Shown here piece after piece: positions 1 to 64,000 of a stretch of DNA of 64,000 nt. The position numbers were made by a program, and so were the translations under genes. Position 1 is the first letter of the stretch, and every line of letters starts with the position of its first letter. Below the pieces are notes generated by a model. That model saw only the letters and a list, made by a program, of their open reading frames with translations. It did not search any database and was not told the origin of the DNA. Source of the DNA: Arcticibacterium luteifluviistationis (GTDB taxonomy: Bacteria; Bacteroidota; Bacteroidia; Cytophagales; Spirosomataceae); assembly GCF_003258705.1 (NCBI RefSeq), contig NZ_CP029480.1, positions 2,790,001-2,854,000 on the forward strand, in the 5' to 3' direction.

Positions 1-303
1 GCATCCAGTGGTTATTGGCGGAACACTTAATGTTATGGTTTCTCCTTCCACCTCAAATTCTGTAAAAGTGCAGCAAGCTTCAGAAGGTTTCCCATCCCAT
101 AAAATCTTCCCTTTTTCAGTAAATTCTAATTGAGGAAGTGCCACTAAGGTATTTATAGTAGTCCATTCTGTCCACTCTCCTGCTTCGTCCTTTGTTCTTA
201 TTTCATAAGTATTATCCCATTTCCCTATTAGTTCTTTGGGCTCAATATTTTTATTACAAGCTCCTAAAAGAACCATCAATAACAAACTAAGTACTGCTTT
301 CAT
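1..303 (-). CDS. Partial lipoprotein, C-terminus outside window
   Basis: An open frame of 101 codons begins with ATG at 303 and runs off the left edge without a stop. The N-terminus is a classic lipoprotein signal: a lysine at residue 2, a leucine-rich stretch, then LLGAC with the lipidated cysteine at residue 16. The mature part begins NKNIEPKELIGKWD, a pattern common in small lipocalin-like lipoproteins of Bacteroidota, but the fold cannot be decided from this fragment. It is probably exported and anchored in a membrane by lipid. I do not recognise a specific function. Confidence 0.75.
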   Translation of the reverse strand, partial: MKAVLSLLLMVLLGACNKNIEPKELIGKWDNTYEIRTKDEAGEWTEWTTINTLVALPQLEFTEKGKILWDGKPSEACCTFTEFEVEGETITLSVPPITTGC

Positions 304-360
304 AAGTTTTCTTTTATACTTCATATAACTATGAAAGACTCTATTTGGTTGTATTTAGCC

Positions 361-397
361 ATAAAAAAAGCCAGCACTTTATCAGTACTGGCTTTCT
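361..397 (-). terminator. Intrinsic terminator, better on minus strand
   Basis: An inverted repeat pairs AAAGCCAG with CTGGCTTT, followed by three more pairs after one mismatch, around a short loop. Read on the minus strand it is followed by a run of seven T. It lies about 20 bases after the stop of the minus-strand gene at 415-750, as expected for that gene's terminator. Confidence 0.7.
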
Positions 398-414
398 TTC
401 TTTAGACATTAAAA

Positions 415-750
415 CTAAATAAGCTCTGGTGCTTTAGTAAGTTCTATTTCTACATACTCAGGCTTGCTTTCCCATATAAAACGAAAAACTTTTTCTGCTG
501 TATCAATTTCCTTATACCTAGCTTCTGAAATAAAATCAGAATGAGTAGCAAGACTATTTTTCATCATACCTGCAGCTCTATAAAACTCAGACTGCTCTGC
601 TTTAGTAATATGTTGGAATTTACCTGCGTCGGTTTGATAAGTTCTTATAACCTCCATAATTTGAAAGTGCGGATTATCAACATGTTCAGCCGCATTTGAT
701 TGAAAAGTGATTCCTAAAAGAATGATGATAGATGCCAAAAGATTTTTCAT
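415..750 (-). CDS. Small exported hypothetical protein
   Basis: This encodes 111 residues. The first 20 or so form a signal peptide: two residues, a lysine-asparagine pair, a hydrophobic core of isoleucine and leucine, and a likely SNA-A cleavage site. The mature part is about 90 residues, mostly charged and helix-forming, with no cysteines and no motif I recognise. It is transcribed toward its own terminator at 361-397 and is separated from the upstream gene by a long AT-rich gap. It is probably periplasmic. The function is unknown. Confidence 0.65.
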   Translation of the reverse strand: MKNLLASIIILLGITFQSNAAEHVDNPHFQIMEVIRTYQTDAGKFQHITKAEQSEFYRAAGMMKNSLATHSDFISEARYKEIDTAEKVFRFIWESKPEYVEIELTKAPELI

Positions 751-1274
751 AATAATAATTTGTTTTTTTTATTGAATTACTACTTTGACTAGGCTAGCAA
801 ACAAAGGTTTAACCCTGATAATAAGCATTCTACTAACCTTTGACAATTCTCTACCAATGACCTAAAATAGACGACGCTTCCGTTTCATAAAATTAGTTTA
901 AGCACTTTTTGATACATCGATATAAGGTCCAATGAATTGAAATATGAGAATATAGAGCTTAAAAAGCTCTATATTCAGGCATTACTTAAATTTAAGAGAA
1001 GTGGCTACTTTTAGTTTATTCAAAATGCTCATTTCTTGACAAAAAAGACGCAATGGTAAATCATTAAATAACAACAAGGTAAGTCAAAGGATAAACAAAG
1101 AAAGTACTATACTAATAGATGAAAATTAATTTGGCTTTAGCAGCATTTTATAAGTCAAAATCGGCATACATTTGAACCGAAATTCAGAAATCAAAGTACC
1201 TTAAAACAAGAACCGAAAAAATAAAGCTGCGAAGCTTATCCGGTTAATAATATTATACTTCCATTTAATTAATA
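751..1274. other. Intergenic gap with a perfect hairpin
   Basis: This 524-base divergent intergenic region is AT-rich and shows no convincing reading frame. At 948-976 there is a perfect inverted repeat, GAATATAGAGCTT and its complement around a three-base AAA loop. No T-run follows on either strand, so it is not an obvious terminator. It could be an RNA structure or an operator. The promoters of both flanking genes must lie in this gap, but I could not place them. Confidence 0.5.
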
Positions 1275-2801
1275 ATGAGCAAACAAGAAATAGACAACAT
1301 AGAATTAAAATACCTCACTATAGATGATTATGAGGAGCTAAAAGCTGCCATGATAACATCCTATAATTCTATGCCTGATGCATATTGGAAAAAGCATCAC
1401 ATCAAATCGCTTATCTCTAAGTTCCCTGAAGGGCAAGTGGTTATGAAAATAAATGGACAGCTAGCAGGTTGTGCTCTATCCATTATTGTAGATTATGAAA
1501 TTGTTTCTGACAATCATACCTATAGAGAAATCACGAAGGACTATACTTTTGATTCTCATACCGATGATGGCGATATGCTTTATGGCATTGATGTTTTCAT
1601 TAAACCTGAGTTTAGAGGTTTACGTCTCGGTCGTAGGCTTTATGATTATAGAAAAGAGCTTTGTGAAAAGTTAAACCTTAAAGGAATAGCCTTTGGTGGT
1701 AGAATACCAAACTATCACAAATATGCTACTGAACTTACTCCTCTCAAATACATTGAAAAGGTTAAGCGAAAAGAAATACACGATCCTGTTTTAAACTTTC
1801 AAATTTCAAACGACTTTCATGCTGCCAAAATCCTAAGAGGATATTTAGAAGGAGATGAAGCTTCAAACGAGTTTGCGGTACTTCTAGAGTGGGATAATAT
1901 ATACTATGAAAAGCCTTCAAGAAAGGCTACTACCAAAAAGAAGGTGGTACGTATAGGACTTATTCAATGGCAAATGAGGCCTTATAATGACCTTGATGAG
2001 TTACTGGAACAGGTAGAATACTTTGTGGATGCAGTATCTGGCTACAGAGCAGATTTTGCTTTATTCCCTGAGTTTTTCAATGCTCCGCTTATGGCAAAGA
2101 ACAATCACATGTCTGAGCCAAATGCTATTAGAGAACTTGCAAAATACACCGATGAGATTGTCAAAAAATTCTCTGAACTTTCTATCTCTTATAATATCAA
2201 CATCATTACTGGTAGTATGCCGGAAATGAAAGGTGAGCAACTTTTCAATGTAGGTTACCTATGTAGAAGAGATGGAACCGTGGAGCGTTATGAAAAAATC
2301 CATGTGACGCCAGATGAGGCTAAAGTATGGGGTATGCAAGGCGGTTCTGGCTTAAAAGCTTTTGATACCGACTGTGGTAAAATTGGTGTTTTGATTTGTT
2401 ATGATTCTGAGTTCCCTGAATTAAGCAGACTACTTGCTGACGAAGGCATGGATATACTTTTTGTACCGTTTTTAACGGATACGCAAAATGGATACTCTAG
2501 AGTACGTTATTGCTCACAAGCAAGAGCCATTGAAAATGAGTGTTATGTGGCTATAGCAGGAAGTGTAGGAAACTTACCAAAAGTACATAACATGGATATT
2601 CAGTATGCACAGTCCATGGTATTTACACCTTGCGACTTTGCTTTCCCTGCTAATGGAATTAAAGCAGAGGCTACGCCAAATACCGAGATGATTGTACTAG
2701 CTGACGTGGATATTGATATGCTACGTGAGCTTAACCAGTTTGGTGCCGTAAGAAACTTGAAAGACAGAAGAAAAGATATATACGAGCTAAAGAAAGTGTA
2801 A
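1275..2801 (+). CDS. GNAT acetyltransferase / carbon-nitrogen hydrolase fusion
   Basis: This two-domain protein has 508 residues. Residues 10-205 look like a GNAT N-acetyltransferase, with an acetyl-CoA loop R-G-L-R-L-G-R-R near 114-121. Residues 225-505 are a nitrilase-superfamily amidohydrolase with the full catalytic triad: Glu266 in FPEFF, Lys341 in YEKIH and Cys375 in ICYDSEFPE. Such fusions are known in Bacteroidota and are annotated as bifunctional; substrates are generally undetermined. By family it would transfer an acyl group and hydrolyse an amide on related small molecules in the cytoplasm. There is no signal peptide. A strong terminator follows, so it is probably transcribed alone. 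Confidence 0.9.
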   Translation: MSKQEIDNIELKYLTIDDYEELKAAMITSYNSMPDAYWKKHHIKSLISKFPEGQVVMKINGQLAGCALSIIVDYEIVSDNHTYREITKDYTFDSHTDDGDMLYGIDVFIKPEFRGLRLGRRLYDYRKELCEKLNLKGIAFGGRIPNYHKYATELTPLKYIEKVKRKEIHDPVLNFQISNDFHAAKILRGYLEGDEASNEFAVLLEWDNIYYEKPSRKATTKKKVVRIGLIQWQMRPYNDLDELLEQVEYFVDAVSGYRADFALFPEFFNAPLMAKNNHMSEPNAIRELAKYTDEIVKKFSELSISYNINIITGSMPEMKGEQLFNVGYLCRRDGTVERYEKIHVTPDEAKVWGMQGGSGLKAFDTDCGKIGVLICYDSEFPELSRLLADEGMDILFVPFLTDTQNGYSRVRYCSQARAIENECYVAIAGSVGNLPKVHNMDIQYAQSMVFTPCDFAFPANGIKAEATPNTEMIVLADVDIDMLRELNQFGAVRNLKDRRKDIYELKKV

Positions 2802-2828
2802 ATACTTCTTTAGCTTTTTGAAAGATTT

Positions 2829-2863
2829 AGTCCGCTTAGTTTATACTGAGTGGACTATTTTTT
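2829..2863 (+). terminator. Strong intrinsic terminator
   Basis: A 12-pair stem (AGTCCGCTTAGT with its partner ACTGAGTGGACT, two wobble pairs) with a four-base TTAT loop is followed by ATTTTTTT. It starts 28 bases after the stop of the GNAT-nitrilase gene and separates it from the Crp/Fnr regulator. Confidence 0.85.
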
Positions 2864-2893
2864 TACATTTGATTCAACAAATTTTCAGAACTA

Positions 2894-3460
2894 TTGGAAG
2901 ATATACGCAAGATTTTTGAAGAAAACACAAAGCTCTCGGATGAAGACTGGGCTTACTTTTCGTCAAAACTAAAGCATATAGAAGTGCCTAAAAAAACAGC
3001 TATTTTAAAAGCTGGCAAAGTGGAAAACCACCTCTCTTTTGTTCAAAATGGTATTATTCGGTATTACATTCCTAATTTGGAGTCTGACCTCACTTTTGCC
3101 TTTGTCTTTGAAAACTCATTTAGTTGTGCCTACGACTCTTTTCTGTGTCAATCTCCTTCTAATTACACGGTAGAAACAATTTCAGAGTCCACACTTTGGC
3201 AAGTTACTTATCAAGACTTAGAAGACATTTATACAAATACGGCTGTTGGAAACACCATAGGTAGAAAAGCCAGTGAAGCCTTATTTCTAAAGAAAGCCAA
3301 AAGAGAACTATCGCTCTTAAACGAAACTGCCGAAGAAAGATACCTCAACCTTTTTACAGAAAGACCAGAGTTAATCCGTCAAATACCGCTTCAGTATATA
3401 GCATCCTACATTGGCATTACACCCCAAGCTTTAAGCCGCATCAGAAAAAGGATTTCTTAA
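2894..3460 (+). CDS. Crp/Fnr-family transcriptional regulator
   Basis: This encodes 188 residues. Residues 20-115 match the cyclic-nucleotide-binding jelly roll typical of the family, and the last 30 residues contain a helix-turn-helix (IASYIGITPQALSRIRKRI). Glycine and arginine residues used to bind cAMP are not obvious, so the ligand is unknown, as for most short Bacteroidota members of this family. The assigned start is a TTG at 2894 (reading MEDIRKIFEEN); no ATG fits better. It is followed after about 58 bases by a DoxX-like membrane protein, a common pairing that suggests the regulator controls that gene. Confidence 0.85.
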   Translation: MEDIRKIFEENTKLSDEDWAYFSSKLKHIEVPKKTAILKAGKVENHLSFVQNGIIRYYIPNLESDLTFAFVFENSFSCAYDSFLCQSPSNYTVETISESTLWQVTYQDLEDIYTNTAVGNTIGRKASEALFLKKAKRELSLLNETAEERYLNLFTERPELIRQIPLQYIASYIGITPQALSRIRKRIS

Positions 3461-3518
3461 CTTGGGTTCATTGTCTTGTGTTTTGCAAAGCATGACCTTT
3501 GTGAAAAAATCAAACAAT

Positions 3519-3977
3519 ATGAAGCCACTCTTAATCCTTATAGGTTCTTTTCTCATTAGTCTACTCGTATTAAAACTAGTTACTAAGCAAATCGACTTTC
3601 AATTAGCAGGTAAAATAAGCATGGCCATCATGTTGTTTTTTACTGCTTTGGGGCATTTCATGTTTACAAAAGGCATGGCAGCTATGATTCCGGCCTTTCT
3701 TCCTATGAAAACAGAATTGGTTTACGCCACTGGTATATTGGAAATTCTATTTGCGATAGGTTTAGTTTATCCCAAATACAGCTATCTAACAGGCATTCTT
3801 CTTATCCTGTTTTTCATTCTTATTTTACCCTCCAATATTAAAGCGGCAGTAGATGGTCTAAATTATCAAACTGGCGAACTCGACGGACATGGCCTTTCCT
3901 ATCTTTGGTTTAGAGTACCGCTGCAGTTGCTCTTTATCATTTGGGTTTACTTTTCAGCAGTAAAATTCAACGTTTAG
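3519..3977 (+). CDS. DoxX-like integral membrane protein
   Basis: I start this at the ATG at 3519 (MKPLLILIGS), giving 152 residues with about four hydrophobic segments. The frame is open back to a TTG at 3462, but the added 19 residues are polar and do not resemble an N-terminus of this family. The LVYATGILEILFAIGL segment and the closing LWFRVPLQLLFIIW segment are typical of DoxX/DoxD-like proteins. The reaction is unknown; members are linked to redox or quinone chemistry in some bacteria. It lies just downstream of a Crp/Fnr regulator on the same strand. Confidence 0.75.
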   Translation: MKPLLILIGSFLISLLVLKLVTKQIDFQLAGKISMAIMLFFTALGHFMFTKGMAAMIPAFLPMKTELVYATGILEILFAIGLVYPKYSYLTGILLILFFILILPSNIKAAVDGLNYQTGELDGHGLSYLWFRVPLQLLFIIWVYFSAVKFNV

Positions 3978-4071
3978 CCTTTCGCAAATTCCTTTTAAAT
4001 TATGGTAAGCAATTCACCAATTATCAATATCTTTAAAATTAATACCCTATTGAAAACTTTAAAAACTAACC

Positions 4072-4941
4072 ATGATTGCTACCCTTTTAAGCAAAGTCTT
4101 TTTACCATTATCGCTCGCCATAATTATGCTTGGCATGGGCATGACCCTTATTCCAGCAGATTTCGGACGAATAGTTAAATACCCCAAAGCTGTTCTTATT
4201 GGCCTTACTAATCAACTCATCTTTTTACCTATTATTGGTTTTTTACTAGCCATTGCATTTGACCTAGACCCTACCATGGCGGTAGGTATTATGATTTTAG
4301 CCTCAGCTCCAGGTGGGCCAACTAGTAATCTCATTAGTCAGGTGTGTAAGGGGAACATTGCCCTTTCTGTGACTTTAACCGCCATTGCAAGCTTTGCAAG
4401 TATTCTGACCATTCCTTTTATTCTTTCCAATGCCCTTGAATATTTTGGTTCGGGAACTGGCCAAACCATCAAGCTACCTATAATGGACACCATACTTCAA
4501 ATAATGGTGATAACAGTTATCCCGATTTCTATAGGCATGACCATTAGAAAATACAAAGAGGCTTTTGCTGCCAGAATGGAAAAACCAATGCGTACGGCAT
4601 CCACCGTTATTTTCATAGTGATATTCATAGCTGTGATAGCTGCTAATTTCAGTCTTTTGGGCGAAGCCTTAAAAAGAGTAGGTATAGTCACTTTACTTCT
4701 TAACCTAGCCACTATGGGCTTTGGTTTTATAACAGCCAGAATATTCAAACTTGATTTTAAGAGTGCTATTTCTATTACGGTAGAAAGTGGAATACAAAAT
4801 GGTACACTGGCTTTTGTGATAGCTACCACTATCCTTAATAATGTAGAATTTGGAATTCCTACTGGAGCTTATTCCATCTGGATGTTTATCACTGGAGGTA
4901 TTCTCATGTGGAAGCTTGGGAAGCGAGAAATTGTCAAATAA
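4072..4941 (+). CDS. Bile acid:sodium symporter family (BASS) transporter
   Basis: This is a 289-residue, very hydrophobic protein with about nine membrane segments. The conserved family signature is visible as SAPGGPTSNLISQVCKGNIALSVTLTA-type sequence around residues 75-105, where Asn and Gly-Gly help form the sodium site, and EXGIQNGTLA near residue 240. Members carry organic anions such as bile acids, pyruvate or pantoate with Na+; the true substrate cannot be read from sequence. It is a single gene, ended by a terminator shared with the convergent DUF2911 gene. Confidence 0.9.
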   Translation: MIATLLSKVFLPLSLAIIMLGMGMTLIPADFGRIVKYPKAVLIGLTNQLIFLPIIGFLLAIAFDLDPTMAVGIMILASAPGGPTSNLISQVCKGNIALSVTLTAIASFASILTIPFILSNALEYFGSGTGQTIKLPIMDTILQIMVITVIPISIGMTIRKYKEAFAARMEKPMRTASTVIFIVIFIAVIAANFSLLGEALKRVGIVTLLLNLATMGFGFITARIFKLDFKSAISITVESGIQNGTLAFVIATTILNNVEFGIPTGAYSIWMFITGGILMWKLGKREIVK

Positions 4942-4956
4942 TCATCTACAAAAAGA

Positions 4957-4990
4957 AAAACCACTATGCTTTTTTAGCATAGTGGTTTTA
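4957..4990. terminator. Bidirectional terminator
   Basis: A perfect stem AAAACCACTATGCT paired with AGCATAGTGGTTTT, around a T-rich loop, lies between two convergent genes. An A-run precedes it and a T-run follows it, so it can serve both the BASS gene on the plus strand and the DUF2911 gene on the minus strand. Confidence 0.85.
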
Positions 4991-5011
4991 ACACAATTAA
5001 TTTAGGTCAAC

Positions 5012-5587
5012 TTATAACAAAGTCACAGGAAATTCAGCAAAGCTATCTGCCCAGCCAATTTTGATATGAACAGCTCCAGAAGCTGCTTTATACATTACAA
5101 TAGACAATGCTTCCACATTTTCAGACGTCTTAGACACTTTACTTGTCAAACTTGCAAGCTCTTTTGAGTAGTCAAAGTTATACGTTCCCCAGCCATTAAC
5201 CGTAGGATGGAATTTCAACGTCCAGCTATCCTTTTCTGGAATGATGTACATAGAATATGTTCCTGGGAAAAGAACCGTATTTCCTATTTTTACTGATTTC
5301 AGAAAAGTAATTTCAGTGGTTTCATTTGCTCCAATTCTCCACTCTTCGCCGAACTTAACTAGACCGCCAAAAACATCACGGCCTTTAGCTTGAGGACGAG
5401 AATACATGATTTTAACCTGCGTCATCGCAGCCGCTTTCTCATCAACCGTTTTGGCAAATAGAAAATCATGTGCTGAAGCAGAAGGATAGTAAGCCATGTC
5501 TAATGGACTTGCATCCATCGATGGGAAATCTTGAGCTGAAAGCTGGAAAGAAACAAAAGCTAAAAGTAGAAGAGTTAATTTTTTCAT
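5012..5587 (-). CDS. Exported DUF2911 protein, copy 1
   Basis: This encodes 191 residues with a signal peptide ending near LSAQD (residue 18). The mature protein carries the DUF2911 pattern: IMYSRPQAKGR, then FGGLVKFGEEWRIGANE, then PGTYSMYIIPEKDSWTLKFH. The family has no established activity; it is widespread in Bacteroidota and thought to be periplasmic or outer-membrane associated. A paralog lies at 7487-8059 in the same orientation, with the ECF sigma-factor cluster between the two. The two share most conserved blocks, so one is probably a duplicate of the other. Confidence 0.85.
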   Translation of the reverse strand: MKKLTLLLLAFVSFQLSAQDFPSMDASPLDMAYYPSASAHDFLFAKTVDEKAAAMTQVKIMYSRPQAKGRDVFGGLVKFGEEWRIGANETTEITFLKSVKIGNTVLFPGTYSMYIIPEKDSWTLKFHPTVNGWGTYNFDYSKELASLTSKVSKTSENVEALSIVMYKAASGAVHIKIGWADSFAEFPVTLL

Positions 5588-5694
5588 TGAATGTATTTTT
5601 TTGATTTAGAGTTACGAATTCATAATGCCCTAGGTTTGGTTTTAGTTCATCTTTTTAAAGCTTAAGCCTTATTCTTTTAATAAATTTAAAGAAA

Positions 5695-5724
5695 GGTGTA
5701 ATGATTTATGATTTTAGCCACTAA
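5695..5724 (+). promoter_or_regulatory. Putative ECF sigma-dependent promoter, copy A
   Basis: The boxes GGTGTAAT (5695-5702) and CCACTAA (5718-5724) are separated by 15 bases and sit just before the sigma-factor gene. The same two boxes with the same 15-base spacing recur at 6906-6935 before the third gene of the cluster, and both are followed by an AAGAAAAA tract. ECF promoters have this two-box form, so I infer autoregulation. The short leader also supports the TTG start at 5741. Confidence 0.6.
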
Positions 5725-5740
5725 GTAAGAAAAAGCAATA

Positions 5741-6232
5741 TTGAGCAGCGACTTTTATAAAATATCTATTCTACCATTTTCAGGGATAATCATCAAGTTA
5801 TGCCGGGCGTATACCAACTCCCAAGAAGACTTTGAAGATTACTTTCAAGAGGTCTGTTTACAAATTTGGCGGAGCAGAGAAAACTTTAATGAGGAGTCTC
5901 AATGGAGTACTTGGGTTTATCGCATATCACTAAATGTGTGTTTGACCTTACTTAAAAAGAAGAAAAATAATATTCAGCATTTTGTGTCTGACTCATTAGC
6001 TTCTGAAGAAACGGAAGACAATTATGCGTTTTCAGACGAATCCTTAAATCTGCTTTATGCTGCCATTAGAAGGCTTTCAGAAATAGACAGGGCTATTATT
6101 ATGCTCTATTTGGAAGAAAAGTCTTATCAAGAAATTGCTGAAATAATTGGTACCAACCCAAACAATATTGGAGTACGTGTTACAAGAATAAAAACCAGAT
6201 TAAAAAAACTACTCGATGGAAAAATCAATTGA
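5741..6232 (+). CDS. ECF-type RNA polymerase sigma factor
   Basis: This encodes 163 residues. Residues 10-80 match sigma region 2 (DFEDYFQEVCLQIWRSR, then WSTWVYRISLNVCLTLL), and residues 100-160 match region 4 with the helix-turn-helix YLEEKSYQEIAEIIGTNPNNIGVRVTRIK. The start is TTG at 5741; the shared promoter boxes end 16 bases earlier, so a longer protein is unlikely. It overlaps the next gene by 17 bases, which points to translational coupling. That neighbour is a membrane protein with no recognisable anti-sigma domain. It likely transcribes its own operon and the gene at 6957. Confidence 0.9.
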   Translation: MSSDFYKISILPFSGIIIKLCRAYTNSQEDFEDYFQEVCLQIWRSRENFNEESQWSTWVYRISLNVCLTLLKKKKNNIQHFVSDSLASEETEDNYAFSDESLNLLYAAIRRLSEIDRAIIMLYLEEKSYQEIAEIIGTNPNNIGVRVTRIKTRLKKLLDGKIN

Positions 6233-6872
6233 AAACATATGGAAAGAAGGTTTTCTTAAAAGTGATGCCTTGATTGCACCGAAGGTGAATAACCTTTACA
6301 ATCAAAAGTCAATTCACATCATTGATAAGTTTACAAGGATGTTTAAGATAAACCTGATTGCAATAGTGGTCTTCTCTTTTGCTTTCTTACTAGTTTCCTT
6401 TTTTATGGGTATTCCCGTTATGGGCTTTCTCTTTTTTTTGACGCTTAGTGTAATGGTTTGGGTTAATAAGAAATTGCTAGACGGACTATATAAAATAGAT
6501 AAAGGCGAAAGCAGTTACCAGTATTTAAAAGCATTTAGTCAATGGCTCAGCAAACAACTGGCTATCAATAAAAGAATGGCAACATTCATGTATCCTACCT
6601 TTTTTTTATCCTTCATTTTAGGCTATTGGTTTAAAGATTCAGACGGTATGTTTTTAGGCGAAAGACTAGTAAATGAAACCTTAGAACACTTCCCTGACCT
6701 TTACCTAGTATTTGGAGTTCCACTAGTAGCTATGGTAGCTATCATTTTAATCATTGGCATATTAGCATTCTTCGGTGGCAGGATTTACAAATGGGATTTA
6801 AACATTATTTACGGAAGGGTATTCAAAAAGCTGGAAGAACTATTGGCAGACTTGGAAAGCTTAAGGGCATGA
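6216..6872 (+). CDS. Membrane protein coupled to the ECF sigma gene
   Basis: This encodes 218 residues. The first 45 are soluble and charged, then there are two hydrophobic segments at about 45-82, a soluble loop, and two more at about 122-142 and 160-187, followed by a charged tail. The ATG lies inside the 3' end of the sigma gene. The position is that of a typical anti-sigma factor, and a cytoplasmic N-terminal helix followed by membrane spans would fit, but no zinc-binding or RsiW-type motif is visible. I infer a regulator or sensor of the sigma factor; the family is not recognised. Confidence 0.7.
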   Translation: MEKSIENIWKEGFLKSDALIAPKVNNLYNQKSIHIIDKFTRMFKINLIAIVVFSFAFLLVSFFMGIPVMGFLFFLTLSVMVWVNKKLLDGLYKIDKGESSYQYLKAFSQWLSKQLAINKRMATFMYPTFFLSFILGYWFKDSDGMFLGERLVNETLEHFPDLYLVFGVPLVAMVAIILIIGILAFFGGRIYKWDLNIIYGRVFKKLEELLADLESLRA

Positions 6873-6905
6873 AAATTTATCATTGGTTGAAAAAAAATGC
6901 CTTAA

Positions 6906-6935
6906 GGTGTAATAATTAGAGCTGTGAACCACTAA
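6906..6935 (+). promoter_or_regulatory. Putative ECF sigma-dependent promoter, copy B
   Basis: GGTGTAAT (6906-6913) and CCACTAA (6929-6935) are again spaced by 15 bases, and AAGAAAAA follows two bases later. The sequence between the boxes differs from copy A, so the boxes are conserved within diverged DNA. The downstream ATG is at 6957, leaving a short leader. Confidence 0.6.
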
Positions 6936-6956
6936 CCAAGAAAAAAACAAACAATC

Positions 6957-7409
6957 ATGACACTACAAGAAGCCAGAAACTTTTTTGAAAACTTAAGAAA
7001 CGAAACAAGTAAAAAATCTCAAATAAAGATTTACGACAAGTTCATACATATTCTTACCGAACTAAATACCAGAGAACTTTCAAGCGAAGAACTACAATCG
7101 ATAGAAAATAAACTTACTAGTTTCGATTTCACATCTAAGCTAAATCAGGGCATCAAATTCTTCAAAAAAGCACTAGCCGATTTTGAAACGTTCTTAAAAG
7201 AGAATTTCTCTTTAATCTTAAAAGGCTATTATACTAATATCGGCATGGGTTTAGGGATGTCTTTTGGCGTTCTTTTTGGCTTAGTGTTCCTGTCTGGCTT
7301 TGAAAGATCAATGGGAATTTCATTGGGCATTTGTTTAGGCATGTTCGTGGGTTTACTAGTAGGAAGAAATATGGATGCCAAAGCTTTAGCAGAAGGGAAT
7401 GTTATTTAA
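6957..7409 (+). CDS. Small membrane protein, putative ECF target
   Basis: This encodes 150 residues. Residues 1-85 are soluble, charged and helix-forming. Residues 90-140 form a glycine-rich hairpin of two hydrophobic segments (IGMGLGMSFGVLFGLVF and ISLGICLGMFVGLLVG), a glycine-zipper pattern. I do not recognise the family. It has its own copy of the two-box promoter found before the sigma gene, so it is probably a member of the same regulon and may act in the membrane or envelope stress response. A terminator follows at 7435. Confidence 0.7.
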   Translation: MTLQEARNFFENLRNETSKKSQIKIYDKFIHILTELNTRELSSEELQSIENKLTSFDFTSKLNQGIKFFKKALADFETFLKENFSLILKGYYTNIGMGLGMSFGVLFGLVFLSGFERSMGISLGICLGMFVGLLVGRNMDAKALAEGNVI

Positions 7410-7434
7410 TTATTTCCACTAAAACTTTGAATAA

Positions 7435-7466
7435 AAAAAGCCACTTGTTTTCACAAGTGGCTTTTA
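7435..7466. terminator. Bidirectional terminator
   Basis: AAAAAGCCACTTGT and its complement ACAAGTGGCTTTT flank a short TTTC loop. The A-run before and T-run after let it work in both directions, between the 6957 gene and the convergent DUF2911 copy 2. Confidence 0.85.
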
Positions 7467-7486
7467 AAATATCATGTCAAACTAAC

Positions 7487-8059
7487 TCAAAGCACCGTAA
7501 TAGGAAACTCTGCAATAGTATTTGCCCAACCTACTTTAATATGCACTTGACCTGAATCAGCTTTGTACATCGTGATCGATAATGCCTCTATGTTCTTTTC
7601 AGACTTTGTAGGAACTGCTGAAACAGATGCTAAATCTTTAGACTCATCATAACCGTAGCTTCCCCATCCATCTACATTAGGATGAACTTTTAGCGTCCAA
7701 CTATCTTGTGTAGGCGTACAATAAAGCGAGTAACGACCTGCTGCTAATACGGTCTCTCCTATTTTAACTGGCGAATAAAAAATAACCTCTGTAGACTCAT
7801 TGGCACCCAGTCTCCATGGCTCATTATACTTTACTAGGTTACCAAAAATCTCTCTTTCATTTACCAATGGTCTAGAATACGTAATTCTAACACGTGGCAT
7901 AAGAACAGCTTTTTCTTCAGCAGTTTTGGCAAAACCTGCTCTATGAGCTCCGCCAGGATAATAGGCTACATCCATTACACTTTTATCTACAGGAGCAAAA
8001 TCTTGTGCTGAAACCTGAAAAGCAAAAAAGCTTAGCAAAACAATAAATATTTTTTTCAT
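7487..8059 (-). CDS. Exported DUF2911 protein, copy 2
   Basis: This encodes 190 residues with a signal peptide ending near VSAQD. It carries the same DUF2911 blocks as the gene at 5012-5587: TYSRPLVNEREIFG, LVKYNEPWRLGANESTE, and AGRYSLYCTPTQDSWTLKVH. The start is ATG at 8059. The two copies are clearly homologous along their whole length but well diverged, so the duplication is not recent. Both are convergent with a neighbouring plus-strand gene and share terminators with it. The function of the family is unknown; a periplasmic location is inferred from the signal peptide. Confidence 0.85.
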   Translation of the reverse strand: MKKIFIVLLSFFAFQVSAQDFAPVDKSVMDVAYYPGGAHRAGFAKTAEEKAVLMPRVRITYSRPLVNEREIFGNLVKYNEPWRLGANESTEVIFYSPVKIGETVLAAGRYSLYCTPTQDSWTLKVHPNVDGWGSYGYDESKDLASVSAVPTKSEKNIEALSITMYKADSGQVHIKVGWANTIAEFPITVL

Positions 8060-8247
8060 CCTTCTTATAAGTCATTTAGTTAATAAAGTATGAATTTAAG
8101 TCTTTTAGCTAAGTTCTGTTCTACAAATAGACAAATTGGTCAAGAAATACGTACCTGATGAGAATTCTTCAATAATTGTTCATACCCATTTAGAAAAGAA
8201 TATCGCTTAGTTTTAAATCAATTAACATCATTAAGAACTCCCATATT

Positions 8248-8943
8248 TTGAAAAGCATTCTCATAGTATTAGCCACTATTTTAATGGCACAGTGTACCAA
8301 AAAAGTAGCCCCCATATCAGAAATAGATAATAAAAACGGCTCCATAAGTTACCTAGCTCTAGGCGATTCTTATACCATAGGCGAGCGTGTTGCTACAGAC
8401 GAGCGTTGGCCTGTGCAGCTTGTAGAAAAGTTACAAGCAAACAATATAGCCATAAACTCTCCTCAAATTATTGCCAAAACGGGCTGGACCACGGCTGAAC
8501 TCGACAATGGTATTAATGCAGTAAACCCACAAAACACCTATGACCTAGTTTCTCTGCTTATTGGAGTTAATAATCAATACCGTGGGCTTTCATCCGCTTC
8601 TTTTAAACCAGAGTTTGAAGCTTTGTTAACTAGAGCTATTGGTTTTGCCGGTGGCAACAAATCAAAGGTTTTTGTGGTATCAATTCCTGATTATGGTGTT
8701 ACACCTTTCGGTCAAAAAGGAGAACCTGAAAAAATTGCGAAGCAAATAGATGAATACAATAAGATTCAAGAAGATATTTGTGCCGCTCGTGGCATAGTAT
8801 ACTTTGACATTACGCCTATTTCAAGAAATGCAAAAACAGACCTTGGCTTAGTAGCCGAAGACGGACTACACCCGTCTGCCAAAATGTATGGGCAGTGGGT
8901 TGATTTAATGTTAAATGATGTTTTATCTTTGGTGAAACCATGA
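8248..8943 (+). CDS. SGNH/GDSL-type esterase lipoprotein
   Basis: This encodes 231 residues from a TTG start, with a lipoprotein signal ending LMAQC (Cys16). The GDSL catalytic blocks are visible: ALGDSYTIG with the nucleophilic serine, GVNNQYRG as the block III Gly-Asn, and DGLHPS with the catalytic Asp and His. It should hydrolyse an ester or acyl group at the cell envelope; the substrate is unknown. Its stop overlaps the kynureninase start by four bases (ATGA), so the two are translationally coupled, although the functions have no obvious link. Confidence 0.85.
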   Translation: MKSILIVLATILMAQCTKKVAPISEIDNKNGSISYLALGDSYTIGERVATDERWPVQLVEKLQANNIAINSPQIIAKTGWTTAELDNGINAVNPQNTYDLVSLLIGVNNQYRGLSSASFKPEFEALLTRAIGFAGGNKSKVFVVSIPDYGVTPFGQKGEPEKIAKQIDEYNKIQEDICAARGIVYFDITPISRNAKTDLGLVAEDGLHPSAKMYGQWVDLMLNDVLSLVKP

Positions 8944-10208
8944 CAGATATCAGAGCCCAAATAACTCAACTAGACCAAGAAGACCCGCTGAAAGCATTTA
9001 GAAACGAGTTTGTTTTAGACTTAAAAACAATCTATCTGGATGGTAATTCTTTAGGCGTACTGCCAAAGAAAACAAAACAAGTTTTAGAGGATACCATAAA
9101 TAATCAATGGGGAGCCAGACTAATAAGAAGCTGGAATGAAGACTGGCTTAGCTGCAAAGAACGCATAGCATCCAAAGTAGCTAAGCTTATAAATGCTGAA
9201 CCAAACGAAGTCATCATAGCCGACAGTGTTTCTGTCAATCTTTATAAATTGGCTTTTGCTAGTTTAACTTATCAAACTAACAAAAGTGAGGTACTTACAG
9301 ACAACTTAAATTTCCCAAGCGACTTATACATTTTTCAGGAATTATGTAAACAATCTTTTCCTGACAAAACGTTGAATGTAGTCCATCAAGACAAATTTGA
9401 AGACGCTAACGCTAACATTTTAAATGCGATTACAGAAGACACTTCTTTGGTCAGTTTAAGTCATGTTACTTTTCAAAATGCTTTCCGTTATGATGTAAAA
9501 AACATCAATGAAAAAGCAAGAGAAATGAATGCTCTAAACCTCTGGGATTTGAGCCATTCTGTAGGGGCTGTGCCTATTGACGTTAAAGCTTTAAAAATAG
9601 ACATGGCAGTAGGCTGCACTTACAAATACCTTAACGGTGGCCCAGGTGCTCCTGCTTTTCTTTATGTTTCTAAGGAATTACAAAATAAGCTTCAAAACCC
9701 TATTGCGGGTTGGTTTTCGCATGCCGCTCCTTTTGACTTTAGTCCTACTTTTGAAGGGGCCGAAAGCATCCACAATTTTGCCGTAGGCACACCTCCAGTC
9801 CTATCCATGAAGGCCATTGAACCAGGCATTGACATTTTCTTGAACGCTGGAGTTCACAACATTCAAAATAAATCGGAATTATTATTTGAATTATTTTTAC
9901 AGTTATTTCAATTATTTCTGAAAGAAAGAGAATATACTATTTCTACACCATTAAGCCCAGAAGAACGAGGATCTCACATAGCTTTAACACATGAAGAAGC
10001 CTACCGAATAAATCTTTCTTTGATTAATCCTCGTATAAATAGAAAGACCATTATCACTGACCATCGGCCACCAGACATTATAAGGATAGCTCTTACACCT
10101 TTATATTTAAGTTTTTCGGAACTCTGCGAGGCTGTTATACGCTTAGTAGAAATAGTGGACACCAAAGAATTTGAAAATCATTCGCCCTTAAAAAGTGGCG
10201 TTATTTAA
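8940..10208 (+). CDS. kynU: Kynureninase
   Basis: This 422-residue PLP enzyme cleaves L-kynurenine to anthranilate and alanine (or 3-hydroxykynurenine to 3-hydroxyanthranilate). It matches the family in length and motifs: YLDGNSLG near residue 32, DLSHS at 203-207 with the PLP-contacting Asp203 and His206, and the Schiff-base lysine K229 in CTYKYLNGGPGAPAF. The ATG at 8940 overlaps the previous stop. No tryptophan dioxygenase, kynurenine monooxygenase or formamidase is visible nearby, so the rest of the pathway must be elsewhere. MsrA follows 11 bases downstream and is likely co-transcribed. Confidence 0.95.
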   Translation: MTDIRAQITQLDQEDPLKAFRNEFVLDLKTIYLDGNSLGVLPKKTKQVLEDTINNQWGARLIRSWNEDWLSCKERIASKVAKLINAEPNEVIIADSVSVNLYKLAFASLTYQTNKSEVLTDNLNFPSDLYIFQELCKQSFPDKTLNVVHQDKFEDANANILNAITEDTSLVSLSHVTFQNAFRYDVKNINEKAREMNALNLWDLSHSVGAVPIDVKALKIDMAVGCTYKYLNGGPGAPAFLYVSKELQNKLQNPIAGWFSHAAPFDFSPTFEGAESIHNFAVGTPPVLSMKAIEPGIDIFLNAGVHNIQNKSELLFELFLQLFQLFLKEREYTISTPLSPEERGSHIALTHEEAYRINLSLINPRINRKTIITDHRPPDIIRIALTPLYLSFSELCEAVIRLVEIVDTKEFENHSPLKSGVI

Positions 10209-10219
10209 AAACATACATT

Positions 10220-10855
10220 ATGAAAACTTTACTAGTTAGTCTTTTGCTTCTTTTCAATCTTCAAGAATGTGAAAGCAACAATCAAACAAATACTGTTAAA
10301 GAAATACCAAGTGAAGAACTGGCCAAATACGAAACCGCCTATTTTGCCTCAGGTTGCTTTTGGTGTGTTGAAGCTATTTATGAAAGCTTAGAAGGCGTGA
10401 AAGAAGTAGTTTCTGGCTACTCTGGCGGTAAAGAGAAAAACCCAACATACCAGCAAGTAGGTTCTCACAAAACAGGTCATACAGAAGCTGTAGAAGTGTA
10501 TTATGACCCAACTGTGATTAGTTTTGCCACTTTGGTCAAAGTATTTTACGGCTCGCAAGACCCTACTACTGTTGGTCAGCAGCCAGACTTTGGTGACTCT
10601 TACCGTTCCGTTATCTTCTACAAAAATGCGGAAGAAAAAACCATTGCAGATGCAGCTAAAGCAGCCATAGCAAAAGACTACAAAAAGCCAATTGTAACCG
10701 AAATAGTACCTTTCGAAAAGTTTTGGAAAGCAGAAGACTATCACCAAAACTACGAGAAACTTAATCCAAACCAGCCTTATGTAAGGTCGGTTTCTATTCC
10801 TAGATTAAATAGATTTAAGGCTAAGTTTCCTGAGTTATTGAAAGAAGGTGAGTAA
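10220..10855 (+). CDS. msrA: Exported peptide-methionine (S)-S-oxide reductase
   Basis: This encodes 211 residues, with a signal sequence of about 17 residues that ends near a cysteine (LQEC), so it may be a lipoprotein with an imperfect lipobox. The MsrA domain follows: the catalytic motif GCFWCVE with Cys46, then GYSGG, and later PEDYHQ-like sequence (AEDYHQNYEKLNP). It reduces methionine-S-sulfoxide in proteins, here probably in the periplasm. The stop ends one base before the stop of the convergent gene at 10856, so the two genes meet with no gap. Confidence 0.93.
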   Translation: MKTLLVSLLLLFNLQECESNNQTNTVKEIPSEELAKYETAYFASGCFWCVEAIYESLEGVKEVVSGYSGGKEKNPTYQQVGSHKTGHTEAVEVYYDPTVISFATLVKVFYGSQDPTTVGQQPDFGDSYRSVIFYKNAEEKTIADAAKAAIAKDYKKPIVTEIVPFEKFWKAEDYHQNYEKLNPNQPYVRSVSIPRLNRFKAKFPELLKEGE

Positions 10856-11755
10856 CTAATAAGTCAAATTAGTAGATGAATAGGTAACCAAAATTCGATA
10901 TTGTCTTATAATAAACTGACATCCAGAAACGGCTGCAAAGTTAAATTCTAAATTACTACCATTTACTTTGTAGCTGTATTCATGGTCATCATAGCGGTCA
11001 CCCGGTCCGTACCAACCACCTGCACCAGCATTTACAAGTACATCTACTGAAATAATACGATGTTCACTTACCCCTAAAGCAATAGATTCAGTTGCATTAT
11101 TAGTGCAGTTGCTTGTTTCCTGTACATTAACAAGTTTCGTTTTGTATGCTGTAGATTCGCTTCCACTTTTTGTGAATCCATTCACATCTAAAGTGGTCTC
11201 CGGTGAGGTAGTATTAATTCCTACCCTTCCATTTCCTATAATACTCATAGCGTTCCCAAATCCACTATGAAAAAAGTTAAGTTTATCCTCCCCTTCTGAA
11301 TCTCCTCCCCCAAAAGCGGCCACATCCCAATACCTTCTAAATCCTTGTAATTCATTAATCTCTGTTCCCGTTTGCGTAAAACCAGTGGTTACTAGAGACG
11401 AATTCCTAAATCTGAGTCTAGCATATCCAGTAGTGCTGCTTTCATCTAAAAGCAATTGAGGTCCTTGTCCGCTTCCATCATTGCTACCTGTTGAAGTAGT
11501 ACGTATATGGAACTTTGCATGAGTAGGATAATATAGGGTGTTACCTGTATAAAAACTTGTGTTAACGCCTATATTTCCATAAGATGGATCTATAATCATA
11601 ACTGCTTCATTATCTACACCAAAAACTGCTGGCCTATCATTATCAGTTCCCAAAAACATTTGAAGCCCTGCGTCGGCAGGCTTCATAACTACCTGAGCAT
11701 CTACACCTAGGCTTAAAATAATTCCAAACAACAATACAACAATGGGAGATTTCAT
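10856..11755 (-). CDS. Secreted fibre-like protein with repeats
   Basis: This encodes 299 residues with a signal peptide (cleavage near VDAQ). The middle contains GRVGINTTSPETTLDVNG, a motif that recurs in Bacteroidota tail-fibre-like and surface proteins. The last 95 residues resemble the C-terminus of the protein at 31796-32857: a K-x-K-L start, an IALGVSEHRIISVDVLV block, and a closing ILVTYSS. That shared domain is unnamed as far as I know. No S74 intramolecular chaperone is seen. It is probably an extracellular or surface protein. Confidence 0.75.
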   Translation of the reverse strand: MKSPIVVLLFGIILSLGVDAQVVMKPADAGLQMFLGTDNDRPAVFGVDNEAVMIIDPSYGNIGVNTSFYTGNTLYYPTHAKFHIRTTSTGSNDGSGQGPQLLLDESSTTGYARLRFRNSSLVTTGFTQTGTEINELQGFRRYWDVAAFGGGDSEGEDKLNFFHSGFGNAMSIIGNGRVGINTTSPETTLDVNGFTKSGSESTAYKTKLVNVQETSNCTNNATESIALGVSEHRIISVDVLVNAGAGGWYGPGDRYDDHEYSYKVNGSNLEFNFAAVSGCQFIIRQYRILVTYSSTNLTY

Positions 11756-12034
11756 CTTTCGCTTTTTTTATAAAAAACGTATTCTCAAGCCCATTATCAA
11801 AATATCTAAGGAGGGTTTTATTTTATGGTTATCAGTAAGTAGACAATAATTAAGATATGAATGATATATCTATTTTCAGTAAGCTCCTTGAACTTAAGAA
11901 GAAATAAACATGCTTAGTCAAGCACTTTTTGAAAGAAAAAAACTATCAGCCGTGGGTAGTTAACGTATTCAAAGCAGTATCTTCTAGGGTGGAAATGTGT
12001 GTTTAGATTAAGATTAAATCGGTTTTAGACAGGC

Positions 12035-13858
12035 TCAGTCTTTCGGCAAAGTATCAAACCAAGTCCTCTTCAAAATAAGCGTACATAGCACCGTGACGCC
12101 TAATGTGATAAAGAAGGGTACCACTTCTAAGAAAACCAGGTACATAGGAAAAATGACCAGAGACGTTTGCCATACAATACCTACAAAGACATTAAACATA
12201 TCTCTTTTGAAATATGTAGAACCTTCCCATTCTGGGTCTTCCGCCATAACCTTTTCTCTTATAGGCTTCCAAAAGCCCCATGGCGTAATGTTTTTATAAA
12301 AACTTTTAAGTGTTTTTTCTTCTGTAGCTGGTGCAGCGTATGTCCCTGCCACTGCTGCCAGCAATGCTATGAAAAGCATGAGTGGGAAAGTGTATAAGTC
12401 TAAAACACCTTCAAAAATGAATCTGAAAGACAATGCTGGCACCAAACCACCTACCATTCCCCAGAAAAAACCAGTGCCATTAAATCGCCACCAATACCAT
12501 TTCAGCATATTAGAAACCACATAAGAGCCATATAAGCCTGAAACTATCCACTGCAGTATATCATTAACATCTCTGGCATAAAAGCCAAGAATAAGGCTAA
12601 CTAGCACCATAGCAATACCTGCCAGCCAATTACTATATTTTATGGTTCTATTACTCGCCTTTGGGTTGATGTGTTTTAGAAAAATATCATTGACGAGATA
12701 AGCTTGTGTTGCATTTAACGTCCCAGCAAAAGTTGACATAAAGGCTGCCAAAAGACCTGCTAATAAAAGACCCAGAAAACCTACTGGCACAAACTCATGA
12801 ATAGCCGATGGTAAAATTTGTTCAAAATCAATTTCACCACCTACCACCAAATCTAATCGTTCATAAAAAATTAAGGCTAAAGCCGCAAAGCCTGCAATCA
12901 TGAAGTAACGCAAAGGCATTAAAATAGCACTTACAGAGCCACTAATTAAAGCAGCTTCGCGTGGTGACCTGCTAGATAGAATTTTTTGCATATCATACGT
13001 AGGTGCAGGGCCCGCAAAAGACACCAAAAGCCCTTTCATCAGCATCATCATAAAAAACAATGAAAAGAGATTGTAACCGTCACTTTCTATTTTAGCATTT
13101 ACCTCCGGTATAATATGCGTCCAGTCTAAATCTAATCGTTTACCGAAAAATGGTGTCAACCAGCCATCTGGCACATTAAGTCCATAGGTTGCGACCGCAT
13201 TCATAGCTATTATACCAATCACTATTCCAGATATCATTAAGAGAGCATACTGCAAAATATCTGTCCAAACTATACTCATCATCCCCCCTAAAAGAGAGTA
13301 AAACACCGCAAAACAAGTAAAAATGATACCGTAAAAATGAGGTACATATTCTGGAGATACATCGAACGGTACATAGGCTGAGATAAGCTCCCAAGGCACA
13401 AAAATCTCTACAAACTTGCCTATACCTATAAAACCATAAGCCAAATAACCCATGCCCAGTATAATGGCAAACACCACTATAACGCTGTGAGATAAGGCAG
13501 CCCCCTTTCCACTGAAACGTGTATTTATCCATTCGGCTCCGGTGGTAACATTAGATTTCCTAAGCCAGATGGAAAGAAAAACCATTAAAAATATTTGATT
13601 AAAAACGGGCCAAAGAAATGGTATCCAAGCAGACTTCAAACCATAAACAAAAAGCAACGTTACCAGCCACATAGTGCCAGAAATATCAAACATGCCAGAG
13701 GCATTAGAAAGGCCTAAATAATACCAAGGAATTTTATTACCTCCTAAGAGATAATCGGATTTAGAACGCTCTGCTTTTTTCTTTAATACAAGACCTATGA
13801 CTACCGTAGCAATCAAATAGAGCAGGATTATAGAAACATCGATTAACGTTAACTTCAT
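12035..13858 (-). CDS. Sodium:solute symporter (SSS family)
   Basis: I start at the ATG at 13858 (MKLTLIDVSII), giving 607 residues; the frame is open to a TTG at 13894, but the extra 12 residues look non-coding. There are about 13 to 14 hydrophobic segments, with SSS hallmarks such as the GGNKIPWYYLGLSNASG segment after helix 1 and LLAGLLAAFMSTFAGTLNA near residue 370. It would take up an organic solute with Na+. Sugars, sialic acid or similar compounds are possible. The next gene on this strand upstream is an exported SGNH esterase, which hints at use of an acylated sugar. Confidence 0.9.
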   Translation of the reverse strand: MKLTLIDVSIILLYLIATVVIGLVLKKKAERSKSDYLLGGNKIPWYYLGLSNASGMFDISGTMWLVTLLFVYGLKSAWIPFLWPVFNQIFLMVFLSIWLRKSNVTTGAEWINTRFSGKGAALSHSVIVVFAIILGMGYLAYGFIGIGKFVEIFVPWELISAYVPFDVSPEYVPHFYGIIFTCFAVFYSLLGGMMSIVWTDILQYALLMISGIVIGIIAMNAVATYGLNVPDGWLTPFFGKRLDLDWTHIIPEVNAKIESDGYNLFSLFFMMMLMKGLLVSFAGPAPTYDMQKILSSRSPREAALISGSVSAILMPLRYFMIAGFAALALIFYERLDLVVGGEIDFEQILPSAIHEFVPVGFLGLLLAGLLAAFMSTFAGTLNATQAYLVNDIFLKHINPKASNRTIKYSNWLAGIAMVLVSLILGFYARDVNDILQWIVSGLYGSYVVSNMLKWYWWRFNGTGFFWGMVGGLVPALSFRFIFEGVLDLYTFPLMLFIALLAAVAGTYAAPATEEKTLKSFYKNITPWGFWKPIREKVMAEDPEWEGSTYFKRDMFNVFVGIVWQTSLVIFPMYLVFLEVVPFFITLGVTVLCTLILKRTWFDTLPKD

Positions 13859-13968
13859 TTTAATAAGGATACTAAGTCCAGACGGCGACGTCAAGCTAAC
13901 GCCGCTGCTTTCAAATGTATAAATACTCTTTAAAAGCTAAGCAAATATGTAATCTTTAAATAAGAAAT

Positions 13969-16293
13969 TTAAGGAATCACTATTTTCTTTCTTAACAGAC
14001 TCTGGTCACTTTCTAAAACCAAAATATAAACTCCTCCTTCCAGCTGTGTAACAGGAATTGAAATTCTAGTTTCCCATAACGGTAAAAACAGAATAGGATT
14101 GACACTTTTACCCATTTCATCATACAAACTTACTTTTACATTCGTCTGTATTTCAGGAGATTCTAAATAAATGAAATTCTCCGCTGGGTTTGGGTATGCC
14201 ACATTCATGTCCACATTTATGAGGTCTTTTTGGTAAACGTCCGACCACTCAGAAGTACAAATAGTACCATCTTCATAAGTTCTAAAAACACTCAAAGCGT
14301 ATGCTCCACTTTCCAAAGTTTTAATAATTGCCTTGGTCTGAGAGAGTGTCACACCGTCTTTCTCCCATAAAAAACCATCATAGTCACCTTCATTAGCCAC
14401 ACCTAGGTCAAATATAGCCTCGGAATAAATGACTGGTTTAGCAGGTTTATCGTATTTGACAACGGATAAACTAGGAGAAGTTTTTGAAATGCAACCGGGC
14501 GAATAAGAACCATAATAAGAAACCGTAGTAGTGTTATCCAGAAGTCGGTTTTGCAAATCAGAACTATCCGACCAAAAATAAGAGTCAAAGCCCAGATTTG
14601 CTTCTACCGCTAGACTAATTCCCTCACAAAAACCAACTATGGTATCGCCTACAGCTATAGCTCCATTAATAGTTAAATTTAGATTTTGAGCAAAATCAGG
14701 AAGAGGTATATCCTCAATCGTTAAAATCTCTGACTCGTATTCACAACCAATCGCATTTTTTGCCTGATAAGAAAAAGTGCCTCCATCTGCTATTTCAATG
14801 GCTGCAGTTAACGAATCATTGTTCCAAACGATATCTGTAAATCTAGTATCGCTAGAAAGGACTAAAGTCTCTTCATCACAGATAAAAGTCTTTGCGGAAA
14901 AAGTAATCGGTTGTTCAAAAACTACAGCCTCTATATTGACGGCTGTTCCTATTTTAAAATTACCTACGTCATTTATCAAATCCGCAGAAACTGCTCCTGA
15001 GGTCAAAAAACGCTCATTTCCTCCACCACCATCAGACCATTTGTAAATACTATAATTTTCAGGCACACTTACTCTCGCCTGATTATCTTGAAAACAGTCT
15101 ACATCCAACTCTACCAAAGGGTTTAATAATATAGGCTCACAAACATCAAAAAAGTTAGTATTTAATTTATCTAGCCAAGCTTCTGCCAATTGCTCAAGCC
15201 CTTTTACCGCTGCCGTATTCCCAAAATGTACACCGTCATAGCGTGGTATCATGAGAGCATCTGTAGATGGGCCTTCGTAAATATTAAAGTTAGGCTCGTT
15301 TATTATTCTATCATGGGAATTAAGAACTACCTGCGAAGTTCTTCCATCACTGTAAGAAACGCGTGAAAACATCCAAGCCATATTATGCCCAAAATCTGTC
15401 CTGATATTATCAATAACACCTTTGTAGTATCCAAAAATTTCATCTTCTACAGGCACACCCGGATAAGTATCTGTCTCGCCTTGATGCCATAAAACAGCTC
15501 TTATACCGAATAAGGAAGCATAATGCTTCATAGTAGTTTTTAGGTATTGATAAGGAAAGCCTGGTTGAAAGTATCCTTGAAAAATAGCATCTTTGGTAGG
15601 CTGCCCTATGGAGCTTTGATACCAATTACTGCTCAAAGTTCTGGTCAAAGCTGTGTTAAAAAACATGATAGGAACATCCAACCTTTTGGCCAAACTATCT
15701 CCTATTTGTCCCCAGCACCATGGTGTTAGCCCAATGGGACCAATATTAGCATTATCGTTCAGTTGACTAAAAACAAGGTTAGTATTGGGTTCTTTGCTGA
15801 AGTTCTGATTCAGAAAGTCTGCTGTATTCACTCTATCATCTTTTGCTCCTGTACCTCCGTAGCCAGGAACACCCTGAGCGTTTGATTGACCTGAAATGAT
15901 AAACACCTCGCCCACTCCAACTTTGCTAAGTGTAGCTACATCTATTTCTTGTTCGTCTACAATACTTCTAACCTCTAATTGATACCAACCACCTTTTACG
16001 GTCAATTTCCCTGTAAAACTTCCAATTCTTGAGTTATTTTCTATGGCCGTCCAGTCTTGCAGCACTAATAGGCTGTCATCTTTATATTCTAAAAGCCGAG
16101 CTTCTACCCTATCCACAGATTGACCAATGCTACCACTTATGTAAATATCTCCTTGATTATTGAGAGCACGTTGAAAAACGGCTCTTTCGGTAGGAAACTG
16201 AATCGATATTTGACTCTTGGCAGAAAAACCAAGGAAAAAAATCATCACGAAGTACAGACTTTTTATAAAGGGGACTGAATAAAAACTTTTCAA
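13969..16293 (-). CDS. T9SS-exported sialate O-acetylesterase-like SGNH hydrolase
   Basis: This encodes 774 residues. A signal peptide (1-28) is followed by an SGNH esterase domain at about 125-375: ISGQSNAQG with nucleophile Ser137, LWHQGETDTYPG near 270, and YDGVHFG with the catalytic Asp/His pair. Residues 400-690 are a beta-rich linker of Ig-like units. The last 75 residues (from NVAYPNPAENFIYLE to LLRKKIVIP) are a type A T9SS C-terminal sorting domain, so the protein crosses the outer membrane and is secreted or surface-bound. It probably removes O-acetyl groups from carbohydrates outside the cell, feeding the neighbouring symporter. Confidence 0.88.
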   Translation of the reverse strand: MKSFYSVPFIKSLYFVMIFFLGFSAKSQISIQFPTERAVFQRALNNQGDIYISGSIGQSVDRVEARLLEYKDDSLLVLQDWTAIENNSRIGSFTGKLTVKGGWYQLEVRSIVDEQEIDVATLSKVGVGEVFIISGQSNAQGVPGYGGTGAKDDRVNTADFLNQNFSKEPNTNLVFSQLNDNANIGPIGLTPWCWGQIGDSLAKRLDVPIMFFNTALTRTLSSNWYQSSIGQPTKDAIFQGYFQPGFPYQYLKTTMKHYASLFGIRAVLWHQGETDTYPGVPVEDEIFGYYKGVIDNIRTDFGHNMAWMFSRVSYSDGRTSQVVLNSHDRIINEPNFNIYEGPSTDALMIPRYDGVHFGNTAAVKGLEQLAEAWLDKLNTNFFDVCEPILLNPLVELDVDCFQDNQARVSVPENYSIYKWSDGGGGNERFLTSGAVSADLINDVGNFKIGTAVNIEAVVFEQPITFSAKTFICDEETLVLSSDTRFTDIVWNNDSLTAAIEIADGGTFSYQAKNAIGCEYESEILTIEDIPLPDFAQNLNLTINGAIAVGDTIVGFCEGISLAVEANLGFDSYFWSDSSDLQNRLLDNTTTVSYYGSYSPGCISKTSPSLSVVKYDKPAKPVIYSEAIFDLGVANEGDYDGFLWEKDGVTLSQTKAIIKTLESGAYALSVFRTYEDGTICTSEWSDVYQKDLINVDMNVAYPNPAENFIYLESPEIQTNVKVSLYDEMGKSVNPILFLPLWETRISIPVTQLEGGVYILVLESDQSLLRKKIVIP

Positions 16294-16398
16294 ATCAAGG
16301 GGTTATTTTGAGATTGTCCAGATATCAATACTTAAAAATGAACGGATTGACAGAACAACTATTACAATTTAAAGAGTAATAAGTAGAAAACCATTCTA

Positions 16399-17238
16399 CT
16401 ATTTTGAACGCCAATAAGGATTCTTAGCTTCAATAAATTCTATTGGTAGTGTCTTATAAAAGCCCTTCAGCCATTTCGAAAAATAGTCCATTCCCGCTTC
16501 CTCAGAATCTGCATGCCCCATTACTATTAAGGCTTTTTTATACCCTAACTCTATGGCATCCTGTACATAAGGTACAGTTTCCCATTCATTGGTCTCTCCC
16601 ACTATTAGCAATTCTGTATTCGGATTATCTAATCGAGCAAAATGACTTCCCGAACCAGAAGCTCCTAATGCCATACCTACTTTAGTGAATTTCTCTTCTG
16701 GGTCGCCCACTATTCGGAGTGTTTTAGCTCCAAACTTTGTTTCGATATCCGCTACTATTTCAGCCAAAGTCATTTCAGGAATTTCAAAGTAAACATCATC
16801 TTTTCGATACTGTTGCCAGTCAAATACATCAACCACGCCCTCGTAAATCATATCGGGATTGTTTCTGTGTATATGGTCATGAAAACGCCAAACCACCATA
16901 TTATTATCTTCCACAAACTTCAGTTTTGCCTGCTGAATAGGCGAGTCGGCATGTATGTTTAAATCATCTGTATGAGAATAGAAGCTAGGTTCATGTGTAA
17001 TCACAAAATTTAGTCCTCTAGCATTGGCTTTCTTCAACACTTCCAGTGTTGCCATAAAAGTGGTAGCAATGCCCTTAACTTCTGTATTAGGGTCACCCGC
17101 TTTCACATTATCAACAGTCTGAGCTGCCCAGTCGCAGTTTACCTCCGTCTTTATTTTATTAATAACATCGTTTGCAGTGAGTTGCGAAAAGCAAGGAAAT
17201 GTAATTCCGTAAAAAAATAGGCCTATTATTATTTTCAT
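16399..17238 (-). CDS. Exported Nif3-like dinuclear metal-centre protein
   Basis: This encodes 279 residues. A signal peptide (1-18, ending CFSQ) precedes a Nif3/YbgI-like domain. Visible family blocks are GIATTFMATLEVLKKA, LNFVITHEPSFY with the metal-ligand His, WRFHDHIHRN, and GHADSEEAG near the C-terminus. Nif3 proteins form hexameric toroids with two metal ions per subunit; the typical members are cytoplasmic and have no settled reaction. An exported version suggests a periplasmic hydrolase-like role. It lies between the esterase and the DUF4249 cluster on the same strand but has its own leader. Confidence 0.85.
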   Translation of the reverse strand: MKIIIGLFFYGITFPCFSQLTANDVINKIKTEVNCDWAAQTVDNVKAGDPNTEVKGIATTFMATLEVLKKANARGLNFVITHEPSFYSHTDDLNIHADSPIQQAKLKFVEDNNMVVWRFHDHIHRNNPDMIYEGVVDVFDWQQYRKDDVYFEIPEMTLAEIVADIETKFGAKTLRIVGDPEEKFTKVGMALGASGSGSHFARLDNPNTELLIVGETNEWETVPYVQDAIELGYKKALIVMGHADSEEAGMDYFSKWLKGFYKTLPIEFIEAKNPYWRSK

Positions 17239-17310
17239 TTCAATAAGTAAGGAGTTAGCATGAGGATAGAATGATTTGATGTAAAAGTATAAAAATACAT
17301 CAATAAATAC

Positions 17311-18423
17311 CTATCTCAAATTCCACCAATCTGGCGGAGTAACAGTAGCGTCTCCCATATTATAGGCATCGCAAAAATAGCACTGGTCTACTTTTGGCCC
17401 TGGCTCATTAATACGAAGTTCGCAAGTTTCTAAAATAGTATTATCTATAACGTAACTCAACTCTTTCGGGTCTAAAGTCCACCTTTTACTACTTCTAGCC
17501 ACCACCCCGAAGTAACCATTTACAGTCCACTCATTATTTGTTGCCTTAAAATTTGTAGTCAAACCAAAAGGCGGTTGGTCAAACAAACCTCCTTTGTCTT
17601 TTTGAGCATTTAATTCTTTCCAAAAATTATAATAACCGTCAGAAAGTATATCTTGATTCACCAAAGTAGAGAAATATTGAAAAGCTCTTTCATTCCCTTT
17701 AATTTTCAAAAAGAACAGCTCTTTAAGCGAACCTCCGTTCCTATCCTCTTGGAGTACAAAGTCCTTTTGGTAAAAGTTATTTCTAACCCAACAAATCACT
17801 CTTTCAGATTGTACTACATCTGCTAGCTCGGCAGTGTACTGCCAAAGTGGGTCAAATGACCACCTATAGTTATACTTTTCTTGATTTACATTTTCAGGAA
17901 TTTGAATAGAAACATTAACGCCATCAATATCTTTCACTACAGGTTCGCCTGCTTCATAAACGTATTCTTGCGTACGCTCTTCTTCTATCTTAAAATCGCC
18001 TACTTCCCTATTTCCAATTTCTGGTAAGGTTTCCCAAGAAGATTCAAAATGTTCTCCTCCGCTTAATACCACATTTAACTGATAATTTACACCTTGTTTA
18101 GCCTTAAAATCGTTACTAAACAAAACATACTCGCCCGGTATTACATTAGATGCGGTATACTTCCATTCATTTCCCTCGCTATCTATTAAGAATACACTCG
18201 CGTCTTCTATTTTTTCATCTCTGATGTTATCTACATCACTTAGTTGACTTACCTTGACCCTAAAATGCTCTCCATCGGAAGGTATTACAAGGCTTTCATT
18301 ATAAGACATATTAGCAATATAAGACTCTATAACTACACCCGCGTTTTCGCGAGAAATATTGAAGTCAAATTTTTCTACACAGCCCGTAAGAAGCAACAAG
18401 AATAATAAAGCTCTTTTTTTCAT
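17311..18423 (-). CDS. DUF4249 outer-membrane lipoprotein, copy 3
   Basis: This encodes 370 residues with a lipobox ending LLTGC (Cys15). It shares the DUF4249 pattern with its two upstream neighbours: E-K-F-D-F-N after the cysteine, a beta-rich N-terminal half, KGGLFDQPPFGLTTNF near residue 278, then WTVNGYFGVV, and a C-terminal CYFCDAYNMGD. DUF4249 lipoproteins are normally encoded beside a TonB-dependent receptor and are thought to be its surface partner; the ligand is unknown. It begins immediately after the stop of the previous copy, with no intergenic bases, so it is certainly in the same operon. Confidence 0.88.
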   Translation of the reverse strand: MKKRALLFLLLLTGCVEKFDFNISRENAGVVIESYIANMSYNESLVIPSDGEHFRVKVSQLSDVDNIRDEKIEDASVFLIDSEGNEWKYTASNVIPGEYVLFSNDFKAKQGVNYQLNVVLSGGEHFESSWETLPEIGNREVGDFKIEEERTQEYVYEAGEPVVKDIDGVNVSIQIPENVNQEKYNYRWSFDPLWQYTAELADVVQSERVICWVRNNFYQKDFVLQEDRNGGSLKELFFLKIKGNERAFQYFSTLVNQDILSDGYYNFWKELNAQKDKGGLFDQPPFGLTTNFKATNNEWTVNGYFGVVARSSKRWTLDPKELSYVIDNTILETCELRINEPGPKVDQCYFCDAYNMGDATVTPPDWWNLR

Positions 18424-19527
18424 TTAGTTCAATTCTCTAGTCCACCACCAAGGAGTAACATTAGTTGGTGTTCCTATATTATATAAAAGGCAGTTTACAC
18501 ATTGGTCTGCTCGATCCGATATTTCTTCACAAATATCATATAGATTGTTTGGGACGTTATAAGAAAGCTGGTCAACAGTAAATTCCCACCGAGTCGTTTT
18601 TTCGGCTACCACACCAAAATACCCATTGACCGTCCAGTCGCTATTAGTCGCAGTAAAATTAGTTGAAAGGCCAAACGGTGGTTGGTCAAAAAGACCTCCT
18701 TTATCCTTTTGAGCCTCAAAATCTCTCCAAAAGTTATAATAATCTTCCGAAATCAATTCTTGATGAATCAATGCGGAGAAATATTGATATACAAACTCAT
18801 TTCCTTTCGTTTCTAAAAAGAAAAGTTGTTTTTGATAAGCATCTTTACCATTGTCTTCTTGTAAAACAAAGTCTTTGAAATCATACCTTGATGTAACCCA
18901 ACAATACCTAACCGGCGAATCAATTTGTGCTAATTCCGACTTATAAAGCCAAAGCGGCTCAAAACTCCATCGAAAGTGTCTCGATTTTTCTGCCCCGCCA
19001 TTTACATCAATTTTCACATTGACGCCGTCTTTTTCTTTAATTACTCGTTCGCCAGCCTCCCATTCAAATACGCCTTGATTTGTTTCATCAAAAGACATCC
19101 CTCCTATTTCATTCTTTGTGGTAGGAAGCTTTTCCCATTTAGACTCAAAACGCGGCCCTTCTACTAAGCTAATTACCAACTGATAAGAAACTTCATCTTG
19201 TGCATAAAAAGCATCATTTCTTAAATAGTATAGCCCTGTACCTGTTGTATTTTCTTCGTATTGCCATGAGTTCCCTTCAGAATCATTAAGAACTACCCGA
19301 GCCCCACTAATTAGTTTATCTCTAACATTGTCTACGGTAGTTGTTTGACTCAATCTCACACTAAAGTAGCGTCCGGCTGAAGGAAAATCTATTGACTCTG
19401 TAAACGATATATCAGAAACAGAAGCTTCTATAACTATCCCAGGCGTGTCTGATGTCACGTTGAAATCGTATTTTTCATTACACGAAGTCAATGCTAGAAA
19501 AAGAAATATAAAAACTACTCTTATCAT
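18424..19527 (-). CDS. DUF4249 outer-membrane lipoprotein, copy 2
   Basis: This encodes 367 residues with a lipobox ending ALTSC (Cys16). It shows the same conserved blocks as its neighbours: CNEKYDFN at the mature N-terminus, GGLFDQPPFGLSTNF, WTVNGYFGVV, and a C-terminal pair of cysteines in QCVNCLLYNIG. The paired C-terminal cysteines occur in all three copies and may form a disulfide outside the cytoplasm. A gap of about 90 bases separates it from copy 1, and none from copy 3. It is predicted to act at the outer membrane with the receptor at 20734-23391. Confidence 0.88.
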   Translation of the reverse strand: MIRVVFIFLFLALTSCNEKYDFNVTSDTPGIVIEASVSDISFTESIDFPSAGRYFSVRLSQTTTVDNVRDKLISGARVVLNDSEGNSWQYEENTTGTGLYYLRNDAFYAQDEVSYQLVISLVEGPRFESKWEKLPTTKNEIGGMSFDETNQGVFEWEAGERVIKEKDGVNVKIDVNGGAEKSRHFRWSFEPLWLYKSELAQIDSPVRYCWVTSRYDFKDFVLQEDNGKDAYQKQLFFLETKGNEFVYQYFSALIHQELISEDYYNFWRDFEAQKDKGGLFDQPPFGLSTNFTATNSDWTVNGYFGVVAEKTTRWEFTVDQLSYNVPNNLYDICEEISDRADQCVNCLLYNIGTPTNVTPWWWTRELN

Positions 19528-19618
19528 ACTATTCCTGTCTCGTTTCCGTCAAACACTCATTATTATTTAACATATCAAAATCACATTTTTTGAGTGAAAA
19601 ACTTCTTTACACTTTTCA

Positions 19619-20728
19619 TTATCCTTCCCACCAAAATGGTGCTGTATTTTCTGCAGTTCCTAAAGTATGGGCTCGGCAATCATAACATTGCCCAGGTGGT
19701 AACCTTGGGTCGTTTTGACCATTTTCAAGGCAAAAATCATACAAATCATCTTCTATAACATAAGAAAGCTCTTTGGGATTAAATGTCCAGCGAACCGTGC
19801 TTTCATTAACTACACCGAAATAACCATTAACCGTCCAAGGACCATTAGTATTAGTAAAGTTTGTATTTAGGCCAAATGGTGGTTGGTCAAAAAGCCCCCC
19901 TTTGTCACCTTGTGCTTCTAAGTCCTTCCAGAACTGATAATACCCTGGACTTAACTTTTCTTGATGAACCAAAACAGAGAAATAGTCATACAAACGCCAG
20001 TTACCTGCTGTTTCCATAAAGAATAACTCTTGTTCAAAACCACCTTTTTTAAACTTACCTAAAACCACGTTTTTCAGGTATTGGTCTGACGAAACCCAAC
20101 ACTTTCTTATAGGGCTATCTGAAGGAACCATAGCTGCAGTAAATGTCCATAAAGGATCAAAGCTCCATTTTACCAATTGATTGGCGTCCAAATTATCATT
20201 TGGTACATTAAGACTTACTTTCAGCCCTTTTTCAGTACCTATAACCTTCTCACCAGCCTCAAACACATAATTCTCTCTGATTGCCTCCGAATACTCAAAG
20301 TCACCAATCTCATTTTCCCCTGCTGGTAAAGCCTCCCAATCTGACTCAATCAATTGCCCATCTTCTAAGAGTATTTCTAATTGATATTCAGCATTAGCGT
20401 TTGCCTCAAATAAATCTTCGTTTAAATAGTAAAAACCATCACCTAGGCCGCTATCGGTATAAACAAACTCTTGTCCTTGACTGGTTTTAATTTTGACTAC
20501 TGCTCCATTTACCTTTTCGTCTCTTTGGTTTGTTACATCGCTGGTTTTTGAGAGTTCTACCTTAAAATAACGTCCATTTGAAGGAAAACTCTTAGACGCG
20601 TCAAATGAAATATTAGAGATAGAGCCTTCTACCACCAAACCTTCATTTAAGTTTAATACGTTGAAATCATACTTCTCAAGACAAGAAGTAAACCCAACGG
20701 CGATTACGAGAAACCAATATTTTTTCAC
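19619..20728 (-). CDS. DUF4249 outer-membrane lipoprotein, copy 1
   Basis: This encodes 369 residues with a lipobox ending GFTSC (Cys16). The conserved blocks are CLEKYDFN, GGLFDQPPFGLNTNF, WTVNGYFGVV and the C-terminal QCYDCRAHTLG. It starts five bases after the TonB-dependent receptor stop, so receptor and lipoprotein are surely co-transcribed and probably form one complex. It is the copy closest to the receptor and therefore the best candidate for the direct partner, with the other two as later tandem duplicates. The substrate of the system cannot be read from the sequence. Confidence 0.88.
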   Translation of the reverse strand: MKKYWFLVIAVGFTSCLEKYDFNVLNLNEGLVVEGSISNISFDASKSFPSNGRYFKVELSKTSDVTNQRDEKVNGAVVKIKTSQGQEFVYTDSGLGDGFYYLNEDLFEANANAEYQLEILLEDGQLIESDWEALPAGENEIGDFEYSEAIRENYVFEAGEKVIGTEKGLKVSLNVPNDNLDANQLVKWSFDPLWTFTAAMVPSDSPIRKCWVSSDQYLKNVVLGKFKKGGFEQELFFMETAGNWRLYDYFSVLVHQEKLSPGYYQFWKDLEAQGDKGGLFDQPPFGLNTNFTNTNGPWTVNGYFGVVNESTVRWTFNPKELSYVIEDDLYDFCLENGQNDPRLPPGQCYDCRAHTLGTAENTAPFWWEG

Positions 20729-20733
20729 ACCTC

Positions 20734-23391
20734 TTAGTTTATAGAAAAGTTATAAGTAAGAGAAGGAAACATTGAGGCTAATACAGATGTTTTAAAAGCT
20801 TGTCCGGTATTATCAAACCAAATGGCGTAAGCATTTTTCCTTGATAAAAGATTAAAAACAGAGAATATCAAATCACCAGAAAGGAACTTGTCTTCTAAAT
20901 GTTTTCCATTAAAAGCAAAAGAAACATCAAGCCTCATATAATCGGGGCTTCTGTATTGATTTCGTCCTGAATAATTATTGATAGATAGCAAATCATCATA
21001 GGAGTACTTAGAAATAGGAATAGTAATAGGCCTTCCGCTGTTATAAGTAATATTAGAAGAGAAAACTACCCTGTTTGGCATATTGACATTCATAACCACC
21101 GATAATTGATGTGGCTGATCAAACGTAGAAGGGTAGCGAGCTCCATCATTGATAGATTGCCCCTCAAATTCGCTATCAAAAGTACGCCAGCTCTTTGATA
21201 AAGTGTAGGCTATCCAACCATTGAAAAGTCCACCACGTTTTTTCAAGAAAAACTCTAAACCATAAGCTTCACCCACCCCTTGAGCCAAACCAGCCTCGTA
21301 AAATGGGTTTAACTTTAAATCAACACCATCTAAGTAGTCTAAAGAATTAAAAGTCTTATTATAAAAAGCCTCTACAGACGCCTCTAATTTGTTTTCATTG
21401 AAATTGTTGAAGTATCCTACCGAAAACTGATTGCTACGCTGGGGTTTAAGGTTATTACTACTAAGTACCCAATAGTCAATAGGCGACGGACTGATGGTAG
21501 GCGAAACTTGCTGAACAAACTGTTGCGTTCTAGAAAAAGCCATTTTTATAGAAGATGACTCCTGCAAACTATATCTTAAAGAGAGCCTCGGCTCAAAACC
21601 CGAAGACTCTGAAACTATATCACCTTTTTCAAATGTTTCAGTATCTGAAACGCTAGGCAACCTTCCATCTCTAACAGCATAGTTAAGCGTATAAATTTCA
21701 CCAGGCCCTTGTCTTAGGAAATGTGCGTAACGAAGCCCTACATCTATCCCTAATTTTGGTGTAAGATCAATACTATTTTCTACATAAGCCGCAAACTCCA
21801 AACCGTACTGAGTATCTATATCCAATGCTTCTGATTGGCTTCTTACTGAGTTTGGTCTTGATTCCCCTGGCAGAATCTTGTACCTATTGGCACTTACTCC
21901 AAAATCGAGTCCGTATTTCTCAGATTTCAAATAATTGAAATTTAAGTTTCCAGTTAAAACATTGACTTGATTATTATTAATATATCCGAAAAGTTCATCA
22001 TCACTAAGCTCTGATGACTTATAGTTACTAGAAGCAACCACCAAGTCAGACCTGAATTTATCTGAAATTTTGTGGTTCCAGTTTGAGGACACGTTTGCCG
22101 TTTGCCAAGAATAAGTTTCAGAACTTCCAAACCTAAAGTCATCAGCACTTCTATATCCTGTTATAGTCAAGATATCATCTTCACCAAATGTAAAGAAAAG
22201 CTTTCCTGATATATCGTTAAACTTTGCTGTAGAGTTCTTTAAATCAATATCATCATACTGATGTATTAACCAATCAGAGTACGAGCTTCGTCCACTTATT
22301 AAGAAAGAAGACTTCCCTTCTTGAATAGGACCCTCAGCTGTTAATCTACTAGAAATTAAACCTACACCACCCTTTACTTTAAACTTAGTAACATCACCAT
22401 TTCTCGTTTGTATATCTAAAACAGACGCCACTCTACCCCCGTAACCAGAAGGCCCACAACCTTTTAAAAGCTGAATACTCTGAATAATATCAGGATTAAA
22501 AGAAGAAAAGAATCCGAACAAATGACTTGGATTAAAAATTAAGGCTCCATCCTGAAGAATCAAGTTTTGACTTGTTTCACCACCTCTAACATTATAACCA
22601 GCACCTAAATCACCACTCGATGTCACCCCTGGCATGGTAGTGATACTCCTAATAGGATCTATTTCACCTAAAAAGGTCGGAATTTGTTTAATGGTTGAGA
22701 TACTCATTTTCTGAATACCAGACCGGTGGTCACTTACATTGGCATCGGCTTTGGTGGCCGTTACTCTTAGCTCTTCCAAGTAATTAAGTTTAGTATCTAA
22801 AGGGATATCTAAAAAAGCTTCTTCCCCTGCCGCATTTCTAATGAACGCCAAACTCTGCTTATTTATACCAGGATGCTTTATCTCTAATTGAAGAAAATCA
22901 GTATAAAAGTTACTCTCAAAAACACCAGATGCATCTACCATAGAACCCGTCTTCGTATCTGGATTATACACTACGGCATCATTCACTGGCGTATAATCTG
23001 CTTTGTTAACCAGTCTTCCTTTAACGGTTACTGCGTTCAAAGGACGTAAGAACAAATTGAGATTCCCGTCTTCGTCATATAACTTTGACTTAAGAGAGTT
23101 TTCAAGTACTACGTACAATTGGTCCTTTAATCTTAAAGCTATAAGGCCAGGAAAGGCGTCTTCCACATAATCAAAGAAATGCCTTTTTACTAAAATGTCT
23201 TGAATAAGAGTATTTTTAACTCCTTCGTTTTGGAAAAGAATTTCAAGACCAAACTCTTGACGTTTTTCTTCGGCTACTTGACCTAGAGTCATTCCATTTT
23301 TGGAAGCTGGAATAAAGAAATCTTGTTTTTCTATTTGTGCAGAAGCGGAAATACTTATAACACAAAGGAAAATTGATAGTACTTTTTTCAA
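20734..23391 (-). CDS. TonB-dependent receptor with STN-like and carboxypeptidase-like domains
   Basis: This encodes 885 residues. In order: a signal peptide (1-18), an STN-like region (about 20-95), a carboxypeptidase-regulatory-like beta domain (about 125-205), a plug (about 225-335, with GDLGAGYNVRGGETSQNLILQDG), and a 22-strand-type barrel to the C-terminus. It would import a large or scarce substrate across the outer membrane with energy from TonB; a tonB gene lies 2 kb upstream at 25415. It heads an operon with three DUF4249 lipoproteins, not the SusD partner typical of glycan systems. No anti-sigma FecR is nearby. Confidence 0.92.
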   Translation of the reverse strand: MKKVLSIFLCVISISASAQIEKQDFFIPASKNGMTLGQVAEEKRQEFGLEILFQNEGVKNTLIQDILVKRHFFDYVEDAFPGLIALRLKDQLYVVLENSLKSKLYDEDGNLNLFLRPLNAVTVKGRLVNKADYTPVNDAVVYNPDTKTGSMVDASGVFESNFYTDFLQLEIKHPGINKQSLAFIRNAAGEEAFLDIPLDTKLNYLEELRVTATKADANVSDHRSGIQKMSISTIKQIPTFLGEIDPIRSITTMPGVTSSGDLGAGYNVRGGETSQNLILQDGALIFNPSHLFGFFSSFNPDIIQSIQLLKGCGPSGYGGRVASVLDIQTRNGDVTKFKVKGGVGLISSRLTAEGPIQEGKSSFLISGRSSYSDWLIHQYDDIDLKNSTAKFNDISGKLFFTFGEDDILTITGYRSADDFRFGSSETYSWQTANVSSNWNHKISDKFRSDLVVASSNYKSSELSDDELFGYINNNQVNVLTGNLNFNYLKSEKYGLDFGVSANRYKILPGESRPNSVRSQSEALDIDTQYGLEFAAYVENSIDLTPKLGIDVGLRYAHFLRQGPGEIYTLNYAVRDGRLPSVSDTETFEKGDIVSESSGFEPRLSLRYSLQESSSIKMAFSRTQQFVQQVSPTISPSPIDYWVLSSNNLKPQRSNQFSVGYFNNFNENKLEASVEAFYNKTFNSLDYLDGVDLKLNPFYEAGLAQGVGEAYGLEFFLKKRGGLFNGWIAYTLSKSWRTFDSEFEGQSINDGARYPSTFDQPHQLSVVMNVNMPNRVVFSSNITYNSGRPITIPISKYSYDDLLSINNYSGRNQYRSPDYMRLDVSFAFNGKHLEDKFLSGDLIFSVFNLLSRKNAYAIWFDNTGQAFKTSVLASMFPSLTYNFSIN

Positions 23392-23481
23392 TACCTATTA
23401 ATTTATTGATGAAGGTGGTTAATCAAAAGTAACAATGAACCTAATTCTACAATTAGATCTAAAGTTTAAAAGGTCAAAGAT

Positions 23482-24606
23482 TTATAGTTTTTCTTTAAAA
23501 GTCTCATATCCGAAGCTCTTATGCAGCTTAAATTGCCCATCAGTCGACAAAATCCCAATAGATGGCAACGCAACACCATTAAATGTGGTAGTTTTCACCA
23601 TGGTATAATGAATCATATCATCAAAAACGACCTTATCTCCAATCTTAAGTGGCTCATCAAAAGCATAATCGCCCATAAAATCACCTGCTAAACAGGTAGT
23701 TCCGCCCATTCTATAGTTATATTTTCCAGCTAATTCGGTTTGATAGGCCCCTAAAATTCTAGGTTTATAAGGCATCTCTAAAGTGTCTGGCATGTGAGCT
23801 GCGAAACTAACATCAAGAATAGCGACATTAACTCCTTGAGCATCCACTATATCTTGCACTGTTGACACTAAGACTCCGGTTTCCCAGGCTATGGCAGAAC
23901 CCGGCTCCAAAATCACTTCAATATTATAGGTCTTTCTTAATCTTTCAATTTGCTTAACGACATGACCAATATTATATCCAGAACGAGTCATAAGATGACC
24001 TCCGCCCATATTTAGCCATTTAACTTGGTGAAGTAAGTCGCCAAATTTCTCTTCTACATGAATCAGTGTTCGCTCTAAAACAAAAGAATCGTTTTCACAT
24101 AATGAATGGAAATGTAATCCTTCTATTCCCTCTGGCAGTTTTTCACCTAAGGCTTCCCTGGTAATACCTAATCTACTGCCTACAATGCATGGATTGTACA
24201 TATCAGTTTCTACCTCCGCATACTGTGGATTAATTCTTAAACCCATAGAGGCCTCAGTTCCTACTTTACCTTTAAATCGCTCAAATTGGTTTAAGGAATT
24301 GAATGTGATATGTGAACTGTATGATAGAATTTCGTCAAACTCTTCCTCTTTATAAACTGGGGCATAGGTATGAGCTTTACATTTCATCTCCTCAAAAATA
24401 AGACGAGCCTCGTTTAAGCTACTTGCAGTGGCTCCGCTCAAATATTGTTTGACCAGCGGAAACATCTTGTACATAGAAAATCCCTTCAAAGCCAGTATAA
24501 TATGACCTCCACTTTGCTCCTGAACAGAGCTAATTAATCTAAGGTTATCTATAAGTTTGGCTTCTTCTAAAACGTAACAAGGCGAGGGTATTGATGAAAT
24601 ATCCAT
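23482..24606 (-). CDS. nspC: Carboxynorspermidine/carboxyspermidine decarboxylase
   Basis: This encodes 374 residues of a fold III PLP decarboxylase. The PLP lysine is K41 in ILALKGFS, and the family blocks HFHSLCEND, GGGHLMT, EPGSA and the C-terminal DDMIHYTMVKTTTFNG are present. It decarboxylates carboxyspermidine (or carboxynorspermidine) to spermidine, the last step of the aspartate-semialdehyde route, which many Bacteroidota use instead of S-adenosylmethionine decarboxylase. The partner synthase is at 30155-31366 on the same strand. It is cytoplasmic. The start ATG at 24606 gives the typical family N-terminus (SSIPSPCYVLEE). Confidence 0.93.
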   Translation of the reverse strand: MDISSIPSPCYVLEEAKLIDNLRLISSVQEQSGGHIILALKGFSMYKMFPLVKQYLSGATASSLNEARLIFEEMKCKAHTYAPVYKEEEFDEILSYSSHITFNSLNQFERFKGKVGTEASMGLRINPQYAEVETDMYNPCIVGSRLGITREALGEKLPEGIEGLHFHSLCENDSFVLERTLIHVEEKFGDLLHQVKWLNMGGGHLMTRSGYNIGHVVKQIERLRKTYNIEVILEPGSAIAWETGVLVSTVQDIVDAQGVNVAILDVSFAAHMPDTLEMPYKPRILGAYQTELAGKYNYRMGGTTCLAGDFMGDYAFDEPLKIGDKVVFDDMIHYTMVKTTTFNGVALPSIGILSTDGQFKLHKSFGYETFKEKL

Positions 24607-24645
24607 TACAACAGTTTCTTTTTTTTACAAAAGTTGCAATTTCCC

Positions 24646-25290
24646 TTAGTTCAAATGCGGTTTCTGTTGGATTTTTTTAAAAACAGATGTTGAAGAGAAT
24701 AAAAGAACCTGAATCATGATAGCTAAAGCAATCAAAGAAATAATCTCAAATTGAGAAGAGGACTTCTTTTGAAGTATAATTCCATTGGTCTCTTCAATAA
24801 GACGCTGTCCTTCTGTAGTTTGAATATTAGACAGCACTGCCAATTTGGCTAAAGCTTGCTGGGTAAGCAGTTTATTTTTAGGCACCATTCCATGGTCAAT
24901 ATCATGTCCAAGCTCAGAAATAGAAGGTACCAAAGTTGTAAATTCTAGAAAGATTCGTTTTTCTAAATCAGTAAATTTGGTAGACGCATAATTATTAATT
25001 AAGCTGGTCATTTTACCATCAAGATTAATCAAATGTGCCTTATCTGCCTGACTAACAACACCTGACGTCAAACCTGTTACTAATTGTTCTCTTTCATGCA
25101 AGATAGTTGACAAGTCAAAAATGAAACTTTCGACCATCAGCCTGTCCTCATATATAGCGGAAAATGATGTTTGAAGCTGTGTTGCTCGCTTTCTATCCAT
25201 CAGATTACTCCAAAGTAGTAATAATAATACTCCACCAAGCACAGCTCCAATCTTCACTTTTCCTTTAATTCCGTATGCCCATTTTTTCAT
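24646..25290 (-). CDS. Membrane protein with four-helix-bundle sensor-like domain
   Basis: This encodes 214 residues: a short basic N-terminus, a membrane segment at about 12-28, an extracytoplasmic helical region to about 180, a second membrane segment at about 182-203, and a very short tail. The helical region resembles the four-helix-bundle sensing domain of chemoreceptors. No signalling output domain (methyl-accepting, kinase or GGDEF) follows, so it may be a stand-alone sensor or an accessory subunit. It lies between nspC and tonB with its own spacing. A related membrane sensor layout is at 62099-62914. The function is inferred only from topology. Confidence 0.65.
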   Translation of the reverse strand: MKKWAYGIKGKVKIGAVLGGVLLLLLWSNLMDRKRATQLQTSFSAIYEDRLMVESFIFDLSTILHEREQLVTGLTSGVVSQADKAHLINLDGKMTSLINNYASTKFTDLEKRIFLEFTTLVPSISELGHDIDHGMVPKNKLLTQQALAKLAVLSNIQTTEGQRLIEETNGIILQKKSSSQFEIISLIALAIMIQVLLFSSTSVFKKIQQKPHLN

Positions 25291-25371
25291 ATCTCAACAT
25301 CTAATGTTATCTTCCAATAATACAATTAAACAAAGATATTTCCTAAATTTTATATAGGAGAATTTTATTTC

Positions 25372-25402
25372 AAAAAAACACCTCAAATATTTCATCTGAG
25401 GT
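25372..25402 (-). terminator. Intrinsic terminator after tonB
   Basis: On the minus strand, ACCTCAGATG pairs with its partner ending TTTGAGGT, followed by a run of seven T. It lies about 13 bases after the tonB stop and separates that gene from the sensor-like gene downstream. Confidence 0.75.
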
Positions 25403-25414
25403 ATTCTTCGTTCA

Positions 25415-26251
25415 TCAATTCATTTGAAAACTCAATGGGATAGTATATCTGACCCTTACGGTCTTACCATTTTGTATTCCTGCATTCCATTTTGGCATTT
25501 TCTTTATTACACGTGCTGCTTCTTCATCACAGCCAAAACCAATTCCTTTTAAAACTTTAACATCTGATATGCCTCCATCTTTTTCTACTATAAAGGTCAC
25601 TATTACCCTACCTTCTACCCCATTTAGGGAAGCATTTCTTGGATATTGAAGATTTCGCCCAAACCATTTATACATTTTCTTTAGTCCGCCATTAAACTCA
25701 GGCATAATTTCAGACCTCAAAAACTCCTTTTCCACTTTAGGCATTACAGGTGGTTCAGGTACTTTAATGGATAAACCTTCCTGCACTATTGGCCCAGAGT
25801 TTTCAAAAGTATTTATCGATGCTTTGCCTTCTTGCTTAATGGTACTAATTACAGCTGTTTCAATTTCTTCCTTTGTAGGAACATCTGCCTCTATAATATC
25901 TTTGGTGTCTGCCACCGGCTCTACAAATTCAGGAATTACGACTTGTTCGAAAACCTCTTGTTTTACCGGCGGAGTTTGCTCTTCTTCTATGGGTAAATCA
26001 ACTCGTGGCTCATGCCAATCTAACAAATCCACAACCGTATAAGGTTTATCTTCGTGCACCACTTCTTTGGTCTGAGACTTCACCACAAAAAAGCTGCTAA
26101 GTGAAATAAAAACTACACCCGAAACGCCTAAAACAAATGCCTTTGATAAATGCGAACTATACTTCTGACGAAGGTCATAAGCACCATAGGCTTTATTTTT
26201 CCCTTCAAAAAGCATGTCGTCTAATGTTTGTAAATCTTTCTCGTTTTCCAT
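25415..26251 (-). CDS. TonB-family energy transducer
   Basis: This encodes 278 residues. The cytoplasmic N-terminus has the LDDMLFEGKNKAYGAYDLRQKY block characteristic of Bacteroidota TonB proteins, followed by one membrane segment at about 37-55, a proline- and glutamate-rich periplasmic linker (about 70-180), and the TonB C-terminal domain (about 190-278: YPRNASLNGVEGRVIVTF, then GCDEEAARVIKKMPKW). It couples the proton-motive force through ExbB/ExbD to outer-membrane receptors. No exbB or exbD gene is nearby. The receptor at 20734-23391 is a possible client, although they are separate units. Confidence 0.9.
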   Translation of the reverse strand: MENEKDLQTLDDMLFEGKNKAYGAYDLRQKYSSHLSKAFVLGVSGVVFISLSSFFVVKSQTKEVVHEDKPYTVVDLLDWHEPRVDLPIEEEQTPPVKQEVFEQVVIPEFVEPVADTKDIIEADVPTKEEIETAVISTIKQEGKASINTFENSGPIVQEGLSIKVPEPPVMPKVEKEFLRSEIMPEFNGGLKKMYKWFGRNLQYPRNASLNGVEGRVIVTFIVEKDGGISDVKVLKGIGFGCDEEAARVIKKMPKWNAGIQNGKTVRVRYTIPLSFQMN

Positions 26252-26381
26252 CTTATTTTTTGTTTTTTGGTCAAAGAAATCCCCTGCCAGAAATTCTGGA
26301 ATATTTAATAAGAAATTAACTAGTATTTTACAGGAAGCCGGCCCTTCTTATGCTCAATGTAGATGGAATATCTTAACAAAC

Positions 26382-26415
26382 AAAGCTTATAACTAAATAT
26401 TTAGTTATAAGCTTT
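26382..26415. repeat. 34-bp perfect palindrome
   Basis: The 34 bases from 26382 to 26415 are their own reverse complement, with half-site AAAGCTTATAACTAAAT. There is no central spacer. It lies in the 491-base gap between tonB and the amidohydrolase. As RNA it would form a long AT-rich hairpin; no T-run follows. It could be a terminator-like element or an operator. Confidence 0.7.
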
Positions 26416-26528
26416 TCTACGACATAAAGTGTACTAGAGACATTTATTAAGGCATTAAGGATCAGGAAAGAGAATATCTACTTAAGCCAAGACAAGGCTC
26501 TTTTGCTAATATCAATGTCAGTTTTAGC

Positions 26529-26697
26529 AAAGCCCCTGCCCGTCCCGCAGGCAGTGAAAACAATCCAACATATCCGATATACTATAACATGCCCGCCCGT
26601 TGTGACCAAGCAAGGACAAAAGTCATTTCCTACATCAACCTAAACTTCATGTATTATAACAAGTCCTCAGTTATGATCGGACTGACGGAAATCGAAG
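26529..26697. repeat. Interspersed intergenic repeat, copy 1
   Basis: The core CTTCATGTATTATAACAAGTCC followed by CGGACTGACGG (about 26646-26695) matches the repeats at 30044, 40051, 51012 and 51908. A GC-rich stretch with CCTGCCCGTCCCGCAGGCAG (26535-26555) precedes it and resembles the hairpins seen in the 40.1 and 51.0 kb copies. It lies 46 bases from the 3' end of the amidohydrolase gene. The rest of the 26252-26742 gap shows only the palindrome listed separately. Confidence 0.65.
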
Positions 26698-26742
26698 ATT
26701 TAGTTATGTTTTTTTTTTGTAAAAAAAAGTCTCTAAAGTTCC

Positions 26743-29700
26743 TTAATCAAAATCTAAAACAGCATTTCCCTCTTCCCAGAAGAACACACCTTTTGGCTTA
26801 TCGTAATTACCTTTTTCGTTCATGGTATTCGCATCATATAATCTGCCATTTACCATAGTCCAGATAACAGAATTAGAGTTTCTAATATTCTCTAAAGGGT
26901 TTTCATCTAGGACAATTAAGTCAGCCAGTTTCCCTTTTTCTAAAGAACCTATTTCATCTTCCATGCCTAACAAAAGAGCACCATTAGTAGTAGCAGTTTT
27001 TAAAGCCTCCATGTTGGTCATTCCGCCCTGTGAAAGCATCCACAACTCCCAGTGAACACCAAGCCCCTGACGCTGCCCATGAGCTCCAAGATTTACTCTT
27101 ACACCTGCATCACTAAGTTTTTTAGCACTTTTAGAAACTTTGATGTAGCCGTTTTCATATTCTTCCATAGGCACCATGGTTCTATGTCGGGTTCTTGCAT
27201 CTATTATGTCTCTAGGCGTAAAAGTCAACAGCTTCTTATCTTCCCAAACATTACTATTTTGGTACCAATAATACTCTCCATTTATTGCCCCATAATTTAC
27301 TATCAAGGTAGGCGTGTAAGAAGTTTTGCTAGCTCCCCAAAGCTGAATAACATCGTTATATAAAGGAGCCACCGGAATGTTATGCTCAATACTGGAGTGA
27401 CCGTCCAAAACCATACTCAAATTATGATAAAACGTAGACCCGCCTTCCGGCACCACGCCCACTTTTAAATCATGAGCGGCCTTTATTACCTGCTGACGCT
27501 GATTTCTACGAGGTTGATTATAGCTCTTCACCGTAAATGCACCAAAAGCCTTAGTTCTATAAATGGCAGACTTAGCATCTTCTAAATCATTAATATTAGC
27601 TTTAAAAAGAGCATCTGCTCCGTATAATATAGTACCAGTAGTAAAAATCCTTGGCCCTACCATGATCCCTGCTTTTACCATTTCAGACTGCGAAAAGGCT
27701 AGTTCTGAACTAGAAGATGGGTCATGTGTGGTAGTGACACCGTAGGCTAAATTAGCATAATACTCCCAATGCTTTTGAGGATTTAAACCAGTTCCAAACT
27801 GTCCTAAATGAGCATGAGAATCTATAAAACCTGGCATAATGGTTTTGCCAGCGGCATCAATAACTTTGGCATCTTTTGGAATAGAAACACGGCCAACTCC
27901 CATTATCTTATTTCCTTCAATAAGCACCGTTCCATTTTCAATGACCTTATCGTTTTTCATCGTAATAATACGGGCATTAGTGAAAGCTATTTTACCCAAT
28001 GGCTTATCTGATTTTAAAACGAGGTCTATTTTTATACTTGAAGAGTCTGGTCCTGAAATAGAATCTGGTGCTCCCGGCAAAAAGGCAAAACGCTCGTTTA
28101 TTTCTTTGCTAAAGTATTCTTCCCCTAAAGTCCAATGCAGTTTTTTACTGTCTGAAGACCAATGAATATTAATACCTGCGTCTTTTGCCAGCTGGGCAAT
28201 AGGTAAGCTTTTACTATTATTATCAATTTCAAGCGTCTGTCCAGTTTGTGGCATGGCGGCAATGTAGACTTTAAAATAATTTGTAAAGGCCACCCATTTC
28301 TCATCAGGGCTTGGAAGCAGTCGGTTTGTATATTTTGATTTAACGAGCTCCTTCTTGTCTTCACCAGCAAGATTTACCGAACACAATGTTTTCGTAAGAC
28401 CACCAGTCTGGTAATAGATTCGTTTTCCTTCTTTACTAAAACTTGGAAAATCACCTCCATCCGTTAGCTTTTCTACCTTCTTGGATTTGGTATTTAAAAT
28501 GTAAATACCAGCGTTCTTGGTGTTTTCATAACCTAGTTCACGACTCGGACCTTCTTTTTTAAAGACAATTAATTCATTATCTGTTGGTGAAAATGCTGGC
28601 ATTCTATAAATACCTTTTTCAATACTTATTTTTTGAGGTTGAGCATTGGCTTTAGACAAATCTAGCATTTGAATAGCACCCATATTTACATCATTCCAGC
28701 TTACAAAAAGTAGCTTGGTACCATCTTTCGAAAAAGAAGGGTCAAATTCTAAATCTTCGCCATTTGTCAGTCTCGTTGGTTTGCCATCTGGCAATTGCTT
28801 TTTCCATAAATAACCCGCTGCATTGAAAACCAAAAGCTTCCCGTCTGGTGAAGTAACAGCATGTCTGATAGCTTTAGCCGTAAATTGGTCTGGAGCTACT
28901 TCGTTTTTAAACCTTAAAGCGTTCACTATTTTATGATTGGCACTCGCTTTAAAAGGAATGACACTTGCTTCTCCGGAACTCACATCTATTTTTCTAATCT
29001 TACCCTCAGCCCATACAATGATGTGCTTATCATCAGGTGTCCAGTTAAAACCTGTAAATGCTCCAAATGTGGCCCAGGTCTCTTGTTGGTCTTGACTTAA
29101 GTCTTTATAAATAGGCCATTCTCTACCTGTTTTTAAGTCATGCAAAAACAGAACTGACTTCTCTCTAATTCGTTTCACAAAAGCCATCAACTCGCCGCTA
29201 TGCGAAATAACTGGACGAATAGCTCCGCCAGAACCTCCTGTTACGGTTTCAGTCTTACCATCTTCTAAACCATATCTTTTTATGACATAAATCTGGCTAT
29301 TAGGGTCTTTATTATATTGAAAAGCACCTCCCGGATACATATCTTCACTAAAGTAAACGTATTTCCCGTCAGGTGATAACCAAGGCTCGCCTACATCTTG
29401 TTGGTCGTTCTTTCTTTTGGTCAACTGAATCCCCTTCCCTCCTGAGGTATGGTACATCCAAATTTCCCCTGCCCCCAAAGAACGCCCAGAGCTAAAATGT
29501 TTTTTACAGAAAATGTAATCACCATCTAAACTCCAAACAGCATTATTTACCAACCTAAAGTCTTCTTTGGTAATCTGCTGTGCATTGGTGCCATCAGTAT
29601 TCATCATCCAGATATTATCTGCACCATCTCTGTCGCTGGTAAAGCTAATTTTCTTACCATCTGGGCTAAACCTAGGCTGCACCTCAAAAGCATGTCCGCC

Positions 29701-29940
29701 ACTTATCAATTTTGCATCGCCACCTGAAATTGGCATTAGATAAATATCACCTAACAAATCAAACACAATTTGTTTACCATCTGGACTAACGTCCACATTC
29801 ATCCAAGTGCCTTCATCGGTTTCGATTTTAACTTCGGAATATGGTAGTGCCGGTTCGCTTACATCCCATTTAGGTTTTTCTTGGGCTGTTGACGCCAAAG
29901 CGGCACAAAATAAAAGGGGTAAGAGTAGTTTCTTTATCAT
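26743..29940 (-). CDS. TolB-propeller amidohydrolase, exported
   Basis: This encodes 1065 residues with a signal peptide (1-19, ending TAQE). Residues 35-640 are a string of PD40/TolB-like propeller repeats (for example FEVQPRFSPDGKKISFTSDRDG). Residues 655-1060 are a metal-dependent amidohydrolase, with DSHAHLG as the HxH metal site, SIEHNIP, and GKLADLIVLDENPLENI at the end. Such proteins are common in Bacteroidota and act in the periplasm or on the surface on unknown cyclic amides or peptides. It is much longer than a plain amidohydrolase because of the propeller. It is transcribed alone. Confidence 0.92.
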   Translation of the reverse strand: MIKKLLLPLLFCAALASTAQEKPKWDVSEPALPYSEVKIETDEGTWMNVDVSPDGKQIVFDLLGDIYLMPISGGDAKLISGGHAFEVQPRFSPDGKKISFTSDRDGADNIWMMNTDGTNAQQITKEDFRLVNNAVWSLDGDYIFCKKHFSSGRSLGAGEIWMYHTSGGKGIQLTKRKNDQQDVGEPWLSPDGKYVYFSEDMYPGGAFQYNKDPNSQIYVIKRYGLEDGKTETVTGGSGGAIRPVISHSGELMAFVKRIREKSVLFLHDLKTGREWPIYKDLSQDQQETWATFGAFTGFNWTPDDKHIIVWAEGKIRKIDVSSGEASVIPFKASANHKIVNALRFKNEVAPDQFTAKAIRHAVTSPDGKLLVFNAAGYLWKKQLPDGKPTRLTNGEDLEFDPSFSKDGTKLLFVSWNDVNMGAIQMLDLSKANAQPQKISIEKGIYRMPAFSPTDNELIVFKKEGPSRELGYENTKNAGIYILNTKSKKVEKLTDGGDFPSFSKEGKRIYYQTGGLTKTLCSVNLAGEDKKELVKSKYTNRLLPSPDEKWVAFTNYFKVYIAAMPQTGQTLEIDNNSKSLPIAQLAKDAGINIHWSSDSKKLHWTLGEEYFSKEINERFAFLPGAPDSISGPDSSSIKIDLVLKSDKPLGKIAFTNARIITMKNDKVIENGTVLIEGNKIMGVGRVSIPKDAKVIDAAGKTIMPGFIDSHAHLGQFGTGLNPQKHWEYYANLAYGVTTTHDPSSSSELAFSQSEMVKAGIMVGPRIFTTGTILYGADALFKANINDLEDAKSAIYRTKAFGAFTVKSYNQPRRNQRQQVIKAAHDLKVGVVPEGGSTFYHNLSMVLDGHSSIEHNIPVAPLYNDVIQLWGASKTSYTPTLIVNYGAINGEYYWYQNSNVWEDKKLLTFTPRDIIDARTRHRTMVPMEEYENGYIKVSKSAKKLSDAGVRVNLGAHGQRQGLGVHWELWMLSQGGMTNMEALKTATTNGALLLGMEDEIGSLEKGKLADLIVLDENPLENIRNSNSVIWTMVNGRLYDANTMNEKGNYDKPKGVFFWEEGNAVLDFD

Positions 29941-30043
29941 GGCTAAAGATTTATGGTTGAGGTTTGTAATTCAAAATTACCGTTTTAAAACCAATTCTCT
30001 GAAACTTTAGATTTCAATAAAGTCTTGATTCATTATCCAGCTC

Positions 30044-30096
30044 TAAACTCCTTATATTATAACAAGCCCTCGTCTGTCGGTCGGACTGCCAGTAAC
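30044..30096. repeat. Interspersed intergenic repeat, copy 2
   Basis: The sequence TAAACTCCTTATATTATAAC continues AAGCCCTCG, then CGGTCGGACTGCCAGTAAC. This is a short copy of the family, with mismatches. It lies just beyond the terminator of the carboxynorspermidine synthase gene. Confidence 0.6.
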
Positions 30097-30129
30097 AAAA
30101 AATGACACTTCTTTTCAGAAGCGTCATTT
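30094..30129 (-). terminator. Intrinsic terminator of carboxynorspermidine synthase
   Basis: On the minus strand AAATGACGCTTCT pairs with AGAAGTGTCATTT (one wobble pair) and is followed by TTTTGTT. It lies 26 bases after the stop of the gene at 30155. Confidence 0.8.
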
Positions 30130-30154
30130 CAAAATCCAAAACGAGTTGTTTGAA

Positions 30155-31366
30155 TTAATAAGTATGAGGTAACTCAATATCTACTTTCTCATTCCATGGT
30201 AAACCGTGAATGTTTAACTGCTCCATGAATGGGTCTGGGTTTAGCTCTTCGCAGTTATAAACACCTGGTTTCATCCATTCCTCATTCGTTAGCATTAGCA
30301 TGGCTCCTATCATAGCTGGTACACCTGTAGTGTAAGAAACCGCCTGCGAACGTACTTCTTTATAAGCTAAAGCGTGGTCGCTATTGTTCCAAACATAATA
30401 TGTTCTGTCTTTGCCATTTTTGATTCCCTTAATTTGACAACCAATTGATGTTTGACCCGTATAATTTTCTCCTAAAGACTCTGGTGGTGGAAGCACCGCT
30501 TTCAGGAATTCTAAAGGAACTATTTGCTGCCCTTGAAAATTGATTGGAGCTATGCTCGTCATTCCAATATTTTCCAATACTTGTAAATGCGTAATGTAAG
30601 CTTGACCAAAAGTCATCCAGAAACGTGCTCTCTTAAGCGTTGGGAAGTTTTTCACTAAAGACTCCAACTCTTCATGATAAAGTACATAGGACTCTTTTTC
30701 GCCTATATTTGGATAATCTATGGGCTTATGAACACTTAAAGCCTCTATTTCTTTCCATTCACCATTTTCCCAATATCTACCCGGCTGCGTAATTTCTCTG
30801 ATGTTTATTTCAGGGTTGAAGTTGGTAGCAAAAGCTTTTCCGTGATCACCGGCATTACAGTCAATGATGTCTAGGTAGTGCATTTCATCAAAATAATGTT
30901 TGTTGGCGTAAGCCGTAAACACCTGTGTAACACCTGGGTCAAAACCACAACCTAAAAGTGCCATCAATCCTGCTTCTTTGAAACGCTCTTGATAAGCCCA
31001 CTGCCAGCTATATTCAAATTTGGCCACATCTTTTGGCTCATAATTGGCGGTATCCATATAATGCACACCTGTTTCTAGGCAAGCGTCCATGATTGTTAAA
31101 TCTTGATATGGCAATGCCACATTGATAATCATTTTAGGTCCAAAGGACTTAATCAAAGCTACCAACTCAGGTACGTTATCAGCATCTACGCCAGCGGTAG
31201 AAATTTCTACGCCATGCATTTCCTTGATATCTGCCGCTATTTTATCGCACTTTGATTTAGTACGACTTGCCAACATAATATCCGTAAAAACCGAATTATT
31301 CATGGCACATTTATGAGCAACTACTGTTCCTACTCCACCCGCACCTATGATGATTACTTTTGACAT
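30155..31366 (-). CDS. Carboxynorspermidine synthase (saccharopine dehydrogenase family)
   Basis: This encodes 403 residues with an N-terminal Rossmann site GAGGVG at residues 8-13 and LASRTKSKCDKIA after it. The LGCGFDPGVTQVF block, the acidic DIIDCNAGDHGKAFATNFNP block and VWNNSDHALAYKEVRSQAVSYTTGVPA mark the carboxynorspermidine synthase branch rather than saccharopine dehydrogenase proper. It condenses aspartate semialdehyde with putrescine (or diaminopropane) using NADPH to give carboxyspermidine. NspC at 23482-24606 removes the carboxyl group to make spermidine. The two are on the same strand, 5.5 kb apart. It is cytoplasmic. Confidence 0.9.
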   Translation of the reverse strand: MSKVIIIGAGGVGTVVAHKCAMNNSVFTDIMLASRTKSKCDKIAADIKEMHGVEISTAGVDADNVPELVALIKSFGPKMIINVALPYQDLTIMDACLETGVHYMDTANYEPKDVAKFEYSWQWAYQERFKEAGLMALLGCGFDPGVTQVFTAYANKHYFDEMHYLDIIDCNAGDHGKAFATNFNPEINIREITQPGRYWENGEWKEIEALSVHKPIDYPNIGEKESYVLYHEELESLVKNFPTLKRARFWMTFGQAYITHLQVLENIGMTSIAPINFQGQQIVPLEFLKAVLPPPESLGENYTGQTSIGCQIKGIKNGKDRTYYVWNNSDHALAYKEVRSQAVSYTTGVPAMIGAMLMLTNEEWMKPGVYNCEELNPDPFMEQLNIHGLPWNEKVDIELPHTY

Positions 31367-31795
31367 GTTTGTTTTTTGATTGTCTACGATTTTAATATTT
31401 CTTCTTGAGTCGGATGAATGCTGCCGGATGTCCGATGCTTACCTACTCATGAATTCTTATGCAAAGAAAAAGGAATTTTGTGAATGTTCGTATTCTTGGA
31501 AATTAAAAAGCCTGATTAATTATTAATCAAGCCTTACCATTACTTTTCCCTGAGCATCAATTTAGCTAATAAGACTCAAACACATTATAGATAATGTAAG
31601 TCGACAAACGCAAAAAACTTAAGTTTTACCAGACTAAATAGCCTGGCTGAACTATTAAGGTTTAGCTCAGACTCCATATTCAAAACCGTAAAATAAAACT
31701 TATGACCATTAGATAAAACATTTAAAACCATCCCATTAAGAGTTCCTAAATTCATAACTAAGTACGATATAAACGAACACCTTAATATTATTGAC
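31367..31795. other. Intergenic region with minus-strand terminator-like hairpin
   Basis: This 429-base gap contains a hairpin at 31507-31535 (13 pairs, two of them wobbles) followed on the minus strand by TTTTTAATT. A terminator in that orientation needs a minus-strand transcript upstream of it. A weak 70-codon frame at 31585-31797 is the only candidate and has no recognisable features, so I do not call it as a gene. A small RNA made antisense to the leader of the gene at 31796 is equally possible. I see nothing else. Confidence 0.4.
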
Positions 31796-32857
31796 ATGAA
31801 AAAAATAGTTTTACTTTTTACCTTTATTTTTATTAGCTCGCTTGGCTTTGCCCAATTTGGTGAAGTGAAACCAGGAACAATCCAAATTTATGAACCGGCT
31901 GGGTTGGGAGGCTTAATTAAGCCAAATGTTACATTTTCTAAAATAGATTTCCCTGACATTCAGCTCATTGGTTATAATAGTGACGATGCAAGTATAGCAA
32001 GCTTGGCAATTCTGCACACAGGAGGGAGTAAGTTTACCAAGTTTTTTAAAGATGGAAATATTGGAATAGGTTATGGCCTATTTGATAATTTTAATGACAC
32101 AGGTCTTGGTGTACGCTACTTTAGCTCGGCAGCCAATCCTCATGCGAGATTAATTAACTTAAATAACACTGAACCAGCACGATTGAACTTTGAAAATGTG
32201 GGGGCGACGGGTGTTAGCTGGCAATTAAAAGGGAAAAGCAACAACACTAACACAAGCTCTTTCTTTAATATTAATTCTAGCCAAGGTGGCGATATATTGA
32301 CTTTAAGAGGTGACGGAAAAGTTGGTATTCTAACAGATAATCCAAGTGTTCCTTTGCATGTAAATTCATCTGCTTCATCAATTAATTCTACCACTGGTGC
32401 AATGATTCTTGGAACATTAGCGGCAGGTCATTTAACATTGGATAACGATGAAATCAATGCTTATAATAATACCTCCGGGTCGACATTATACTTAAATCAA
32501 GAGTCGACAGGTAGAGTTGAGATTGGTGGTAGTTCGGACTTGAGAGTGAATGGTTTTACAGAATTAGGAGGATCAGGTGCCCCTAGTATCAAAATGAAGA
32601 AACTATTAGGAACTAGTGGTCTAGCAAACTCAACAGTAAATGTAGCTCATGGTTTGTCAAAAGATAAAATATTAGGTGTACAGGTTATACTCAAGCGATC
32701 TGAAAACTACTCTGAATTACCAAATTTTACAAGTATTATAGGTTACGAATATCAAGTGGAAATTACTCCTACAGATATTTCTATTATGACTACATCTTCG
32801 AATAGTGCTAATATACTGAGTAAGCCATTCACTGTTTTAATCACTTATGAAGAGTAA
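31796..32857 (+). CDS. Secreted fibre-like protein with conserved C-terminus
   Basis: This encodes 353 residues with a signal peptide ending GFAQ (residue 19). The middle is beta-rich and includes GDGKVGILTDNPSVPLHVN, the same motif class as in the 10856 protein. The final 90 residues (KMKKLLGTSGL, NVAHGLSKDKILGVQVIL, YEYQVE, and a closing FTVLITYEE) align with that protein's C-terminus, so both carry one unnamed C-terminal domain. It is probably extracellular. A single-domain LytTR regulator is encoded convergently just downstream. The function is unknown. Confidence 0.78.
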   Translation: MKKIVLLFTFIFISSLGFAQFGEVKPGTIQIYEPAGLGGLIKPNVTFSKIDFPDIQLIGYNSDDASIASLAILHTGGSKFTKFFKDGNIGIGYGLFDNFNDTGLGVRYFSSAANPHARLINLNNTEPARLNFENVGATGVSWQLKGKSNNTNTSSFFNINSSQGGDILTLRGDGKVGILTDNPSVPLHVNSSASSINSTTGAMILGTLAAGHLTLDNDEINAYNNTSGSTLYLNQESTGRVEIGGSSDLRVNGFTELGGSGAPSIKMKKLLGTSGLANSTVNVAHGLSKDKILGVQVILKRSENYSELPNFTSIIGYEYQVEITPTDISIMTTSSNSANILSKPFTVLITYEE

Positions 32858-33038
32858 CTCTTCAAAATCCTTGCCAAACGGTGGTGTTTTTTTAGTGTTA
32901 ATGTTATCATTATAGCTTATAAAGAAAGTAAGCCTCGCTCGATAATACTTTTATGCACAGCGGAGGTGCCATCAGCTAAGGTTAGTAAACGTTAGGAGTG
33001 GATTGTAGCCTATTTAAATTACTTTTTTGAAAACCCAA

Positions 33039-33425
33039 CTAGGCTATACTTTTAATATCTACCTGCCACTTATCGGTTTGCCCAATAAAATCAATCAAGC
33101 TTTTTCCTTTTCTACGAGAAATAGGATGCCTGCTTCCGTCATTCATCAATACAAATCTATTTCCATCTTTTATTAGGATTTTTTTCAATTCATTAAGATT
33201 AATGAGAAGCCCCTTTCTTGGAGAAAAGAAGTTAGATTCTTTAAGTAAATGTTGCGAAAAAACCTTCAATGTGAATGAGCTAAAAATAACACCTTCATTC
33301 CTACATTTTATTGTACTATAATTCCCTTCTCCTTCAATGTAGGAAATTTGTGTCGCATGTATTGGACTCTTACCATAGTTGAGAACAAGACATTTAACTC
33401 CACATTCTGTTGTATAAATTTTCAT
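33039..33425 (-). CDS. Stand-alone LytTR DNA-binding protein
   Basis: This encodes 128 residues, nearly all of it a LytTR domain: ISYIEGEGNYSTI early, FFSPRKGLLINLNEL in the middle and HPISRRKGKSL at the end, the usual DNA-contact strands. No receiver or membrane domain precedes it, so it is a minimal regulator without a visible signal input. It could be constitutive, or work with a separate partner. The neighbouring genes encode secreted surface proteins (31796 and 33975), which are plausible targets. Confidence 0.85.
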   Translation of the reverse strand: MKIYTTECGVKCLVLNYGKSPIHATQISYIEGEGNYSTIKCRNEGVIFSSFTLKVFSQHLLKESNFFSPRKGLLINLNELKKILIKDGNRFVLMNDGSRHPISRRKGKSLIDFIGQTDKWQVDIKSIA

Positions 33426-33974
33426 GAGCTGGACTTTTTATTTACCGAATTTAGTCACCAAAACTCTACCTTTTAATCATTTTTAGTATTTGGTAGGAAA
33501 TCCTAAACAGATGGTATGAATTGCCATGTAATTGGTAATCACGAGAAAAAAATCCGAAATCAATTTAGGATACCTATTAGACTAATTAACAAAAGCTTAG
33601 CCTATCTGTTAGTTCAAACCTAACACTTGAATAAAAGTCAAATTCTTAGATTATTCTTTGACGAAATACTAGTTTTCAATAGCCTTAACTTGTCAAAATT
33701 TTAAACCCTGAGCCAATAAACTCTCATAAAAACATAAACTGAAAAACATACAAAGCTTTCCGCAACAAATCTCTTATTTTGCAGTGCTCATTTTTAAACC
33801 ATTGATATAAAAACGAAAAACATGTCCGTATTACGCCTAAGTTTGGTCACTGCTACATTCTTACTCAGCCATAAACAAAACTAAAGGATTGGTGGGATGT
33901 TTTATTGCAAAAAAACTCTATCCCATGGCATAGTTGTTGTTAATATGAAAGACATTTGACAATCCAACATCTTT
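33426..33974. other. Intergenic region with probable former miaE leader
   Basis: This 549-base AT-rich gap separates the LytTR gene from the DNRLRE protein. Its only distinct content is a 21-codon frame at 33822-33884 that begins like MiaE (listed separately). Upstream of that, TCTTATTTTGCAG (around 33772) may be a remnant of the promoter that once drove miaE. No other coding frame or hairpin is convincing. Confidence 0.4.
33822..33884 (+). pseudogene. Fragment of the miaE 5' end
   Basis: ATGTCCGTATTACGCCTAA at 33822-33840 matches the first 19 bases of miaE (35550) with one mismatch, and encodes MSVLRL in both. After base 19 the sequences diverge, and this frame stops after 20 codons. The intact miaE lies 1.7 kb downstream, and a surface-protein gene lies between. 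I infer that foreign DNA was inserted at this point and that the start region is duplicated. A leader peptide is a less likely reading. Confidence 0.5.
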
Positions 33975-35339
33975 ATGAGAGCGAATACTTTTTACATTAC
34001 AATTCTGCTTAATTTACTTTTCCTTAATTTCTCTATTTTTGGTACTCAACTTCCCGCTCCAAACGGTATTGTTGATTTAGAGTTGACCTCTTCTGTGAAA
34101 AACAATCGAATAGAATTAGGCGATATTGGTGAGGCTACCATAAGTATAAAAAATAATAATACCACCGAACAGGCGACCAATATTAAGGTAATTATATTTA
34201 CTCCGTACTCGTCTCCTATTTCAATATTCCAGTCTACTAATCCAGAAATAGGCGTATTTAATATTAGCTCTAACCTTTGGGAAATAGAAAAATTAGAGGC
34301 TGGTAGTTCTGCTTCATTATCAATAAAATATAAAATCATCAGTGGTGGATCTTGGTATTTGGAAGCAGAGGTTTTCGCTGTTGATCAAATTGATCCCGAT
34401 TCATCTCCCTTTAATCTTGTTGAATTTGAGGATGATTACACAAGGAGCTGTGTAAGCACTCCTATAAATGTTGAAAATTCTGATTTCCCAGGAATGCAGT
34501 ACTTCGTGGATGATTCAAAAAACAAAAATTTACAATGGTTGAAAAATGGAAAAATCTATCAATCCGAAGGGTCTAATTCTTTACAATTTAGTGGAATAGG
34601 AGAGTACACTTTTGTAAATCCATTATTTAACTGTCCTTCTGGTGGATGCTGTCCACTAATAGTTCAAACTGGTACTACGAATTCTTGTTGCAAACCTCTG
34701 GAATATTTTATGGAAAGGACTGAAATGGTTGCTAATAGTGTAGAAGATACGTCAACTCTAACAATGGCTTATCAAAATGGTCCAGAAACTGGAAAAGATG
34801 CTCGAGTTTGGTCTGCGGTGCCTGAAAACAATCTTGGTACAACAGAAACAATTCAAGCTGCTCAATGGTCTTGGACTCAAGGGGAAGGGACGCTGAGAAC
34901 CTTTATCGATTTTGATTTATCCAAAATACCCACCAATGCAATAATAGAGAGTGCAAGCTTAGAACTTTTTTATACTGGAGATGAAATATCTTATAATTCG
35001 GAGCAAAACCAGAAAAACTCAACAGTAAGTAATGAAAGTTACCTTAGAAGAGTAATTAATCCATGGGAAGAAGACAGTGTAACCTGGCTAAACCAACCAA
35101 GCTATACTATTGAAAATGAAATAATAATATCTGACCAAGTTCAAGAGCCAAAAGATATTGTCTTGGATATGAAAAAACTCATTCAAGATTATGTCAGAAA
35201 CCCAGAATCAAGCCATGGCTTTGTTTTCATGCTCAAGAACGAACAGAAATACAGGTATTTATTTTTTGGTTCTAGTGATCATGCAGATGCATCAAAAAGA
35301 CCCAAGTTTAGGGTAAATTACTCTTTGCGAAAAGAGTAA
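33975..35339 (+). CDS. Exported DNRLRE-domain surface protein
   Basis: This encodes 454 residues with a signal peptide (about 1-24). Residues 30-140 resemble a CARDB/DUF11-type beta domain (ATISIKNNNTTEQATNIKVIIF). Residues 250-450 form a DNRLRE (carbohydrate-binding family 96-like) domain, with AVPENNLGTTETIQA, RTFIDFDLSKIPTNA, WEEDSVTWLNQPS, and a closing ASKRPKFRVNYS. A cysteine-rich stretch (about 215-238) sits between. It would bind polysaccharide at the surface. No T9SS sorting domain is present, so secretion beyond the periplasm is uncertain. It lies between the miaE fragment and the real miaE, as if inserted. Confidence 0.85.
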   Translation: MRANTFYITILLNLLFLNFSIFGTQLPAPNGIVDLELTSSVKNNRIELGDIGEATISIKNNNTTEQATNIKVIIFTPYSSPISIFQSTNPEIGVFNISSNLWEIEKLEAGSSASLSIKYKIISGGSWYLEAEVFAVDQIDPDSSPFNLVEFEDDYTRSCVSTPINVENSDFPGMQYFVDDSKNKNLQWLKNGKIYQSEGSNSLQFSGIGEYTFVNPLFNCPSGGCCPLIVQTGTTNSCCKPLEYFMERTEMVANSVEDTSTLTMAYQNGPETGKDARVWSAVPENNLGTTETIQAAQWSWTQGEGTLRTFIDFDLSKIPTNAIIESASLELFYTGDEISYNSEQNQKNSTVSNESYLRRVINPWEEDSVTWLNQPSYTIENEIIISDQVQEPKDIVLDMKKLIQDYVRNPESSHGFVFMLKNEQKYRYLFFGSSDHADASKRPKFRVNYSLRKE

Positions 35340-35549
35340 TTAAGGCCGTAGGCAGATAGGCTAAGACATTTTCAAATAAAATACAGTAGAAGTATGTAAC
35401 CGAAGGAGGTATTGCTCAAGGTGAAATATTAGTTTTCTAATACATAATTCGGATTTAGAATGAAACTTAAACCAAAATCATGCATAGCTTTCTATCACAA
35501 ACCTTTTACTTTACTCCGGAGTTGATATCCTTCAAATAAAAAGTGCCAT

Positions 35550-36143
35550 ATGTCAGTATTACGCCTAACACTACCAACTGACCCACGATGGGTAAACATT
35601 GTTGAGAAAAACATTGAAGAGATTCTTTCTGACCATGCTTGGTGTGAGCAAAAAGCCGCTACCAATGCCATTACTATTGTCACTAATAATTCCGAATACC
35701 CTGACCTAGTTACTGAGCTATTGGCACTTGCCAAAGAAGAAATAGAGCACTTTCAAATGGTGCATGAAATCATCAAGAAAAAAGGATTAAAGCTAGCTAG
35801 GGAACGCAAAGACCATTATGCAGGTGAACTATTCCAGTACATGAAAAGGAATAGTGACGGCACTCGTATCTCTGGTTTGGTAGAGAGATTGCTATTTTCA
35901 GCCATGATAGAAGCTCGTAGCTGTGAGCGTTTTAAAGTACTCTCTGAAAACATAGAGGATAAAGAACTAGCCAAATTCTATAGAGAGCTCATGGAAAGCG
36001 AAGCAGGGCACTACACTACATTTATCACTTTTGCTCGTAAATATGGTGTAGGCATTGACGTGGAAACACGCTGGCGAGAATGGCTAGCTTTTGAAGCAGA
36101 AATCATTGCCAATTATGGTAAGTCAGAGAGTATCCATGGATAA
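35550..36143 (+). CDS. miaE: tRNA 2-methylthio-N6-isopentenyladenosine hydroxylase
   Basis: This encodes 197 residues of a ferritin-like di-iron monooxygenase. The two ExxH iron motifs are seen in AKEEIEHFQMVHE and MESEAGHYTTF, with further carboxylates in EKNIEEIL and MIEARSCERF. It hydroxylates the isopentenyl group on A37 of tRNAs that read UNN codons, with O2. The start ATG gives the usual N-terminus MSVLRLTLPTDPRW. A truncated copy of that start lies 1.7 kb upstream, which suggests the gene was separated from its old leader. Confidence 0.93.
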   Translation: MSVLRLTLPTDPRWVNIVEKNIEEILSDHAWCEQKAATNAITIVTNNSEYPDLVTELLALAKEEIEHFQMVHEIIKKKGLKLARERKDHYAGELFQYMKRNSDGTRISGLVERLLFSAMIEARSCERFKVLSENIEDKELAKFYRELMESEAGHYTTFITFARKYGVGIDVETRWREWLAFEAEIIANYGKSESIHG

Positions 36144-36315
36144 TTTTGACCTATTAGCTTTTACCTCCGTGTGCCAAAACTGAAATACCAAAACTCAAGA
36201 ATTAAGACTCAGCCGGTCTAATTCATAGGCTCATCCAGTTTATGTCTAGTTAAAATTCAATTCTTTCATTCAATAGTATTATATTCATTACTACATTCGT
36301 GGAATATATTATTTA

Positions 36316-37341
36316 ATGAAAACTAAGAGAACTACGTCTTTATTCACTCTCCCGAAATGGAGAAACGCCTTACTTTTTTTGAGTTTGATTTTCATAAGCT
36401 TTAGCAGCATCCAATGTAAGAGCAAAAAAGAGCCTGAAGTTTTATTACGAGCAAGTCTTCTTTTCAATGAAGACCACACTTGGTACAAAGCCTTTATTTA
36501 TTTTGGTGAAATTCTGGAGGAACGTTCAAACGGTAGAATAAAATTAGAAGTATATCCCTCCGAACAATTAGCAAAAGAAATGGAATCACTAAGGTTGATT
36601 CAAGCAGAAGTAATTGAAATGACTATTTCGGGGTCTTTGCTTAGTAATTGGGTTGAGATAGCGGCCTTCTGCGAATTACCTTTTCTTATACAAAGTTATA
36701 AGGAGCAAGAAAAACTTATCAATGGCCCTATAGGGAAGCGAATTGAAAAAGAAATAATTGAAGGAACGGGTCTTAGACCCATTACATATTTCATACGTGG
36801 TCCACGCCAATTAACCTCCAACAGGCCTATCCGGCATCCAGACGATTTAAATGGCCTAATTCTCAGAGTACCTAGCGTTCCTTCTTTTGTTACAGCCTGG
36901 AGTGCTATGGGAGCAAAACCTACTCCAATGGCATTTTCTGAAGTATTTACTTCTTTACAGCAAGGCACTATAGAAGCCCTTGAAAATCCTTATTCGCTTA
37001 TCTTGAGTGCTGGTTTTCCAGAAGTTCAGAAGTATGTTAATGAAACTGAGCACGTCATGAGTTGGGGATATCCCTTAATAGGTGAAAAGGCTTTTCAAAA
37101 GATGCCGGAAGATTTAAAGGTGATATTTCTTGAAGCAGCTAAAGATATGCAAGCCTATGAACACAAACTGTTTATTGAAAGTGAGGTCAGTGTGAAGGAG
37201 GAATTAAAGAAAAAAGGAATGGAATTTATAGAGGTAGATAAAGCCGCTTTTGCAAAGAAATGTGAAAAGGCTATTTATGAAAGTCTCTCTCCAGAAATGC
37301 AAAAGGTCTATCAGCAAATAATTGAATCCAAAAAGGAATAA
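36316..37341 (+). CDS. dctP: TRAP transporter substrate-binding lipoprotein DctP
   Basis: This encodes 341 residues with a lipobox ending SSIQC (Cys34), so it is tethered rather than free. Typical DctP features are visible: an LRVPSVPSF segment with the ligand-contact arginine, AMGAKPTPMAFSEVFTSLQQGTIEALENP near 200-225, and a closing helix rich in lysine and glutamate. It captures a carboxylate-type ligand in the periplasm and hands it to the DctQ-DctM permease encoded next. The ligand cannot be told from sequence. It heads the operon, with the DctQ start one base after its stop. Confidence 0.92.
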   Translation: MKTKRTTSLFTLPKWRNALLFLSLIFISFSSIQCKSKKEPEVLLRASLLFNEDHTWYKAFIYFGEILEERSNGRIKLEVYPSEQLAKEMESLRLIQAEVIEMTISGSLLSNWVEIAAFCELPFLIQSYKEQEKLINGPIGKRIEKEIIEGTGLRPITYFIRGPRQLTSNRPIRHPDDLNGLILRVPSVPSFVTAWSAMGAKPTPMAFSEVFTSLQQGTIEALENPYSLILSAGFPEVQKYVNETEHVMSWGYPLIGEKAFQKMPEDLKVIFLEAAKDMQAYEHKLFIESEVSVKEELKKKGMEFIEVDKAAFAKKCEKAIYESLSPEMQKVYQQIIESKKE

Positions 37342-37342
37342 G

Positions 37343-37795
37343 ATGATAAAAAAAGCAATCGGAAAATTTCTTAAATATGGTACATTACTGAGCACTTATG
37401 CTCTGATTGCGAGCGTGGCTCTCCAAATTTACGCCCGCTTTTTTATGTCCAAAACCCCAGCATGGACAGAAGAGGCTTCTCGCTTATTCTTTCTTTATAC
37501 CATCTCGTTTGCCTCTGGATTGGCTTTGAAAGACAATTATTTTGTCTACCTCGATGTGCTTTTTGAACGTTTAAAGCCTCGCTCACAAGAAAGCCTTTTA
37601 ACCCTCATATACCTTGTTACTTTTGCTTTGTTTGGACTTATGTTTTATCACTCCGTTCTATTTGTAAAACTAGGGCTTCCCGAAACATCTTCAAGTATGG
37701 GAATATCTATGAGCATAACATTTTTCTGTATGGTAATTATGTCGGCTTCTATGGCGTATTACTCTTTTCTAGAACTATTAAAAAGATATAAATGA
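37343..37795 (+). CDS. dctQ: TRAP transporter small permease DctQ
   Basis: This encodes 150 residues from the ATG at 37343; the frame opens upstream at a TTG at 37322, but that start would overlap dctP needlessly. It has four membrane segments and the DctQ hallmark WTEEASRLFFLYTISFASGLALKDN. It forms the small permease half with DctM. Its stop overlaps the start of dctM by four bases (ATGA). Confidence 0.9.
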   Translation: MIKKAIGKFLKYGTLLSTYALIASVALQIYARFFMSKTPAWTEEASRLFFLYTISFASGLALKDNYFVYLDVLFERLKPRSQESLLTLIYLVTFALFGLMFYHSVLFVKLGLPETSSSMGISMSITFFCMVIMSASMAYYSFLELLKRYK

Positions 37796-39066
37796 TCTGG
37801 CTAGTATTTATCGTTTTCCTATTGGCCTTGATTTTAAGGTTCCCTATTGCTTTCGCTTTAGGTCTCTCCTGTCTGGTTTACATTCTTGGGGAGGGTATCC
37901 CTCTAATTGTCGTTCCTATGAAAATGTTCTCAGGAATAGATGTATTTGTACTTTTAAGCATCCCAGGCTTTATTTTAGCAGGTAACCTTATGAATCACGG
38001 AGGACTGACTGCCAAAATTATCACATTTTGTAATCACCTTTTAGGGCATATTAGAGGTGGCTTATCTTTAGCGAATATTGGTGCTAGTATGCTCTTCGCG
38101 GGTATTTCTGGTACAGCGGTCTCAGACACTGCTAGTATAGGTGCTGTGTTAATTCCTGCCATGAAAAAAGAAGGATATGACGAAGGCTTTTCTTGTGCAG
38201 TTACAGCATCATCTTCTACCGTTGGGCCAATAATCCCTCCTAGTGTACCTATGATTATTGCGGCTACATTAAGCGGATTGTCTGTAGGAAAGCTGTTTTT
38301 AGCAGGTGCTGTTCCAGGTTTTTTACTTGGAGTTGGTCTGATGCTAGTAGCTTACTTTATTTCGGTAAAACGAAATTACCCCAAACACGCCAAAAGCTCT
38401 TTAAAACAAATAGGCTCAAGTTTAATTGATACTTTTTGGGCACTACTGATGACCATAATAATTCTCTTTGGAATTATTGGCGGTGTTTTCACTCCTACAG
38501 AAGCATCTATCATCGCAGTTATTTATGCGTATATAATTGGACGGTACGTTTATAAAAACCTAAGTTTCAAAAAAGTACAGGTTATTATTTTAGACTCCAT
38601 GAAGACCTCAGCCTCCCTAATGGTTCTTGTAGGTTTTGCCAATTTATTTGGATGGATTCTCATAACCGAACGGATGCCCCAATACGTATCAAATCAAATA
38701 CTAGATTTTAGCACGAATAAATACATGGTGCTTCTTTTAATAAACCTCTTATTAATCTTTGTGGGAACATTTATGGAAACGGTGGCTGCCCTGCTCATTC
38801 TATTCCCAATCTTATTAAAAGTGGCCATTACTGTAGGTGTTGACCCTATTCATTTTTCTGTTATTGCAGTTTTAAATTTGATTATTGGCCTTACCACACC
38901 ACCTGTAGGCGTTTGCTTATTTGTAGCCTCCAGTATCGGTAAAACTTCCATTGGAACAGTGAGTAAAGCGGCTCTCCCATTTCTTTTTGTGAGTATCATA
39001 GTCCTGATATTAGTCACTTTGATACCGCAACTTTCCTTATTCTTACCTGGTTTGTTCGCAGAATAA
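37792..39066 (+). CDS. dctM: TRAP transporter large permease DctM
   Basis: This encodes 424 residues with about 11 to 12 membrane segments. DctM signatures are visible: PGFILAGNLMNHGGLT near residue 60, GGLSLANIGASMLFAGISGTAVSDTASIG near 95-120, and ASSSTVGPIIPPSVPMIIAA near 140-160. It couples uptake to a Na+ or H+ gradient. It forms one operon with dctP and dctQ, with four-base overlap at the DctQ junction. The region downstream to 39157 contains no convincing terminator. Confidence 0.93.
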   Translation: MIWLVFIVFLLALILRFPIAFALGLSCLVYILGEGIPLIVVPMKMFSGIDVFVLLSIPGFILAGNLMNHGGLTAKIITFCNHLLGHIRGGLSLANIGASMLFAGISGTAVSDTASIGAVLIPAMKKEGYDEGFSCAVTASSSTVGPIIPPSVPMIIAATLSGLSVGKLFLAGAVPGFLLGVGLMLVAYFISVKRNYPKHAKSSLKQIGSSLIDTFWALLMTIIILFGIIGGVFTPTEASIIAVIYAYIIGRYVYKNLSFKKVQVIILDSMKTSASLMVLVGFANLFGWILITERMPQYVSNQILDFSTNKYMVLLLINLLLIFVGTFMETVAALLILFPILLKVAITVGVDPIHFSVIAVLNLIIGLTTPPVGVCLFVASSIGKTSIGTVSKAALPFLFVSIIVLILVTLIPQLSLFLPGLFAE

Positions 39067-39157
39067 TCTATAACAAAGACTTTTAAGTCTGCGTATTAGC
39101 TAATTTGACGGTATCCTGTTTTAAATAATTCACATTTAATAGCTAAAAATCAACCTA

Positions 39158-39904
39158 TTAATTAGCACTAGACATGCTATTCTCTATATACCAATGTCCT
39201 TGGACTAGCCTCCATTGCGTTAAATAGTTACCAGAAAATTCACCATTATTAAAGCCTGTCCATACTCCCCTTTCCACCGCAATAGAATCTGATTTCAAAA
39301 TCTCTTCTGGAATATTGCTTGTCAAGCGAAAGCCCATGTCATACAGGTCCTGATAGTAATTAATTATATCTTGCCTTCCCTTAATTCTTTCATGGTCAAT
39401 CGGCATAATATACGCATCAGGTAAATATACAGAACCTAGTGAGTCCATTTGTCCAGCATTAAACCACCTTACAAAATTCGGATTTATATCAGAAGAACTC
39501 GCTTGGTCCACTCTATTGATTCCCGAGTTTCGGAACTCCGCTATACCAAAAAATAATGCTGCTAAAGCCAAACACAAGACAGTTACATAAACTATCGCTT
39601 TCATTTCCTTTGTTTTTAAGTTAAAAGTATTGTCAAACTTTTCAGAAAATGATGCTAGCCTATTTTGTGTCGTCTCTTTCAATGTCTCAGACTTAGTAGG
39701 AGCCTTATCCGTATTGAAAAAATCAAAATCTAGGTTGTCAAAAATCAGTTTTATGGTATAGCTTCTTGGCATGACCTCGGCAGCTTCTATTCGTTGAACA
39801 GTCCTTAAACTGACATTGCATTCATCTGCGAGTTCGCTTTGGGTTAAGCCTTTGGCTAATCGTAATTCTAAAATTTTCTTACCTAAATCCGGCTGTTTCA
39901 TCAT
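39158..39904 (-). CDS. Membrane-spanning HTH regulator with SnoaL-like domain
   Basis: This encodes 248 residues. Residues 5-65 are an XRE-type helix-turn-helix (ILELRLAKGLTQSELADECNVSLRTVQRIE). One membrane segment lies at about 98-122 (VYVTVLCLALAALFFGIAEF). Residues 130-248 resemble a SnoaL/DUF4440 (NTF2-like) fold: FNAGQMDSLGSVYLPDAYIMP, then INYYQDLYDMGF, ending with QWRLVQGHWYIENS. The layout suggests a one-component regulator that binds DNA in the cytoplasm and something in the periplasm. It lies convergent with the TRAP operon. The ligand is unknown. Confidence 0.8.
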   Translation of the reverse strand: MMKQPDLGKKILELRLAKGLTQSELADECNVSLRTVQRIEAAEVMPRSYTIKLIFDNLDFDFFNTDKAPTKSETLKETTQNRLASFSEKFDNTFNLKTKEMKAIVYVTVLCLALAALFFGIAEFRNSGINRVDQASSSDINPNFVRWFNAGQMDSLGSVYLPDAYIMPIDHERIKGRQDIINYYQDLYDMGFRLTSNIPEEILKSDSIAVERGVWTGFNNGEFSGNYLTQWRLVQGHWYIENSMSSAN

Positions 39905-40050
39905 TTATCTAAAATTCGAGACAAAGGTTATTTGAACTTAAATACTTTTCAAATTTACACATTGTATTTGATACGTCATTTGATAAATGGGATATGACAT
40001 TTGGGTGACACGACATCCTAAAACACTCACTAAAAGCAGGTTACTAAAAC

Positions 40051-40181
40051 ATAAACTCCATGAACTATAGCAAGTCCTCGTCTTGTCCGTTCGGCAGTCG
40101 GGGGATTGACAGTTATCAATTACAAATGTGCCACGACATTGTCAGTTCCCTGCCCGCGTGGCAGGCGGGCAGGGACAGACC
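40051..40181. repeat. Interspersed intergenic repeat, copy 3, with GC hairpin
   Basis: ATAAACTCCATGAACTATAGCAAGTCCTCG opens this copy (written here only in part: ACTCCATGAACTATAGCAAG), followed by GTCGGGGGATTGACAGTTAT. A second part holds a perfect hairpin at 40148-40174: CCCTGCCCGC and its complement GCGGGCAGGG. It abuts the 3' end of the S74 protein gene at 40182. As RNA the hairpin could help terminate or protect transcripts. Confidence 0.65.
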
Positions 40182-41867
40182 CTATTTCGATTCTGATTTA
40201 GTCGCAGAAACTGCAGTTGATTTCATTTCTATCATTTCTGCTCTCATTTCAGCAAAGAGCTGTAGATATTTATCATCTCTCGCAGCCAATTCTTCTTGCA
40301 TTCTTTCATCTCTAGCTGCAAGCTCTTTTTGTAGCCTTTCATTCTCTTCTTGCAGTGCTCTAGTTCTTAGCTCTAGTGCCTGTATGGCAGCAAAGCTTAC
40401 GCCATCAAAGTCTGCCGTGGCGATGAGTGTATCACTGCCTATAGTACCTAGTTCGTCTTTTCCAAAATGATGATAAAAATCCTGTGCCATAACTCCCCAG
40501 TGACGCCCTTCTGAGCGATGGTCTCCTTTATAATTCCAAGTGCCTACACGCATGGTCGCCACGCTGCTTAGTACTTGTTTTGGGTCATAAGTCAAAAAAC
40601 GTTCTTTTTTAGTGCTGTCAGAAAGGCTACTCCATGAGTTAGACTTATTGTTTAGAAATACGCCATACTTTGTAGCCGAACTCAAATTATTATCTGTATA
40701 CAAGCGATAACCATTCTCAAAACGGGCAGAAAATTGGTCTTCTGCCGTAGCTAAAAGAGAATCTCCACCAATAGCCTCAGTATTTGTGACGTAATCACTG
40801 ATTACAAAACTCCCTCGAAAACCTTCCGTGGAAATACGCGTACCTATCGCAATAGAAGCGAAGCCAGATGAAGTGGTATGATTTCCAATAGCTGTAGCGT
40901 ATTCACCAGTTGCTTCGTTATTATAGCCTATTGCAGTTGCAGAAGTAGTCGTTGCAGCCGACAACCATCCAATTGCTGTAGAATATTCTCCGCTTGCCGT
41001 CGTACGATCTCCCATTGCTGTCGAATAATCTCCTGTTGCAATGCTATAGTTTCCCATTGCCGTGGAATAGCCTCCACCCGCCAAAGTTTGGTTTCCTAAT
41101 GCAATGGAATTATCTCCAGCTGCCTCGGCATTCGCTCCTAAGGCAGCAGAATAATTTCCGGTTGATTTCGCTCTATGACCTAATGCAGTAGAGGAATACC
41201 CTTCGGCTTGTGTATAATATCCCATGGTCATTGATTCATTCCCAAGAGCCTTAGCTCCATACCCTATTGCCGTAGTTCTATTGCCATTTGCATAAACAAA
41301 ATTTCCTATTGCCGTAGACTCCGTACCGCTTGCATTAGTACTCTTGCCCATTGCCGTCGAAAAATTACCGATGGCCTTCGTATTAAGTCCAGCTGCAAAA
41401 GAATGAATCCCAATACTATCGGCATCCCAGCTCTTTTGGTTATCACTTACTGACCCTGCTCTGAATGCTGAGCGATTGGGTATCCACATCATGCGAGTAC
41501 CATTTCCATTGACTGGTGCCGTTGGAGGATTGCTAACATCGTTTGATGAAAACGTAAGACCTGTCGAATTCTCAGACCATAAGCCTCCACTGTTGGTGTT
41601 TTTTATTTCATTCCCGCTTATGCCATTCAGTTGCCAGTAATTAGAAGTACTCCCCGCTTGTGGCAGTTCTGCCCATGCTCCGCTTTGGCGATACCAGTAA
41701 GATTGTGTAGTGGTGTCAAAAACCAGTATTCCGTTTTCTGGTGTGGCAATACCCGTACGTTCAGCGGTGGTCATTTGGGGCAGCACTGTCCCTGGTAGTA
41801 TCTCGGTGCTTTGAGCCAATGTAATAAGTGGTAGAAACAACAGAACCGAGATGAATATTTTTTTCAT
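40182..41867 (-). CDS. Secreted fibre protein with YadA-head repeats and S74 chaperone
   Basis: This encodes 561 residues with a signal peptide (1-18, TLAQS). Residues 155-350 are about thirteen repeats of 14 residues, each like STAIGNxxxAxG, the YadA-head left-handed roll that forms trimers. Residues 410-500 resemble a Peptidase_S74 intramolecular chaperone (DSTKKERFLTYDP, then RHWGVMAQDFYHHFG), and the end is a coiled coil of charged repeats (ELAARDERMQ). By family it would be a trimeric surface or tail-like fibre, self-cleaved by the S74 domain; the catalytic pair is not certain here. A repeat-family copy directly follows the stop. Confidence 0.88.
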   Translation of the reverse strand: MKKIFISVLLFLPLITLAQSTEILPGTVLPQMTTAERTGIATPENGILVFDTTTQSYWYRQSGAWAELPQAGSTSNYWQLNGISGNEIKNTNSGGLWSENSTGLTFSSNDVSNPPTAPVNGNGTRMMWIPNRSAFRAGSVSDNQKSWDADSIGIHSFAAGLNTKAIGNFSTAMGKSTNASGTESTAIGNFVYANGNRTTAIGYGAKALGNESMTMGYYTQAEGYSSTALGHRAKSTGNYSAALGANAEAAGDNSIALGNQTLAGGGYSTAMGNYSIATGDYSTAMGDRTTASGEYSTAIGWLSAATTTSATAIGYNNEATGEYATAIGNHTTSSGFASIAIGTRISTEGFRGSFVISDYVTNTEAIGGDSLLATAEDQFSARFENGYRLYTDNNLSSATKYGVFLNNKSNSWSSLSDSTKKERFLTYDPKQVLSSVATMRVGTWNYKGDHRSEGRHWGVMAQDFYHHFGKDELGTIGSDTLIATADFDGVSFAAIQALELRTRALQEENERLQKELAARDERMQEELAARDDKYLQLFAEMRAEMIEMKSTAVSATKSESK

Positions 41868-42442
41868 ATTTAATCGTGATTTATTTTGTCTTAAAATATA
41901 TCACTGAATGACCATTCAATAGGAAATCAAATTAATTTTAAAGAGGTTTTTATTTAACGGTAATTGCCCGCAGCACCTAAATGCGGCGACTACACTTTAA
42001 ATTGTTTGTGATATTTCCATATTTTGCCCAAACTTCTACAGAAAAAACTCCATATATTTTAGCATGCTTTTATTGCCCCCCATTTCGAATGAGCTTAACT
42101 CAAAGTTTTTAAGGATTCATTTCAATGAATAGGGACTACAATGAGCTGTAAAAACGAATACTTATCCCATTGTAGACACTTGCTCAATTACGTTTTCGAG
42201 TTTAATCTCCGTATAAAAAAACTTCTCAGAAAGGGTATTTTCGGATAATCTAAATTTATGCGTTCACTAATACCGTTAAATAAAACATGACCAATACCCT
42301 TTAGAACACGTGACTTAATGCCTTATTTTGCGGATATATAGGCACAGAGGCTCTATTTCAATGGAATAAAGAATCGACACCGAATTTTAAGAACTTCTTA
42401 TTACATGTACTTTCCTCTCATAATTTTAATAAAAAAAACGAA
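41868..42442. other. Intergenic region, nothing recognised
   Basis: The 575 bases between the divergent S74 gene and the lipoprotein gene at 42443 have no coding frame I trust, no strong hairpin and no copy of the repeat family. Both leader regions must lie here, but no promoter could be assigned with confidence. The sequence GCCTTATTTTGCGG at about 42319 resembles the one near 33772. Confidence 0.4.
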
Positions 42443-42931
42443 ATGAAATCATTACTTATAGCAATTATCGGCTTAACCCTTTTGACAAGCTGCGAAAAGA
42501 AAGAGGCCGACGCAATTCAGCAAGAAAATGCTTTTTCCTTCAAAATTGACGGGCAGGAATATGCACCACTTCCTGTCAATGTTGATATTCAGAATTTATC
42601 TGAAATACCATTCGTAGGAATATATGGCGAATTTGGTACGGAAGAGTCACTATTTCTAACAATCAGGCAAGATGTTCAACCAGGAACCCATTCCATTGAC
42701 CTCAGTAATAAACTAGGAGAAACGCAGTCGCAAGCTAGGTATTTCTATCCCTCATTATCTACTCCAGATGTTGCCAATTCTGCTGATGCTATAGAAGGTA
42801 CACTAATAATTAAAACGAATGATACTGACAACAGGCGAATGTCAGGTACGTTCTTTTTTGACACTTTTCAGATAGAAAACGACGACCCTATTTTTCAGAT
42901 TACTGATGGCGTTTTTGACGTTTCATATTAG
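42443..42931 (+). CDS. Small lipoprotein of unknown function
   Basis: This encodes 162 residues with a lipobox ending LLTSC (Cys17). The mature part is beta-rich, starting with a charged linker, then FSFKIDGQEYAPLPVNVDIQ and later GTLIIKTNDTDNRRMSGTFFFDTF. This is a pattern seen in Bacteroidota lipoproteins that resemble DUF6252-type proteins, but I am not sure of the family. It is probably outer-membrane anchored. The decayed S74 remnant follows directly. Confidence 0.7.
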   Translation: MKSLLIAIIGLTLLTSCEKKEADAIQQENAFSFKIDGQEYAPLPVNVDIQNLSEIPFVGIYGEFGTEESLFLTIRQDVQPGTHSIDLSNKLGETQSQARYFYPSLSTPDVANSADAIEGTLIIKTNDTDNRRMSGTFFFDTFQIENDDPIFQITDGVFDVSY

Positions 42932-42934
42932 TAA

Positions 42935-43360
42935 ATAAGTGTAACACGAACATTTGCTGGTCAAGCGTATATGTGAAACGGTAACATGACCATTGGTGGT
43001 ACATTGACCCAAAACTCAGACCAAAGATTAAAGAAAGATATTGTCGGGCTAACTAATTCAGCTAACAAAATAGAAAAACTTAATGGCTATCATTATAACT
43101 GGATTGCGGAAGACCGTGACCAAGCTTTACAGACTGGGCTGATTGCTCAGGAAGTAAAAGCTTTATTCCCTGAACTGGTCTCAACTAACGATGAAGGTTA
43201 TCTATCTGTAAATTATATTGGTTTGATTCCTCATTTAATTGAGGCCAATAAGAATAAAGATGCCGATATTAAAAAACAAGGAGAATTAATTGAAAAGCTA
43301 GGCGAACGACTTTTAGCTTTAGAAAATCAATTTGGAAACACAAAAACAGTATCAAACTAA
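42935..43360 (+). pseudogene. 5'-truncated remnant of an S74 fibre gene
   Basis: The open part from ATG at 42986 encodes 124 residues: SDQRLKKDIVGL, then HYNWIAEDRDQALQTGLIAQEVKALFPELV, the Peptidase_S74 chaperone core, plus a coiled-coil tail. Before the ATG, the same frame reads a plausible FAGQAYM, then a TGA at 42974-42976, then NGN, which continues the family sequence. No signal peptide or head domain precedes it. I infer a decayed C-terminal remnant of a fibre gene, possibly a relative of 40182-41867. It may still be translated from 42986 but would lack its substrate. Confidence 0.7.
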
Positions 43361-43395
43361 AAGACTACTGTCTATTTCTATTGAGCCAATCACAC

Positions 43396-43427
43396 AAAAC
43401 ACCACCATTACTGGTGGTGTTTTCTTG
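43396..43427 (+). terminator. Intrinsic terminator after S74 remnant
   Basis: A perfect 12-pair stem, AAAACACCACCA with TGGTGGTGTTTT, around a TTAC loop, lies 35 bases after the stop of the S74 remnant and ends in TTTTCTT. Confidence 0.85.
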
Positions 43428-43524
43428 CTAAATGAGCTTTTAGTTATCATTCCCTTGGTCAAAAATCAAGATTACTCCCTCTAGATAATTTTCAGTATCA
43501 AAAAGCTAGTTTGCCTAAAATGGT

Positions 43525-44346
43525 CTATTCAAAATGATAAACAAAAGTTGGTACTGTAGTTTTTGCAATAAGACTTTCACTCACACTTGGCTTCAGAATA
43601 CCATCTAAAAAGCCTCTGTGGTGAGAAGCAACTACCAGAGCAGTATTTTCATGTGTCTCTGAAAGTTCTAGAATAGCTTTTTCTACGTTATTAGAACGTA
43701 CAGACGTTATATTAAACTTCTCATTAGGAAAAGCCTTTTTCATGTCTTCTATCAGTTTACTGTTATCAATCAAATCTAGCTGTTTATCAGAAGAGACATT
43801 GACCAAGTTTACTTCGGCTTTCAGTTTTTTGGCTATGCCAAACACTTCTCCCAATATTTCCTTTTCGTCATACTCTAATTCAGTGGCGTACTGAATTTTA
43901 TCAATAGTGATAGATTTTGCCAATTCAGGAACCACCAGCAGTGGAATTTTGATATTATTGATAACATACTCCGCAGTGCTACCAATCAATTTATCTAAAA
44001 AACCTGTTGCACCAGTTTTGCCCATAATCACAAAATCAGCTCCCTCTTTTTCTACTAAACTTTTAATACCTTCTGCTACACTTCCTGTGCCTAACTTATA
44101 AGTGGTACGTACACCCTGCTCCTGAATACTTCGAGCTTTGGCTGCCAGTTTATCATCAAATTGTTTTTCTCTTTCTATGCCTAAATTGATAACCATTCCG
44201 CCTGGCATATTAGGATCTACATAAGTCGGCGAGGAGCAATAGAGTATAATAATTTCAGATATATGTTTTTTGGCTATAGAAATAGCCATTTCTTCTGCTT
44301 TAGAAGCACCTTTAGAGAAATCGGTAGCTAGTATTATCTTTTTCAT
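43525..44346 (-). CDS. Tandem universal stress protein (two Usp domains)
   Basis: This encodes 273 residues made of two Usp domains (about 1-140 and 145-273). The first holds the ATP-binding motif VIMGKTGATGFLDKLIGST, G-2X-G-9X-G-S/T; the second reads VVASHHRGFLDGILKPSVSE, where the first glycine of the motif is missing, so nucleotide binding there may be lost. It is a cytoplasmic stress protein; precise partners are unknown. It is monocistronic, with a terminator-bounded remnant convergent downstream. Confidence 0.9.
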   Translation of the reverse strand: MKKIILATDFSKGASKAEEMAISIAKKHISEIIILYCSSPTYVDPNMPGGMVINLGIEREKQFDDKLAAKARSIQEQGVRTTYKLGTGSVAEGIKSLVEKEGADFVIMGKTGATGFLDKLIGSTAEYVINNIKIPLLVVPELAKSITIDKIQYATELEYDEKEILGEVFGIAKKLKAEVNLVNVSSDKQLDLIDNSKLIEDMKKAFPNEKFNITSVRSNNVEKAILELSETHENTALVVASHHRGFLDGILKPSVSESLIAKTTVPTFVYHFE

Positions 44347-44645
44347 GTCTTTTCCTTTTGTTCATTCGAAGGTTGTAAAATATTAGACACTAATTTATGA
44401 TTTTGAACAGGTTTATATATGACTTTAATAAACCGTATTGTCTATCGGAGGCCAAATCAAACTTCCACTCCTTAAAGATAGAAATATTGAAGCTCACTTT
44501 TTAGAAACACCATGGGAGCTGATTCTCCGATGTATTAAATAGATAAATCAACTTTACTGTTTATCAGCATCTTGTATACTGATATTACTCATGTTATTAC
44601 GGCTGTACATTGCATTACTTTGTTATAACAAAACAAAGAAACAAA

Positions 44646-45026
44646 ATGGAGAAGGCATATTTATCAGACTTACATAAAGACCATAAAACATGGCAAGAGG
44701 CATTAGCATTTTATGCTGATGATTTAACTATTCTTAAAGAACGCCTTTCTGAGGTAAGCATTAAGAATACGGACCAAGAAATCAAAAAGACTGTGGAGCA
44801 ATTCCAAAATCAGTTTATCATCCAAGAAGAACAAATCGATATTCTAAACCATGACATTCAGATTTCAGAAGATGCTATTGTTGAAAATATTAAAGAAAAC
44901 CCTGTAGCTTCTGACCACAGGAAAATGAGTGAAAAAACAGATTTAGCAGATAGAATGGAGACATTCAAAAAGCTATTTGTTGAAATGAAAGATACGTTCA
45001 ACGATTTTGTTGGGAAAAATTTATAG
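44646..45026 (+). CDS. Small coiled-coil hypothetical protein
   Basis: I start at the ATG at 44646 (MEKAYLSDLHKDHK), giving 126 residues; an upstream TTG at 44610 adds residues unlike any protein N-terminus. It is almost wholly charged helix: KTVEQFQNQFIIQEEQIDILNHDIQ and DRMETFKKLFVEMKDTFNDFV. It is cytoplasmic, with no membrane segment. A 14-bp palindrome TTTGTTATAACAAA lies 14 bases before the start and may be an operator. Its function is unknown. A perfect terminator follows at 45051. Confidence 0.72.
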   Translation: MEKAYLSDLHKDHKTWQEALAFYADDLTILKERLSEVSIKNTDQEIKKTVEQFQNQFIIQEEQIDILNHDIQISEDAIVENIKENPVASDHRKMSEKTDLADRMETFKKLFVEMKDTFNDFVGKNL

Positions 45027-45050
45027 CATAAAAGTGTAGCATATTTCTTT

Positions 45051-45079
45051 AAAAAGAAGACCTCCTGGGTCTTCTTTTT
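45051..45079 (+). terminator. Strong intrinsic terminator
   Basis: AAAAAGAAGACC and its complement GGTCTTCTTTTT form a perfect 12-pair stem with a five-base TCCTG loop, ending in a T-run. It is 25 bases past the stop of the coiled-coil protein gene. Confidence 0.9.
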
Positions 45080-45122
45080 GCTTTTACATAAACAAGCATT
45101 GGCAAATCAATACCTATTCACA

Positions 45123-45172
45123 CTTAATGTATTATAACAAATTCTCCCTGTTTGCCGCTAAGCAAAGACATC
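45123..45172. repeat. Interspersed intergenic repeat, degenerate copy 4
   Basis: Only the left end is recognisable: CTTAATGTATTATAACAAATTC, after which the sequence departs from the family. The rest of the 45080-45446 intergenic region holds no other recognisable element. Confidence 0.45.
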
Positions 45173-45446
45173 CCCCTGATTTATAAATATTCATTAAACT
45201 AATTTAAAAACAGTAAGCTCAACACTTATACCAAGACTGAGTAAAATCCGATTTCTCCATAGCTAGGCGGAAAGGTAGGTTTAACCTCGTATATTCGTCA
45301 ATATGCCTTCAAACGCATATTAGATTAAACGAATCATAAAGAAAGCTTATCAAAACTTCGCAGTAAAATCAACAATTAAAGCAAGCTTAATAAGGGTCTG
45401 AGAACTTGCACCTGAAAACTGAATAGATAAGCAACAAACTAAAACA

Positions 45447-45905
45447 ATGAAAAACTTTAAATTCTTCACGCTCTTGCTCACAATGATTGTAGCAATTGGC
45501 TGCAATAGCAATCAGACAAGCAAAAAGGAAACTTCAACTGCTATTACGCAAGAACAATTAGACAATTTTGAAAAGCTATTAACTGCTGATGGTTATTTTT
45601 GGCAAAGTAAAAACAGCCGTGCATGTGCTGTTGAAATTTTATTTAGAAAAGACAAAACTGCCACAGTATTAGCAGAAAACAACCAGACTTATATCAGGGG
45701 AAATTGGACTTTCGATAAATCCATGAACAAATTACAAATTGCGTGGGAGGGCTCAGACCAAGTGTTTACTGAAGTTGCTACCGTAAACGCTGAAGGAACA
45801 GAAATTTCCTTCACTAAAGATGTTTACTTTGTATGTGGAAACAATCTTAAAAGACTGAATCTTTTAGATAAGCGTTTTGAGGAAAAGGTAGAATCAGTTG
45901 AATAA
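45447..45905 (+). CDS. Small lipoprotein with a duplicated 3' end elsewhere
   Basis: This encodes 152 residues with a lipobox ending VAIGC (Cys19). The mature part has GYFWQSKNSRACAVEILF and IRGNWTFDKSMNKLQIAWEG, a small beta-rich lipoprotein layout; a cysteine pair (in RACAV and VCGN) may form a disulfide. The 3' end, from LLDKRFEEKVE, is repeated in altered form at 49986-50029, four kilobases downstream. I do not know the family. It is probably an outer-membrane or periplasmic lipoprotein. Confidence 0.72.
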   Translation: MKNFKFFTLLLTMIVAIGCNSNQTSKKETSTAITQEQLDNFEKLLTADGYFWQSKNSRACAVEILFRKDKTATVLAENNQTYIRGNWTFDKSMNKLQIAWEGSDQVFTEVATVNAEGTEISFTKDVYFVCGNNLKRLNLLDKRFEEKVESVE

Positions 45906-45954
45906 TAGGTTTGTAAATAAGAGTTTGAGTTTTGACAAAGTCGCCCTCAAGCTC

Positions 45955-46962
45955 CTATTTCATTTCTCTATTTGCGAGGTTCATTAGACGATTAAATTCA
46001 TCAGCTACCGCAGAAGGAGAAACATCCTCCTTAAATTCGTTAACAAGCTGATGTCTCGGGTCGTTGGGCTGTAAACGCCACATAAGTGTACCGTCTTCAA
46101 AAATGTGATTATAGCCTTGAGTATGCAGCTTGAAGAATTCATTATACCCTCTCACAGCAACATATACCGCAATTAAATCAGCACTATGGTGCCAGTCTCT
46201 ATTCCAACCATCCAAAAATATGTTATAAGACCTAGCCACAAGATCAGTTTTGGACTTGTGATTAAAAGAGGGACTTCCCGTTTTAATAAGGTCGGCAAAG
46301 TCACCACCTCCAGTAAACGTAATAAGCGTTGGCCAGACTTTGCTCACTTTTACAATGGCATCAGGATCGGGCTTAAAATTACCCCATCTGCCAATGTCTT
46401 GCAAGTAAGGGTACCTGCCACCCATACATACCAGATGTTTCACCTTTTTCCTTACTAGTTCTACACCATTAAGTGGACTTATATTGTCAGGTGGGCTGTT
46501 AAGAAGATTTGATAAATTTGACAAATACCCAACTGTTACAATCACAACACTTGTGTCCGATTGGCTACTCAAAATTTGTCGATAAAGTGTTACGGCGTCA
46601 GGTGCATTTTCTCCTAAGCCAATGTCTTGCGGAAACTCCTCCGATATGATTTTGGCGTACTTAGAGTTTCTATAAACCCCATATGTTTTAACAGCACCAA
46701 TAGGAATGTCGGGTTGATTGAAATAGGTATTAATGGCGTCTGTAGCAGGCACAGCCCATGGATTCAAACTACAAACCATGGTTGCCAATATTTCAGCTTC
46801 ACCATTAGCAGCGAGTCCATGCAATAATGCCAATGCACCCACATCATCCACATCTGATTCCATATCGGTATCAAATATTATTTTCACCTTCTGAGCCGAA
46901 CTAGAATGAACCCCTAAAAATAAGGCGAACAGAATGGATAGATATATGTTTTTCTTTGTCAT
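45955..46962 (-). CDS. Exported nucleoside hydrolase
   Basis: I start at the ATG at 46962 (MTKKNIYLSILF), giving 335 residues with a signal peptide (ending SSAQ). The calcium-binding motif of the inosine-uridine hydrolase family is clear: IIFDTDMESDVDDVGALALL near residues 25-44. Later blocks (VIVTVGYLSNLSNLL, VCMGGRYP and FTGGGDFADLI) fit the family. It cleaves the N-glycosidic bond of nucleosides to ribose and base, here in the periplasm. It is divergent from the FAD oxidoreductase gene. Confidence 0.9.
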   Translation of the reverse strand: MTKKNIYLSILFALFLGVHSSSAQKVKIIFDTDMESDVDDVGALALLHGLAANGEAEILATMVCSLNPWAVPATDAINTYFNQPDIPIGAVKTYGVYRNSKYAKIISEEFPQDIGLGENAPDAVTLYRQILSSQSDTSVVIVTVGYLSNLSNLLNSPPDNISPLNGVELVRKKVKHLVCMGGRYPYLQDIGRWGNFKPDPDAIVKVSKVWPTLITFTGGGDFADLIKTGSPSFNHKSKTDLVARSYNIFLDGWNRDWHHSADLIAVYVAVRGYNEFFKLHTQGYNHIFEDGTLMWRLQPNDPRHQLVNEFKEDVSPSAVADEFNRLMNLANREMK

Positions 46963-47452
46963 TTTTCTAGACTTTTGGGCTTTGTTTATTAATAATTCCA
47001 AGGGCTACTATCTAATCGTTTTGAAACAAATTCCTTTCTTTTAGAATTACCTCATCAATAACTAGATTTTGAAATGAACTGGCAAAAGATTTCCGAAAAT
47101 AGTTATTCTTTAAAGCATAAATTCTATCGCAACATTGGAATCTAAACTTTCCATTTACAGCCGCTATCCTGACTACCTTATGGCGGCAAATATTTTTTTT
47201 ATTAAAGTATTCTTCTAAACCCTAATCAGTGAAAACGCCCTGTGGAACTTTCAAAATGCATGAAATGGCTGAAGAAATCGTTTTTTAATTGAGCAAAACT
47301 TTAATAAGCTAACCAAAGGTTATCTGACCTCTAAATGCCAGATAAATCCGAAGGTTTGATAAAGTGCTCTACTGTGCTATACCATTTGATTAATCAGTTT
47401 GAATAGGCTACTTTTAACGTTTCCTCTAAGCCCAAATCAAGCCTATTTCATC
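46963..47452. other. Divergent intergenic region, nothing recognised
   Basis: The 490 bases between the divergent nucleoside hydrolase and FAD oxidoreductase genes must hold both promoters, but no consensus sites could be placed. No repeat-family copy and no convincing hairpin are present. Confidence 0.4.
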
Positions 47453-48808
47453 ATGAAAAGAAGAGCAATATTAAAGTCCATGGGAGTAGCCTCGCTTGGA
47501 GTAGTTACACCAGCTTTCGCAAATAAAGAATCCTTAGTTCCGACACATACCATAAAAGAACAAAGTTTGTCAACAGAGATTTTAATAGTAGGTGGTGGCA
47601 CTGCCGGTACCATAGCCGCAATACAGGCTGGCAGGACTGGGGCAAAAACCACTTTGATAGAAAGTGGCAGTCAATTGGGTGGCACTACCACTACAGGTGG
47701 AGTGGCATTTCCTGGCATTTTTCATGCATGGGGAAAACAAATTATCGGAGGCATTGGATGGGAATTAGTGATGGACTGTGTAACGTTGAATGGAGACAAA
47801 TTGCCAAATTTTTCAAAAATCCCAGACCGACACTGGAAACATCAGGTGACCATAAACGCTTCTCTATATACTTTACTTGCTGAAGAGAAGTGCTTGGACG
47901 CTGGCGTAAAAATTCGCTATTACGAGTCGCCAACGCAAATTGAATTTCAGAACGGAAAATGGATTGTGGAGACTATTGGAAAGGGAACCAAAACAACCAT
48001 TACTTGCAACCAAATTATTGATTGTACCGGAAATGCCCTGATAGCTTCGATGGCTGGTTATGATGTACTTAAAGAAGAGGACACCCAGCCAGGTTCCTTG
48101 ATTTTTCGACTGGGAGGATACGATTACAATTCGCTTGACCTAAATAAAATACCAAAAGAACACCAAAGAGTTTTACGGCAGAATATGCTAGAAAATTCGG
48201 AAAGAGAAAGCCGCGAACATACATACGTACCCTACAGCTATGTATATGTCAAAGGAGCTGACTCTACCACTTCAGAAAGTCATACGCATGCGAATAATAT
48301 GGGGAGAAAAACCTTACTAAATGTGGTAAGAACCCTTAAAACCCTACCAGGTTGTGAGGATTTGAAAATAGTAGATTTAAAAACGGAAACGGCCGTACGT
48401 GAAACCTATAGAATAGATGGTTTATACAAAATAAATCAGACAGACTATACTTCAGGAAAAGTGTTTGATGATGCCGTTTCACATTCTTTTTATCCTGTAG
48501 ATTTACATCGAGATGGTAAATCTATCTATCAGGAATTTCTTAAACCAGGTGTGGTGGCCAGTATTCCACTGCGGTCGTTGATACCCAAAGGAAGCCAAAA
48601 CTTTTTGGTGGCAGGCCGCTGTGTCAGTAGTGATAGGTTGGCGAATTCGGCTTTACGAGTTCAAGCATCGTGCATGGGAATGGGGCAAGCAGCTGCTGTA
48701 GCAGCAGTGCTGGCAAGTAGACAAGGAATCTCTCCTCAGGAAGTTGATTTTAATGAAATCAAAGAATTGTTAGAAAAGCATGGGGCCATTGTTCCTTCAA
48801 AATCTTAG
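47453..48808 (+). CDS. Tat-exported FAD-dependent oxidoreductase
   Basis: I start at the ATG at 47453 (MKRRAILKSMG), giving 451 residues; a TTG at 47399 would bury the twin-arginine signal. The signal KRRAILK with a hydrophobic stretch and PAFAN cleavage site predicts Tat export of the folded protein. The FAD-binding site is GGGTAGTIAAIQAGRTGA (about 48-65), then LGGTTTTGG. C-terminal AGRCVSSDRLANSALRVQASCMGMGQAAAVAA matches the FAD_oxidored family. Its substrate is unknown. It is coupled to the SGAT protein gene 12 bases downstream, which suggests electron transfer between the two. Confidence 0.88.
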   Translation: MKRRAILKSMGVASLGVVTPAFANKESLVPTHTIKEQSLSTEILIVGGGTAGTIAAIQAGRTGAKTTLIESGSQLGGTTTTGGVAFPGIFHAWGKQIIGGIGWELVMDCVTLNGDKLPNFSKIPDRHWKHQVTINASLYTLLAEEKCLDAGVKIRYYESPTQIEFQNGKWIVETIGKGTKTTITCNQIIDCTGNALIASMAGYDVLKEEDTQPGSLIFRLGGYDYNSLDLNKIPKEHQRVLRQNMLENSERESREHTYVPYSYVYVKGADSTTSESHTHANNMGRKTLLNVVRTLKTLPGCEDLKIVDLKTETAVRETYRIDGLYKINQTDYTSGKVFDDAVSHSFYPVDLHRDGKSIYQEFLKPGVVASIPLRSLIPKGSQNFLVAGRCVSSDRLANSALRVQASCMGMGQAAAVAAVLASRQGISPQEVDFNEIKELLEKHGAIVPSKS

Positions 48809-48820
48809 CGATTATTAATA

Positions 48821-49960
48821 ATGAAGATAGCTTTTTCGCCCTTTTTAAAATACATATTTATAGGTGTACTTCTAAGCTCCTTTTTACAAGCGGACCCACC
48901 TTTGAAGTATATGAAAGCTTCTACCATAAACGAGAGTTTTGTCACCGAAGGTTCGTTCCAAGAAACTATAAAGGACAACATCACAAATGAACCTGTTTAT
49001 ATTCAAAAATCTAAGGAGGGCATTCCGCTATACTACCGCAAAATCATAAGGGACGATGTATGCTTTGATAAAGAATGTAGAAAGCTCGATATCATTATTT
49101 ATTGGAATATAACAGGTCGCTATTTAGGTTTTGAATTGCCTGAAGGGGAATTTTTAAGTAAGCTAGACCATGAACCGTTTGTGGAAAGCGAATACCAAAG
49201 ACTACATGCTTTATTGGCAGATTCGTCAATTCCCTTGGATGCAGTTTCGTTTGAAGAACTCATAGAAAAACCAAGCCTTAAGCATCAAGATTTAGATGCC
49301 GTTTCAGGTGCTACTTCAAAAAGTTTGGCGGAAATGGTGGTAAAGGGTGCAGCCTATACTACTTATAAATTATGGAATATTGTAAATGGTCCAACGATGG
49401 ATTTCCTTTCTAAAAATACAGAAAACCAGTTAACCGCCCATTTGATTCATCTAATCTTACAAAGCCCAGAAAGCTTTGATAGGGTGTGGGCACTGCATAA
49501 AATAAATAGCTCTGTGCCTCTTACGCCAGATTTAGAAAACGCATTATTGGAAATCATTTCTTCCGACGATTTTTATTTATCTTATACTGCCATTCAAGCC
49601 ATCGAGGCTGTCCATCTAAATAGTTTTGAATTTCAAGAGCGTTTGTTTTCACTTTATAAAAATGCCAATCACAGTATTCAAAAAGAGTTACTTAAAACAT
49701 TGATGGAGGCTCCTGTGCTCAGCCCTAAACTTGTAGGCTCCTCAAAAGGGCTGCTGAAGCAATTAAATGGACAGCAATTAGAGAATATTCTAGCATTATA
49801 CGCCCGACATAGCATCTATGACCTTGAAACTTGTAGGGCTGTAGCGAGTATTCTAGACAATGAAAACCCCTTTATATCAAAAAAAGCTTATCATTTTTTA
49901 GTCCGAATAAAGTCAAAAGATGAATTTATTCAAGAGCGACTCAAAGCATATAAAAACTAA
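48821..49960 (+). CDS. Exported SGAT-motif (putative FMN-binding) protein with helical C-terminus
   Basis: This encodes 379 residues with a signal peptide (about 1-24). Residues 40-190 form a domain with CFDKECRKLDIIIYW and YLGFELPEGEFLSKL, followed by LDAVSGATSKS at 158-168. D-x-x-S-G-A-T-S is the sequence on whose threonine (here Thr165) ApbE-type transferases attach FMN in exported flavoproteins. Residues 200-379 are all-helical and look like HEAT-type repeats. By inference it is a periplasmic covalent flavoprotein paired with the FAD oxidoreductase just upstream. No apbE is visible in this window. Confidence 0.7.
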   Translation: MKIAFSPFLKYIFIGVLLSSFLQADPPLKYMKASTINESFVTEGSFQETIKDNITNEPVYIQKSKEGIPLYYRKIIRDDVCFDKECRKLDIIIYWNITGRYLGFELPEGEFLSKLDHEPFVESEYQRLHALLADSSIPLDAVSFEELIEKPSLKHQDLDAVSGATSKSLAEMVVKGAAYTTYKLWNIVNGPTMDFLSKNTENQLTAHLIHLILQSPESFDRVWALHKINSSVPLTPDLENALLEIISSDDFYLSYTAIQAIEAVHLNSFEFQERLFSLYKNANHSIQKELLKTLMEAPVLSPKLVGSSKGLLKQLNGQQLENILALYARHSIYDLETCRAVASILDNENPFISKKAYHFLVRIKSKDEFIQERLKAYKN

Positions 49961-49985
49961 TTTCAAAAAACACAAATCGTTTAAA

Positions 49986-50029
49986 TAGATAAGCGTTTTG
50001 ATGAAAGGGTGGAAATTATTGAAGAATAA
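49986..50029 (+). pseudogene. Remnant of the 3' end of a 45447-type lipoprotein gene
   Basis: TAGATAAGCGTTTTGA here is identical to 45865-45880 in the lipoprotein gene, and the frame continues DKRFDERVEIIEE then TAA, parallel to DKRFEEKVESVE in the intact gene. Nothing else of the gene is present, so it is a terminal fragment of a second, diverged copy. It lies just after the SGAT gene and thus closes a block of about 4 kb that starts after the intact copy. Confidence 0.6.
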
Positions 50030-50119
50030 TCAGACTTAAAGTATTAACATTGTAGATGGACTTTTAGTGTAAGATACCATTCAGGAAAAGGCTTATCTCT
50101 TTATAATCAAGAACTCACT

Positions 50120-50989
50120 ATGCAATTACTAAAATCAAAACCATTTAGAATTCTCCTCTACATTCTTATTCCAATACTGCTATTGGTGATTTTGTATAAA
50201 ATATTTGCCGTAGCAGACCTCAGAAATGATACCGCAAAAAATGCCATCAATGAGACCAAAGCCAAGCAACTAATTTCTGATATGGGTAAAGCTCATGGTA
50301 TTGAAAATTGGCAAAATGTTAAGACATATTCAGTGAACTTTGAAGATGAGTTTTTTGGATTTCTTGGTTCTAAAAGTCATGCTTATGGTGCTGATAAAGT
50401 GAATATGACCTTAAATTATATTCCAGATTCATTTGATGGTAGAATAGATTTCACCTCAAACCCACTGAAAGGAGAATCTTGGGGCATTCAATCTTGGGAA
50501 ACATATATAAAGAAAGGAGATGGCATAATAAACTTTAAGGATGATGCCAATATCACCTTTTGGCTACCTACCTATCAATATTTCATGGAGTTTCCTTTGA
50601 GAATACAAAAAGCCACCGCTTTTAATTACGCAGGTGAAAAGAAAATTGAAGGAACAATATGTGAAGGTGTGATGGCTTCATGGAACAGCACAGAGCCACA
50701 GAGTGATATTGACCAGTATTTGCTTTGGATAGATAAAAGCACGCACAGATTAGTTCGCTTAGAATATACCGTAAGAGAGCAGTTTAGATTCTTAACAGGG
50801 GCTGTAAACTTTAAGGGTTATGAATTTCATGAAGGCATCCTTTTACCAGCCATCATGCCAGTGGAGTCTAACTTAGTGCCTGTGGGCTTATTACATGAAA
50901 TGCGAATTTTAGATTTCAAAACGAATGTGCTTAGCCCTGAAAACCTTAGGCCGAATGCCAGTTTGCCTGTGATAGGAGATAGTAAATAG
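50120..50989 (+). CDS. Membrane-anchored hypothetical protein
   Basis: This encodes 289 residues with a single N-terminal membrane segment (about 10-32) preceded by lysines, so the rest is probably periplasmic and anchored. The body is beta-rich, with DMGKAHGIENWQNVKTYSV, NFEDEFFGFLG, and WIDKSTHRLVRLEYTV, a layout reminiscent of lipoprotein-carrier-like (LolA/B or DUF6503-type) folds in Bacteroidota. I do not claim that function. It lies after the 4-kb insertion-like block. Downstream is a full copy of the repeat family. Confidence 0.65.
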   Translation: MQLLKSKPFRILLYILIPILLLVILYKIFAVADLRNDTAKNAINETKAKQLISDMGKAHGIENWQNVKTYSVNFEDEFFGFLGSKSHAYGADKVNMTLNYIPDSFDGRIDFTSNPLKGESWGIQSWETYIKKGDGIINFKDDANITFWLPTYQYFMEFPLRIQKATAFNYAGEKKIEGTICEGVMASWNSTEPQSDIDQYLLWIDKSTHRLVRLEYTVREQFRFLTGAVNFKGYEFHEGILLPAIMPVESNLVPVGLLHEMRILDFKTNVLSPENLRPNASLPVIGDSK

Positions 50990-51011
50990 AGGTTTAGTAA
51001 GGCTTACCTAT

Positions 51012-51235
51012 TCAAACTCTATGTATTATAACAAGACCTCGTCTTCGCTCCCTGCCCGCTCGGCAGACGGGGGACTGACAGTTAAAAATCGCCAATAATT
51101 CCTCTAATCAACACTTCTATTGTCAGTTCGAGAGTAGCGGCGGCCGTTGCCGTCGAGAACAGTCCACTTACTCCTAAACATAGCTTTGAATACAAAAAAA
51201 CTATTTTCACTAAGTCCAAATGACTTTGCGGAGCT
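51012..51235. repeat. Interspersed intergenic repeat, full copy 5
   Basis: This copy starts with CAAACTCTATGTATTATAAC and AAGACCTCG, has internal inverted segments (CTCGGCAGACGGGGGACTGAC and TGTCAGTTCGAGAG), and ends with an 84-base tail (51152-51235) that is identical at 83 of 84 positions to 52011-52094. It ends 18 bases from the 3' end of the toxin remnant. The internal inverted arms GGACTGACAG / TGTCAGTTCG resemble REP elements mobilised by RAYT-type transposases; none is seen here. Confidence 0.8.
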
Positions 51236-51252
51236 GAGTGAATAAAACCTAG

Positions 51253-51517
51253 TTATTCAATTTCTTTCTTAACTCGTTTTGGACTCATTCGATTGTCGAA
51301 GACTGTAATAATGTTTATTGTCTTTGAATTGAATTTATAGAAAATCGAAGTTTGCCCTGTAACTACGTGCATTCTGAGCTTCTTTACCACACTTGATTTT
51401 GGGGCTACTTTTAGGAAATTGTTTGATTAACTCAAATGATTTGTCAAACTTCTCAAGATAATTAAGTAGTTCTCCGAGCCTTAAAGAAGCCCTTTTTGAA
51501 AGAACGACTTTTCTCAT
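51253..51517 (-). pseudogene. Decayed RelE/ParE-type toxin
   Basis: The start MRKVVLSKRASLRLGELLNYLE is the N-terminus of a RelE/ParE toxin. Then KFDKSFELIKQFPKSSPK follows directly, so the usual segment of about 15 residues between these parts is missing. At about 51397-51404, in a run of four C and four A, the frame shifts: the remaining family sequence (VVKKLRMHVVTGQTSIFYKF and ITVFDNRMSPKRVKKEIE) continues in another frame to a TAA at 51253. The toxin is therefore both deleted and frameshifted. Its start overlaps the antitoxin stop by one base. Confidence 0.8.
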
Positions 51518-51738
51518 TAACGGTGCTTTTTCATGAAGTCATCGTAATCAACTACTTCACCATTATCTATTTCTGAAAGACCAACATTGATATCTTCTTT
51601 AACTTCTGAAGATAAGCTATTCCAAAAATCTGTTCCCTCTGTTTTTGCAAAAAGAGTTCTTATAGATTCAAGTAAACTGGGATTATCAGTGTCCAGAATC
51701 ATTCTTACGATTTCTAGTTTCTTCCTTTGGATATCCAT
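51517..51738 (-). CDS. Intact antitoxin of a RelE/ParE module
   Basis: This encodes 73 residues, ending with SLSSEVKEDINVGLSEIDNGEVVDYDDFMKKHR, the C-terminal pattern (a helix, then INxGLxxIDNGEVVDYDxFM) of short antitoxins encoded with RelE/ParE toxins in Bacteroidota. The N-terminus is helical (EIVRMILDTDNPSLLESIRTLF). It is intact, while its toxin partner is broken, as is often seen once the toxin is lost. The two genes overlap by one base (TAATG), so they were translationally coupled. The flanking repeats bound the module on both sides. Confidence 0.78.
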   Translation of the reverse strand: MDIQRKKLEIVRMILDTDNPSLLESIRTLFAKTEGTDFWNSLSSEVKEDINVGLSEIDNGEVVDYDDFMKKHR

Positions 51739-51907
51739 GTCTTAAGCTTTTAACGAATTTACAAATCTTAAGCGAAGTTTGAAATTTTATCGGAAATGAG
51801 TTTTCATAACGTTCAAGGCCTAAAATTATGATATCATAATGCATAGGATGTAAGTTTCCTTCTTTTATTGGCAGCAAGGAGAACAGTCTATTTGCTACCA
51901 AAAGCCG

Positions 51908-52094
51908 AAACTCCATGTACTGTAACAAGTCCTCGGCTTCGCTCGGACTGACAGTTATAAATCACCTTTAACTGCTCTAATTCAACACTTCTATGTCAGT
52001 TCGAGCGACAGTCGAGAACAGTCCATTTACTCCTAAACATAGCTTTGAATACAAAAAAACTATTTTCACTAAGTCCAAATGACTTTGCGGAGCT
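51908..52094. repeat. Interspersed intergenic repeat, full copy 6
   Basis: This copy starts with AACTCCATGTACTGTAACAAG and CCTCGGCTTCGCTCGGACTG (both only partly shown), carries the partner arm TATGTCAGTTCGAGCGACAG, and ends in the 84-base tail shared with the 51.0-51.2 kb copy. It lies 12 bases from the 3' end of the KAP gene. With copy 5 in the same orientation it brackets the toxin-antitoxin remnant. Confidence 0.8.
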
Positions 52095-52106
52095 TGCTTT
52101 ATAAAA

Positions 52107-54659
52107 TTAAAACAGGAAAGGACTTATCTGGTTTTTACTTTCTAGTCTTTCTGAATATAATTCATGCACATAATCGTATCCAACATCACCACCCTTTAAA
52201 ATAATTGCTTTTTCGCTAAAGGATTTGTTGTCTATTCCTGTAATTATTTCAGCCAAACTTTTGGCTTCTCCCTCTTGAAATGTATTACTACTTATTAGTT
52301 CTTTAAAATTGGGGATTGTTTTAAATATTTGTAATAAGAAAGGGTCAGCAACATAGTGAACATCTGAAGAACCTATCCATTCTCCGCGAAAAAAAGATCT
52401 TATGTACTCTGCCAAACTTTCACTATTATTTTGAAGATGATTGTAATAATTTTCACATGCTTTAGAGTCCAAGCCCTTTGAACTACTCTGAGGGGTCGAA
52501 TCCATTTTTAATAAAAGACCATATAAGTCCTCTTTATATTTATTATCTCTGTCACTTAAAGCCTCTGAAAATATTAAATTCATCATTCCTAATACATCAG
52601 AACTCTTATTAAAGATTTTTCCAATATTATATTTATCCTGATGTAAAAAGAAATGAGCAAATTCCATTCTGTTTTTCAAACCAATCTTTTTAACTAAAAG
52701 TATATCCTTAATTGTCACTTTTTGTTTCTTCCTAGTTAGTCCGAAACCTTTTAGAGTATCTTGTAAATTCTCTACTAAACTAGGCTGAGTATATTCATTA
52801 AATCCTAAGGAGCCTCCCACCAATAAATACGCCTTAATAAACTTTATTAAATCGTTCAATTTTCCCTTGAAAGGATGATTTTGTAAAATATTACGTAAAT
52901 CAACTCTATTGTCTATAGACCAACCATCTACTTCATTTAAAAAGTCTTCATCTGACCTCAAAAGAACGGCATAAAACTCCTCGCGAGAAATTATCCCAGT
53001 CGGTATGCAATATGAAAAATACAGGTAAAAATTAATTGGGTTAGCCAATCTTTTTAATCGGTCTCCATCATCTCTACGAATTTCTTTTAGAATCCCTTTA
53101 ACTACCGAATCTTCTAGTCCTTCATAATCCACTCCATCTCTTAATTCCTTAAAAACAACATCCAGTTCCCTTTGAGAAAGCTTATTATAATCTTCAAATG
53201 AATAAGTTTTCAGTAGCTCCAAAAGAAACAAGTCTGTGATATCTAATTCTCTTCCAAGTGATTTAAAGACAATACGAAAAGAATTATAGAAGGAAACAAC
53301 ATCCCTTGAATTTATTAGAGCCTCCTCTAATAGCCCTTTTATCACCTCCTTTTCATTATTAATCTCCTTTTTACCAAAAACGTTAACCAATTCCTCAATG
53401 GACCTTAGAGCCTCACCATCAAAATCTTTACTGGCTAGTTCAATTATCTGGTTGGAAATCGTTTCGTGCTTTACTACTGGCAACCTAAAAAACACATTAA
53501 ATATTTTTTTAAGATACCCTTCTATATCTGAAATCTCTTTAGACTCGTCTACAGTGGCTATAACGAAATTATAATCCATTGTAATGACAAAGAACAAGTT
53601 TGGAAAATCTGCAATAACTCTAACCAATTTAAATACCTCAATTATTTCTGAGCTAGTTAATCTATCAACATCATCTAAATAAATCACAAACCTTTTCCCT
53701 GTCAACTTTAAGCTTTCTTGAATTTGTTCTTTAGCGGGCTTATCACCACTAGAATCAAGAAACTTGTTCATCAATGAATGAATAAAGCGAACGGACACAG
53801 CTTTAGAACTGCCCAAAATTTCATTCATATAATTCTTTAAATGTGAATTTATACTAGAATCATATTGCTTTAATTCTCCCTGAAGAAAGGAAAAGAAAGC
53901 CTCTGTTATGTCGTTTCCTGAACTACTTCTCCAAGGATTAAACTCTCTTACTATATTTTCAGATTCATAACTTTTGTTTAATCTAGATTTTAGTCGTTTC
54001 AGAAAATCAGTTTTACCTGAGCCCCATTCCGAAAAGATACCAATTACTGTTGATTCCTTAGTGTTAGAAGAATTCGAAATCAAATCTGCAACCGTTTCAG
54101 CAAAGTAATCTCTATGGTATAGATCTTTTACTTCATTATTCCCTTCATCTTTTAGCTCATAAATCAACGCCTTTGATTCATCTTCTATATCAAATGGCTT
54201 AAAATAGGCTCTAAAGTCTAACAACAAAACCGCTATAGATAATGGAACAAAATCAAACCAGACCAAAGAGTCCCCAAATACTGTATCAAATTCATAGAGA
54301 CCATTCCATCTCCATTTATAAATGTAAATAATTAGAAAAAGGATTAAGCTTACTAACCTTGAAGGTCTTGGTATAAACCCACTTTTAATCTTCCGAAAAA
54401 TCTTAAACAACAGAATTAAAAGTACTAGAACAATAGTAATCCTTATAGGCCAATCTAATTTAAACTTGAAGAACATCTCATTCAAAAAACTTTCGAAATA
54501 ATAAGGTTCTAGAATTCCGTAGCTACAATAAAAAACTAAACAGAAAATTAAAACTCTGGTCAGACTTATCTGTTTAAAGTCTTCAAACCATACTTTCCAA
54601 TCAATTTTGTTCCAAGTCAGGTTTTTATCTTTCTTTTTGTTTTTTACGATTGAATCCAA
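52107..54659 (-). CDS. Membrane-anchored KAP-family P-loop NTPase
   Basis: This encodes 850 residues. Three to four membrane segments lie at about 33-52, 72-90, 101-115 and 135-150. The ATPase part has Walker A GIFSEWGSGKT at 207-217 and Walker B VIYLDDVDRL at about 325-334, followed by a sensor-like FFVITMDYN. The rest, to residue 850, is helical and unassigned. KAP NTPases of this kind insert in the membrane and are found in phage-defence and plasmid settings, but the role of this one is unknown. It is transcribed alone, with the repeat family at its 3' end. Confidence 0.85.
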   Translation of the reverse strand: MDSIVKNKKKDKNLTWNKIDWKVWFEDFKQISLTRVLIFCLVFYCSYGILEPYYFESFLNEMFFKFKLDWPIRITIVLVLLILLFKIFRKIKSGFIPRPSRLVSLILFLIIYIYKWRWNGLYEFDTVFGDSLVWFDFVPLSIAVLLLDFRAYFKPFDIEDESKALIYELKDEGNNEVKDLYHRDYFAETVADLISNSSNTKESTVIGIFSEWGSGKTDFLKRLKSRLNKSYESENIVREFNPWRSSSGNDITEAFFSFLQGELKQYDSSINSHLKNYMNEILGSSKAVSVRFIHSLMNKFLDSSGDKPAKEQIQESLKLTGKRFVIYLDDVDRLTSSEIIEVFKLVRVIADFPNLFFVITMDYNFVIATVDESKEISDIEGYLKKIFNVFFRLPVVKHETISNQIIELASKDFDGEALRSIEELVNVFGKKEINNEKEVIKGLLEEALINSRDVVSFYNSFRIVFKSLGRELDITDLFLLELLKTYSFEDYNKLSQRELDVVFKELRDGVDYEGLEDSVVKGILKEIRRDDGDRLKRLANPINFYLYFSYCIPTGIISREEFYAVLLRSDEDFLNEVDGWSIDNRVDLRNILQNHPFKGKLNDLIKFIKAYLLVGGSLGFNEYTQPSLVENLQDTLKGFGLTRKKQKVTIKDILLVKKIGLKNRMEFAHFFLHQDKYNIGKIFNKSSDVLGMMNLIFSEALSDRDNKYKEDLYGLLLKMDSTPQSSSKGLDSKACENYYNHLQNNSESLAEYIRSFFRGEWIGSSDVHYVADPFLLQIFKTIPNFKELISSNTFQEGEAKSLAEIITGIDNKSFSEKAIILKGGDVGYDYVHELYSERLESKNQISPFLF

Positions 54660-54738
54660 TTGTGTATCGATTTATAGTTTACGAAAGTAAGTTACCAAAA
54701 TCCTAGATATACTCTTTCCAAAAATCATTTTTGTAAAC

Positions 54739-54771
54739 AAAAAAATCCGCACACCAGTCGGCATGCGGATT
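54739..54771 (-). terminator. Intrinsic terminator of the molybdenum hydroxylase operon
   Basis: On the minus strand, AATCCGCA pairs with TGCGGATT, and GCC with GGT, in one interrupted stem around GACT, followed by a run of seven T. It lies 26 bases after the stop of the large subunit gene. Confidence 0.85.
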
Positions 54772-54796
54772 CAATAAATAACTTAAGTTTAGTTCT

Positions 54797-56956
54797 CTAA
54801 ACCACGCTCAAATCCAAGGGCAATTTCCTGTGTCTTTCGCCTGTAAGGTTGAAAATGGCATTTCCTAGAGCAGGGGCTATTGGCGGTAAGCCTGGCTCTC
54901 CTACTCCACCTGGTGCTTCTTGGTTTTCTATGATATGAATGTCCACTTTTGGCATTTCCGCCATTCGCATAAACTGATAATCATGGAAATTACTTTGGTC
55001 GCATTTGCCATTAGAAAAGGTTATTCCACCTTTTACCGCTGCAGATATTCCCATCACTATGTTTCCTTCTGTTTGTGCTTTTACATGGTCTGGGTTTACG
55101 TATTGACCGCAGTCTATCACAGACGTCACTTTGACTATTTCTATGCCGTTTTCTCCTTTTTTAACCTCCACGGCAGCTGCACTCATGGTTTCAAAAGAAC
55201 GGAACATGGCCACGCCTCTTTTATGTCCTGCTGGTAATGCACCGTAAGTAGCTAAAACATCTTCCAGTTTCTTAATTACCTTTAAGTCTCTCTCGCTGTC
55301 TTTTAGTAATTCCTTTCTGGCTGTTAAAGGGTCTTTTCCTGCTTTATGAGCCATCTCGTCTATAAAACATTCTTGTCCCCAACCAAAGTTAGACGCATAA
55401 ACAGACCTCCACCAAAGAATTGGAATTGGCGTTTCTACGCGGCTATAGGTTACTTTATGTGTTCCAAATTTGTATTTATGATTCTCTTGAGCAAGCTCTC
55501 CACCTAACCATCCATCCGCTTTATAAGGCAAAAGTCCATTCCAAAGCTGCCCTTGAATAGACTCGCCAATGGCTTGATGACTCAAAGCATCTAAGGTATC
55601 TCCTTTGCCTATCACACCCTGCATTTTACTCAGCATGGCAGGCCTGTACGGTCCCTGAGCCATATCTTCTTCTCTTGCCCAAATCAGTTTCACAGGAGCC
55701 TGCACTTGCCTAGATATATCAATGGCCTCTTTCATGAAATTCATGAAGGCTTTACGCCCAAAAGAACCTCCCAACAGTGTGGCATTAATTTTCACTTTAT
55801 CCGGCGAAATCCCCAATACAGAGGCTGCGTCTCCTATGGCTCCGTCTGGCCCCTGAATAGGTGCCCAAACCTCCACCGAACCATCTGGCTTCACATAGGC
55901 CGTAGCATTCACAGGCTCTATGGCCGAGTGAGATAAAAATGGTGTTTCGTAAATACCTTCTAAAGTATTCTCCGATGCCTTATAATAGGCATTAAAGTCA
56001 CCATCTTCTTCATAACGAATACCTTCAGACTCGGCTGCTTTGTACATATCAGCCACATATTTGTCTGAGTTTAACGTTTTCTCTAAATCGCCATTTGACC
56101 ATTTTATGTCTAATAACCTGCTGGCTTTCAGAGCCGACCAATAATTGGTAGCCACTACTGCCACAGACTCGTTTTCTCCTCCTGAGTAAAAGCTTTTCGC
56201 TCTTACAATTTTCTTTACACCCGAAATTTTAAGAGCAGCACTATCGTCAATGCTCACTATTTTTCCTTCAATAGACGGAGCATGTACACTCGCTGCATAA
56301 AGCATACCTGGTACTACTACATCAATTCCGAAAACAGCTTTTCCTGTAACACGGCTAGGCACGTCAAGACGTTTGTGAAACTTTCCTAAATATTTAAAGT
56401 CTTTAGCATCTTTAAGTTTAGGGTTTTTAGGTACTTCTAGTAGGTTTGCTTCTTCGGCTAATTCACCATAAGTAAACACTTTGTCAGAACCCTTCAAATG
56501 TACTTTGCCCATTTCAGCATAGCACTGGTCTATGGACACTTTCCACCTTTTTGCGGCAGTTTCTATCAGCATCTCTTTGGCGGCAGCACCAGTTTTACGG
56601 AGATTATTCCATAAACCTCTCACGGTACTACTTCCACCAGACTGCTGCGAACCATATTTGGCCTTACCGTCAGACTGTATAATTCTTACTTTACTTAAAT
56701 CTACTTCTAGTTCTTCTGCCAAAATAGATGGCACCGCTTGGGTAGAACCTTGACCCATATCTGGGCGACTATTCACCAGCGTAATGGTGTCGTCGGTAGA
56801 AATAATTATGAATGGGTTTATCTCTAGCTCCAGCACTTTGGCTGTTATTTTCTTAACAGGAGCAGCATTTGCTAAAGTATTAACGCCTAAAACCAATCCC
56901 AAACTACCGATGGACGATACTTTTAAAAAGTCTCTTCTTGTATTTTTATTGCTCAT
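54797..56956 (-). CDS. Xanthine dehydrogenase-family large subunit, Tat-exported
   Basis: I start at the ATG at 56956 (MSNKNTRRDFLKVSS), giving 719 residues; earlier residues in the frame lack sense as an N-terminus. The Tat signal TRRDFLK predicts export. The rest is a single molybdopterin-binding chain of the IorB type (isoquinoline 1-oxidoreductase beta-like): RPDMGQGSTQAVPSILAEEL near 65, QQSGGSSTVRG, GGSFGRKAF near 395, and GVGEPGLPPIAPA near the end, with the catalytic glutamate in GEPGLPP. It hydroxylates an aromatic or aldehyde substrate in the periplasm, with electrons leaving through the 2Fe-2S subunit encoded just upstream. Confidence 0.9.
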   Translation of the reverse strand: MSNKNTRRDFLKVSSIGSLGLVLGVNTLANAAPVKKITAKVLELEINPFIIISTDDTITLVNSRPDMGQGSTQAVPSILAEELEVDLSKVRIIQSDGKAKYGSQQSGGSSTVRGLWNNLRKTGAAAKEMLIETAAKRWKVSIDQCYAEMGKVHLKGSDKVFTYGELAEEANLLEVPKNPKLKDAKDFKYLGKFHKRLDVPSRVTGKAVFGIDVVVPGMLYAASVHAPSIEGKIVSIDDSAALKISGVKKIVRAKSFYSGGENESVAVVATNYWSALKASRLLDIKWSNGDLEKTLNSDKYVADMYKAAESEGIRYEEDGDFNAYYKASENTLEGIYETPFLSHSAIEPVNATAYVKPDGSVEVWAPIQGPDGAIGDAASVLGISPDKVKINATLLGGSFGRKAFMNFMKEAIDISRQVQAPVKLIWAREEDMAQGPYRPAMLSKMQGVIGKGDTLDALSHQAIGESIQGQLWNGLLPYKADGWLGGELAQENHKYKFGTHKVTYSRVETPIPILWWRSVYASNFGWGQECFIDEMAHKAGKDPLTARKELLKDSERDLKVIKKLEDVLATYGALPAGHKRGVAMFRSFETMSAAAVEVKKGENGIEIVKVTSVIDCGQYVNPDHVKAQTEGNIVMGISAAVKGGITFSNGKCDQSNFHDYQFMRMAEMPKVDIHIIENQEAPGGVGEPGLPPIAPALGNAIFNLTGERHRKLPLDLSVV

Positions 56957-56960
56957 GATT

Positions 56961-57440
56961 TTATGGTTTTTCCGTTGACAATTGACCCGATGCTCTATTG
57001 ATAGCTTTTTTGATTCTATCATAGGTCCCACATCTACATAAGTTTCCGTTCATGTAACTCGTGATATCTTCTTCGTTTGGCTTTGGAGTTTGTTCCAAAA
57101 GAGCTACAGCCGACATTATCTGACCCGACTGGCAATAGCCGCACTGTGGTACTTGCTCTTCTACCCATGCTTCTTGTACAGCATGAAGGGTTTCTTCAGA
57201 ACCAATTCCTTCTATGGTCGTGATTTTTTGTTTCTTAGAAATAGAACCTACTGGCATTTGGCAGCTTCTTACAGGCATACCATCCAAATGAACCGTGCAC
57301 GCTCCACATTGAGCTATTCCGCAGCCATATTTAGTTCCTTTAAGACCCACTAGGTCTCTGATAGCCCAAAGGAGGGGCATATCTTCTTCCGCCTCAATTT
57401 TATAGCGGGTATCATTTACGGTTAAGTTGTAATTCGGCAT
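56961..57440 (-). CDS. 2Fe-2S subunit of molybdenum hydroxylase
   Basis: This encodes 159 residues with the two cluster motifs of the xanthine dehydrogenase family: [15 protein letters not shown] (near 40-55) for the plant-type cluster, and [10 protein letters not shown] with [10 protein letters not shown] (near 97-142) for the second. It has no export signal and presumably travels with the Tat-bearing large subunit. It ends four bases before the large subunit start, so the genes form one operon. It transfers electrons from the molybdenum site to an acceptor not encoded here, likely a cytochrome. Confidence 0.92.
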
Positions 57441-57565
57441 AATGTTGTAAATAGGTTCTTAGAAAGGTAATGTATGTAAATATACAATTTCTAGTGCTAT
57501 TAACAGACCGAGCCATCAGTGCATTGTTGCACTTTTAAAGTAATCTAGAATAGTTCTAAAGTTTC

Positions 57566-60067
57566 TTATTCCAAGGTTGGTTGTTTAATCTCAATGGTCT
57601 CCACGTCTAAGGCTCTGAACTCATCTCTACGTTGAATCATCAGCGAGTCCTGATTGACCGCTAGGCTATCCGTGGCTGTAGAATCTTCTACCACAGGTAC
57701 AAAATGGCAATTCAACAAAGCACTATCATAATCTTCTGGTTTTGTGAACGTAGTCTTCTCTAAGCCTATTTTTTTATCAGCATAAGAAGCCTGTAAAAAC
57801 TTGCCATAAATAGGCAAAGCTGCTCTTCCTCCTGCCCCATTCCCTGATGTAAAATGAATTCTGCTATCATCACAACCTACCCAAACACCAGTAACCAAAT
57901 TTGCCATTACACCCATAAACCAAGCGTCTACATAATCATTAGTTGTGCCTGTTTTTCCACCAATCTCATTGCCATAGGGAATACCATAATTATAAAGTCT
58001 TCTTGCTGTTCCTCCACCTTCTTCTACCGCTCCGCGTAAAAGATAAGACATTTCATAGGCCTTTTCTGGTGCCAAAACTTGCTTCAAATCTGGTTTATGT
58101 TCAAAAACTACTTCGCCAGTTTTGTCAATAATTTTATCAAACAAAACCACATCACCACTCATGCCTTGATTAGCAAAAGGAAGATAAGCACGTGTCAATT
58201 CCAGCAACGTAACATTACTAGTCCCTAAGGCTAAAGAGAGGTTATTATCTAGTTTTGACTGAATACCCAGCTTCTCTGCCGTTTTAATAACTTTATCGGT
58301 TCCTACATCTTGCAGCACTCTTATGGCTATGGAGTTTATACTCGTACCCAAAGCCCTTCTTAAATTCACAGGTGCATAAGTGTACGTTCCGTTCGAATTT
58401 TTGGGAGCCCAAGTGGTTTGTTTCCCGCCAATACTAGTCTCTATACTAAATGGTTTATCAATAATGGTAGTACATGCCGGATAGCCATTTTCTAATGCCG
58501 AAGCATAAATAATAGGCTTAAAAGCACTTCCTGGCTGCCTGCCCGCTTGCACTACATGGTCATATTTGAAATAATCATAATTGCTGCCGCCCACATAAGC
58601 CCTCACATGAAGGTTAGTAGGGTCAATACTCAAAAGCCCTGCTTGCAAAAACTGCGACATGTACATAATGGAATCCAGTGCAGAAATCGTCATTTTCTTT
58701 TCACCAGTATGCGTTGCCAAAACCGTTTGATGCGGCTTATTCATAGCTTCCAAAGCTTCTTCTTCTGTCAATCCTGCACTTCTGAAGTTTTTATAAGAAC
58801 CAGATTGTTTAACTAACTTATTCAGCACCACCTCCGTAGGCATTTCAGGAATATCCTTCACCCGTGGATTCTCTCTTTTAAAAGCCGCCTTTTCTTCAGC
58901 TATTTTTTTCTTAAACCAATATTTATAAGAGCCTTGCTCCAAATCTAAACTACGCTGAATTTCAGTCAAATGACTTTTCACCGCCTCTTCTGCATTGGTC
59001 TGCATTCTAGAATCAATGGTGGTATAAATTTTCAATCCATCCGAAAATAAACTATAGCCATTTTCTTCACACCACGCTATCAAAAGTGGCCTCAGCATGG
59101 TCCTGAAATACGGAGCACTTGATTCTTCTTTATTAATTTCGGTAATTTTTAAGCCCAGTGGTTTTTTGATGGCATTTTCAAACGCTAAGCTATCAATGTC
59201 ATTATACTTCAGCATTTGCTCAAGCACCACATTTCTTCTGGCTAAAGCTCTCTCTGGTCTTCTTTTTGGGCTGTAGTAATTGGTTCCTTTAAGAATCCCT
59301 ATCAATAATGCCGTTTCATGCAATTCTAGGTCTTGTGGTTTCTTTGAAAAGAAGTGCTCACTTGCTAGCTTAATTCCAAAGGTATTATCACCAAAATCAA
59401 CAGCATTTAGGTAAAGAGCTAAAATCTCATTTTTCTCAAAAAACCAATCCAATTTAATAGCGGTGTCCCATTCTTTAATTTTGGCAACCAGCGTTGATAA
59501 GCCTGGAATGTAGGCTAGTAAACCTCTAGAATTTACGTGACGTGTGTTATAAATATTCTTCACCAACTGTTGGTGAATGGTACTTCCGCCTCTTTTATCC
59601 CCTGTTAAGGTAGAAAAAACGGCTCCAGAAAGTGAAACTATGTCTAATCCGTTATGAAGATAAAACCTTGCATCTTCTGTGGATATAAGGGCCTTCACAG
59701 TCAATGAATCTATTTCTTCAAAAGGAATTGGGCTACGGTTTTCTACATAGAATAAACCCAAGAGTTTTTCGTCAGAAGAATATATTTCTGAGGGAACAGC
59801 CAATTTCGTGTTTCTAGCCTCCTTCATGGTCGGCATATCACCAAATAGCCACAAGAAATTACTTTCTAAGGCAAACACAAAAGTCACTAAGAGTAAACCA
59901 AAGGTATACGTTAGCCTAAAAACCTTACTTAATAATGTGGCACTTTTAAATTCAGACCTATTAAATACACTGAACTTAAGTACCTTACCAAAAAGAACAC
60001 GGGAAGCTTTACTAAACTTCTGAACATACTTATTCTCTTTAACCTTAGTAAAAATTTCTTTTATCAA
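57566..60067 (-). CDS. Penicillin-binding protein 1A (transglycosylase/transpeptidase)
   Basis: This encodes 833 residues, anchored by one membrane segment (about 53-75). Residues 110-290 are the glycosyltransferase domain, with STEDARFYLHNGLD and GGSTIHQQLVKNIY carrying the catalytic glutamates. Residues 470-790 are the penicillin-binding domain: the active serine in QPGSAFKP, the SIN-type motif (GTSINSIAIR) and KTGTTNDY. It polymerises and crosslinks peptidoglycan at the inner membrane. The start at 60067 (MIKEIFTKVKENKY) yields a basic cytoplasmic tail, as expected for the family. Confidence 0.95.
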   Translation of the reverse strand: MIKEIFTKVKENKYVQKFSKASRVLFGKVLKFSVFNRSEFKSATLLSKVFRLTYTFGLLLVTFVFALESNFLWLFGDMPTMKEARNTKLAVPSEIYSSDEKLLGLFYVENRSPIPFEEIDSLTVKALISTEDARFYLHNGLDIVSLSGAVFSTLTGDKRGGSTIHQQLVKNIYNTRHVNSRGLLAYIPGLSTLVAKIKEWDTAIKLDWFFEKNEILALYLNAVDFGDNTFGIKLASEHFFSKKPQDLELHETALLIGILKGTNYYSPKRRPERALARRNVVLEQMLKYNDIDSLAFENAIKKPLGLKITEINKEESSAPYFRTMLRPLLIAWCEENGYSLFSDGLKIYTTIDSRMQTNAEEAVKSHLTEIQRSLDLEQGSYKYWFKKKIAEEKAAFKRENPRVKDIPEMPTEVVLNKLVKQSGSYKNFRSAGLTEEEALEAMNKPHQTVLATHTGEKKMTISALDSIMYMSQFLQAGLLSIDPTNLHVRAYVGGSNYDYFKYDHVVQAGRQPGSAFKPIIYASALENGYPACTTIIDKPFSIETSIGGKQTTWAPKNSNGTYTYAPVNLRRALGTSINSIAIRVLQDVGTDKVIKTAEKLGIQSKLDNNLSLALGTSNVTLLELTRAYLPFANQGMSGDVVLFDKIIDKTGEVVFEHKPDLKQVLAPEKAYEMSYLLRGAVEEGGGTARRLYNYGIPYGNEIGGKTGTTNDYVDAWFMGVMANLVTGVWVGCDDSRIHFTSGNGAGGRAALPIYGKFLQASYADKKIGLEKTTFTKPEDYDSALLNCHFVPVVEDSTATDSLAVNQDSLMIQRRDEFRALDVETIEIKQPTLE

Positions 60068-60225
60068 ATTATCAACGTTTTATAAAAACACTTCTAAAAA
60101 TATCAAGTCCATTACTATTTACACTTTCCGTGTTAAAATAGATCCGAAAGATAAACTCTTTTTTAAAATTAAGACATTAAGGCTAGCATGATTAATTTTG
60201 CGACATATTATATAATTAAAATTTA

Positions 60226-61251
60226 ATGATAGCAGACTTTAGAAGCGACACCATCACACAGCCAACAGCAGGCATGAAAGAAGCCATGTTTTCGGCACCT
60301 TTAGGCGATGATGTTTTTGGTGACGACCCCACCGTAAATGCTTTGCAAGATAAAGTGGCTAAGCTATTTGGAATGGAAGCTGCACTTTTTTGTGCATCTG
60401 GCACCATGGCAAACCAGCTTGCTATTAAAGTCCAAACTACCCCTGGCACACAGGTCATTTGTGCCGATAAGGCTCATGTCTATTTATATGAAGGTGGCGG
60501 AATAGCGGCAAATGCTTTGGCCACTACCAAAACCCTTGAAAGTGATTCTGGGCTTTTAACAGCGAAAAACATTGGCGAAGCCATAAACCCAACAGACGAC
60601 ATTCACTTTCCACCATCAGTATTAGTTTGTCTAGAAAACACCATGAATAAAGGTGGTGGTGTATATTATGATTTTGAAGAAATAAAAAAGATAAAAACTG
60701 TTTGCGAAGAGAATAATTTAAAACTTCATCTTGACGGAGCTAGGCTTTTTAATGCTTTGGTAGAAACCAAAGAAACACCTAAAGACTACGGTCAGGTTTT
60801 CGACAGTATTTCCATATGTCTTTCAAAAGGACTCGGCTGTCCTATTGGTTCTGTGTTGATAGGTTCAAAAGCTTTAATAGAAAAAGCGAGAAGGCAGCGA
60901 AAAGCTTGGGGCGGTGGCTGGCGACAAGCTGGGCTTTTAGCAGCTGCAGGAATTTACGCCTTAGACCATCATGTGGAGCGTTTAAAAGAAGACCATGCGG
61001 TGGCAAAAGAGATTGGTGAGGCTTTAAAGGGCAAGTCTTGGGTGAAAAAAGTTTACCCTGTCAAAACCAATATTGTAATTTTTGAGTTAGCCAATAGTAT
61101 TTTGGCCAAAGACTTCGTTACTCTGCTAGAAAAACAAAATGTAAAATGTGTAACCTTCGGTAAGCATTTGGTACGTTTTGTGACACACTTGGATTTAAGT
61201 CAAAAACAAATAACATATACCAAACAGGTTTTGGGTCAATTAAATTTCTGA
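60226..61251 (+). CDS. ltaE: Low-specificity L-threonine aldolase
   Basis: This encodes 341 residues of the fold I PLP enzyme that cleaves threonine (and allo-threonine) to glycine and acetaldehyde. The start IADFRSDTITQPT, the GDDVFGDDPTVNALQ block and the PLP lysine K201 in CLSKGLGCPIGS are diagnostic, as is KAWGGGWRQAG. It is cytoplasmic. It is followed three bases later by a putative outer-membrane protein gene, probably on the same transcript though not functionally linked. Confidence 0.95.
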   Translation: MIADFRSDTITQPTAGMKEAMFSAPLGDDVFGDDPTVNALQDKVAKLFGMEAALFCASGTMANQLAIKVQTTPGTQVICADKAHVYLYEGGGIAANALATTKTLESDSGLLTAKNIGEAINPTDDIHFPPSVLVCLENTMNKGGGVYYDFEEIKKIKTVCEENNLKLHLDGARLFNALVETKETPKDYGQVFDSISICLSKGLGCPIGSVLIGSKALIEKARRQRKAWGGGWRQAGLLAAAGIYALDHHVERLKEDHAVAKEIGEALKGKSWVKKVYPVKTNIVIFELANSILAKDFVTLLEKQNVKCVTFGKHLVRFVTHLDLSQKQITYTKQVLGQLNF

Positions 61252-61254
61252 GTC

Positions 61255-62031
61255 TTGCGTAAAATCATATTTCTTCTTTGTGCTTTTCCTTTGTTCCTTT
61301 CTGCTCAATCAGACTTTAAAAACAGTATAAAGGTCAATGCAACTGGTTTGGCTACTGGAATTATTGCGGTGCAATATGAAAGAGCTTTGGGTTCTAACTT
61401 CTCTTTTAATAACTCTTTTATTTATCGCCCAGAAAAATCAATTCCTTTCGGAAATGAGTTTGATAAACTGGCTAAAAAGCATGGCTTAGGTATTACAGGA
61501 GTAGATTTTGAATACGTGTTTGTCAATTTAGCTAAAATAGGTGTTAAGAGTTATTCGCCAGAGCTGAAGTACTATTTTGGCGATAAAAGAAATCGTTTTT
61601 TCGTGAGTGTATTTGGGCAATTTGAAGATTTTGATGCTCTAGTACCTGCCTCATTAGAAGCACAATATGACGGCACCGTTTATACGTTAGACAAAGTCCC
61701 TATCAACTTTGATGTCAAAGCTATTTCTGGAGGAATAATGGTGGGTAAGCAGTTTAAGTTAGGAAACAGATTTGTTCTCGATTTTGTATTAATAGGCCCA
61801 CATTTTGGAGCTGCCAGAACTGTTTACGCAAAAGTAGAGACCTCTATACTTTCAAGATTGGAAGAAAACGATAGGCGTTACTTGGAAGACAAAATAATAG
61901 ACAGATTTAAGCTTAGCGAATCATATTTTGACGTAACGGTAGATGAAGAAAAAGCCGAAATAAACGCATTCAAAAATGTACCATACTTAGGTATTAGAGG
62001 TTTTGCTTTTAACTTAGGAATGTTCTTTTAA
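61255..62031 (+). CDS. Putative outer-membrane beta-barrel protein
   Basis: This encodes 258 residues from a TTG start, only three bases after ltaE. A signal peptide (1-19, ending LSAQS) precedes a beta-rich body with alternating aromatic segments: NSIKVNATGLATGIIAVQYERAL (shown in part: GLATGIIAVQYERAL), LKYYFGDKRNRFFVSVFGQFE, VGKQFKLGNRFVLDFVLIGPHFG and a C-terminal FAFNLGMFF ending in phenylalanine. That final aromatic is the usual barrel-assembly signal. It resembles DUF3575-type outer-membrane proteins. The function is unknown. Confidence 0.75.
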   Translation: MRKIIFLLCAFPLFLSAQSDFKNSIKVNATGLATGIIAVQYERALGSNFSFNNSFIYRPEKSIPFGNEFDKLAKKHGLGITGVDFEYVFVNLAKIGVKSYSPELKYYFGDKRNRFFVSVFGQFEDFDALVPASLEAQYDGTVYTLDKVPINFDVKAISGGIMVGKQFKLGNRFVLDFVLIGPHFGAARTVYAKVETSILSRLEENDRRYLEDKIIDRFKLSESYFDVTVDEEKAEINAFKNVPYLGIRGFAFNLGMFF

Positions 62032-62098
62032 GCTGATTTATCCGGTATTATTATTTCTACATTGCAAAGTTCTTGTTTGAATTTACCAGTATATTACG

Positions 62099-62914
62099 AT
62101 GAAGAAAAAGTATATTCTAGGTGTTTTAATTACCGTAGCACTCATTACTGTAAACCAGCTCCTCATTCAGTATGCCCTAACCACCATTAAACAAGATGCC
62201 AAACAAATAAATATTTCGGGTAAGCAAAGGATGCTAAGTCAAAAACTCAACCTTGAGTTTTATCAGCTTTCTGAACGCAAGAAAGACATAAATGACGTAA
62301 AAAAGACCTTTAACCAAGCAAAGCAGGCCCATTTCGGACTTATCAATGGCAACAAGGAATTAGATTTAAAGGCAATTGACTCTCCTGAAGTAAATCAAAT
62401 GCTTCAAAAGCTTAATGGAAGATATAGCTTTACAGATAATATCATTTCAAACTTTGAACAGACCGGTGAGCTAAATTTAAAAAGCGTCAATGATAATCAG
62501 CGGTTATTATTGGAAGAAATGGATTCCATTGTGAATGCTTTGGAAATGCAATCTCAGGAGAAGGTTTCAGGGATAGTTTTACTAGAAATCATTCTAGCAA
62601 TAATCTCCATAATTATAATCGCTTTAGAAGTTAGATACATTTATTATCCTCAAGCTCAGTCCTTAAAAAAATCTAACAATAAGGTGACGCAGCAAAACGA
62701 AGCTCTAAAAAATATAGCCTGGCAGCAAAGTCATGAAGTAAGAAAGCCAGTGGCAAACATTTTGGCAATCAGTCAACTTATAAAAACGGATCCTACACTT
62801 ATAGACAGTGAAAAAACTCAGCTTCTAGACCACCTAGAAGAAAGTACTCATGACTTAGACAAAATCATCAAAAGCATTGTAGATAAGGCTTATAAAATTC
62901 AACAAGAAAGCTAA
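62099..62914 (+). CDS. Sensor with PilJ-like domain and histidine phosphoacceptor only
   Basis: This encodes 271 residues. A membrane segment at about 5-25 is followed by a periplasmic helical domain with NISGKQRMLSQKLN (about 38-51), the PilJ/type IV pili chemotaxis-receptor N-terminal motif. A second membrane segment lies at about 158-182. Residues 195-268 are a HisKA-like dimerisation domain: QQSHEVRKPVANIL with His212 in the H-box. The gene ends there; no HATPase domain follows in any frame up to the next gene. It may be phosphorylated by another kinase or act as an adaptor. Confidence 0.8.
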   Translation: MKKKYILGVLITVALITVNQLLIQYALTTIKQDAKQINISGKQRMLSQKLNLEFYQLSERKKDINDVKKTFNQAKQAHFGLINGNKELDLKAIDSPEVNQMLQKLNGRYSFTDNIISNFEQTGELNLKSVNDNQRLLLEEMDSIVNALEMQSQEKVSGIVLLEIILAIISIIIIALEVRYIYYPQAQSLKKSNNKVTQQNEALKNIAWQQSHEVRKPVANILAISQLIKTDPTLIDSEKTQLLDHLEESTHDLDKIIKSIVDKAYKIQQES

Positions 62915-62991
62915 GAGAACTTCCTAAATAAGGATTGGCATTCAAAACTTCCAAATCAGATAGCGATTTCGAAAATAGTGGAAATAGCTGC

Positions 62992-63954
62992 TTAATTCCA
63001 TTCCAATTGTTTTCTTTCTTTCCAATAATTCTCACTGGCTATTCCAAATGCATTAAGTTGTTCCATTTCCGTCTGGGTCAATGAGAATTGGTTTGCTTTT
63101 AAATTTGCTTCCAGGTGCATATTATTATTTGCACCGCTCAAAACCATTGCAGCAGGAAAAGTTTCCATACAAAATCTTAGTGCAATAGCGTCTGCACCCA
63201 CCGCATATTTTAGAGCAAGGCTTGTCATCAGATTATAAAGACCACTGTATTCTGAATAACTCTGGTTCGGAATTAAACGACCATTTGCCAAGGCCTCTTT
63301 TATAATAAAAGGGCCCGAAAGCTTTTCAAGTGCATCCTTATATTTTAAAACACTTTGGTCTAAAATATTAAAAGTACATTGAAACGATTGAAAGAGTGTT
63401 TCACCCTCAACCTGAATAGCCAAGGCCTTTTCTAACACTTCCGTTTGGTTATCTCCCGTTGTGCTTAAACCAATGCTTAACTTATATTCTTTCTTAAGCT
63501 CGTGTAGGCGTTTTAGCACCTCTACATTATCCAACACGCCAGTATCAAAAGTCGCCGAATGAATCTGATAAACTTTCAGATAGGGTAATAATTGCTTCGA
63601 AAGTTCCCATTGTTTATTCAAATTGACCAAAGAGTGCTCTTTTTCCTCATGCACCTTTGCATTGGGGTCAAAATTAGCGACGTAAGTATAGCCCCATTTA
63701 GTTGAAACCTGAATACTCAAGTCCTTCTTTTCTTTAAGCCAATTCACCAATAATTCTTCTGCTATGCCATAGCCTGGAGATGTATCAAAATATCGTACAC
63801 CCTTATTATAGGCATCTTCTAATACTTGAAATCCCTTTTTCTTAAACTCGGGCAACGAAAAAGGTTCTCCATTTCCGACTCCTTGATTCACATTAATGTA
63901 AAGTGGTCTACCAATGGCCGCAGTGCCTAATCCAATGTTGTTTATCTCTCTCAA
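62992..63954 (-). CDS. Aldo/keto reductase
   Basis: This encodes 320 residues of a TIM-barrel oxidoreductase. Family blocks seen are IGLGTAAIG, GVRYFDTSPGYGIAEELLVNWL with the catalytic aspartate and tyrosine, VYQIHSATFD with the catalytic histidine, and the closing NNNMHLEANLKANQ. The start is TTG at 63954 (no ATG fits; the frame upstream hits a stop within about 35 bases). It reduces or oxidises an aldehyde or sugar with NADP(H); the substrate is unknown. The remaining 46 bases to the window edge contain no complete gene. Confidence 0.9.
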   Translation of the reverse strand: MREINNIGLGTAAIGRPLYINVNQGVGNGEPFSLPEFKKKGFQVLEDAYNKGVRYFDTSPGYGIAEELLVNWLKEKKDLSIQVSTKWGYTYVANFDPNAKVHEEKEHSLVNLNKQWELSKQLLPYLKVYQIHSATFDTGVLDNVEVLKRLHELKKEYKLSIGLSTTGDNQTEVLEKALAIQVEGETLFQSFQCTFNILDQSVLKYKDALEKLSGPFIIKEALANGRLIPNQSYSEYSGLYNLMTSLALKYAVGADAIALRFCMETFPAAMVLSGANNNMHLEANLKANQFSLTQTEMEQLNAFGIASENYWKERKQLEWN

Positions 63955-64000
63955 ATCTAAATCAGGATTTACGATACTATTAACTTAAGAAACTCTCTTC

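Follow-up and report, generated by a model that had tools for sequence, protein, structure and literature searches.

An exported, putatively flavinylated carrier protein encoded beside a PF12831 oxidoreductase in Arcticibacterium luteifluviistationis and other Bacteroidota

The gene pair and its surroundings

The window, a stretch of 64,000 nucleotides that is part of the 5.38-Mb single-contig genome of Arcticibacterium luteifluviistationis, carries two adjoining open reading frames located on the same strand with an intergenic gap of 12 bases. The following features were recognised in this region.

47453..48808, + strand: PF12831 FAD-dependent oxidoreductase, 451 aa, with the Tat-like signal MKRRAILKSMG (translation and Pfam; Tat motif by eye)
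48821..49960, + strand: putative flavinylated carrier, 379 aa, exported, consisting of an FMN_bind-fold domain and an ARM/HEAT-like half (translation and models)
48896..49438, + strand: N-terminal domain of the carrier, residues 26–206, with an FMN_bind (NqrC/RnfG) fold in the model (prediction and structure search)
49061..49078, + strand: C81-x4-C86 of the carrier, an invariant cysteine pair at a beta-hairpin (34/34 alignment rows)
49295..49315, + strand: D159-A-V-S-G-A-T165 of the carrier, a putative ApbE flavinylation motif (translation and alignment)
49391..49957, + strand: residues 191–379 of the carrier, the ARM/HEAT-like helical half (model; weak Pfam match to PF13646 HEAT_2, E 0.0019, below cut-off)

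A preliminary description of this DNA had proposed two genes 12 bases apart on one strand, a Tat signal and an FAD site in the first product, and export together with a flavinylation motif ending at Thr165 in the second. All of this is borne out by the present analysis. The reading frames (47453–48808 and 48821–49960, both +) have the proposed spacing, the first product starts with the Tat-like sequence given above, and Pfam assigns it to PF12831 (FAD_oxidored) with an E-value of 5.8e-81 over residues 42–440 and a score of 273.3 bits against a cut-off of 27, covering positions 1–416 of the 416 in the profile. In the same scan FAD_binding_2 matches residues 43–83 only (24.1 bits) and a full-length match to it is absent from the oxidoreductase, the carrier being encoded by a separate gene. 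The N terminus of the carrier is hydrophobic and signal-like (by eye), and its motif reads D159-A-V-S-G-A-T165-S.

The pair is neighboured by a nucleoside-hydrolase-like gene on the opposite strand and by another gene without any Pfam match, and a scan for promoters and terminators at the locus gave sites no more frequent than in shuffled sequences. Elsewhere in the window an exported molybdopterin-type large subunit with a Tat-like signal (54800–57031, minus strand) and a 2Fe-2S small subunit (56964–57440, minus strand) were noted by eye, together of the aldehyde/isoquinoline oxidoreductase type. The same genome harbours a second carrier-oxidoreductase pair at C1:3.50 Mb. Four of its six PF12831 matches are not located beside a carrier, so that only some of the PF12831 enzymes are paired with one.

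Predicted fold of the carrier

Pfam and NCBIfam scans of the carrier revealed no flavin domain, and the FMN_bind profile search suggested in the preliminary description gave a negative answer, PF04205 being reached neither by the window carrier nor by its isolated N-terminal domain. Six of 45 family members matched PF04205 weakly (best E 0.011), a signal equalled by six members of the unrelated family OrtA (best E 0.018), and a profile-profile comparison of the carrier with 14 FMN_bind proteins gave a match of 15 columns, at the motif only, with a probability of 30%. As the PF04205 cut-off is missed, the carrier is not filed as a member of that family and is regarded, on the basis of its fold, as a divergent relative. 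The family profile found its best match among PDB sequences in 8p2b ('Clostridiaceae bacterium FMN4 domain 1'), with E-values of 0.047 and 0.042 and the motif as the aligned part; from the available part of PMC10339131 we infer that this is a flavinylated FMN_bind domain. A search of the PDB with the single sequence gave nothing but short matches to unrelated proteins, of which Ika8 was the best (E 0.001, residues 170–193).

The AlphaFold model of the carrier (mean pLDDT 86) consists of an alpha/beta N-terminal domain and a helical-repeat C-terminal half, the latter all helical from residue 191 on with a 10-residue mean pLDDT of at least 91. ARM/HEAT chains came out on top when the full-length model was used for structure searching, as the HEAT-like half claimed beforehand would suggest, but the VIA Z-scores of this half reach 11.6 at most, which is below the level that the tool advises for helical repeats. 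The helical half would be the likely docking surface.

Since the full-length search was filled by ARM/HEAT chains, residues 26–206 were predicted alone (mean pLDDT 79). The two best Foldseek rows for this model were NqrC, with weak E-values of 0.12 and 0.18. In VIA, which re-ranks Foldseek candidates only and warns that a Z below 8 may reflect a common arrangement, the top 15 rows were all RnfG/NqrC chains with Z 6.9–4.6 (three have NqrC in the title and the rest bear a chain letter of Rnf/Nqr complexes), aligning 121–140 of 181 residues at rmsd 4.1–5.1, and the first unrelated row had a Z of 3.9. The least confident parts of the carrier models include the motif and the residues directly preceding it. 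Kinship of the N-terminal domain to NqrC/RnfG is indicated because one family fills the top of the VIA ranking with a gap below it. In the predicted model, then, Thr165 is surrounded by the FMN_bind-like fold that the preliminary description called for, at modest Z and in a family beyond the reach of the Pfam model.

Distribution and pairing with the oxidoreductase

Of the 291 genomes from the same order 34 contain carrier homologues, and a phylum-wide set of 395 genomes gave 8 with them, counting the window's genome; by genus they occur in 11 of 116 within the order. Close relatives with 61–63% identity are present in bins labelled Urechidicola and Flavobacteriaceae, and a plasmid search gave two records with partial matches, one from Flammeovirga annotated as 'hypothetical protein' and one unannotated. 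The mapped set consists of 53 carrier genes in 51 loci (of the 51 match rows from the search of the order, eight are not mapped in long stretches: two in G155, G251:C5:182689, G248:C45:398436 and one each in G063, G131, G143 and G118).

An oxidoreductase of the window's type is located in the locus of 52 of the 53 carriers, and for 50 of them within 300 nt on the same strand. The oxidoreductase comes first in 27 of these adjacent pairs and the carrier in 23, with a median gap of 7 (in two of the 50, L057 and L059, the carrier positions were set from L006 and L008 and the gap was entered as 15, the true value for L008 being ~6). The sole carrier without an oxidoreductase, L052 of G033, lies near a contig end where unknown bases form a run, and its bin is 84% complete. 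The neighbourhood, whose conservation the preliminary description had made a test of its proposal, is thus conserved, and the genome-wide survey of the pair that it suggested yields the counts given here. With D159 and T165 invariant in an alignment of 34 rows and the oxidoreductase in 52 of 53 loci, the observed pair and motif are beyond chance.

Comparison of the oxidoreductase and carrier trees gave a Mantel r of 0.67 for 45 pairs, the best of 2000 permutations reaching 0.34 (the five pairs with an oxidoreductase above 900 aa were left out and shared ancestry is uncorrected). The oxidoreductases paired with the carrier are of at least four builds. Those of about 450 aa and those of about 640 aa carry a Tat-like signal, those of about 600 aa mostly have a Sec-like signal together with additional sequence at the N terminus, and a further build measures about 1,055 aa. 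One 640-aa oxidoreductase carries a DUF7402 / F5_F8-like tail (F5_F8 match below cut-off), with which the tails of the L054 and L110 oxidoreductases align. A common electron partner would be expected to occur with several oxidoreductase architectures, as this one carrier family does with at least four. No membrane-bound donor or acceptor of electrons was seen in the neighbour clusters that recur.

Conserved residues and the flavinylation motif

In the 34-row alignment the invariant carrier positions are C81, C86, W95, G99, L112, F120, Y125 and L132, followed by D159, A164, T165, G176, A177 and W185; the 33-row alignment A1, made without L030, has the same 14 invariant columns, all within residues 81–185. 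The C-x4-C...W pattern occurs in all 53 mapped homologues. In the carrier model two strands are connected by a short turn with C81 on one side of it and C86 on the other, a position that suits a structural disulfide.

The flavinylation motif is given as D-x-x-[S/T]-G-A-[S/T] in the available text of PMC12052999, according to which flavinylation is reduced to varying degrees by single changes of the D, G or A and abolished when the Thr is lost. The window carrier has the canonical form (DAVSGAT). Both the D and the T are kept in 45/45 carrier N-terminal domains (alignment A2, comprising 45 of the 50 that are non-redundant), and the final Thr is retained in all 53 homologues, of which 33 have a canonical motif, 14 AGAT, five SSAT/TSAT and one SGST (counts that include four TGAT motifs read by hand). 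The departures from [S/T]-G-A-[S/T], 20 of 53, count against the reading as a flavinylated carrier. No D-x-x-[STA]-G-A-[ST] motif was found in the mapped oxidoreductases.

Presence and linkage of apbE

The preliminary description had named absence of apbE from genomes with the pair as evidence against flavinylation. An apbE gene was found in all 40 carrier-bearing genomes tested (34/34 in the order and 6/6 others), though also in 182 of 257 genomes without the carrier, in total 216/291 genomes and 85 of 116 genera, the association at genome level having a p of 3e-5 with kinship ignored. Gene linkage is the stronger point. Within 2.5 kb and on the same strand apbE accompanies 19 of the 53 carriers, where linkage by chance is estimated by hand at well below 1% (roughly three apbE genes in 6.5 Mb); the other 34, window copy included, have none within that distance. 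Sixteen loci are arranged as carrier-oxidoreductase-ApbE, in two cases with a second pair behind ApbE, and L110 as oxidoreductase-ApbE-carrier. In L037 and L076 two tandem carrier-oxidoreductase pairs are arranged around one apbE each, the oxidoreductase of the second pair being of a Tat-like 632-aa type.

In a tree of 37 ApbEs (L135 has no ApbE and is absent) 16 of the 17 linked sequences form one clade with a support of 0.92, apart from four nqr-linked ApbEs. The ApbE of L110 groups with three unlinked ApbEs next to this operon clade, so that a single origin of the linkage followed by rearrangement is no less possible than two origins. The genomes G127, G278 and G184 have the pair without an adjoining apbE (L038, L040 and L074), and their apbE located elsewhere (L126, L124 and L122) groups with that of L110. 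Loci with the AGAT motif are linked to apbE in 13 of 14 cases, compared with 6 of 39 for other motifs; as essentially one clade is concerned, this association is no independent test. In the clade with linked ApbE most motifs have drifted to AGAT, which may point to a transferase with its own specificity. The window's genome has a single apbE, located beside an nqrF-like gene (neighbours by eye), and PF04205 matches just one of its proteins, which is NqrC-like.

These results bear on the view that the carrier is unflavinylated, its FMN_bind fold a relic and the helical protein a scaffold or chaperone of the oxidoreductase. The lack of a Pfam match, the relaxed motif in 20/53 homologues and the missing adjoining apbE for 34/53 agree with such a role, but the Thr kept in 53/53, an apbE linked to 19/53 in two gene orders and its presence in 40/40 genomes make it very unlikely.

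The polysaccharide-locus setting

SusC or SusD was identified in 38 of the 51 loci and any polysaccharide-type marker in 45, with sulfatases in 12, GH2 in 15, a GH88/GH127-like protein in 18 and a fucosidase in 5 (one query per family, the families of the queries being assigned by domain search). In many loci SusC-SusD lies directly upstream of the pair in the same orientation. The seven genomes examined for SusD hold 23 to 93 copies each, and with SusD so frequent part of the Sus association is background. None of the queried polysaccharide markers was found at the window locus. The pair of L108 is located beside CoA-transferase-, P450- and ferredoxin-like genes (by eye), a setting that is not polysaccharide-like. 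Neither the polysaccharide loci nor the linked apbE of the relatives had been foreseen in the preliminary description.

In L054 (6588–7124), and also in L055, a thioredoxin-like gene (WCSPC) is located just upstream of the pair; the L054 locus holds lambda-carrageenase and sulfatases as well.

A flavinylated carrier could have other partners, such as a thioredoxin-like protein or its own C81-C86, with the oxidoreductase merely co-regulated. The invariance of the C-x4-C and the thioredoxin-like gene that precedes the oxidoreductase in L054 and L055, with a match of the same query in L051, speak for this. We nevertheless hold it unlikely, since such matches occur in 3 of 51 loci only while the oxidoreductase accompanies 52 of 53 carriers, and since the two cysteines lie at a turn between strands, where a structural disulfide would suit.

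Proposed role of the pair

The folds of the predicted models, the motif, the pairing, the partial apbE linkage and the polysaccharide context, all computed here, point to the carrier as, probably, the ApbE-flavinylated electron partner of the adjoining periplasmic PF12831 oxidoreductase; flavinylation, occupancy by FAD, electron transfer, its direction and the substrate are what we infer from them. The carrier would be exported and FMN then attached covalently by ApbE to Thr165 of the divergent FMN_bind-fold domain, a task that in the window's genome would fall to the single apbE beside the nqrF-like gene. The oxidoreductase would act on its substrate outside the cytosol; for most homologous loci this is probably a carbohydrate, or a compound linked to one, that enters via SusC/SusD. 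The flavin of the carrier would take electrons from, or give them to, the FAD of the oxidoreductase and so connect it to the rest of the redox system of the cell, either by sugar oxidation with electrons leaving or by reduction fed from the chain.

A narrower version would make the carrier the second-flavin subunit of a reductase, resembling a split urocanate/fumarate reductase, with the respiratory chain supplying the electrons that reduce the substrate. In the available text of PMC8238504 the known FMN_bind-FAD pairs of such a kind are chain-fed reductases, and the best PDB relatives of the oxidoreductase profile are flavocytochrome c3 fumarate reductases. This match, however, is limited to about 70 residues of the Rossmann region that binds FAD; the enzyme itself is a PF12831 member, with FAD_binding_2 confined to residues 43–83; and the polysaccharide-locus context suits sugar oxidation at least equally. 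The narrower version is accordingly possible but somewhat doubtful.

The electron-partner reading may also be extended to a periplasmic flavin relay encoded in the PULs of Bacteroidota, where a single family of covalent-FMN/HEAT carriers, accompanied in some clades by a dedicated ApbE, would serve PF12831 enzymes of varied specificity and wire the redox steps of glycan breakdown to electron transport. We put this forward tentatively, with chances close to even.

Relation to known flavinylated proteins

Like NqrC and RnfG (PF04205) the carrier has the fold, in its model, the DxxSGAT motif followed by helices, export and an apbE in the genome. Unlike these, it is missed by PF04205, has the invariant C-x4-C and a fused ARM/HEAT-like half, and is partnered with a soluble FAD enzyme instead of a membrane Nqr/Rnf complex. 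With the flavinylated fumarate/urocanate reductases (UrdA and Listeria FrdA) the pair would share the combination of a covalent-FMN domain and an FAD enzyme outside the cytosol. Fumarate-reductase-like enzymes with an FMN-binding domain are mostly fused, and separate-gene clusters are reported too, in the accessible portion of PMC8238504; what distinguishes the present pair from UrdA and Listeria FrdA is the PF12831 enzyme, the separate and divergent carrier and, in many homologues, the polysaccharide loci.

Further ApbE substrates named in the available parts of PMC8238504 and PMC11334425 are FMN-bind2, DUF2271, DUF3570, Flavodoxin_4 and FMN_red, which there, like the carrier here, are recognised largely by gene linkage. 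FMN-bind2 is described in them as a ~160-aa subtype, sometimes with several copies per protein. The domains in these partial accounts are different ones and a HEAT fusion is not mentioned, the carrier being set apart from them by descriptions only; its kinship to FMN-bind2 is possible.

The protein-flavinylation literature considered comprises parts of PMC8238504, PMC10979944, PMC11334425 and PMC12052999. In our searches of the open-access literature no description was found of the carrier family or of flavinylation tied to polysaccharide loci, in line with the earlier remark that the domain architecture appears little described, and judged by titles and the beginnings of abstracts no activities were found for PF12831 enzymes in polysaccharide loci. 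If the proposed role is true, the known flavinylated proteins gain a family that surveys based on Pfam would overlook, and protein flavinylation is tied to polysaccharide utilisation. The carrier would then be a handle on the PF12831 enzymes of polysaccharide loci, as it should report substrate-dependent reduction or oxidation of its flavin.
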